DNA of 64,000 bases from Spirogloea muscicola (taxonomy: Eukaryota > Streptophyta > Zygnematophyceae > Spirogloeales > Spirogloeaceae). Location: contig WELB01000088.1 of the NCBI GenBank assembly GCA_009602725.1, forward strand, positions 196,048 through 260,047, in the 5' to 3' direction. The position numbers were made by a program, and so were the translations under genes. Under the pieces are notes generated by a model. That model worked only from the letters and a program-made list of their open reading frames with translations, searched no databases and had not been told where the DNA came from. Shown here one piece after another: positions 1-64,000 of the stretch (position 1 is its first letter; each line of letters starts with the position of its first letter).

Positions 1-120
<120 letters not shown>

Positions 121-208
121 CGTCGCCGCCGCTGCGGCGGGCGCTCCCGAGGCAGCGCCAGGCCCTGCGGCTGGCGAGCCCCTCGCGCAAGGTGCCGTCC
201 CGGCGCCC

Positions 209-3200
209 ATGGCCGACAGCGCCAAGCGCAAGGGCGGCGCCAGCCAGCGCAGGTGCGCCGGCGGCCCTCGTTGCAGCTCGACGCAAGCGACGCCTCCGCA
301 CCTCGCAGCGAGTCTCCCGCTTCATTAGGAAACTCGGTTAGACTAATTGACGTATGTTCAGTAACCAGGCAAGAAGCTTGATGCCCAGCGCGGCACCGGC
401 GAGCTCCTGACCTTGCGGCGGCTCTCGCCTGCGCCTGTGTCCGCAGCGCCAATGGCTCCGCCGCCAGGGCCAAGAAGAAGGCAACGACGGCGGCGGCGGC
501 GACGGCGGCGGCTGCCAAAGCTGAGGAGGCGGCCGCAGAGAGCGCTGCAGTCGAGGACGCAGCTCCTGCGGGCAGGGCCAGGGTCCCGGCCGGCGTCAAC
601 AAGGGCCGCATGCGCGTCCTGAAGCCCGGGCACCCCGGCGACGGCCCCGTCGTGTACTGGGTGTCGCGCGACCAGCGCGCCGTCGACAACTGGGCCCTGC
701 TCTATGCTGCGGAGCAGGTATGCAGCAGGGCATGCCTTTCCTGGCCTTTCCAAGCCGTTGCCTACTCGGCACCGCGAGCAGCCTGCGACTTCTGAGCTTG
801 TACACGCAGCAGTCGATTGTGTGTCGGTTAGGCAAGCAGTAAACTGTACCCTGGCGGAGATTGCTCACTTGATGGAATTGTTCAAGCGAGGTTGAGGGGA
901 ACAGCCCACAGCTGCGGACTAAGGCAGCTTGACTTAGCAGTGGTACTCTTGTCGTGGAATGGCAGGAGGTAGAAGTAGTGATAGTCAGTAGCAGACACAC
1001 ACATTATTCTATGTCTCTGTGTGGACAGTCCGTCCAACTAGCCGCTGAATTCTGCGACTGACATGCTGGACAGACCCGATTCCATGCCATGTCCAGGCCA
1101 AGGCCCGCGGCGTGGCGCTGGCGGTGGTCTTCAACCTCGTGGCCAGCTTCCTGAACGCCCAGGCACGCCACTTTGGCTTCATGCTGCGCGGCCTGCGCGA
1201 GATGCAGGCCGCCCTTGCTGACATGGGCATCCCTTTCTTCCTCTTCCAGGTAAACCCTCCGCCCTTCCCCTGCTCGCTTTTCCACTATGCGGACATCAGC
1301 AATGGGGTCTGTTGTCAGTTTACCATGTTTTAGAATGAGCACTTAGCAGTTTACATTCATAAAGGTGTGTGCCAGGTAAGCACAGGACACATAGAGCTGC
1401 ATGCTAATCGTCCACGTTGCGCGACTCGGTGTAATGGGTGTAGCACGACAGGCTCATCACCAATCTGAGCTGTGTCGAGATCCAGGGGAAAGCGGAGGAG
1501 ACGGTCCCTGCCTTCTTACAGAGGAGCGGAGCATCCCTGCTGGTCATGGACTTCTCGCCGCTGCGCATTGGGCGGCAGTGGCGCGACGGCATTTGTGCCG
1601 CTGTACCAGACCATGTTGCTGTACATGAGGTCGACGCCCACAATGTGGTGCCATGCTGGGTGGCTTCCGACAAGGTCTACTGCTAATGCCAGCACAATCC
1701 ATAATTGTGTCAAGTACATACAACGAGCATTACTGCTTCATACAGTGACGAGAACAATTGGGAAAGTTCTTCAGCTGATGTATGCAACAAGTAAGTAGTA
1801 TGTGCCAGATTTTTTACGTATTTGAGCAATTCGAATCAAGTGAGATCTTGTACCCTCTCAACACTTTGACATAGCAGCTGCCGTCAATACTTGCGGCTGC
1901 TGCAGTTGGAGTATGCAGCGCGCACAATCCGCACCAAGATCCACCGCCACCTGAACGAGTACCTCTGCGAGTACTGCCCAGTGCCGAAGCTTGAGCACCC
2001 ATGGAGCAGCACGGCACCAGACCCAATTAATTGGGACAATCTCATTGAAGAAGTCACCAAGTACGAGCCCATTGAGTGCTCGCTTTGTGCAGATGAATAT
2101 TTGTGACAAAGCTCGGCACAGGCAAGCTGTGTCTTAGCTTCGATTCACGCAGATTGAGCTTGCGAGGACGACATGATGCACTGCTCAGTCCCATCACTCA
2201 CATGAGTCACGCTTTGACCTCTGGCTCTCTGCTCTGTGTCTGTCAACGTTGCCAAGAGTGCTGAAAGTTGCTGCTCCACTTTCTCAAATTTAAGCCTTGT
2301 CAGTCATGTATTGCCAGGGTGGGGGCTGCTGTCCCCAAGGTGGACTGGATCAAGCCGGGAGCACAGGCGGCAATGGAGGGCCTCAAGACCTTCCTCAGGA
2401 CACGCTTGGCCAAGTACGACCAGGACCGCAATGATCCTGGGAAGCCGCTGGGGACCTCCGGCCTGTCCGCCTGGTTACACTACGGCCATATTGCAGCGCA
2501 GCGCTGTGCCCTGGAGGCCAAGGCCGTCCGCAAGCAGTTCCCTAAGGTGAATGCTGGGCGTTCCAGTCTCGGAGATTAATATCAAGATTGACCATTAATT
2601 TCTGTTTGACAGTTTTAAATACTTGCGCTGAGGGCTTACATAATACTCTTGGAGCACAGCCGGCAGACTCCTTCCTAGAGGAGCTGGTGGTGCGACGGGA
2701 GCTCGCAGACAATTACTGCTACTACCAGCCGGAGTACGACAACCTCGGCGGCGCCTGGGAGTGGGCCCAGGCCTCCCTCGCCAAGCACGCCCAGGACAAG
2801 CGAGAGTTTCTGTACACGTGAGCTTGGCATCTTCCGGTGCATTTTGCCTGCTCAGAGGCTGCAATCTTCTTGATTGGATGCTCCTGCAATGAGATTTAGC
2901 AGCATCAGTCGCCTATGTGCTTGCTCGCAGGAGAGATGAGCTGGAGCAAGCCAAGACGTATGACGATGTGAGTGCATTGACTTTGGTTATGACAATTCCT
3001 AGCGATTCGACTTCTACAAGATTTTGGTGCATCTTCAGTGTTCCTTCACTTGGTTTTTTCCAGCTATAGTGGATTGTTGCAGCTCCATATCCTCTACAGA
3101 CTTAGGTACACATGTCTACACAGTCGACATCCTAATTGGCTGGACTCTCTCTCTCAATCACAATTTCCTCTACTTGACAGCTCTGGAATGCAGCTCAATT

Positions 3201-4354
3201 AGAGATGGTGCACTACGGGAAGATGCACGGGTTCATGAGGTAAGGTGGCTGCTCCTTTGGGCTTCTGATTCCAACATCAATTTTGCCGTGTTGGTCTGTG
3301 TCTTATACCACTTCTGCTGAGGTACTTGTAGCATCCGGGTGATCTTCTAGCTCCTAGCTTGTGAGATGGTTCAGCTACCTCTGCAGTTCTTACCTGCTTC
3401 ACCATGCAGGGAAGCGTTATGAACTTTACACACAGCATCTGCTTGTGACAGAATGTACTGGGCAAAGAAGATCCTTGAGTGGACAGCGAGCCCAGAAGAA
3501 GCGATTGCAAGTGCTATCTACCTTAATGATAAGGTGCACAGTCACAATGAGCTGTATATCATGCTTCTGTATTTGCACATACATATCCATGGTCATCTTA
3601 ATCAGCTCTAGATGCCTTCACATATTTACTTTGAGCTGTCAGCATGGGGTCTCTGCTACATTCTGGCAGTTGCCTATGTGCATGCTTCTGCTCAACTGCA
3701 ACCTGCATGTGGGAAGCTCCAGTACGAGGTGGACGGCCGGGATCCCAATGGGTACGTCGGGTGCATGTGGTCAATAGCTGGCGTCCATGACCAGGTCGGG
3801 AATCCAGTGACCTCCTCACATTGCCCATTTTGCCCGTCCCCTTGCACTCCATCCTCCACATGCAGTATGAGTTGGATGGAAGGGACCCCAATGGCTACAC
3901 GGGCTGCATGTGGTCCCTCGCTGCTATCCACGACCGGGTCTGGTTCAGTGTCATCCCTGTCGTACATTGTCGTCCATCTGTGCTCGGTGCAAGTTCTCAT
4001 GCTTTGCAGATTAGTAAGGTGCAAGTCTTTCCAATAGGAAGCCAAAGGTTCCTGGTCCCTGAGATTTTCCACCACTGAAGTGGCCATATGTTGTCAGTGG
4101 AAGTTTTTGGAGCTAATACCTGGCATCAGCATCCTGGGCAGGGCTGGGGGGAGCGCCCCGTGTTTGGGAAAATCCGCTACATGAATCGTAATGGATGTGC
4201 GCGCAAGTTCAATGTGGGTGGCTATATAATGTATGTCAACAAGATGATGACCGACCTGAAGAGGAAGCGTGGAGTCCAGGGTAAGTTACAAGGTGATGGC
4301 GCGGCCAACCCAGACACTGCTGTAGGCAGCAAGCTGGCAAGCAAGGCCAAGTAG
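209..4354 (+). CDS. UVR2: Class II CPD photolyase, 12 exons plus one duplicated exon
   Basis: Repairs UV-induced cyclobutane pyrimidine dimers in DNA using FAD and blue light. Predicted exons are 209-252, 447-717, 1097-1249, 1486-1674, 1906-2060, 2318-2546, 2660-2817, 2931-2967, 3181-3239, 3452-3533, 3723-3794 or 3866-3937, and 4142-4354, joined in frame by GT-AG introns. With one copy of the duplicated exon the protein is about 553 residues, normal for the family. Class II hallmarks read in order: [19 protein letters not shown] (N-terminal photolyase fold), [87 protein letters not shown] and [15 protein letters not shown]; the last four form the FAD/active-site region. The N-terminal 80 residues are Ala/Lys-rich. 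ATG 209 is the first ATG, but the frame stays open upstream to the poly-T run, so the start is not certain. Confidence 0.95.
3723..3937 (+). repeat. Tandemly duplicated photolyase exon (two 72-base, phase-0 copies)
   Basis: Copy A (3723-3794) and copy B (3866-3937) each encode 24 residues of the conserved photolyase segment [30 protein letters not shown]. Each is preceded by AG and followed by GT (A: GTCGGG, B: GTCTGG), with a 71-base spacer. Both are phase 0 at both ends, so either copy, or both, could be spliced between exon 3452-3533 and exon 4142-4354 without a frameshift. Copy A ends HDQ, the residue usual before GW in class II enzymes; copy B ends HDR. Confidence 0.85.
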
Positions 4355-4938
4355 TCGACATGTCATTATTAAGCAAAGCCAAGTAGTTGAAGGAGACTTA
4401 GGACAACTTTGAGTTGGAACTACATTTTGCGTTGGTGGCTCAGAGGGTCGCTTGATAATATTGAAACACCGAATTTTCCCTTTGAAGCATTGTTCAAGGC
4501 TGCCAAGGACGAGATCTAGCAACGGTTGGATAAGGAAGCAATCAGTGATTTGCCAGTGCAAGTAGACGATCTTGTGATGAGGGTGCCACAGGCGAAATGC
4601 ACAGAGGAGTCCGACATGTTCTGCTTAGTACAGCTATGGCAGCAGCATGGAAATAAAATGCACTGTGCTGAGAGAAAATCACAGCCCTGTGCCATCCTTT
4701 TGTCAATTTGTTGTGCTAGAGTCTAACATGTCCTCTTGACCAGAGAGAAGCTACAGGCCTGGTGCATCAGTCAAGGATGCTGGATCATGTGAATGAGCAG
4801 CTTGGCGAAAGCTTGTGTTTGAAATTTGCACTAACATATGAGTTAAATATGTTGATAAGTAGCTCACTATATCAATACATCCAGCAAAATATTCGTTGCG
4901 GGACGGCTCAAAATCATCTGCCAAGAGCGTTGAAGTAT
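4355..4938. other. Short intergenic region between two convergent genes
   Basis: It holds the two facing 3' ends of the photolyase (+) and Nudix (-) genes. Just after the photolyase stop a short segment repeats imperfectly (GCAAGGCCAAGTAG and GCAAAGCCAAGTAG, about 35 bases apart). No further coding signal seen. Confidence 0.5.
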
Positions 4939-6598
4939 CTACAGAAGGCCATGCTTTTGGAGTTTTTCCAAGGACATGGCACAAGTTACAATGGACGGCA
5001 GCATCATGTCACCAGAGTACATGAGACTGCGCAACTCATGCTCGTCAACAGAGACAACCTTGATTATCTCCTCTGCATCCCTGGGACGGGGACTTGGGTC
5101 CACCTGCACATCTTGCGTCAGAGGTGAGCATCACAGAATTTTGCTTGATACAACTACAGGAAGAACTTAAATGACTGATTGCTTGAACATTCCAGGCATT
5201 GCTGAGGAGGAGAGCCTGGTGCTTTGAGCCCATCATTGTTGTGGGGATACTAACCTCAGGGTCTATGACGAGGAAGGGGGTAAATCGGTTTTTACACCAT
5301 TTGACCTGCAACAAGTTGCAGTTATTGCAATAAGGATCTGAATGAATATGCGAAATCTCTCTGCACTACACGGTTTGCTATGCAGTAAGTAATTTGTGCT
5401 TGCTCAAGTATGGATTTCGTAAAAAGTGAGCACAGTCAGCTGTATACTATTATTGCTCAGGACCATGCTGGATTGCTCGAATATCAGAAAAACAGATCGT
5501 TTACAAAAAGATATTAACTCATGTATTTTGCCTTCTGTATACCTCCAACAATCCAGGATGTCTATCGGGTATGAGCTGCAACAATCTGCCACCTTGGAGT
5601 AAAACCTGCCCAAAACAGTGAAGTACATGTCAAGGTAATGTGTGGAATTGCCCCCAGACCACTACAGGCTTGACTTTGTCGTGATGCTAACATGCAGCAA
5701 AGCTGGTTGTAAAAGGGCAGTAACCTCTTCTGACAGCTCCTGCCGCACACAGTCTTCCAGAGACCCGTGTTTAGATGATAAGCCACCACAAGGTACTCCA
5801 TGTACCATAGCATTGGCGCCCTGCAGTAGATGATCATGCAGGGCAGGGTCAACTCTATTCCTCAGATAAGCGTGTACCATTGATGTTTCCAGACCGACGA
5901 TAGTGGCAAGACATGGAATCTTTAAGGATACTGGGTTTGTAATCATATATGCAACTTGAAGCTTGATGGGCTTCCTCCTATTTCTAGGTGCAGTCATCTA
6001 ATGTGCTTTTCGGTTTGAATGCATGTAGCTGCAAACAGCTGATGTAGCTGCAAGTAATCACATTGCGTACCTGAGAATATTCTTGCAATATTGTGAAGGA
6101 CTTGGTGGCAGTATGGTAAGGCAGAACGGCGCAGAAGTGATTTGCTCTAGTCCTTGACGCAACTACGTCATACTCCACCGTGTGCTTCCCCTGCATTCCT
6201 TCACCTGATTGACCATTTGAAAACTGTAGCAGGACAAAGAATTGTCTCTTAGCTGGACTTCAAGCAAGCGGTCACCTAAAGGGCTGATAGTCCTGGACTG
6301 GTAAATATCTGATCACAGACACAAACATCGTGCTAGCACACACCTCGACCACTCGGTTGAAGACACTGAGGTAGCGTGTGTGGAGGACCTCCTCCTGTGG
6401 TAACAGTAAGTCCCTCTTCAGTCTGCAGCTATGTGATGTTCTGCACCTTGTGTCATATATCCTGATGATGTGAATGGGATGCGAGATTTCACTTCCTTCT
6501 ATCACATTTCTCACCTTCACAATGTGGAAATCCTCATGAGTTTCCATGCGCATGGTGGACAGCTCTTCTTCACTGGGGCCCCTTGGCAAGACTGTCAT
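4939..6598 (-). CDS. Nudix hydrolase, 7 exons
   Basis: Nudix enzymes cleave nucleoside diphosphates linked to another group; the substrate here is unknown. Exons on the minus strand, 5' to 3': 6598-6515, 6394-6344, 6223-6071, 5820-5725, 5605-5543, 5305-5255, 5103-4939, all phase 0, giving about 220 residues. N-terminal to the Nudix box is the strand region VEYDVVASRTRANHFCAVLP and then KSFTILQEYSQ. The box lies at about residues 107-128, GGLSSKHGS...QELSEE, with Q in place of the usual Arg of REUXEE. It is followed by EVKWCKNRFTPFLVIDPE and a C-terminal PRDAEEIIKVV...SGDMMLPSIVT segment, which also occurs in a plant/algal Nudix subgroup. ATG 6598 was chosen; ATG 6628 is in frame and would add ten residues. 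A transit-peptide exon further upstream cannot be excluded. Confidence 0.85.
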
Positions 6599-7601
6599 TT
6601 TGGCTGGGCCTTGCCCACAATGTGGCACTGTCCAAGGCCTGAGCCAACCTGTGCATGAGCTGCCCAGCCATTCCCTTCAGGCAATGACCTGAGAAGTTTG
6701 CAGACCAAGTATTTCTAAGCCAAGTCATCAGCTAGATAGAAGCTGCCTGCAAATAGTACACCGTGTATGCAAGCTCGGTCGCCTTTCCAAGCCTATCCAA
6801 GCCTTTTACTTCGGCATCTGACCTTCTGAATGCCTGACTGTGCCTATCAACGCAACATAGTGCACAATCTAAGGTGGTTCAAGTCATCAAGTATATGAGA
6901 GAAGCTGGATTTCACAATCAGGGCTGTGTGACCCTCGAAAGGGCAAAATTCATGTAGCTACCTCCTGGTGGGAGCCTTGATGACAATTGACTTGAAGCTG
7001 CCTGTACGTTGTGAGAGGTTGGGATCCTGATTATTGACTGCAGCAGTGGGGCCTGTCCTTACATTGTTGAGTGCTGACAAATTTGGGCCCAACTGCAGTG
7101 GACAGCTCCATTGCCGATAAGAGCTTTGCTGGAAGACAAATCTCAAGTGACATACCTGGGCGTCAGCATGCAGGCAGCAGCCCACCACGTTTTCCTGCAG
7201 GAGTAGGGGATGGTACTGAGCGTCACGACGACTATCACGATTGGCAATCCTCCTGCAAGAAAGCGCAAGGCGAGAGACAATGGTATGCAGCAAAAGCGAC
7301 CGTCCGGACTTCCTCGACTGTCACGGCAGTGCGCGACGATCGCGGTGGCTGCTGCATTTCTGTGGATAGATGTTCAATACCTCACGATGAGAGCCTCTTC
7401 TCCATGCTGTGTGCGCTGAAGGGCAATAGTACGTGACAACAGTGGTCGCCGCCTCTCAAGGCTCACTGTTGTCACAATCACGGCGATCCAAGGCTTTGCG
7501 GCTGCACACTGGATGAGGAGCCGCTGGACCGCCGAGGCAGGCGCCAGCGGGCGCAGGGCGCGGACGTCGCGCGCATGCAAGGCCGATCGGGTGCCCGCGA
7601 T

Positions 7602-7633
<32 letters not shown>

Positions 7634-8097
7634 AGGAAGAGGATGCGACTGCTGATACTGAAAGGAACGACTGTGAAAAGCCAGCCAAGGTGTTCATTAC
7701 TAAACTGGCGGAGCAACTGGCGGAGGCATTGTGGCGGCGGCGTGGGGCGAGGGAAGCAGCTGCCGCTACGTGCGCCGCCAGATCTGGCGGCGGTTGGGAC
7801 TTGCAGGCCCGCCGACCAGGGGCCCCCCACACCACCGGCCCGCTCCCACCCACCCGGCGCCGTCTCGTCTCAACGTGGGGCCCGGTTGGTGTCCCCATGT
7901 GTGAAACGAAGGTCTAGACGTCGAGTCCCCTCACAGCCTGTCCGACTCCGACCTCTTCTGCCCCACACCCCCTCCGTCGCCAGCGCCGGCCCCGCCGCCG
8001 CGCCGCGCGCCGCAAGATACGCCCCGCATTTGGCGAGGCGCGCTCGCTCTCGGAATCCCGGCAGCGGCGGCGGCGGCGGCGGCGGCGAGGCCGGGCC
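6599..8097. other. Upstream region shared by the divergent Nudix and ADF-H genes
   Basis: The two flanking genes point away from each other, so this 1.5 kb should hold both promoters and 5' UTRs. From about 7500 to 8097 it is GC-rich with a GGC run near 7602-7630 and another at 8063-8088 just before the ADF-H start. A Ser/Pro-rich minus-strand reading frame around 7400-7900 could be a presequence exon for the Nudix gene, but no splice pairing supports it. The 6630-7450 part shows no convincing coding signal. Confidence 0.4.
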
Positions 8098-9749
8098 ATG
8101 GCGTTCGGCGCCGGCTGCGAGGAGGCGTACCGGGCGGTGTTCGCCGACGACGCGCCGCAGGACTGGTGCTGGCTGGGCTACCAGGGCCAAAAGCTCGTGC
8201 CCGCCGGCACCGGCACCGGCGGCCTCGCCGAGATGCTCGCCACGGTGAGGTCTCACTGGCCAATTCGGTCGTGCGGGCCGCTCCACGCCTTGGTTACCAT
8301 ATCCTTCTTGCTGCCGCTGGAGGCGGCATGGTCACAGCCCGGATCTCGTCAATCTCGGAATGGTCAATGTGACTGCCCTACGGACGCCTTCGAGGACAGT
8401 CGCTGTTACGTTGCAAGGACCACATTGCAGCAGCCTGTCCACTCAGACCTACCAGCATTTGCTTCCTCTTGCCAAGCATTTAAGCCCTCGTCCAGCAATG
8501 CATACCGGCGGCCGGCTCAGATTGGGAAGCGCGATCTGTAATCACACAACCAGGAGCGCTTGCTCTAAGATAGACTTGGGTTCACACATTTCAGGCGCCT
8601 TGGCTGCTGGATTAGCCTGCAGAAGACGGCTTGCATGCCGCTAGCAACGTAGTTTGAGATTGACCATGGTAGTGAAGTATGAACACGCTGCTGCTGTTGC
8701 AGAGGATGCACATGCAGACTGAGTCTTGCTTAAATCTCTCTCCTTGACCTCTGTGCAGAAGCCAAGTGTCCTCTGTTGCCTTCTGTGCATCCTCTTGATG
8801 TTGGGGCTGTCTTGATTGGTGTCGTCAAGCTCATGGAGCTGATAATGTGCCCAGTTGCGCATGGCAGGTTGATGACGCAATTGTTCTTTATGGCTTCCTG
8901 AGACTGAACAAGACAGATGATGGTGGCGACTCCAAGAGGGTGAAGTTTGTCTTCATCACATGGGTGGGCGAGACAGCACCAGCATTGAAGAAGGGCAAAG
9001 TGTCAATGCACAAGCGACAGTGTGCAGAACTCTTCAAGGTGGGAATGCTTGCATTGATGTACCTAGAGCACCAGGAGACTGGAGGACTGACAGGGACTGG
9101 GGGGCTGCTCAGCATTGCCAGCTATAGATCTAGTCGCTCTTACATCCCGTGGCCCTATAGCGTGAGAGCGTGAAACTTTCACTGCAGCTTCCTACTGAGT
9201 CTGATGACGTCACAGCCATCGTCAACATCAAGCTTCATGAGGCACTACTTTTGAGACCTGTGCAGGGCTACCACATTGAGAAGCAAATCTATGATAGAGA
9301 GGCATTGCAAGGTCTGGAGCAGGAGCTTGACACCCTTCTGAAGAAGGCAGGAGGAGCAAATTATGACCTGGGCAACACCCGCACTGGCGTGCAGGCAGGG
9401 AATGCTCAGGACTTGAAAAATGTGGTGAGCTGTTGCCATCCGCAGCCAAAAGTCTTCCTCCTCACTCGAACTTGGGCAGCATGGCATGGATCTAGTGCTT
9501 CGTTGGGCTTGTGGTGCGGGCCTGACAACAGCCATACGCTCATGGACTTAGACATTTCAATGTCCGGTGCAAATTCCGCAGTCCAAGAACTTCTTCAAGC
9601 AGAAGGAGCAAGAGACGAATCTTAAGAGCTTTGTGTACGACAAGGGCCCTCTAACGAAGGGCATCACTTCCTGCGACCTTGGTGGTCGCGCTATGGTGGC
9701 TCCGGCCTCAGAGGCCAAGAAGAACACTGTGGGCTACATGCCTGCATAA
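8098..9749 (+). CDS. ADF-H (coactosin-like) actin-binding protein with C-terminal extension
   Basis: Exons 8098-8244, 8868-9038, 9161-9424 and 9582-9749, all phase 0, give 249 residues. The ADF-H fold covers about residues 5-130: an N-terminal CEEAYRAVFADDAPQDWCWL, then DAIVLYGFLRLNK, RVKFVFITWVGETAPALKKG and KVSMHKRQCAELF. The W-x-G-E...LKK-K spacing is coactosin/drebrin-like, as opposed to ADF/cofilin, which suggests F-actin side binding. The C-terminal 110 residues begin with a helical LEQELDTLLKKAG stretch, contain ANYDLGNTRTG and end GYMPA; I recognise no domain there. The donor GTG|GTGAGC at 9425 was preferred over one three bases earlier. ATG 8098 directly follows a GGC repeat and has a purine-rich, good context. 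Confidence 0.8.
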
Positions 9750-10382
9750 AGCAAGGGTGAGGAAGCTGGAATGCACTTAAAAGCAGAACTCATCTTTTGC
9801 TGGCAAGACTGTCTGTTGCATGCTCTTGCACAATGTGATTGTTCTGGAGCATTGACAAGGTTCACATTTGCAGGCACAGGGAGACTGCTATTGTAAGTTG
9901 CACAGCTTAGGACAGGTTGCTAACCAAGAAAGCAGTCATATGCACAGACACAAGCTGACAATGCCAGATGTTTGGGTCGGACAGAGCTGTGCACAGGGCG
10001 CACAGAGACTTAGTAGCTGCTCAATTGATCTTATAAGCTGGAGGGCGCAAACTTCAGTCGTCCAAGTAACAAAGAGGGTGTGTCGAGTATTCTTTGATTA
10101 TTGTATTTGCCTGTACTTCCTCAGTGCAGCTATTCCATCCCTACAATCTTTGAGTATTGTAGAAGCTCCACATCGTCACCCATCCTTGTACACACTTGCC
10201 TGGCCTTCACAGCTGCTATTTGGATACAGCAAGAGCTTCTCTTTCGTTTTAGGTGCATGCCTTCGCGAGCACGCACCAACGAGAGAAGATTGGTGCTGCA
10301 AGTGCGTTACGAAGAGGCGCTTGCAGATTGCAAACTGCAGCTGTGAACTGTTTGTGGCCTCTTTCCGTTTTGTTTGTATGGG

Positions 10383-10419
10383 CCCCTTTCTGGGCTGTCT
10401 ATTTAGAGCCCCCGCCCCT
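10383..10419 (+). repeat. Solo copy of the retroelement 3' tail
   Basis: GGGCTGTCTATTTAGAGCCC followed by CCGCCCC. It matches the tail consensus GGGCTG-loop-CAGCCC-TCGCCCC seen behind the minus-strand coding fragments at 24.2 and 25.4 kb. The GGGCT/AGCCC arms can pair. Confidence 0.5.
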
Positions 10420-10811
10420 TTGGAAGAGCTCACGACCCTCACAGCCACCCTGGCAAAGCCGGTGAAGAAGTAGAGGCCTCAGATAGCAAGTTAGCAAACA
10501 GAGACAGCACGACACAGCTAATAGGGGCTTCGTTTGTGTGAGACCTAGCTGAAGTGCAGAGGCACGGTGCGAAAGGGGAGTCGGGCAATCGTGGTCTGCT
10601 GCACCACGAGGACCCACGAGGACCGGCGGACTCGAGATGGGGGAATGCAATACCACAACGTCGGGCCAGGAAGAAGGTGGTCTTTCAGAGAGGATGCTTG
10701 GGGTGCGCATGAAGTGAGAGGGAGGGCAAAGCAAGCCAGTGCAGTGTAAGAAGAACAAGGAAAACTCCAAGGGGCTAATGACAAAACGAGAACCACAACG
10801 GAAGGGGGACT

Positions 10812-11087
10812 CTAGTACACACAAGTGAGCCTACACGTATCTGCCAGACGCTTCTGGGGTGCCGGAGCACCACCCTGCAGAGATGGGCGGTCGCTGATCA
10901 GGGCCAGCCTGCAAGATGCACTTGTGCATGCGAGCAAGCTCCAACATGAGCGAGAGGGAGAGAAGAGAGGAACAGCCAGTGTGAGGCAATGGCTGTGAGA
11001 GGCGCGCAGTACGGATGACAGGAGACGGAGGCCAATCAAAGTCAACACACGGCACAGGCAGAAGCCAGCGCTACGGAATGAGGCCAA
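10812..11087 (-). mobile_element. Decayed C-terminal fragment of a non-LTR-like retroelement
   Basis: The minus-strand reading ends with a GGAPAPQ segment and then a Leu-Thr-x-x-Tyr end, like the C-terminus of the longer element at 25.4-26.5 kb (GFCGGAPAPQ...VLTRGY) and the fragment at 15.2 kb (PSDLRLLTRNY). Similarity is limited to the last 40 or so residues and is patchy, so this is an old copy. No tail hairpin was found directly behind it. Confidence 0.4.
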
Positions 11088-11362
11088 TGGGCCTGACTGC
11101 GGGTCTTGAAGCCGCTCTATGACCTACCAGCGACCGACGCCCAGCTACTGGTCTCGGAGGTCAGCCGGAGTTGTCCTTCAGCGCCAGCCGCCGCGGCGGC
11201 GGCGCGGCGGCGGCGGCGGCGGCCGCGCAGCTGGCCCTGGCGAACAACGGGAGGGGACTGAGGAGCGCATTCTGCTGGCCAGCGGCAGACTGTGACGCGC
11301 CGATTGTGCCGCAGACGGCGGACGGTAGAATAGACAGTAGACATGGACCCTTCACAAACTAA

Positions 11363-13679
11363 GTCGAGCTGAGTGCGCGGCTCCAGTCAGNCGCCCTCGG
11401 CCTTCTCGGCCGCTGCTGCGGCGGCGTCGCCGGCGGCGGCGGCGTCGGCGGCGAGGATCCCGCGCCCGTGTACCTGCGCCTCGTCAACGCCACGGGCGCC
11501 GCGGTGGCCGTGCACTGGCTCAACCACGAGACCGCTGCCGAGGACTTCTTCTACAGCCTCGCCGCTGGCTGCTCCATCTCGCAGCAGGCGAGACGTCTTC
11601 CCTTGCCTCCGCCTGGCCTCCGCCTCCTACGCTTCGCTCCAGCAGTCAGGCTGGGCAGCGCTGCAGGGCTGCTGCAATTCGTAATGCTCATCAGAGGCAC
11701 GTTTTGAAAGCGTCGTCAGCAAGAGGAGTACATACACAACAGTTGGATGCATCAGATGGATAGGGAGGGGAAAGCCCCTGCTCTTGCACTTGACGCTGGC
11801 GTCCTGACATGTATCCCACTATGTTAAGCAGTGTGGTGCTTTTTAGGTTCCGTTGCGCTTGACCAGTGTAATGCTTACGCCACGATCAGCTTTGTATGTC
11901 CAGATGATGATTCCTGCACTGATCATGCTCTTTGTCGTTGTGCGCGAGCTGCGGCAGACGTATGACGGCAATGTGTGGGTCGTTCGGAGCAAGAGTGATG
12001 ACCAGCTGCTCTGTCGCGTCAGGGTGAGGGTTTGGGCTGTCATCCCTGTGCCTGCTGCTTCCTCGCCTTTGCGGACTGCGGCCGCAGGAGCCACGCAGTC
12101 AAGCCGTGGCAAATGGCAACACTGCAGCATAAGGGTTTATCTCCATAGGCTAGACTGAGGCAGGCAACAGACTACCAGCCCTCATCAAGCCAAGCACAAG
12201 GACTTAGGGCTGCAACAGATTTGCTGATGTCCGCTGTGCCTCCACAGGTGTCATCCGCTCCTCGGCAGCTCTGCCAGTTGGCTCTGCCAGAGTCCGTGAA
12301 TTCCTCTATAGCCGGCAACAACCACTATGGCGTTTTGGAGCTGGGCCCAGAGCCCGACATTCGGATCCCATCTTGTTACACGAAGGTGTTCATGAGCAAA
12401 GCTGGGCTCCCGGTTGTTGGCTTCCCTCAGACCACCGACCTTGCACTCTGTGCCGCGGTTGACGTGGTAGATCACATGCTGGAGGTGAGTATGTTGCCAT
12501 CCACCTACATCAAGTATGCATTGTGATCATGCATTCTCTGATGAACCTGCATTTTGCTCGAAGGTCTTGACCAGACTGTGTCCAGCGCTGCAATACCAAT
12601 CACGGCACATTGTGAGGCGTCCAGCCACCGTGAGATGCACGCTGATTTCCTGCGGAGATAACCGTTGTTGCTCACCATGTTTGTACAGGAGTGTCCAGCT
12701 GCTCTTGTTCAGCGGTTACGAGTCAATCTCTGCAGGGTTGCCATTATTGCACGAAACCAAGTCACCACGGACATTCTGGAGCACTCTCATCTCAAGGTGC
12801 TTCTTTATACACTTACAAGCTGGGTTTGCTTGATAAAGGCAGGGTCTGGGACGTGCATATCAATAGTCACTTCTGAGCCCCTGGGATCTTACTTGACTTG
12901 GGTCAGTTTCACCATCACAAGGGCTTGAGCTGAGGCAAATTATTGTGATAAGTGGCTGCAAGCAAGTAAAGGACTGATGCAACCAGCCTGAACTTGTGTT
13001 GCAGGGCAGTATTGTTGACGACGGCCGAGATTGGGATAAGCAGGTACGTGGGTTGGGTGGGACACTGCTGTGTCCCACCTGCTCAGTTGGAGAAGAGAAT
13101 GTTCTGAGGTGCAAGATCGACACGTACCGGCTGGAGAGCATTCTTGTGCACGAGTTCGCCCACACTGTTATGGAGGTTGGCTTTGACAAACGGCTTCACA
13201 ATGCTATTGAAAAGCTGTACAGGTAATATCTCACATGTAACTTACTGACTATACCTGTATGTCTATGTTTGTAGGCACTGTGAGATACTTGTCTTCTGTT
13301 GATGACTAGACCTTCTGTACTGGTCTTCATAATTTGGAAACAAGCTCGGCATGCATCCACCAGAGCTGACGTGACCTTCCTTGTGTTTTGCAGGCAATCC
13401 AAGATGAAGTATACTCCTGGTATCTACATGGTCGTAGATCAGAAGGAGTACTGGGCAGAGGGCAGCCAGTCCTGGTTCAATGCTTCATGCCGCAGCGATG
13501 TCAATGATGGCATCAATACGCGGGAGAAGTTGACGAAGCATGACCCAGGCCTTGCTCGTCTCTGCCGCACTGTGTATGGAAACGGACCTTGGAGATACGA
13601 CTTTGCCATCAATTTCAATCACCCATGTTGTACCAACCGGCCGCTGAGCAAGGCAACGACTCCGCCAGCAGCCAAGTGA
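11363..13679 (+). CDS. VHL-beta-like domain fused to an HEXXH metallopeptidase-like domain
   Basis: Readable exons are 11363-11587 (5' end incomplete), 11958-12023, 12248-12484, 12689-12796, 13005-13222 and 13394-13679, about 379 residues. The N-terminal part, VYLRLVNATGAAVAVHWLNH then TYDGNVWVV, follows the von Hippel-Lindau beta-domain pattern (sequence before WLN, then the x-G-x-x-W strand). Exons 3-6 carry a zincin-like domain: LVHEFAHTVME gives HEXXH, and DQKEYWAEGSQSWF further on supplies a plausible third ligand Glu. GLGGTLLCPTC and YGNGPWRYDF are other marked segments. The first intron has a GC donor (CAG|GCGAGA). There is no in-frame ATG before the conserved part; an N at 11391 sits in the GC-rich first exon, so the start is lost in the assembly. 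Substrate and location are unknown; I see no obvious signal peptide. Confidence 0.75.
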
Positions 13680-15024
13680 AGCCGTTGCATGCCGCTGGAC
13701 GTAAGGATTGCGTGAGAAGAGCGGCTTCCTGAGCCGGCTGGCAAAGCAACTGATAGGCTGGCAGCTGATGGGCACACCAAGCAGTGCTCGGCAAGAGGCC
13801 TTTTGCTGGCCCAAAATCCCCTTGCCTTCAAAATTCCGGAGAAGTGGTAGCAGGTTGAAGAAGGTTGTAAATGTGGCGTGCCAGCTGACGATGAGAGATA
13901 TGAGGGGACCATCATACAAGCAAGTGTTCAATACTTCAACATGGAGACACTATTGCTTATTTGCACATGAACAGGTCAGTGTAGTTAATTGCCAGAGGCC
14001 ATAGGCCACGAGGCTTGGGGCCCACTATTTATATTGATCAAATTTTTCGGCTGCCCAGTTACAGCTACAGCCACCTCAAGAGCCACTACATTCTTGATCA
14101 GCAATGAATTTTATTGGAAAGCAAAGAGAATGAGAAGTGAGCAACTGGAAGCTCAAGTCAGTATTAGCAGTGGTACGCTTGTACCAGTACATGGAGGATG
14201 ATTTTGGAGTTAATGAGCAGTTCAGCATTGTCAACTGTCACTCTCAATGTATATGAGCAAGCTATGCAAATCGCTTTCACTGAAATCGCCTGAAACGGCG
14301 GTGATCATATTGAACAAGACCACATGTCAGCTTGAGGTCGATTGGCTGGGCGTCATGAGGACAAAAGTCACTCGCTGGTGTTTAATCTGACAACATGGTT
14401 TTTCAGATTATTGGGCTGGGGCAATTGGACTCAGCCCAGTGAACAGTAGGAGCGCTCTTTCGTACAGGGTGCGACCTCACATTGGCCTTACTCTGCATCT
14501 CAGGAGACGGGCGCTGCTCAATGGCTGCCACCTACCCTGGGTGCGGGCGGAGCCTGTGCAAGTCTTTGATCTCTGTCTGCCGCCACGAGCGAATCTGCAC
14601 AACAAATGAGACGAGGACGTTGGCTGGTCCTGTAGAGAGGGGCAGACGCTCAGCTGATGACAAAGAGTGGAGAAGACGAGAAGCTAGATGTCCAACAGGT
14701 ATTGGGCCACTGATCTGGTTGTGCAGATTGAAACCCCCGAACAAGAGGGTCTTCTCAAAAATAATAATCACGTTCATGATGATTTTGGATGCTGAACCAA
14801 AATGAATGTCTGATCCTAGAGGCGGGTCAAAGAGGTGACGAGTCACACAGCAAGAGACACGGAAGGTAAAGGGCGGCACCTGCACTTGTGAGATTATGTA
14901 CACAGGGCTGTTTACCTTAAGAAGGAAGCGAGGTAGGTGCTTCTGGATCTCGATCTCACGGCATGGCGTTTTGCCACCCACCCTCTATCTGCCGATGGCT
15001 TACGGAAGAAGTGGCACTCCCATA
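13680..15024. other. Intergenic region, nothing recognised
   Basis: Moderate GC, frequent stops in all frames, no splice-consistent coding run and no RNA gene recognised. It contains the 3' UTR of the preceding gene. Confidence 0.4.
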
Positions 15025-15447
15025 GGGGGCAAGGGCTATGAAAAAGCGAGCCCGAAAAGAATTGACAAAGGTTCGAAGGGGCCAAAAACCGCTTAGCAGC
15101 TACGAAGGGGCAAGAAGAAGGGGCCTGAAGAAGCTATGGCAGGACGGGGGAGGATGGACCACTCAGTAATTACGAGTGAGGAGCCTCAAATCCGACGGAC
15201 TAGCTGCCGGAAAACTATTCCCCTGAGGAAAGCCGGAGGCCGCAGCCAGAGCACGGCCAGCATGCAGATGCAAGGCTTGGGCCATGGACCGCTGAAGGGA
15301 GACCGCCAATCTCATACGATAGACTTGGGCCCACGAGCCAGCGGCGTTGAAGTCGGCCGGCTCACCGCGCCTGCGGGACACGGCGTGCCGCGCAAGCCTG
15401 GCCAGCAGGTCGAGCCACTGGGACCCGAGAGCCCCGTGCACGTCCAC
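15025..15447 (-). mobile_element. 3' end of a non-LTR-like retroelement with tail
   Basis: On the minus strand a coding end (about 15447-15163) reads MRLAVSLQRSMAQALHLHAG, then GRALAAASGF and PSDLRLLTRNY. It aligns with MRLSLNLQRSQALALHQRAG...VLTRGY of the copy at 25.4-26.5 kb. Behind the stop, about 100 bases on, lies the shared tail: GACAAAGG-type spacer, TTTTCGGGCTCGC...TAGCCCTTGCCCC (15059-15025). Only the last 95 codons or so and the 3' UTR are left. Confidence 0.6.
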
Positions 15448-16164
15448 AGCCAGGGGGACGAACGGAGGCTGCTGAACGGTAGGAGTTGCAAAGTTTGAAA
15501 GCTGAAGTACAAGAGGCAGGAGTGCTTACCGCGGTGCATATGAATCGAGAGGGAGATCAAAGCAAAGCCTGTACACTCTTTGCAAGAACAACGAAACCCA
15601 TGAGAGGGCCCGAGGTACGGCAACAGGTCAAGGCTCTATGATCTGACTACGGCGGCCTGCATCTCTGTACACTGTACATGTTTGTGTGGGTAGCCGGCTC
15701 CAGGCATTCCCGCCGATTCGTCGATCGGGCTCTGCCACGGACCGGGATAGAGCCAGGCCAGTCTATGCTGCCTTTCCTTCGCTGCCCGCAAATAGAACGG
15801 GGGTCTGCTGGGATGCCGTGCGGGAGGATGTCCCCTGCAGGCCCCGCGTCCCGCGAGGCTAGATGTCCGTCTTTCTTTCTTTCTGATGACGGAGTGTCGG
15901 GATGCCAGCCGCCGTCTTCCCGCCGCTCGGGCGGCCAGAGATCCCGGGAGCCAGGGATTCCCGATGTCTACCATTAAGATCCCGCAAGTGACGGCATGCA
16001 GGGGAGTAGTAGGGGCCCAGATCCGCCGATACCGACGCCTCCGGCGGGAGTTCCCGTTTGCGTCGGCTCAAGGCGGGGAGGGGAGCTTTATTTCTTTTCT
16101 TCCTTTTCCGCCGCCGCGCCATCGCTCCCCCGGGGCTGGCGGCCGCGCGGCGCCGGAATCCGGC
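15448..16164. other. Intergenic region before the integrase-SAM gene
   Basis: It carries a short CTTT microsatellite near 15870-15885 and GC-rich, CGGGA-rich sequence toward 16164. No coding region supported; the end is probably promoter and 5' UTR. Confidence 0.4.
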
Positions 16165-16244
16165 ATGGCGGCGGCCATGGCGCCCGCAGGCAGCGGCGGC
16201 GGGGAGGACGGGCCGCCCCAGTTGCAGGCCGCCTCCGCGCCGCG

Positions 16245-16313
<69 letters not shown>

Positions 16314-19300
16314 NCGCCGCGGCGGGGAGGGCGGCGCCGCTGCGGCTGCCTCGCCGATGCCCGGCGCCAGGCCGCTGCCAGGGACGGCGGCGGACGGGTC
16401 CCCGGAGACGGAGTTTGCGCAGTTCCGGTCCTGGCTGGACGACTTTGTCGACAAGGGCTCCCAGATCATGTCCGACGACTTCTACGAGCGCGTCCAGGCG
16501 TTCCTCAAGTCCGACTCCCAGAAGGGCGCCAAGGGCCAGGCTGGCGACGCCAAGTTTCGCCACACGGGTCCGCCAACCGACGCACACTTCGTGGCGTCCA
16601 GTCTGTGGTACTCAGCAGCTGCTCGTTAGTGCTCAGTGCTTGCAATGGTGTCAAAGCCGCAGCTCACGACTAAGGAATAATGCATGGGGTGTCCATGTGA
16701 TGCCAGTGCGCAAGAAGAAGTATCACCTTGTTACCGCGCCGCAGCTCGGCTTGCACGACGTTGTCTTCACGCTGAATGAGCAGGTAAATCTATGTGGTGT
16801 TCACGCCAAGTGTTTCACCTGGCGTGCTATGCATCAGGAGGTCAGGTTCTTTGAGCGTGTGCAGAGGCTGGATAGCCATCAACAGCTCAGGTCTTCTCTA
16901 TCTCCTCGTCTGCAGAACAAGCCACGGAGGGTGGTCCCACTCACACAGATAGCAAAGGTGCTCTACGACGTGCACGTCATCCAGACGCTGCATGGGGGCA
17001 TCAGAAAGACACATCGTGCCGTATGCACCAACCCTCACATGCTCATATGCGCCGCTCGGCGTCTTAATCACATCATATATTTCTGATCTTTGCACTTGAA
17101 TGCAAGCCTTGACTTTCTATGTAATTGGTCCATTGGGGATGAGTAGCAGCTATTCGTGCTTGAACGTAATATAGCATCATTGGATCTCTGCAAGCAGTTG
17201 ATGTCTGATGCTCTTTGCCTGACTCCTTGCTTGGAGTGGCAATCTGCATACAGCTGGGAGACCACTACGTCGGCATACCTGAGAAGGTGGTGCGCCAGTT
17301 CCTGCTCATGTGCCCCCTCTGCACAATGCAACGCGACGTCGATGGCACGCCCGTCTCTTCCCTGGGGCCGTACACGCAGATGCACCGCGGGCCCCGGCCC
17401 AAGGGGCACCCTCGCGCCGTTATCATCAAGAGCCAGAAGTCGCCTCCGCCGCTCTGGTCAAATCTGCAGGCAAGTGCTGAATGCTTGAGTACGTGAAAGT
17501 CTGATGCATCAGCCCTCGATGTTTGTGATGGGCTCTGACCTCGTTTTCTTATGTTGCAGGTTGATCTCGTGTGCATGCAGCATGCGCCAGATGGTCAGTT
17601 CTTGCACATTTTGCACCTGCGGGACCAGAGCTCGCGATTCAATGTGCTGGCACCCCTGACAAATGCAGATGCCTCGGCGGTGGCTCAAGAGTTGCTTCAC
17701 GTTTTCGCCCTCTTTGGCCCGTGTGCATGTCTCATGACCGGTGCAGGTGCGTGCTGAAGAGAATGAGAATCAGAGGCTTCCTCGAGAGGAACAAATGCTG
17801 GCTGCTGTCATGTCACTCTCTGCTCCATGCAGTGTCATGCTGTTGGCGCAATGATGACAACCTAAGACTTACCAATGCCCCGGATACTTCTGAAGCAGGA
17901 GCAACGCTGCAGTTCTTGCATGCCGTTCAAGAGGAGCTGCAGGTGTTGTGGCCAGGACTTCGTCTCGGCCTCAAGTCGCACGCCCCACATTCAGACCTCC
18001 CATTCCCTGAAGTAAAAGCCCTTCTGACAAATGTGCGGATGAGATGCATGTATGCTTCAGAGCAGAGGGTAGTGCCCTTTGTCCCTGACCCCATGATTGA
18101 GAAGTCACCACTTGGGCTGCAGCTGATGCTCGTGAGGTGGTTGTGAGTCCCTGATTGTTGACAGTGGCAACTATTATATATTTGCAGTTGGGATCCGGCC
18201 TTGGCAACAGCCGCCTTGCACATGTGCTACAGGATTGGTCCAGCAGCACAAATCGCTCTGACTGGGGCTCTGTGTTGCCACTTATCCAGTGTAAGTGAAC
18301 GCCCTAATTGAATTCTTACTAAGCTGCAAACATCTAACAAGTGATGGTGTACGATCATGTGATGCATACTCTGATGCACATCGTCATGAGTGCATCAGCT
18401 AATCTCTGGGTGTGCCCTTCGCTGCACGAGGGTGCAGGGCAGCTGAACACAGAGAAGGACACCTTGCTGAAGCTGAGTCCCTTTGTACTGGCACTGGGAC
18501 GTAAACCTCGACGCGTGACTGGCGATGACGACCAGGTGGAAGAAAGCGCCGACGAAGAGACACTCAGCAGCCTCTTGGACGCTCCAGAAGGTGCGCCAAT
18601 GTCCTGCCTTAGCTAGAGGGCATTCCCAAGTTTCTCTAAGCTCTGGGACTTTCTCTGGAATTCTTACCACCTCAGTCCTATCGTTGTGCATCCTCATTAA
18701 TATTGCAAGCAGGTCTTCATTTGGGTTTGGGTAGAGTCTGTTTTTAGGGTTCAGAAGTCTTGTGCTTCAAGCATGCCGGATTCCACTTACCAATAAGTAC
18801 CGGATGATTGACCAGCCACTTTGAGGCTTGTCACTGGCCCCAATGCTGTCACTCTGTCCGCATGCTCTTGCTGCTGGTTGAACAGCAGGCCCTGCCTGCA
18901 TTTCCGCCTACAGAGGCCTCTCTCCTTGACCCGTGTACAGCAGACGGCTGATGGTAGCTCTCTGTCTCATGCCTAGCTGATGAGGCTTGGCTTGGGGTCA
19001 GTACATGGGAAAGCAGGAGTTGTGGTCCATGAGTCGGTCTACTAAATGCTTATCGGTCTTGATTTATTGTCTGAGCACGTTATGATGGATTGACTGCTGG
19101 CCGCCAAGACAAGAATGAAATGAACCCCTGAATGAAAAGGGTCAAAGATGCAGGTCGGTCTTCACCTAAAGCAGACTTGCTTTGCTTCTGCAGATCACCT
19201 TGACTTGGGGAATCATGACCGGTGGCGATCATTTAGCACACCAGGTACACTGCAACAGTCTCAAGCAGGAAGGCATGTGCATAAGCGGGGTTGTTGCAGG

Positions 19301-20177
19301 CTACTTGCACAGCAGTCCACTGTCGTATCTTTGATCAGCTTAATCCTTCTATTCAAGAACCTGATCCATTCCTATGTCTTGTGACAGTCTTGTGATGACT
19401 TTGGCGGGCCCATGCCTAGACAGTTGATCGATGATCTGGTCGTGGTTGCACTGATATAAGGGCCTGCACTTTCTCTTCAGGGCTCAGGCAGAAGCGGAAG
19501 AAGAGGTCCATGGAGGAGCTCGGAGAAGTTGCCAGCGGCGAGCTGTCCAGGAGAAGGTATGGAGGGCGCAGGTTCTCACTGACGGCGACTGACAAGGAGA
19601 TGCGGGATCAGCTGGGGCAGCAGACCCTTCGAGCTCTGCAGGAGCAGATGGGCATTACCAAGCCTCTGCAGGAGGACCATATGGTGCTCTCAGGTAATTA
19701 AACCGATTGAGAATCAAATTCCTCCAATGAGCTCCTCAATGTTTGATTCATTTTCATGCTGAATGTTACCTAGCATCACAGTTGTAGTGACCATTCTTAA
19801 TTTCTATAAGCATCTGTTGGTATTTTTGGTAACAAGCTGCAGTTGACATAACAAGGAGTCAGTGTGATTGTGGTGCGCCTGCAGGCTCCATGCTGGCCGG
19901 GGCTGGCGGCGATGGCCATCACGACCCAGCAGTGGGCGCTGTTGAGGGCAACGGCGGAGGCATGGCTGATCTCCATATTGACACGCCGCTGGCGAGGTTC
20001 ATGAACGTGGCAGGGCTTGGACAATTCACGCACCTCCTGGTGGAGGCGTGGGTGGACATGGGAGAGCTCGCCACAATCGGTGAGGCAGAGCTTCTGGAGC
20101 TCGGCCTCCCTGCAGGGGCCTGCAAGAAGCTCAAGCGCACACTCGCTCGCTGGCCAAATGCAGGCGATGGCCCGTAA
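16165..20177 (+). CDS. Ten-exon gene: H2C2 zinc finger, integrase-like core, C-terminal SAM domain
   Basis: Exons: 16165-16567, 16707-16783, 16916-17020, 17254-17469, 17560-17746, 17899-18011, 18188-18290, 18438-18590, 19481-19693, 19885-20177, about 620 residues in one frame across all junctions. An N-terminal acidic-helical segment (FRSWLDDFVDKGSQIMSDDF) precedes an H2C2 integrase-type zinc finger (LHGGIRKTH ... LLMCPLCTMQ). An integrase-like alpha/beta core follows (VDLVCMQHAPDGQFLHILHL, RDQSSRFNVLAPLTNADA) and ends in DWGSVLPLIQWQLNT and LSPFVLALGRKPRR. A basic linker RQKRKKRS looks like a nuclear signal. The last 60 residues (FMNVAGLGQFTHLLVEAW ... ELLELGLPAGACKKLKRTL) form a SAM domain. 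The layout recalls Ginger/KRBA2-type integrase-derived genes. Many introns and an intact frame suggest a host gene that came from a transposon. Intron 4 is GC-AG. The first exon contains a poly-T run and an N. Confidence 0.7.
16249..16314. repeat. Poly-T run and N inside a first exon, probable artefact
   Basis: 65 T followed by one N, set between Ala/Pro-type GC-rich codons. Read literally it would put about 21 Phe into the protein. Confidence 0.7.
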
Positions 20178-21315
20178 TGGATGCGTTAGGCTGGCCCTCA
20201 GTAGGTAATTTGGGCTTCTGATTCTGCTTGCAGCCTGTTGTACATTTTCGTTTCGGAAGCTGCACGTATTGTGTATCTTGTGTGAAGTTGATACCCGTCT
20301 GCCTAATGTGCCTGCTGCTGAGAGGTTGGAGGTACTCGTATTCCTCGAGGTGTTCATACTCCTGTGCTGCTTTGGCTGCTTCTGTACTTCTGCAGCTGGA
20401 GTGTCTATGTCTCCCTTTGCTAAGCTCAGTCAAAAAACATGCCTATTGTTGATAATGCTACTGCTGCCTCTAGAGCGACTGTTTATGCTATTAAGGCCTT
20501 GCCATAGCGAGGTGCAAGGTCAACCCTGTCATTCCGGAGATGCTGAGATTGCAAGTGTCAGTCCTTTAGTGCTTGAAATCGGGAGAAGGTCTTGCGTTTC
20601 TAGTTCAGTAAAGAAATGTGGCGAGTATGTTTTCAAGTATTTATACAGGACAGATGGGCTCCAACTTAGGCAATCACTGCAGTAATGATGGGATGGAGAG
20701 GGGGTTTGAAGGACTATGCCCGTCAGTATTCAGAGCATTGCCACCAGACAGCACATGCGTCAAGCCCGTTACATGGTTGTTTTGTTATGTGTGTCTTACG
20801 AAGCAAACTGTGGTGTCAATCTGTGTTCACAAATCTGTGTTCACATCGGCCGTCAACAAAGCCTGGCATGATGACAATGGACGTCATCGAAGACAACATT
20901 CCCCTGAGAGCTCATATCCAGTAGAAATGATTAACCACAGCCATAGTAGAACCCCATCCTTCTGCTTTTTGCAGGGGCCTTTTTGCGGGAGTTTGCTGGT
21001 GTGTGTGCTGTGAACTGCAACTTCACCCCCCCTTTGAGTGAGCGACTCCAACTTCCTCCTCTCCCAGTCTGTTGACCAGAGTTACAGAACCTGCCTCATC
21101 ACGTTTTCGGTGCTACTGGCAATAATTTTGACTTGTTGGCAAGATGATTGCGGGTCAACCATCTGCAGTTTGGGCTGGACTAAGTGCACCCGTCTGCCTC
21201 CCCCCCCTCCTATTACAGAATCTATGATCTGAGCCAATGAGCCACTGTAGCGTAGCTGACCTCCGAGTGGAGTGCTAAGCACTTCCCTGTGCGGCAGCAT
21301 CTCCCAGCACTATTC
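20178..21315. other. Convergent intergenic region, nothing recognised
   Basis: Lies between the 3' ends of the integrase-SAM gene (+) and the O-methyltransferase (-). AT-richer, with a short C run near 21200. No coding or RNA feature supported. Confidence 0.4.
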
Positions 21316-23933
21316 TCAGGGAATCTCTTTGCGGCAGAGAGTCATCCCATCACCTACAGGAATCTGGCAACACACATGGATTGGTCTAATCAGGCTAGAT
21401 CAGGTGGTTGAGGACCTACTACTGAGATAAGCTTGCCTGTTAGACCGCCAGCTTGACCTTTTCAGGCCATGCTGTCTTTAACAACTTGCTAGTCCTCTGA
21501 ACAAATGCTCAGAGGCAGGCAGCTCAGAGGTAAACTGCATTTTATACATGCCACAAACTAACAAGACCAGGCTCACCAGTGACATGCTGACCCGGCTGTC
21601 TGTCAGCAGGAACTTGTTAAAATCTCGCAGATACTTGGTCTTCTCATCCATCACCTGCTCTCAACCATACATAGTATCCACAAAAAGAAGCGCCAAGAAG
21701 CTCAGCAAGAGTGTGCGTTACACTTTCTAATTGCACTCTAATTACAATCATAGAAGATCTGCAGGGAACTCAGGAGCAATATAGACAGCTCAAAGCGTGT
21801 CGGTCAAGATAGAGGCTCTGACAGCACTTAAGATAAGCCTGCACTGCAGGCTCCTCAAGGAGAAGCTGAAATGGCGGCAAGGTAATGCTCACACTAGGAT
21901 CTGCAACGCTCCCATACCACAGGACATTGTCTACAACAAGCAGGCCCCCAGGGCGCAGCTGCCACCATGCAGATTTGTAGATCAGCTCAAGGTGCCCATG
22001 TGCCTCAGCAGGATACAATTGCAAGAAGGGAGTGGCACGGCACGAGACCCTGCACATACTCACGAGCTTGAGAAGAAGCTCATAGTAGCGACCATAGCTC
22101 CGCTTGTCTGCATCTAAGAATGCCATGTCAAATCTACACAGCACCAGAAACTCGATCATCAGGGTGCCAGGTGTATCCTGCAATCTGTGTAAGGAGGATA
22201 CATGGCATTGCCTCTGTTGCATTCAGTAGTGCCTCTGTTGCATTCTGTTGCATTCAGTAGTGCCTCTGTTGCATCCAGTGATGCTGAGCGGGTGAACTTG
22301 GCCGACCTGTACTATGTGCAACAGCAGCGCTAAGGGTCGCGCTGGTCTGAAGGTGGACGGTGCGCGGCATACCTTCCTACCTCGCCTTCATTGAGCAGGT
22401 CTGTCAGTGTGTCCAACGCAGCCCCCAACCTGACATCCACCTGTCCAGAAAGACGTCAGACGAAACTGCTGCTAGCAAACCTGCTGCAGTCATCAGCACC
22501 TGACATAGGATGCAAGAAACAGAATCCAGCCCAAGCAAGGGCTACGGAGGACCTGACCTTGTGGCTGACTCCGGCAAGCTCGAAATACTTTTGTGCAATG
22601 GCGGTAGTGTACGGCACGCGGTCGCAGGCCACCAGCTTGCCATGGGCGGGCAGCGCCAGGGCCATGGAGATGGAGGAGTAGCCCTGAGCAGCTCAGGCCC
22701 ACATGCAATGTCCAATCAACGGTGCAGAAGACAACTGATTACTTACCTCGACACGGACTGGCAGCTCTATTGGGTTTCTGTCTTGGGCATCACAGTCTGA
22801 GCATTGCCAAGCTATGGAGTTGCTCACTGTGAAGACCCCAACCTCGATGCAGCGCTGCGCGCCCGTGAGCCTCACGAGCATTGCCAGCAGCTGCCCCTGC
22901 TCGGGCGACACCTGCGGAGGTTGCCGACATGCGACCACACGAGGCTCTGCTGTAGTCAGCGTGCCGGCTCAAATCAGAAGCTCAAGATCCGAACCCCAAA
23001 CCCTGAACCTGGACCCTAACGACAGACCTCACTTCACACGGAGCCGTCGCTACACAAGCCCTGTAGGACATTTGGTTGCACATGCAAATGACTCTGTGGG
23101 CAGGCCAACGCCTTAACTTATTTCTTCCAGCGAGCACGCTTCTCAGTGGACATCCTAAATAGCCTGTGGCGTGTGACAGATTCAGGGTTTATGGTTTTAA
23201 GATTGGGGGCTTAGGGTTTAGGCCTTAGGCTAGGGTTTAGGGTTCCAATCCAGGCTAGACGCTAACGACCTGGGCCCTGGATCCCCAGGGCCAGGTCCGA
23301 GCCCAGTCCCCTCATACGTCCCAGCTCCAAGATGGGGTGTCATGGATTCCCGGTGTAAAGGGAGCGGAAGGACCTGCATCTGGCCTCCTGGCATGGCCGC
23401 CGTCTCCTCCCGCAGCCGCGCAAGCACCTGCACCGCCGTTGCCGGCTTGCGCTGCGGGGCTGATTCTTCGCAATATTCCTCGATTCTGAAATTCATAAGA
23501 GACAATAACTATTGTAGAACGACACTCAACATCTACCATGTGCGTGTCACCTGAAGGCAATCCATCAGTGTGCAGTGTCAGGGCTCGGGGCGGGCTTCAC
23601 GACTGCGCCGCGAGGCCCTCTGACTATCTACCTATCAATCAATACCTAAGTGAGCCCTACTACGCCGGGCTGCGCTCTCACCGCGGGCTCCCTCGTTTGC
23701 GCCAGGATGTAGTCGTACACCTGGTCTGTGACGCGGATCACCGCCTTCCGCCGCAGCGGCGGCGGCGGCGGCGTCGACGGCGCAGTGCCGTCGCAGCGAA
23801 TGGCGATGCCCGGCGGCCGAGTGGCGGCTCCACCATCGCAGCGCTCCCGGCGGCCCCCGCGAGCCCTCCGCTTCGCCTGCGGTTGAGGCGCCGCGGCGGC
23901 CGCGCTGCGCTGNGAGAGGGTGGCGGCAACCAT
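21316..23933 (-). CDS. CCoAOMT-type SAM-dependent O-methyltransferase, 9 exons
   Basis: Class I SAM-dependent O-methyltransferase of the caffeoyl-CoA/catechol (methyltransf_3) family; the algal substrate is unknown. Exons: 23933-23682, 23427-23374, 22911-22828, 22683-22558, 22440-22381, 22177-22064, 21958-21893, 21654-21577, 21363-21316, all phase 0, 293 residues. Motifs in order: VTDQVYDYILAQTREP, MQVSPEQGQLLAML, CIEVGVFTGYSS (SAM motif I), LVACDR, YFELAGVSHKV, FDMAFLDADKRSYGRYYELL (metal-binding Asp region), LRPGGLLVVDNVLWYGSVAD, and the end IPVGDGMTLCRK. The first 65 residues are Ala/Arg/Pro-rich, with many Arg and few acids, and could be a plastid presequence. A single N lies in codon 7. 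Exon 6 begins with an unusual insert (DTPGTLMIEFLVLC) where relatives have a short loop; an acceptor nearer FDMAF would shift the frame. Confidence 0.9.
22209..22280. repeat. Short tandem repeat in an O-methyltransferase intron
   Basis: About 3.5 copies of TGCCTCTGTTGCATTCAGTAG, one of them truncated, in the intron between exons 5 and 6. Confidence 0.8.
23181..23247. repeat. Telomere-like TTTAGGG block in an O-methyltransferase intron
   Basis: Degenerate repeats, including TTAGGGTTTAGG and TAGGGTTTAGGGTT, within the intron 22912-23373. A weaker CCCTAAA/CCCTGAA-like stretch lies at about 22990-23020 in the same intron. Confidence 0.75.
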
Positions 23934-24178
23934 GGTCTCACGGAGGCGTCCTTGGCTGGCCTGATCACGCCATCTGCTTCTGTGCATGCAAGCCATAGTC
24001 CTGACGAGAGGTCAACAAACCTATACACGGCAAGATCAAGATCAATTAGTTTGGATGCATGAGTGGGTGGTCCGCAGCGCTAATGCCGGTCAGCGCACAC
24101 CTATGCTCTAGTGCTATGACCTTACTTGCACCGTCGTGGAATGATCTACATGGCTACTAGAAAGTAGCTCTCTCAATT

Positions 24179-24400
24179 GGGGCGAGGGCTGTGAACAGCC
24201 CGAAAAGATATTGACAAGGTCCGAAGGGCCCGAAAAGTGCTGAAAGGCAATACTGAGCAGGGACCATGTAGGATGATCATAGTAACCTCTACTTAGTAGC
24301 CGCAAGTCAGAAAGACCAGCCGCCGGGAAGCAATCCCCTTGACGAAAGCCAGAGGCTGTCTGTCACAAGGCATGACAGCCTCTGCACGCAGTCCTCACCT
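24179..24400 (-). mobile_element. 3' end of a non-LTR-like retroelement with perfect tail hairpin
   Basis: The minus strand reads a short coding end (a Gly-Phe-Arg-Gln-Gly-Asp segment, then LRLLSRGY) matching the other copies' C-termini. Behind it come GGGCCCTTCGGACCTTGTCA and TTTTCGGGCTGTTCACAGCC followed by CTCGCCCC, ending at 24179. GGGCTG-TTCA-CAGCCC is a perfect 6-bp hairpin. Confidence 0.6.
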
Positions 24401-25399
24401 TCGCTGCAGAAAGCTTGCCAGTGGACTTTCAGCAAGCATAGTGCCCACAACGCAGGGCCTCCATGTAGCTGGACCTCATTGCAGATGTTGATTACTACCT
24501 TGTAAGGCAAGAATTACATCGTCATACATGTGAAACGGTGCATTGTCGGTTGGCTGCTTGTAATGCTGACAGCTGCTTTCCCACCCCTCAGCTCAGACAG
24601 TGAGCACGTTTCCGTGGACGCCGCCACTAGTCAGACAAGGGAAAATAGAGAAGCAGCTGTTCCGAGGGGGGCAAGGGTTGGTATAATGAGGCACTGTAAC
24701 TTGCCCTTCTCTTCTTGGAGAGGTGTGCCCATGAGGTCCAACATGCAGAGCAATCCTGTGTGATTGGATGCGCTGCTCTGCGAGCATCATGACACCTCTC
24801 CAACAACACAACATGGGCTCTTGTCCGATAACCAGCTCTCCACTCCACCCCGTCATTTTCTTCCTGGGATATTATCCACCCTCTTTGAGTCAATCTATTG
24901 TCTGTCCACCCTTTGTGGGTATATCTACTGTGTGCTGAGCTTTCACAGCCATCGCCCCTGTTCAGGAGAGCTACTTGTCTGGGCAGGCCTCTCACAACCC
25001 CGCCCCGTTAAGAAGAACCAGCTTCTTCTGCGAAGCCCTCGCCTCTTAATAAGCTGCTCTCCTCTTTCCTTCTTCATTCAGATTAAGCTGGTCTTAAGGA
25101 GCCATTTCCTTAAATTCGAAGCTGCTTCTTTGAAAGCTGCTCTCTCCTCTGAGTGGGGCTGCGTGGGGCTTCACTCTGCAGAGCTCCCATCCTTAGCACT
25201 AGCTTTTGCCTTAATAGGATGTTAGCTTGGTTTGACCTCCCGTTGTAATCATGCGCGCCACGACCTCCTCTCCTCTTTTGTGGGCTGGCTTTTACAACCC
25301 TCGCCCCCTTCAAACGAGCAACTTAGATCTGGAAAAGCTTACTCCTTTGCGGCAGCGTAAAGAGTAGTACATCTGTGTGGAAAAAACTCTTTCATTAGA
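24401..25399. other. Repeat island, spacer with three plus-strand tail copies
   Basis: Holds tail-like copies at 24935-24956 (TTTCACAGCCATCGCCCC), 24979-25007 (GGGCAGGCCTCTCACAACCC then CGCCCC) and 25275-25308 (GGGCTGGCTTTTACAACCC then TCGCCCC). All three are on the plus strand, opposite to the coding fragments on either side. No coding frame recognised between them. Confidence 0.45.
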
Positions 25400-26535
25400 G
25401 GGGCGATGGCTGTGAATGGCCAGCCCAAAGAGAAGGCGCGCGGGGCGCATGAAAAGAAATGAATGCCAATTTAAGCCAATACATCGTTCAGGCAGAGTCT
25501 AGGGCAAACTAAACAGGGCTACATGATACGGAGACCGAAACTAAGGTGCCTAAGGTGACATCAGTACCCACGGGTGAGCACAAACAACTCCGACAAGCTA
25601 ACTTGGGGAGCTGGAGCGCCGCCACAAAAGCCGGAGGCCTGACTTAGAGCGCGCCCTGCACGTTGATGAAGAGCCAATGCTTGCGAGCGCTGCAAATTAA
25701 GGGAGAGCCGCATTCCATAACATGCAACTAAGGCTTGCGGAATGCTGGAGTGGCCCAAGCTGCCCCCCCGACTTCGACGACGCGCATTAACCAGCCGGGC
25801 CAGATGCTGGATCAGGGAGGACCATTTTACGCCGTAGCCTCCGTGCATATCCATGGCACACGATAATAAAATAAAATAAAGATGGTCCCATTGGGGATGG
25901 TCCTGGTAGTGCCGCTCCTTCTTGCGCTCCGCGCCGGACGTGGCCCAGCCAGACACGGTTGACGTGGGTGCGCCAGCCTTGCCAGTGTTGTATGCGTCGA
26001 TCAGTACTACGTCCAGGAGCAGACGAGGCCCACCGCCCCAGGGGGGTGGCGACCACATCCAGACGCCGCACGCATGGCTTGCGGCGCCTTGAGGAGATTG
26101 GCATGATGCCGAACACCTCCATCGCCGGATGATACCCCGCCTCTCGCACAATTCCAAACATAGTGTCCCTGAGTAAGTCGTGGGAGGCAATGCGCTCACC
26201 CCCCTCAACCATCTCAGCATACGAGCAGCTAGATCGAGCTTGTCATCGGCAATGTGGCCACACTCGCACTGTCGGATGCCAGCCAAGCAAGGGGGGGGGA
26301 GGCCGAGGTGGTGGTGGAGCGCTGTGCGAAACAGGTTGTCTGTGAGTCGAAGGGACTCGTATATCGGCAGAGCGTTTAGCCACTCAGACGCGCCCGGGGA
26401 GCTGATGGAAAGGAGCCGGGTGAGGCCACATCCATCGTCCTTGAGCAGTCCCTTCAATTCAGAGGCGGCCTGCACGTCCGCAGCGTGAGTGTAGTGCGCC
26501 TGCGCTCTCCTGTCAGAACAGCGTGCCCATGCCAC
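25400..26535 (-). mobile_element. Longest copy of the non-LTR-like retroelement (3' part, decayed)
   Basis: A minus-strand reading frame of 324 codons (26535-25561) resembles the region downstream of the reverse transcriptase in non-LTR polyproteins: SEWLNALPIYESLRLTDNLF, FRTALHHHLGLPPP, CECGH (start of a Cys/His motif) and, at the end, a GYGVKWSSLIQHLARLVNAR segment, MRLSLNLQRSQALALHQRAG and LTRGY. The middle loses similarity in this frame, and family-like sequence continues in another frame around 26212-25900, so the copy is broken. The 3' UTR ends with the shared tail GGGCTGGCCATTCACAGCC-ATCGCCCC (25430-25400). No endonuclease or RT catalytic domain lies in the window. Class assignment to LINE is by architecture and is not firm. 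Confidence 0.6.
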
Positions 26536-27931
26536 AACATCTGCATGACCCTGTAAGTGTTGATAAAGAGCGCGAGAAGTTATGCAGTGCTGCGGTTAGG
26601 GAAAGCTGGAAGGGCAGGTTGCAACACCCGCTATAGCGGGTGCTAAAACAGCCTAGCCCCTAAGGATGAAGCGACTGGAGATGGTGGAGGCCACTTGGGC
26701 CCAGCAACCCAGGTGAGCTGCTTGGGACAGGCGAGCCAGTGGACGGCACCCAAGGCCGCCTTTGCTGGTAGGAAGGGTACCCAGAATAGAGAGTGAAGAG
26801 GCGTGGAGAGGCTATCTAGATCTGACGGGCAGGTGGCTTCTGTGTCACAACTCCTAAGAAAAACATGAGTGAACAAACGAAGGAAGACGCTTGACAGAGA
26901 GAACGTCATGTGGCAGACAGGACAAGGGCGGCCCATCAGCAGTGCACTTCCTACCATAGCAGGAAGCGCGGCCAGATTGACTGGTGGCTGGGAAAGGCCA
27001 GCCCAAAGGAATGGACAAGGTCTGAAGCTTACCATAGAACCTGCCGCCAACGCCAATTTCGCCATCCCCGCCGTTAACGGAGCGCCCTTGTCTGTGGCGG
27101 CACCGAGCTTTAACGGCGCTGCCGGCCGCCGGGGGCAGCGTCAACCAAACAGTGGCTGTGAGTGGCATCGGCGTGCACGTGCGGCCGGAGGCCGACACGC
27201 GGCGTCCGACGTGGCAGGAGTTCTGCCAGATGGGGCGGCCGAGCAGAAGGCCCTACGAGCCCCTTCCGCCACGGGGACATTGCTAGGCCGTCCGATCGCA
27301 TGAGTGGACGGTCGAAGCCCCTCGATCGGCCCCCCGGGTTAGCGGGGGGGGGGCGGCACCCTCGGAGCGAGGCCTTGGGGCGGCCACGGTGCAAAGCGCC
27401 GCGCTTGGCGTGGCCGCCTGTGCGCCGTCGGATCCTGCCCCCGACTCCCAACCCGATAGCTGCCGAAGCGCCTGGATGGTCCCCCCCAACCGGGGCCCCC
27501 CCCTGACGTCCACCGAGCCATTGCCCCATCATCCCGCAAGTGCTTTCAGAATCCCACACTATTATCCTACATGGTACTGGCTGCCTTGGTGATAATGAGC
27601 ACTAGCACTATCTCGGCCCCTTTGTGACCTTGTCAATCTTGTCGGGCAACAGCTTCTCACCGCCCTCATGGGGAAATGGGGGAATTGGGGCAATTTTCCA
27701 GCCCCTCTTCTCAATGGGCGAGCACTTTCTTCGAGAATTTCTTTTGGGGAAAGTGCTTCCCTCTGTACTTGGCCACGCAGTAAGCGCTCCATTGTTGAGC
27801 TCGCGTTCTTATCAGAGCCACCGTCGGTTCAAGTCACTCGAGTCAGACCGCCCCCCCCCCTCGCCGCCGCCGCTGTGACCAGGCGCAAGCGCCAGCCCCT
27901 GCGGAGTGCGCTCGCCGCCTCTTGCGCCGCC
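26536..27931. other. Repeat island and FtsH upstream region
   Basis: Contains a minus-strand tail copy at 26981-27008 (GGGCTGGCCTTTCCCAGCC) and a plus-strand copy at about 27610-27672 (GACCTTGTCAATCTTGTCGG then GCAACAGCTTCTCACCGCCC). GC-rich open DNA at 27030-27560 has no family match I recognise. The last 250 bases are the probable FtsH promoter and 5' UTR. Confidence 0.45.
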
Positions 27932-31772
<3,841 letters not shown>

Positions 31773-32557
31773 AGGGAACGTTAATAGTAGATACCTGTGC
31801 ACTATATTGTGCTCAACTATCTATGTGCCATTTTCATTTTTATGCCTTCACATTGTACTAGATGACAAGGTGAACACTGGTGACAGCCTGTCCCAGGGTT
31901 GTCAGCAAAGTTGTATTCAGCAAAGTTGTATTATCTTCTGTGCTGTGAAATAAGAAGCTCTTGAATAGGTGGCTCGCAAATGTCCTGTTGCATTGAAGAA
32001 TTTCCGACGCTCCTTTGTATATCCAAGAAAGTAATGAAAACGATACTGTGCACCATGCTGTGCATTTGTTAGCACTACTCTCTTGTAGTCTGCCCACACG
32101 AGCAATGCACAACACGCTGAACAATGTCTTGAAGTTCTATACCAGTACAGTCAGTGCAACAGCTGTTAAAGGGTAGGATGTGGGGATAAAAGTCCCATCA
32201 AAACACCTCTTAGTGCTTTGCAGTGTCGGGCCCGTATCTGTCCAGGTGGCAGGCACTCTAGCATCCTGGTCATCAGAGACCCTCTGTTGCTCTGCGAAAG
32301 TCAGCATCGGGGCAGCTGCCATGGTGTCGGCATGGCCCTCCTCAGGACTCCGCATAAGTTGGCATGTATCTTCAGGCACACAAAATTTGCTTTTCTTGCA
32401 ATGTAACAGTGTAGTTGACTTGTCAAGTATTCCGGCAGACTCAAATTTTGTGTGCCTGAACTGAAGAAAAGCTGTGGCGAATGATCGGGAACTTCCGCTT
32501 CAAAATAACAGTTCTTAAGAGCATGGTCAGGCTAGGCATCTCCGAATTGAATGTAAA
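31773..32557. other. Convergent intergenic region
   Basis: Between the 3' ends of FtsH (+) and the CxxCxG protein (-). A short direct repeat (TCAGCAAAGTTGTATT, 31903-31930 area) is present. No gene recognised. Confidence 0.4.
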
Positions 32558-33123
32558 TCAATTTCCTGCAACACTGCAGGGCCACCGCTTGGCGTACTCC
32601 TGCCACGCTGTCCAGGCGTCGGGATCTGGGAGGCCGCAGATGAGGCACGGCACCACCTTGCGACCGAAGCACGACTTGCAGCGCGCCATGCCCACCTTGC
32701 TCGACACCCCTGCCCGCATTACATACATGACAATGGCACAGATCAGAATTATCGCAGCAATTAGCAAGCGGCTCTTAGCGCTATTGGCACTTAGCGAGGT
32801 GCTGCACCTGCAAGGCCGGGCTTGGTGGGGTAGGCGCCGGCGCCGCCGCAGCGCCCGCACTCCATCCAGCGCCGCCGCGAGCCGCACAGGCAGCACCACC
32901 CGAGCTCCTCGCTCTCGAACGGCGGCGGCACGGTCCCGCCCTGCAGGCCAGACCGGGCGCGGGGCCCCAAGCGGCTCGGGTCCGCGCCCAAGAAGATGGT
33001 CTGCAGACTCCGCTCCACGCCGCCGCCGTCACCCCCGCCGTTGTCCCCATTGCCAGTCTCTCGGCTACCGCAGGAGTTATGGGCAGTGCCAACGGCGGCG
33101 GCCGTGCCCATCTCGTCCACAAC

Positions 33124-33165
<42 letters not shown>

Positions 33166-33295
33166 CTCACCACTACTTCCGACGCTGTCCATGGCGTCGT
33201 CCTCGTCGTCCGCTGCCACCGGCGGTGCACGGCTGGCCTTCCGGGGGCCCAGCCGCGCAGGCTCTGCGCCGGAGAAGATGGCGGCCCAGTGCGGA

Positions 33296-33326
<31 letters not shown>

Positions 33327-33426
33327 GGCCGTTGTGCTCCGAGGAGCCGTCGCCGCAAGCTGCGGCGGCCGCCACGGCCGGCGGGAGGGCGGGCCTCCTA
33401 GGCGAGATCGTCGTCGTCGAAGTCAT
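32558..33426 (-). CDS. CxxCxG (DnaJ-type) zinc-finger protein, 2 exons
   Basis: Exons 33426-32808 and 32709-32558, joined in phase 1, give up to 256 residues. Two Cys pairs typical of DnaJ/BSD2-like zinc domains occur: CCLCGSRRRWMECGRCGGAG in exon 1 and CKSCFGRKVVPCLICG in exon 2. Family members such as BSD2, PSA2 and LQY1 are plastid assembly chaperones; that role here is inference. Upstream is an acidic run of ten Asp coded by a CGT microsatellite, and two copies of an IF-x-GA-x-P-x-RLGPR motif (IFSGAEPARLGPRK and IFLGADPSRLGPRA). The ATG at 33426 overlaps another possible coding end (33398-33520) in a different frame, so the real start may be further in, for instance at the Met before DSVGSS. 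Confidence 0.6.
33121..33166. repeat. CGT trinucleotide microsatellite
   Basis: About 14 near-perfect CGT units; on the minus strand they code for the poly-Asp run of the zinc-finger protein. Confidence 0.85.
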
Positions 33427-33470
33427 CACCAAAGGCGTCGAAAAAGTCGGCGTCCGCCAGCCTCTCGGCG

Positions 33471-33507
<37 letters not shown>

Positions 33508-33520
33508 GCCCGCCGAGGCC
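33398..33520 (-). CDS. Possible acidic C-terminus cut by an assembly gap
   Basis: From the N gap, a minus-strand frame reads a Gly run, then ERLADADFFDAFGDDFDDDD and L-A-stop (stop 33400-33398). This looks like a genuine acidic protein end. It may be the last exon of the phosducin-like gene whose start lies on the other side of the gap, on the same strand; frame continuity cannot be checked. It overlaps the N-terminal codons proposed for the zinc-finger gene. Confidence 0.35.
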
Positions 33521-34017
33521 NNNNNNNNNNNNNNNNNNNNNNNNNNNNNNNNNNNNNNNNNNNNNNNNNNNNNNNNNNNNNNNNNNNNNNNNNNNNNNNN
33601 NNNNNNNNNNNNNNNNNNNNNNNNNNNNNNNNNNNNNNNNNNNNNNNNNNNNNNNNNNNNNNNNNNNNNNNNNNNNNNNNNNNNNNNNNNNNNNNNNNNN
33701 NNNNNNNNNNNNNNNNNNNNNNNNNNNNNNNNNNNNNNNNNNNNNNNNNNNNNNNNNNNNNNNNNNNNNNNNNNNNNNNNNNNNNNNNNNNNNNNNNNNN
33801 NNNNNNNNNNNNNNNNNNNNNNNNNNNNNNNNNNNNNNNNNNNNNNNNNNNNNNNNNNNNNNNNNNNNNNNNNNNNNNNNNNNNNNNNNNNNNNNNNNNN
33901 NNNNNNNNNNNNNNNNNNNNNNNNNNNNNNNNNNNNNNNNNNNNNNNNNNNNNNNNNNNNNNNNNNNNNNNNNNNNNNNNNNNNNNNNNNNNNNNNNNNN
34001 NNNNNNNNNNNNNNNNN
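33521..34017. other. Assembly gap (497 N)
   Basis: Unknown sequence between GC-rich triplet-repeat DNA and the phosducin-like start. Confidence 0.99.
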
Positions 34018-41624
<7,607 letters not shown>

Positions 41625-42698
41625 AGAAGCTTGCTTAGAGCTTGGTTGATATCTTCTAATGGCGGAGCCTATCTGAGGACTTAGCAAGCCGTGCTCTTGC
41701 ACAATCTTAGTTGGGACTGGCTCTATTTGGGCCTCTTGCTGAGCAAGCTGCGCCGAGTGACTGCAGACGTCTGAAGTGCGGTAGCAGCCCCTCTTTGCTG
41801 AGCTGAAGCGCTTGCCAAGTGCTGACTTGGTCTTAAGCACTGCCGACATGTACTTAAAGCCGCTCGCGGCTAGAATGCTCTGTGTTGCATTGAAGTCGAC
41901 CTCTTGTGGCAGGCTTACTGAGCATCTTGTGGCCAATAATGAACTACAAAAAGCAACGATCCCTAGAGCTGGCGACTGGCTAGATCTGCTCAATTTGATT
42001 GAGCTGCTAGATGGCCGTGTACTTAAGGCTTGCGCTAGGCTACTCATGGCTGCTGAGACCATATTGAGCTTAACCAACCCTTGCAGCTGGGGGCAAAGGT
42101 GAAGTATACAATAATAGCTGCGCACATAATCTCAGGATTTCGATGGTATGGCAGACTCGTTGTGCTTGCCCTTGTCCAGACTTGCCTGGATGCGCTGTAT
42201 TGCCTGCCGATACAGCTCGCAGAAGCTCTCCGTGTTCTCGTAGGCTCTGTAAAACCTTGCACTGCTTCTGCCTTTAGCTGCGCACAGAAGTGAAGGCGCT
42301 CCAACTCTGAGAATGTGGACCATGAACCAAGTCATGACCACAATGTGACGAGCTCAAGGCTTATACAACACCTTATGCACGTAAGAAGGCATGTCAAACT
42401 GAAGCAGCTCAGATGCTCATGACGGACTGCATGTTGACAATATATTGCTTGGTATGCAAGGAGACATATGTGGGTAAACTTGGCTTCTGCTGGAATTAAA
42501 GAGGTAATTTTGCCTCGTATGAAGCGCATGCTGCTAGTGTCTAGGAAGGGCCTGGTGTAGCAGTTATTGACATCCTGTCCAAGGTGATAACAATAACAGG
42601 TGTGAATGGTAAGCCACAATGAGTACAGCAGATTGATGTTGTGCTTGTCTACTCCAAGTAGCTAACTCCGCAATGTCTTCTGGCATCCCTGCACTTAC
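41625..42698. other. Convergent region; may hold the last AP2-gene exons
   Basis: The first part is the synthetase 3' UTR. On the minus strand at about 42341-42132 a helical, coding-like stretch reads KGRSSARFYRAYENTESFCE then LYRQAIQRIQASLD, and another at about 42590-42480 reads DVNNCYTRPFLDTSSMRFIR. Either could be a C-terminal exon of the AP2 gene, but no junction chain could be completed. Confidence 0.35.
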
Positions 42699-45600
42699 AT
42701 TTGCATTTGCAGCCTCTGTCTCGTTGATGTACTCTGAGATGCAGAAGTTTGTCTTGGCATCCAGACCTCTCTCTACGATGAGTGCCCTGAGGCATCACCA
42801 GGACGATTTTTCTGTCATCGTGCTCACATTCCACAGAGCATGCTAGGCAAAGTTGCTTGATTTTTTAAGGAACACAACTTCTTTCTTCATTTGAGAGGAG
42901 GCAAGGAGACGGCTTGAACTCTATGAGAAGGCGCTGAGGGCACTCAAGAATTAGCGAAATCACATGGGAACAGTGTAGGGGAAAAAGGGCGAAGAAGTGG
43001 GGTGAGGATGGAGGAGAGAGACCGAGGAGTTGGTTTACAATATATGATTAAGGGATGGAAGGTGGGGGAAGGGACCCAGTAATGACGACGAAAGTGGGGA
43101 AGGGTGGACGTGAATTGGGGTGGAAAGTGGGCGGGCGTGGAAGAGCCCCAGCAGGCATGCTCACACTAACAGGTGCGCAAATGCTGTGTGCAAATGCAAT
43201 GGTAAGGGAGCCGTCAGAAGTCGGGGTGAAAAGCTTAGTACCTGTCATAACCGCGAGCTGCTTCTTCCTCGGTCTCGTAGATTCCGAAGGAAACATTTTT
43301 CCTCCCGTCAAAGGAGCCGATGCGAGCCTCCCATCGCCCATGGTGCCCAGACACGCCGCGGTATGGTGATTTGCCCCTCGCATATGCACTGCAAAATTTC
43401 AGGAGTTTAGCTTTAGGGATGCAATCATTCAGCCTGTCTTTGTGATAGCTCAAGCCATAAACTCAAGTACACCACTAGGGTCTACTTTGCATGTGATGCA
43501 GATGGAATTGAGGGGCATATGCATAGTGGTAGCCTTCATATGTGTGTCTGAGAAGCCAATCTAGTGGCTCATTATCCAGTAGTACGATACCTGCTCTGGC
43601 GCCGCAAGTACGCAACCATAGCCTCTCTTGGCAAGCCTTTCAATTGCTCAAGGTTGACCCGATACTGAATTGAGTCGAAGTTTGTTGGTGTTGTGGGTCC
43701 TTTGCACCAGAGTGCTGCTATATCATATGCCCTGTTGTCATGCACATCAAGTATGGCGGCTGAGATGGCACGCCACACAGAAGGAGATTCGTGGCCACTT
43801 ATCATCCCCTGTTTGTTTACTGCTGCCTACGTGCATCCGCAAAGTATCTACTGACCTTGCTGCAGCTATCTCGCTGTCATAGCCACCTGATACACAAGAG
43901 ACGTCAAGGGTGTACGAGGACAGCCTATCAGTCCGCATGTTTGCGTTGAGCTTACATCGGGCAATAGTTTTTATGCAAATAATTTAGGATTGAAGCCAAA
44001 CCCATGCAAACCACTAGGTGCATTGTGATCATCCCCCTACACCAGTGAGAGTCCATTCTGCAGGAGCTTCGTATCGAACAAAGTGAATAAAAGAATACCT
44101 AAATATAGCTGCTTTTTCTGGACCCATAGAGACGCTTCCCAGCGTTTTGTCAACCTGAAAAGAAATGCGTTAATGGCCACATAAGTCATAATAACTGCCA
44201 TACTCGTAGCAACTTGCTGAGTGCATATTATGGCTATGTAGCTGAATGACACTTGTAGCGCTCTTCTGTAGCAGATATTGTAGCTTTGTCCTGGCTATAG
44301 AGCCAGATGGCTAAGTGATGAGCAGCCTCTGTAGTTCGTACCTATGCTGACTGACGCCACGATAACTTGATGTTCCTGGGCTCGTGTGTTTAGGAGTATT
44401 ATTGGCCGTCATTCCGCTTGGTGACTGTCTTGCACCATCTTCGACATCAGTGGACTCGCAGTCACTGGCCTGCTTAATTGTAAGCCTACCTTGACGTTGC
44501 TTCTTGTCGCAAAAGCGTCTCAATGACTTCCCTGCAGTGACCAATTGGTGGGTAACTATTATCAGTCCCTAACGACTGCACTTCTTGAGCTGTCAAGACT
44601 CGCAAATTTGCAGCAACCTATCCAGCTCTTTGTTGCACTAGGACACTAGGAGTATCACTGCTCTGGACTTTCTCAGGATTGAACGATCTACTGAGCAACT
44701 TATCAGCAGTGAACTTACTGTTTATCTTGACCAGTTGCAAGCGCTTGCTATGAGCTTTGATTTTGCTATCGTTTTCGTGAGTATGCTCCTTGTTGGTTGC
44801 AACAACTTGTTCAAACGCTCTTTTTCTCGTCTCTGCTTGATGCACTGCAAACGTAATACCTAGTAAATGGTGTCAAATTTTTGCTACAAAGGTCCATTGC
44901 AAAGCAAAGGATACAGGTCCCAAAGTATTTCCTGCTGCGACGGACTGCCACGACTATCACAAAGAAATTTGCTACTGAGGTACAATTTCTCAGAGTGTTC
45001 GAAGCCCGTACCCGTGGGGCGCGTGTCCACTTACCAGGTTTTCCACTGGTCTCATCGGTGAGCAGTGTCAGCGCAGGCATGTCGGTGATACGGGTAGAGG
45101 ACACTTCGTGGCGCCTGGTGCAGACTCTTAATGGGGAAATCAGTAGCGCTCCTGATGGGTTCTTGTCCTGAGTACCAGTACTGAGCTGCAGCCATGACGT
45201 GGCCAGGTCTGACTGGACCTCCCAACCTTCTGAAGTTTCCAAGACGTGGTATGTCAAGGAAGGAAGGCCTTGATCAAGTCCCTCATGATCAGTACTTGTG
45301 CTCAGGGTATCTGCAATGATGATGTGCTTCCAGTCAGCGACCTATTCTTCAGCATGGCCAGATTCTGCTTATATAGGCAAGCTTTTCACCATCATTTGCA
45401 CAACTCTGAAATGCAATACAGGCCTACCAAGTGTTTCGCTGCTCTGGAGATGCATGGATGTACTAGATTTGGAACCTTCATTGTACATCACATCGTCCAC
45501 CCTGGCAAGCCACACGCAACGGGCCCTGCATCAATAGCAAACACTCTGCAATTCGTGGAGTGCTGACTTTACTCTTACAGCATGCTTGTGAGAGGTCAAG

Positions 45601-46566
45601 CCCAGGACAATGTCATCGTCCTTGATAAGAAACCCCTGTATGCATTCTTCTCTCTAAGCAGCACGTCGAATCGAATGCCAAGAGCACGACAGTCTTTACA
45701 GTTCACAGGTCAATGTCTGGACATTGAGCAGTTTACCTGTCTTCCAGGTCGGGCCGGTTGCTGCCATACTGGAGTGCCATATCTAAGACATCCACGAGTT
45801 CAGGCTCAACATAACCTTCACTTAGTGGGGAGCTCAAGTGGGGTGGGATCAACTGGCAATCGAAGTCGTCTCTTTTACAATAATCAGTCCATGATGCGGA
45901 CAGTAAATCACTGAAAGACCCATATTCTTCTAGCTTGCCATGTAGATTGTCATATGGCTCAGAGTCTGCAAGTTCGATTGCCATGTGAATGTCATCATTG
46001 TATTGGAGATAGGAATGCTGAAGTGCTATGTCTCACGCCCTTCTACTGGACCGCTAATGACTCACACAATGGCTCCAACATAAGATGGTACTTCGACAGC
46101 TACTGTCCTTATAGCCATTGACAGCTGCAATGAGTGCTTAGAATCGTATGGTCAAGACCTCGGGGCCGCTGCAGTGTCCTTTATCCGGACTTCATTGCTC
46201 ACAAAGCACCACTTAGCTCATTGTGGACGCTAAGGACTTTAATTGAGTAGGCAGCAGATCCGATGCTGCATGCTCACCAGGGCTTTCTCCAGGTCCTTGA
46301 GGAGCCATTTGCATATGCACAGCTGCTTCAGTGTTGGACCATTTGAACGGATCCCATAGTCTGAAGTGGCAAGCGCCACATGATGTTGGTGACACAAGAG
46401 TCTCAGTCAATGACCCATCTTTTATGTCATCCAGCAGATCCCACTCGCCCGAATTCAAATGCTGTACGAGATCAAGCGGCACATCAGCCCAAACAACAAT
46501 CATAAGAATAGATTTTGAAGTCCTCGTGTGCATCATCGACACGTAGCCGACTTCCTGAGGTTGCAA
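42699..46566 (-). CDS. AP2-family transcription factor with two AP2 domains, at least 10 exons
   Basis: DNA-binding regulator of the AP2/ANT type. Exons found, 5' to 3': 46566-46278, 45965-45737, 45525-45476, 45229-45035, 44844-44719, 44531-44342, 44154-44099, 43886-43856, 43731-43591, 43388-43242, 42786-42699. Domain R1 spans five exons: SSYRGVSQHR, TKRWEASLWVQKKQLYLGGY, DSEIAAARAYDIAALWCKG and TNFDSIQY. The linker is NLEQLKGLPREAMVAYLRRQ. Domain R2 follows: GKSPYRGVSGHHGRWEARIG, NVSFGIYETEEEAARGYDRA, then LIVERGLDAKTNF. Conserved YRGV, WEA and the AAR-YD end are intact in both. The N-terminal 300 residues are acidic to mixed with no domain I recognise (WDLLDDIKDGS, FSDLLSASW). The small exon 45525-45476 is the least certain. 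Start ATG 46566 is provisional, and the 3' end after residue N-A-N at 42699 was not found. Confidence 0.8.
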
Positions 46567-49500
46567 GACACTCGGGAGCCCAAGACAAGTCTTGTTATTG
46601 CATGATGTATTGTGTACTGAGCATCACATTCATGATCGACAAGCACAGAATTTTACCAGCTGCGGCTGCTTCAATTGTTTCCCAGGTTCAGTCGCAGCTG
46701 CCTGGTTGCCCACAGTAAGTCTGGTGAAGTGGGTGGCTGGAGCTTCGGGTTCATGCGCCTCCTCTATCTGCACTACTAGTGATGACCCCCTCGCAGCTTG
46801 CCTTGTCCTCTGTACGCAGGTCATAGCCAAAGTAAGTGACCAGAGTCACCGGCAGAGCACCGGCATCTTTCGCATAACCACGTACAAGCACAGATCAGGC
46901 TATCTTATCTGAAAGCCATGTATGGCAATCTCGCGGTCTGCAGTGGCCCTGCAGACTTGCTCTGCCGTGTTCTGGAAAGTCTTGATCTGCTGTTTGCTGA
47001 AATTCTAGAGGCATCAACTAATTAAGGAGCACACGATGCGGAGGACTAAGAAGTACCTTAGGCCTTTGTGGCCCTTGATGCCCACGTGCCTGTGTTCCCA
47101 TGGTGGATCTTGACAGACGTGTAAGCAAAGATCAGATGGCAAATATGTACTACTTATCCGGTCTTCTCCTCCTGGCTTCACGACATCACCTTGATGAAGG
47201 TCTGAAGATGCTGGCAAGGCGCACAAGTTGCACATTTACTACTGCTCTCTATATCTCCAGGCCTGCCTATAGTTGACGGGAAACCGTCCTGAGAGTGCAT
47301 CTCGAATCCTGAACAAGTTGAATATTGCATGCAAAGCTTCCATGCACCAAGATGCGCATTTACGCGTGCCCCAGACACGAAATCAAACGTGCAGGACGAC
47401 TAGTCTCGAGAGAGCAGCTGGTCGTCCAAGAGCTCCTTGTCACGGACGGACCAGAAGTGGCGACCTGATGCCAGGCGCATTGACCGTGGAGGCTGGGTCG
47501 CAGAGTGGCTGTGCGCCACAATCAGACCACAGCGAGCTCGGAGGACAGGTCCCCCGCTCGTCGCCTTTCCAGGGCGGTGGGAGCGGACGCGCGCGCCGCC
47601 AGCCCCGTGGCGCTGCGGGCGGCGGCGGCGGCGGCGGNGGCGGGCAACGGGGTGCGCCGCCGAGACGCTGGCCTGCAGCTGCCGCCGCCGCCGCCACTCC
47701 TGCAACCCGCCCCGCCGGCAGATCTTCCGGATTGCGTATTTGGTCACGTGAGGAAGCTGCCGCCGGCGCAAAAGACTCCACACATACGCCGATATCTGCA
47801 GGCGAGTTTGGGACGAGCCCGGCGCGCACGTCCGCCGGGGCGCCCTTCCTTGAGGGGCCCTTACGACCGTCTGATCAAAATCTGCGCGGAGGTCCGATCA
47901 AGCGGTCGAGGGGCGAGCGTGATCGGGTGGCGGCGGGCTGTCGTTGGCTGCCTCGAGATCGCGCTGACGCGGCACTAGCCACGCAGGCGCAAAGCGCACG
48001 TCCACCAAACGGCTGAATCTGGATCACGTTCTAGTCAGCCTGGTGACACCCGTTGCCACTTGAGGAATAAGAAAGAGTCATCGCATGGGCCAGTCTCATT
48101 GCCTACTTTTAAGATTGCAGGATGGTGGCCGTCCCATGCAGGTATGAATTCTTTCCAGAGGGCTGCATCGGCTTGTGGATGTTCAGCTCGATGGACTTAC
48201 ACGTGAGGACTGAGTGGCTCTTTCAGACGGGGGTGACGCTGAGGTGCTTGCTTCAGGTCAGTCTTCCGAGGCTTCGACAGTCACTCAAATGGCTTCTAGC
48301 CAAGCATTGCAGGCCTTGACACCCCGCGGTCGGTCGGAAAGTTTCCTATTTCATCGGTGAGGCCTCAATTATCAAAACTTGCAGCCATTGGTATACATGG
48401 TTGCCCCCTCGCTCCTTCTGCAAATACCTCGGATGACGTCGCATGTATCACGTTTGTACGACATGCAAGCGGATTTGCATATGACTGTTGCCTTACTCTG
48501 ACTTGCATGAAAAGTAGCTCCTTGATCACCTCATAGCTTATATATCTCTACATGATCATACAGAGTACGTACTGAGCCCTTCATATCCGCTGTGTGAATA
48601 GCGGTGTAGGCATCACTTAGTGCGGTTGACGAAGTCAATGATATTGGTTACCAAAGCCAAACGGAGCTTCTCACTCACTCAAGTCTTCTTGAAAATCATC
48701 TGTATACCAACCGCCAATGCTCTTGCCCGCTTCTATCTTGATTAGCGAAGGAACTTGGCATCATCACGCTAGTGCATGTCCAGTGTCGTGTGCCTGACAA
48801 GCGGCGGTGACGTCAACAGCAAGTCAATGAGAGTGTGAAGCCCCACGGGCCCCCGAGTCAGCATATCGCCGCTGCTTCAATATCGGTACGCTTTGAGGAC
48901 CCGGCTCCAAGTGAGAACCCTGCATGACCTTGAGCTTCCCAGTCAGCGTACCAGTAGGCTCCCAGTGGCAGCGAGGGAGCCGTGAGCCGGGGGACAGCCG
49001 AGGTAAATAGGTCTTGCAAAGGCAATGGCTGTGCCAAGGCGCCCCGGGAGGGGGGAGGGAGAGGAGAAGCGGGTGGGGGGTGGAGCGCATCATGGCGGGC
49101 GGCCGGGTGGCCACCAGGTTCCTACCACCTTCTGAGCTCAGCGGACACCCTGCTGCCCAGCGGCGCGCCTCCGCCTAAGTGGCGCCCGCAGACGGAGCGA
49201 GCGGCCGTCCGAAGCGGGGCAGCAGGCACGCTGCTGTTGTTCGTCAGCCCGCATCGTCTGTGCTGCAGCTGCCGCTTGTGGTCAACCATGCCCCTCTGTC
49301 GAGGTCTTGCAAATTCCATAAGCTATACTTCATCGGCCTGCTTGCAGGCCGGGTGGCCGACTGGCCTGCATAGCCATTATTGAGTGATCGGCACTCTCTC
49401 GGAAGGTCTTTACATATCTCCATGTTGATGTCTCCAGATCGTCTTATAAACGGACCGTATTCAGCTTATGTCTTGAGATCATCGCTGCAAGTACAGTACG

Positions 49501-50637
49501 TAGACATGAGTCAATGTTATGAATCTAACCAGCAGTAGCAAGCCTCTGCACTCGAGAAGTTGTTGCAGCTGCCTCGTCAACTTGCTAGCAGGCTGGATGG
49601 TCGACTGAGCAACTTTAATGAGCTAAGCGGCACGGTCTTGAATGCCGGCAAATGTGAGCCGCAGGTGTTTGGAGCAAGGTGCACTCGTGACGATGGTACA
49701 CAGCAACTACTGCATCAGCGCCTGGAGCGCCTGCAAACAAATTAGCCGTCTGTTCCCGACAAGAGTTGCGTGATACAGGTTGCCGCTTGTAAGAAGAGCG
49801 TAGAAGAATGATGCCATCAATCTTTCCTTATAAATGTTAGCAGTTGTGTCACCGGCGACCACCGTCAGCTCATGCTTTGAATTTGTCACTGCTGAGCGCT
49901 ACCTGACGCAGATATTAGCAGTGATGGAGATCGACCAGCATCAGCGAGCTGGTCGAGCAAGAAAGGACTTGCAGGCAATAGAATACGTCCTGAAGCTGCA
50001 GCTGGTTGGTCCAAAACCACCGCGACTGCACTATCTTTAAGGTTCTTGCGCATGCTGTGCTTAATGCACGTGCAATAAGGTCAATATTCTTTGTTTGCAT
50101 GCAAACTTAGACCTGAAAAGCAAACTTCTGAGAAGCAAACTGCAGGATAGCAAGCAGCACCAAGAGCAGCAGCAGTGCAGCAGCAGTATTGCAGCAGCTG
50201 CAAAAGTTGTGATGAAGGATGCAGAGTGAATCCTGCATGCAAAGCCCAGAGGTGACACAGCACTCCCCGCTCCCACAATGGCAGCCTATCGCAAGGCGAG
50301 TCAGATATTCAGCCGTTGCTCTACTTGGTGAGAGGCTGTTGCCAATGATACACCAGAAGGAGGATCTCACGTCTTCCGGGCAGGAAGGAGGTCAGCACTA
50401 TCGACCATATGCATGCACCCCTCGTGCTCAAGATTCCATGCTGCTTGACCCCTGTCAGTGCATCCTCCATGACTTCAGCACTTGAAAGGCATGAAGCTCG
50501 CAGGCAGTGCACGTTCCAAAAGCTACAACACAGGAGCGTTGCCTGATGACTATCTTGCCATAGTGAACATGGATTGGCAAGCCAGCACATTTCAAGGACG
50601 CTGTTGCTTATTTTTCGATTGCACAAGCTGAATTCAG
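46567..50637. other. Long region without a firmly recognised gene; two GC-rich islands
   Basis: Elsewhere in this window GC-rich islands mark gene starts. Here islands lie at about 47440-48010 (GGC/GCC repeats, N at 47638) and 48985-49250. In the first, the minus strand has an acceptor-like GGCAG followed by LPHVTKYAIRKICRRGG, which resembles histone H4. In the second, ATG 49092 opens MAGGRVATRFLPPSELSGHP and could be the first exon of the cyclin-like gene downstream. Around 49850-50038 a plus-strand helical reading (YLTQILAVMEIDQHQRAGRA) may be another exon. None of this could be chained into a gene. Confidence 0.35.
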
Positions 50638-51781
50638 GGCATCGGGAAGTCCTGCAGTTCCTTCACCCAGACAAAGAGGACATGAAGTTACTGTGCCTTG
50701 CCTGTGTGTGGATCTCCAGCAAGGTACTTGGTATAAGTATCTCGTGCTTCTCCATGCAAAGTCACAATCTGGTAGTTGTGAGGTTTGACGTGACTGCAAC
50801 CTGTACATGGAAAGACCTCGTTAAAGTTCCACACTGCATGCATCTGCTTAACGGTGTGGACCTGCGAGATGGGAAGCTTCACAAGCACCAGCACTTTTCG
50901 TGTAACAATCTCTCACATCTTGGAGGGTCATGATCGAAATTTGTTAATAGCTCCATGACGGCAATGGGTTCCCAGTAGAATCACTGAAGACTTATGCAAA
51001 TGCTACGATAAATGATAGACATATCACAATCAGTGACATCGTTGGTGCGGTACGAAGTCTACTTAAGCTACCCAAGCCCATGTGCATCTTCTGCATTGCT
51101 GAGTGGCTGAAGTGCTATTCGTGAGGGATATTTTGACAAATCCTGTTACTTGTTGCCTGTTGATTTGTTACCTGTTTGAATTTAAGCAAAGTAAATTCAT
51201 TGTGCCTGTTGACATGAAAACTGCAGGAAGTTGCTGTCATGAAGGTAGCGAATTCAATCAAGGCAGTAAACACGCATACAAATTGCAGAGCATTATGCAA
51301 GACATAGGGCGTATAGGCAAAGGCGTCGTCTACTTGCAAGTCGACATTCATGAGCTCATTATGCTGTGCACGCTTGCTTGCTGAAGATTGTGAACAAATG
51401 CTGAGCGGTCAAGCAAGCTCATGGTTGCAGATCGTAAATTTCGACCTGCGAGTGAAAAGGTCCTGCTTCTCCTTAGTAAACGACATGGTGAAGAAGTTGA
51501 AGTAAGTCTACAGTAAGAATCTCGTATTGCAACCTGAGACATGCTACTCAGTGCAGCCTCATTAACAACAACATTGCCATCAATGCAATCTTCCCACTAA
51601 CAGAATCTGCATGCCATTGTATGACCATGGACTTCTGTTGGCTTTTGGAAGCAGAGCTGCGTGCAAAGGGGGAGAAGGGTTGAAAGTACACACCTGCTAC
51701 AGGATTCTTGAACTTCTTCAGGAATTTGAATGTGTCAGACTTGGGCTGGTGCAACCAAAGATTTCTGCTGCTGCTGTAGTG
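50638..51781 (+). CDS. Cyclin-like gene, incomplete exon set
   Basis: Isolated exons with good splice sites recall cyclin boxes. Exon 50638-50723 (between ...TTCAG and GTACTT) reads LQFLHPDKEDMKLLCLACVW then ISSK, like cyclin-box helix 3 (LL-x-x-C-x-W-I-A-x-K). Around 50985-51054, YANATINDRHITISDIVGA fits the next helix pair. Exon 51431-51501 reads IVNFDLRVKRSCFSLVNDMV, like the cyclin (L/I)-x-F-x-L-x-V-x-x-P-x-x-F-L segment. At about 51720-51781, FECVRLGLVQPKISAAAVVV fits the start of the second box (LQYKPHLIAAACL). Phases between the first two exons do not close, so an exon is missing or misplaced. Which cyclin class, and whether it is functional, cannot be said; start and end are unknown. 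Confidence 0.4.
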
Positions 51782-52723
51782 GTGAGGCATCGCAAGAAAG
51801 TCCAGCGCGTTCTAAAAACCGAACTGCTGGGTTGCTGTTCTAACAATGAAGCTCTAGTACTTGATTCGAATTTTACAAGCCCTCTGCCAGGTGTGTGCCT
51901 ACATTCTAGATACGACCAATGAGGACTACACTTTCCCCTTGGTCGCATTCCGTAAGCCTTCCCAAGCACAAGCACACAGCCTGTTTCTAAGCCTTCCGAA
52001 GCACATGCACACAGCCTGTTTCTGCACAAAGAAGCCTTCAAGATATGGTCTGGCTGCAGGAACTGCAGACACTGCGAATAAGTACAAGGATGGCTAGATG
52101 AATTGCAATCACTTGCACGAAAGTGCTGCTGCTGAATCACTAACACCAGCAGTGCCCCACATTGCTGCAGTAAGCCGAGCGGCAATGGTGGAGGCCAGGA
52201 TCGTGCAAGACATGGCCCATAGGTACTTATCTTATATTCTCTTTGGCGACCAACCGCAAAGGCCGCTAGGCTTCGACTTGAAAGATGCATGAAGACCTTG
52301 CCAATAGTTCTTCAAAATACTGGAGAAGGTCACGTGGTCCAGGCTGTGTTTTGGTAGTAAGATGCAGTACAGTAACTTCGAGTTTCAATCTCCACCTCAG
52401 CCAAGCATACACCACACGTCATGTCGCTCGTGTTGCATTCTGTCGCCTCAATGCCATGCTAGCAGTGTAAGAGCAGATGAGCATGCGAGTGTGCAGTGCG
52501 TGGCCTTCCCTCAGTGCAGTCTGCTTTATGCTGCTTCGGCATCACAAGTCATGAGATGGTGCTATGCTTCTGTTATCAGGCATTGGACAAAAGCAGGCCC
52601 CAATCTCTTCAAGTGTCAGTCACCTCGTAGGTGAAGACCCAGCTCATAAGAGCACAGGAGAGGCATATCACTTCAACTTTCAGAAGGTTCCTCAACGTCT
52701 AAAGCATGGTAGCCGTGAGCATC
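51782..52723. other. Region downstream of the cyclin-like exons
   Basis: Includes a 35-base tandem repeat (51954-52023) and a plus-strand reading at about 52160-52225 (HIAAVSRAAMVEARIVQDMA) that may be one more exon of the cyclin-like gene. Otherwise no coding signal. Confidence 0.3.
51954..52023. repeat. 35-base tandem duplication
   Basis: Two adjacent copies of AAGCCTTCC-C/G-AAGCACA-A/T-GCACACAGCCTGTTTCT, differing at two positions. Confidence 0.9.
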
Positions 52724-55700
52724 TTAGAGCCACGATGGTTGCTTGCTCTCGAATGTGCCTCCTGACCACTCACTGCCCAGCTCCCTATCGTCCTTGCTAT
52801 CTACTTCCTGGAAGGCCGCTTGCCCACCAGCAGCTCTGCCAGCACGAACGGCAGTTGGATCTCTGGTACTTTTTTCTCGTATCTCAATTGAAGGCTGGTC
52901 TTCGCTCGTTAGCACGATACCATTGGCAGCAAGCGTTTCCGCTTCTGCCTCTGTCTGCATCAACCAGAGTGGGCAGCAGTAAGAGCAGTGTACGCGCTAG
53001 AAGAGCAGAGCGGCTCTGTGCATTTACAGGAAGAAACCAGAAATAGCATGCAGTCCTGTCTAACATCCTGCCTGATACTCTACTCGTGCCACAAATGCAC
53101 AGAGCAACAGTTGCATTAGCCAACATCCCCAAGTGGGCCTGGCCACCTTCTCACTGACCAGAGTTTGGCTGAGCCCCACAATATCCTTCTCCAGCTGTAG
53201 CATGTGTAGTTCTAAGGACTGGCATGACAGTGTCAAACAGGACAGAAGTAAGCAGCAACTCCCCATTCTATAGAATGCTTCAGATTCTCCAGCCATGTCA
53301 CTAGAAATGTTCGGCTACATTTTAACCTGGACAGACCTAGCAGGCAGCACGAGCACCAAAGTACCTGCTTGCGCTGGGCCTCAGTCGCACGCTTGAGGGC
53401 CTGCCGCTTGCTCAGCAGGTGCCGAGGCCGGAGCTCCACGGGCCGAGCGTAGTTCTTGCCGCGGTACAGTATGATGGCGTGGCCCTTGGACGTGCTCACG
53501 GTGGCCACCAAGATGCCGCCGCTCTCGTACTCCAGCATGCGCGCTGTCTGCTCCACAGCCTCTGGCGAGCTCTCTTTGGCAATTACCTTCACAAGCTCCC
53601 GGTGCTTCCAGTGCAGGTGCATGTTCTCCACAACGCCGTCAAACACCTTGCGCTTACCTAGCAGACATGAGCACCCACGGGAGATAGCAGTATGGTGGTT
53701 AGAAAATCTGGCAGAATACCTGCTCAGTAAGCTGTGACTCAGATGCAATTGCAAGATGCAACCGTGTCAAGGAGCCGTTTACGTGGGGCTAACCAAGCTC
53801 CAGGTATGCCTTCATCCTGAGGCCAAGCCGCCGGAAGGTGTATCGCTCCTCCTCGGTGATGATCTCCAGGTCCGCAGGCGGGCCGGAGAGCTGCAGGAGC
53901 TTATCAAGTTTTGCAAGCTCCTCCTCAGCCTTGTCCTTCTTCTGCCGCGCCTGAAGCATACCAAGCAGCAGCAGCAATTAGGCAAAGTGCCTAAGCAAGA
54001 ACTCTGCATGCGCCTCCCTGTGTACTCGCGTGCAAGGTCAAGCGCCTACCTTCAACGTGGTGATACAAAGGGCTATGAAGTGGCTTCGAATATCCTGGAT
54101 CCAACTGCAATGGCCTGCAAAGGCGGGGCTAACCAACGAGAGCCGCTGGGCGATGCTGCGCGCCGCCTCCAGCTTCGAAGCCACAGCAGCAGTCTCCCGC
54201 CGCCGCTGGTCGTCCTCGCTGGCCTGCCAGCCCGCCCAGCTCTCACGCAACCGCTCCGCCTCCTCCACACCGCCTGCTGCCAGGGCCAGTGCGTCCTCCC
54301 CGCCGCCAATCAAGTGGGTGCCCGAAGACTCGCTGAGCCGCAGCACGGCCTGCAGCCGCAGCTCCTCCTCATCATGCGCTGAGCGGTCGCGATCCGCCAG
54401 TGCGCTCGAGAGTGACGAAGGCAGGAAGTCCTTGCCCCTGTACAGCACGATGTAGTGCTTGTCTCTTGCCAGGAGCAGGCAGCCCGTCAGCCGCTGCAAG
54501 TGGAGAAAAGCCGGCTATGGCAAGTCAACGGCCAGCTGTTGAGCATCAACTGCGCAGTGTTGCTTGACAAGTCAAAGCTGCAACCATCATATTGTTCTCA
54601 CAGATACATTTTCTGCTTCTGTAGGTCACTTTAAGACTCAAGGGTAGTAACAGAAGAGAGCAGTGTAATAAGCACGCCAGGTAAAAGCTGCAACAATCTG
54701 CCCTGTTCAGTGGTGTGATTACGGTCAGCACGAGCCGTAACAATCTGTTGGCACACGTGCATCAGCATGTGCAAATTCACCTTTGTGTAAACACGTGAAG
54801 GGCTCTGAAGGATGCAAGAGAGACAAGCAATGAAGGGATGAACGAGCGTGCCTTGAGCTGCTCGGCCATGCGCTCGCTGCTCGTGTTCTGAACGCCGCGC
54901 TTGACCACAATCTTGGCCACCTCCGCTCGCTCCCACAGCCTCATGACCGCCACCGCCACAGCCTCCAGCCCCCGGTTCTTGCCTGCGCGGGAAGCAGCCT
55001 GCTCGCTCACAAGAAGCTGTGACACGACTGCAACTCGCTGTAAAGCTCGCTCTGCAGTGTGGGGTCTCCAACTAGTGGGCCCCAGCATGGCCGTTGGCCA
55101 GCAGCAGCCGGGAAGAGGTCCTCACTGAGCGCAAAATGCGGCTGAAGGCGGCGGGCAGCGTGCCGCAGCGCCGTCATCTCGTGGTTGGTCAGACGCGCGG
55201 AGAGGCCGAAGGGCAGGAGGCGGTAGGGCTTGGCCGGCGGCGGCGCGGCGGGCGGGAGCTCGAGGAGGTCGGCGTCCACCGGAGCGGGGCCGGCGCCGTC
55301 CCACGCCGCCCACCGCGGCCCGAGCCCCGCCAGGAGATCCTCCTCGCCGGCCGCCAGTGCCGCCGCCGCCGCAGCCACTGACTCGTCGTCCTCCCCCACC
55401 AGTGCCACTCGTGTGCCATCGCCGACCGACGTTTCGCTAACAGTGGCCTCCACGCCATCGCCTTCGCCGCTGCTGCAGCGCGCGTTGCCAACAGCCTCGC
55501 CTCTGGCGACTGGCCAAGGGCCGATGACAAAGGGCTCTCGGCTCCCAATGCCCGCTTCGCTGGCTGGGCGAGCAGCGGCCTCGCCAGGCGGCGGCGAGTC
55601 CGGCGAGTAGTCCAGGCCGCGGAAGATGGCCGCCGACGAGCCGCTGCGCCAGATGACGAGGCCGCCAGTGTGCTTCTGCGGGAGGACCTCCGAGACGACA

Positions 55701-56303
55701 GCCCATGATCAGCGCTCTCCCTGAGGCCATGGCCAGACCTCCGGACCAGCAACCCCCAAGGCCGCACCACCGTCGTTGGGCGTCGTTGGCATTGGCTTTA
55801 GAGTTTAGGCTTTAGAGTTTAAAGGGGTTTACGGTTTGGGGGTTCAGCACCAGCACCAAGGCCGAGTGCTCGGAGCAGCCAGCACCACAGTGATCGACTC
55901 AACGGCTAGGAGGATCACCGTTTGCGCCCAGCACTAACCGCTTCTACCGGTTCAACAAAGGGCAGCTGGGAGCAGTCAGCACTGATGGGCCTGACTTGGC
56001 GCTGGAAGAAATCTCAGTTCCGCAATGTGCACTAACGGCTTCTAATAGTTTTTCTAGCGTTATGGAGAGGCCAGCAGGCCCAGACCCACCTCGAGCTCGG
56101 CGTGGGTGTCGCGCATGTTGGCTGCCGGGAGGCCCTCGCAGCGGACCTTGACCACCTCGGCGGTGCGCCAGGCGTTGCGGATGTACTCCACCAGGCCCGG
56201 TGTGACGCCCGCGCGCCCGAGCTTGACGCGCCGCGTCGTCCGCAGCGCCTCGCCGCGCAGCCGCGCCAGCTCGCCCGCCGGCGGCGCGCGCTCCGCCGCG
56301 CTC
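52724..56303 (-). CDS. CFM3: CRM-domain group II intron splicing factor (CFM3-like), 5' end in a gap
   Basis: CRM proteins bind plastid (sometimes mitochondrial) group II introns and promote splicing. Exons: 56303(gap)-56090, 55675-55126, 54982-54852, 54493-54134, 53950-53794, 53657-53365, 53218-53159, 52954-52724, in consistent phase. Three CRM domains are visible. Domain 1: VKLGRAGVTPGLVEYIRNAW, AEVVKVRCEG, then HTGGLVIWRSGS. Domain 2: LPPxx-like LQPHFALSKNRGLEAVAVAV, LWERAEVAKIVVKRGVQNT, LLLARDKHYIVLYRGKDFLP. Domain 3: YTFRRLGLRMKAYLELGKRK, VFDGVVENMHLHWKHRELVK, SGGILVATVSTSKGHAIILY. The C-terminus has a short coiled coil (LELHMLQLEKDIVGLSQTL) and a charged tail. Domain 2 has SKNRG where the usual loop is GRNR. 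The intron after 54852 has a GC donor (AAG|GCACGC). The presequence and first codons are in the N gap 56304-57089. Confidence 0.9.
55796..55844. repeat. Degenerate telomere-like block in a CRM-gene intron
   Basis: TTTAGAGTTTAGGCTTTAGA followed by GTTTAAAGGGGTTTACGG, in the intron 55676-56089. Confidence 0.6.
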
Positions 56304-57089
56304 NNNNNNNNNNNNNNNNNNNNNNNNNNNNNNNNNNNNNNNNNNNNNNNNNNNNNNNNNNNNNNNNNNNNNNNNNNNNNNNNNNNNNNNNNNNNNNNNN
56401 NNNNNNNNNNNNNNNNNNNNNNNNNNNNNNNNNNNNNNNNNNNNNNNNNNNNNNNNNNNNNNNNNNNNNNNNNNNNNNNNNNNNNNNNNNNNNNNNNNNN
56501 NNNNNNNNNNNNNNNNNNNNNNNNNNNNNNNNNNNNNNNNNNNNNNNNNNNNNNNNNNNNNNNNNNNNNNNNNNNNNNNNNNNNNNNNNNNNNNNNNNNN
56601 NNNNNNNNNNNNNNNNNNNNNNNNNNNNNNNNNNNNNNNNNNNNNNNNNNNNNNNNNNNNNNNNNNNNNNNNNNNNNNNNNNNNNNNNNNNNNNNNNNNN
56701 NNNNNNNNNNNNNNNNNNNNNNNNNNNNNNNNNNNNNNNNNNNNNNNNNNNNNNNNNNNNNNNNNNNNNNNNNNNNNNNNNNNNNNNNNNNNNNNNNNNN
56801 NNNNNNNNNNNNNNNNNNNNNNNNNNNNNNNNNNNNNNNNNNNNNNNNNNNNNNNNNNNNNNNNNNNNNNNNNNNNNNNNNNNNNNNNNNNNNNNNNNNN
56901 NNNNNNNNNNNNNNNNNNNNNNNNNNNNNNNNNNNNNNNNNNNNNNNNNNNNNNNNNNNNNNNNNNNNNNNNNNNNNNNNNNNNNNNNNNNNNNNNNNNN
57001 NNNNNNNNNNNNNNNNNNNNNNNNNNNNNNNNNNNNNNNNNNNNNNNNNNNNNNNNNNNNNNNNNNNNNNNNNNNNNNNNNNNNNNNNN
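56304..57089. other. Assembly gap (786 N) between two divergent genes
   Basis: Separates the 5' ends of the CRM gene (-) and the TARBP1-like gene (+); it should contain both starts and a shared promoter. Confidence 0.99.

Positions 57090-64000
<6,911 letters not shown>

Follow-up and report, generated by a model that had tools for sequence, protein, structure and literature searches.

What looks like an intact class II CPD photolyase gene in the alga Spirogloea muscicola carries two neighbouring 72-nt exons, A and B, that encode alternative versions of its lesion-binding segment. We consider it likely that an old tandem duplication became a mutually exclusive exon pair, that selection has kept both members, and that a branch point near the donor of A blocks A-B joining, so that the gene would give two protein forms of equal length.

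The photolyase gene and its exon pair

The window, which is the whole 64,000-nt stretch analysed (C88:196048-260047), belongs to an assembly of 153.1 Mb in 471 contigs. Its first 4.4 kb hold the photolyase gene (122..4354, plus strand). Hand splicing from the sequence gave a reading frame that is open from base 122 through a stop codon at 4354, with 10 exons before the repeat, the alternative exons A and B, and one last exon, separated by 12 introns. The start codon of this model is unfixed, and a 120-base T run stands before base 121. With exon A the product matches TIGR00591 (phr2) at 636.4 bits and with exon B at 629.3 bits, both above the curated cut-off of 550.05; the match is full length (profile positions 3-452 of 453), and the Pfam match is PF00875. 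The 92-residue C-terminal piece, searched against Pfam on its own, matched no family. The solved structures nearest to this C-terminal part are those of rice (3umv) and Methanosarcina mazei (2xry). In the alignment to 2xry, Asp428, Arg441 and the lesion-stacking Trp421 (roles per PMC6126647) are all kept with either exon. Judged by its sequence, the gene is an intact-looking class II CPD photolyase.

The exon upstream of the pair (3452..3533, plus strand) is constitutive in our model. It ends in YLNDK at a phase-0 donor, AAG/GTGCAC. Exon A lies at 3723..3794 and exon B at 3866..3937, both on the plus strand, and each translates into 24 residues. The last exon (4142..4354, plus strand) begins with the remainder of the bubble-intruding region and has the stop codon at its end. 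Both alternative exons are preceded by CAG and followed by GTC, and both are in phase 0, which matches exon 3452-3533 and the exon from 4142 onward. All of their splice borders are GT/AG, with lowish acceptor scores of 5.6 (A) and 6.1 (B). An earlier note on this DNA had described two 72-base, phase-0 copies with AG/GT borders lying 71 bases apart and differing at six residues (V/L, V/T, I/L, G/A, V/I and Q/R); coordinates, borders and phase held on checking, and we see the same six differences. The pair is thus neighbouring, alike in sequence, equal in length and phase, and equipped with splice borders.

A and B agree at 53 of 72 nucleotides and 18 of 24 residues, and the 19 nucleotide differences are split 5/3/11 over codon positions 1, 2 and 3. 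Exon A of one locus matches exon B of another in blastn with E values of 9e-12 to 1.3e-9, which excludes chance similarity. The ungapped direct repeat is 81 nt long (75% identity) and reaches barely past the exon edges, so the flanking introns have kept almost no trace of the duplication.

We considered the GTC donors of A and B as a special feature and dropped the idea, because GTC also occurs in photolyase intron 1675-1905 and in 6 of 34 chaperonin (CCT) introns. Donors with C at +3 are fairly common in the chaperonin and photolyase introns of this genome, and their share in the chaperonin set exceeds what would be expected from plants or animals.

Several other features of the region were recorded. 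At 4282-4354, the C-terminal tail following a GTAAG-like sequence is open and conserved in all three loci described below, with a 12-nt insertion in C79; it may be a coding tail or a retained intron-like stretch. Downstream of the photolyase, open frames on the plus strand match the AAA ATPase domain PF00004 (28790-29788) and a class II alanyl-type tRNA synthetase, PF01411 (35414-35977). T runs adjoin N stretches at 16249-16314, 27967-28011 and 56304-57213, and positions 1-120 of the window are 120 T, at the place where the photolyase homeologs in C124 and C79 approach N runs. These T runs, including the one at the window start, look like an assembly gap artefact.

Both exons are under selection in three loci

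Exons A and B each match at three loci, C88, C124 and C79. Across these loci a 5-kb photolyase region is collinear at 84-86% identity (blastn), and both exons are present in the same order in all three. A protein query covering this part of the gene gave 12 matches, every one an exon of C88, C124 or C79, and thus no sign of a separate gene for a single form. Many conserved genes, chaperonin and HSP70 genes among them, likewise have two or three copies that have diverged and lie on separate contigs; the assembly looks as if the genome were triploid or hybrid and its homeologs had been left unmerged.

Purifying selection acts on both exons. Across the three loci, 3 of 72 sites vary in exon A and 1 of 72 in exon B, all of them synonymous, against 472 of 2063 sites (23%) in ten other photolyase introns (Fisher p 3e-5 for A and 3e-7 for B). 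For exon B, about 13 replacement changes would be expected at the intron rate and none is observed (Poisson 2e-6). The claim of the earlier note that both copies are under selection is therefore borne out. The coding sequence as a whole has dS of 0.16-0.18 and dN of 0.014-0.019 between loci. Of the three introns around the pair, the middle one varies at 7 of 68 sites (p 0.012) and the upstream one at 29 of 179 (p 0.025), rates that are slower and slightly slower, respectively, at modest significance uncorrected for several tests; the downstream intron, with 44 of 201 variable sites, is not slowed.

When A is compared with B, 11.8 to 12.8 of the 15.3 synonymous sites differ, which is saturated, and dN is 0.139. 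Set against the homeolog dS of 0.16-0.18, this makes the exon duplication much older than the three loci. The six residue differences between A and B are identical in all three loci; together with the lack of replacement changes, this indicates that both exons are under protein-level selection and that neither has been overwritten by the other.

A short middle intron with a donor-near branch-point motif

The intron between the two exons (3795..3865) has lengths of 71, 69 and 68 nt across the loci. Its neighbours are much longer: 189, 192 and 186 nt upstream (3534..3722) and 204, 211 and 209 nt downstream (3938..4141), the latter with a branch-point-like motif 24-25 nt from the acceptor. The other 11 introns of the photolyase model span 113-379 nt. 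For a wider sample, intron lengths in the genome were estimated as gaps between neighbouring family matches in conserved genes (chaperonin, HSP70, class I tRNA synthetase and proteasome; 304 listed rows, homeologs counted apart). Among the matches listed, 132 intervals qualified, the shortest being 92 (HSP70), 93, 96, 96 and 99 nt, and 16 merged matches contained an in-frame insert of at least 45 nt, the smallest of which, found in two homeologous rows, measured 84 nt. None of these lengths, neither the 132 intervals and 16 merged matches among those listed nor the 11 introns of the same gene, is as short as the middle intron. Splice sites could be placed for 36 of the 43 chaperonin intervals (7 were left without) and agreed with the estimates, the shortest credible intron being 93 nt. 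A 57-nt intron at C255 was rejected: it scored low, lay 15 residues off and had an interval estimate of 96 nt, with 110 nt in its homeolog, C332.

The middle intron holds a single yTnAy motif, CTCAC, in all three loci; donor A is 23-24 nt away from it and acceptor B 45-47 nt. In the window it occupies 3815..3819 on the plus strand, and the predicted branch-point adenine at 3818 is separated by 24 nt from donor A and by 47 nt from acceptor B. As a comparison set we used 45 other introns, 11 from the photolyase and 34 from chaperonin genes, the latter kept at a splice score over 9. The motif is degenerate. It peaks 20-39 nt before the acceptor, with 28 matches in two 10-nt bins against 1-11 in other bins out to 90 nt, an enrichment of about two-fold. 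Two of the 45 are devoid of a yTnAy that keeps a distance of 50 nt or more to the donor and 15 nt or more to the acceptor.

The 3' part of the middle intron is rich in pyrimidines. They make up 73-76% of the last 45 nt before the AG, the highest value among the introns compared; the 34 chaperonin introns reach at most 71% and the remaining photolyase introns 69%. The intron is free of AG for 54-56 nt before the acceptor. Two of the 34 chaperonin introns have longer AG-free tracts, of 97 and 100 nt, and so does photolyase intron 2968-3180, where the tract measures 75 and 78 nt in two of the loci.

Dscam-type competing structures were sought by folding, and in alifold, with three sequences only, the exon-intron-exon core showed nothing beyond control introns: A-intron-B gave z -0.85, against -2.15 and -2.46 for two control introns. 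With the same few sequences, the whole stretch 3534-4141 scored lower, at z -3.74; folded as a single sequence it gave z -1.92.

Proposed mutually exclusive splicing and its alternatives

In the mechanism that we propose, exon 3452-3533 would be spliced to one of the two, A or B, which in turn would be joined to the exon at 4142. Joining of A to B would be blocked because the putative branch point of B sits just 23-24 nt past donor A, closer than the minimum of about 50 nt that is reported for assembly on a 5' splice site and a branch point at the same time. Such a block at the level of splicing is needed by the model, since 72 nt is a multiple of three and joint inclusion would stay in frame. 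The products would be two proteins of equal length, with six differences in the segment against which the flipped-out pyrimidine dimer is stacked and locked in place. The earlier note had proposed mutually exclusive splicing: intron size and branch-point geometry support it, and exclusivity itself, like use of the branch point and a functional effect, is something that we infer. An added role for retention of the middle intron, as a safeguard that shifts the frame, was dropped; 71 and 68 nt shift the frame, and the 69 nt of C124 keep it.

If A and B were instead independent cassettes, transcripts would carry A, B, both or neither, and some non-functional products would lower enzyme output. Every combination is in frame, and splicing noise of this kind is common in eukaryotes. 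We nevertheless regard this as unlikely, as it leaves unexplained both the residue-level upkeep with six fixed differences in three loci and the geometry of the introns.

Slightly less credible still is constitutive inclusion of both exons, which would insert a further 24 residues immediately ahead of the bubble-intruding loop. This segment keeps one length in the rice and M. mazei enzymes, and the alignment is gap-free here for 80 of 81 related loci (the best 80 of at least 531 prokaryotic loci by query similarity, plus one distant viral locus). The joint form would keep the frame across splice borders that are all GT/AG, and its total HMM score is no lower, at 665.5 bits, but it matches the family model in two stretches only. 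The intron that would have to be removed to join A to B is also shorter than all those sampled, and its sole branch-point-like motif is the one 23-24 nt from the donor.

The idea that either copy is a decayed remnant or a product of misassembly deserves almost no credence, and nothing was found in its favour: the pair is present in three diverged loci, which excludes the assembly duplication that the earlier note had named as a test, barring an identical misassembly of all three; neither exon has a replacement change, and A-B synonymous divergence is saturated while the residues are conserved.

What the exon swap would change

Aligned to M. mazei, the exon covers residues 406-429; the offset between chain and published numbering was checked by the spacing of Asp428, Arg429, Trp431 and Arg441. 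According to the passages of PMC6126647 on this site, Trp421 stacks behind the dimer, Asp428 is strictly conserved, and residue 429, in the bubble-intruding region, is an Arg that touches unpaired bases, may allow varied dimers to be tolerated and is replaceable with Gln, Met or His. The earlier note had placed the differences in the neighbourhood of the FAD site. This needs one correction: in M. mazei numbering, what the exon mostly encodes is lesion-binding residues (Trp421, Asp428 and residue 429), in place of the FAD site proper.

Residue 429 is Gln in A, as in rice, and Arg in B, as in M. mazei. Residue 425, about one helix turn past Trp421, is Gly in A and Ala in B. Among the 81 relatives (best 80 of at least 531 prokaryotic plus one viral), Arg occupies position 429 in 80 and His in the remaining one, position 425 is always Gly, position 417 is Ala in 34, Val in 24 and Thr in 23, and position 408 is Leu in 76. 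By this comparison, exon B combines an accepted bubble residue with one change at an otherwise invariant glycine. A prokaryotic origin of exon B, which Leu408, Thr417 and Arg429 might suggest, was rejected: Cys419-Met420 match rice, and Met420 occurs in only 3 of the 81 relatives (best 80 of at least 531 prokaryotic plus one viral).

The likely effect of the swap would be an altered filling of the DNA bubble, with a change in affinity or dimer preference, and we infer that the A and B forms differ in dimer binding or preference. More tentatively, splicing might tune the UV-damage photolyase of this single-celled alga. Here the plug at 429 would be swapped, and Gly425 to Ala would change the packing of the helix that lies behind the lesion. 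The two resulting enzymes would differ in which dimers they prefer or how strongly they bind, and each would serve under its own conditions of light or damage; we consider this further step possible, at somewhat less than even odds.

Discussion

Duplicated exclusive exons and the distant-branch-point device are already known, and the unexpected part is the gene in which we propose them, a photolyase. One of the closest parallels is OGDH, where the branch points of exons 4a and 4b lie 25-41 nt from the donor, under the limit of about 50 nt, and enforce exclusive use; alpha-tropomyosin and alpha-actinin are earlier cases of donor-near branch points (passages of PMC7969005). In human, interference of this sort is possible in 57 (9%) of the clusters of exclusive exons (PMC5740500). 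The photolyase pair resembles OGDH 4a/4b in its adjacent alternative exons, the short intron between them, a donor-near branch point (predicted here) and the long pyrimidine tract that follows. It differs in that OGDH, alpha-tropomyosin and alpha-actinin are vertebrate muscle or metabolic genes whose branch points have been mapped and whose isoforms have been measured, whereas this is a DNA-repair enzyme of an alga and the branch point is a motif.

Duplicated exclusive exons are well studied in animals. In the literature searched, which covered few subscription papers, the search for verified cases in green algae found one, Volvox carteri cyn23. According to the relevant part of PMC4378016, its two exclusive exons are equal in length (106 nt) and its isoforms are of the same length with 13 residue differences, which resembles the pair described here. 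Unlike the photolyase, whose pair is known from sequence, cyn23 encodes a cyclophilin-type protein and both of its isoforms were verified by RT-PCR. The same literature yielded no photolyase with mutually exclusive exons in algae or plants, and a term search of the main text of a review of microalgal splicing (PMC12702839) found neither "photolyase" nor "exon duplication".

The rice (3umv) and M. mazei (2xry) enzymes belong to the same family, and in them too the exon corresponds to the segment with Trp421, Asp428 and residue 429. Each has a single version of that segment, with Gln429 in rice and Arg429 in M. mazei, whereas one gene encodes both here. The pair is a natural experiment on residue 429, which crystallographers, in passages of PMC6126647, proposed to help accept different dimers. 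It is also compact and open to test, consisting of a 608-nt stretch with three natural variants and a six-residue difference in a structurally solved site. The geometry of the middle intron suggests that the distant-branch-point rule of vertebrates may work in algae too. If the proposed reading is true, the lesion-recognition site of a photolyase would be selected at the RNA level.
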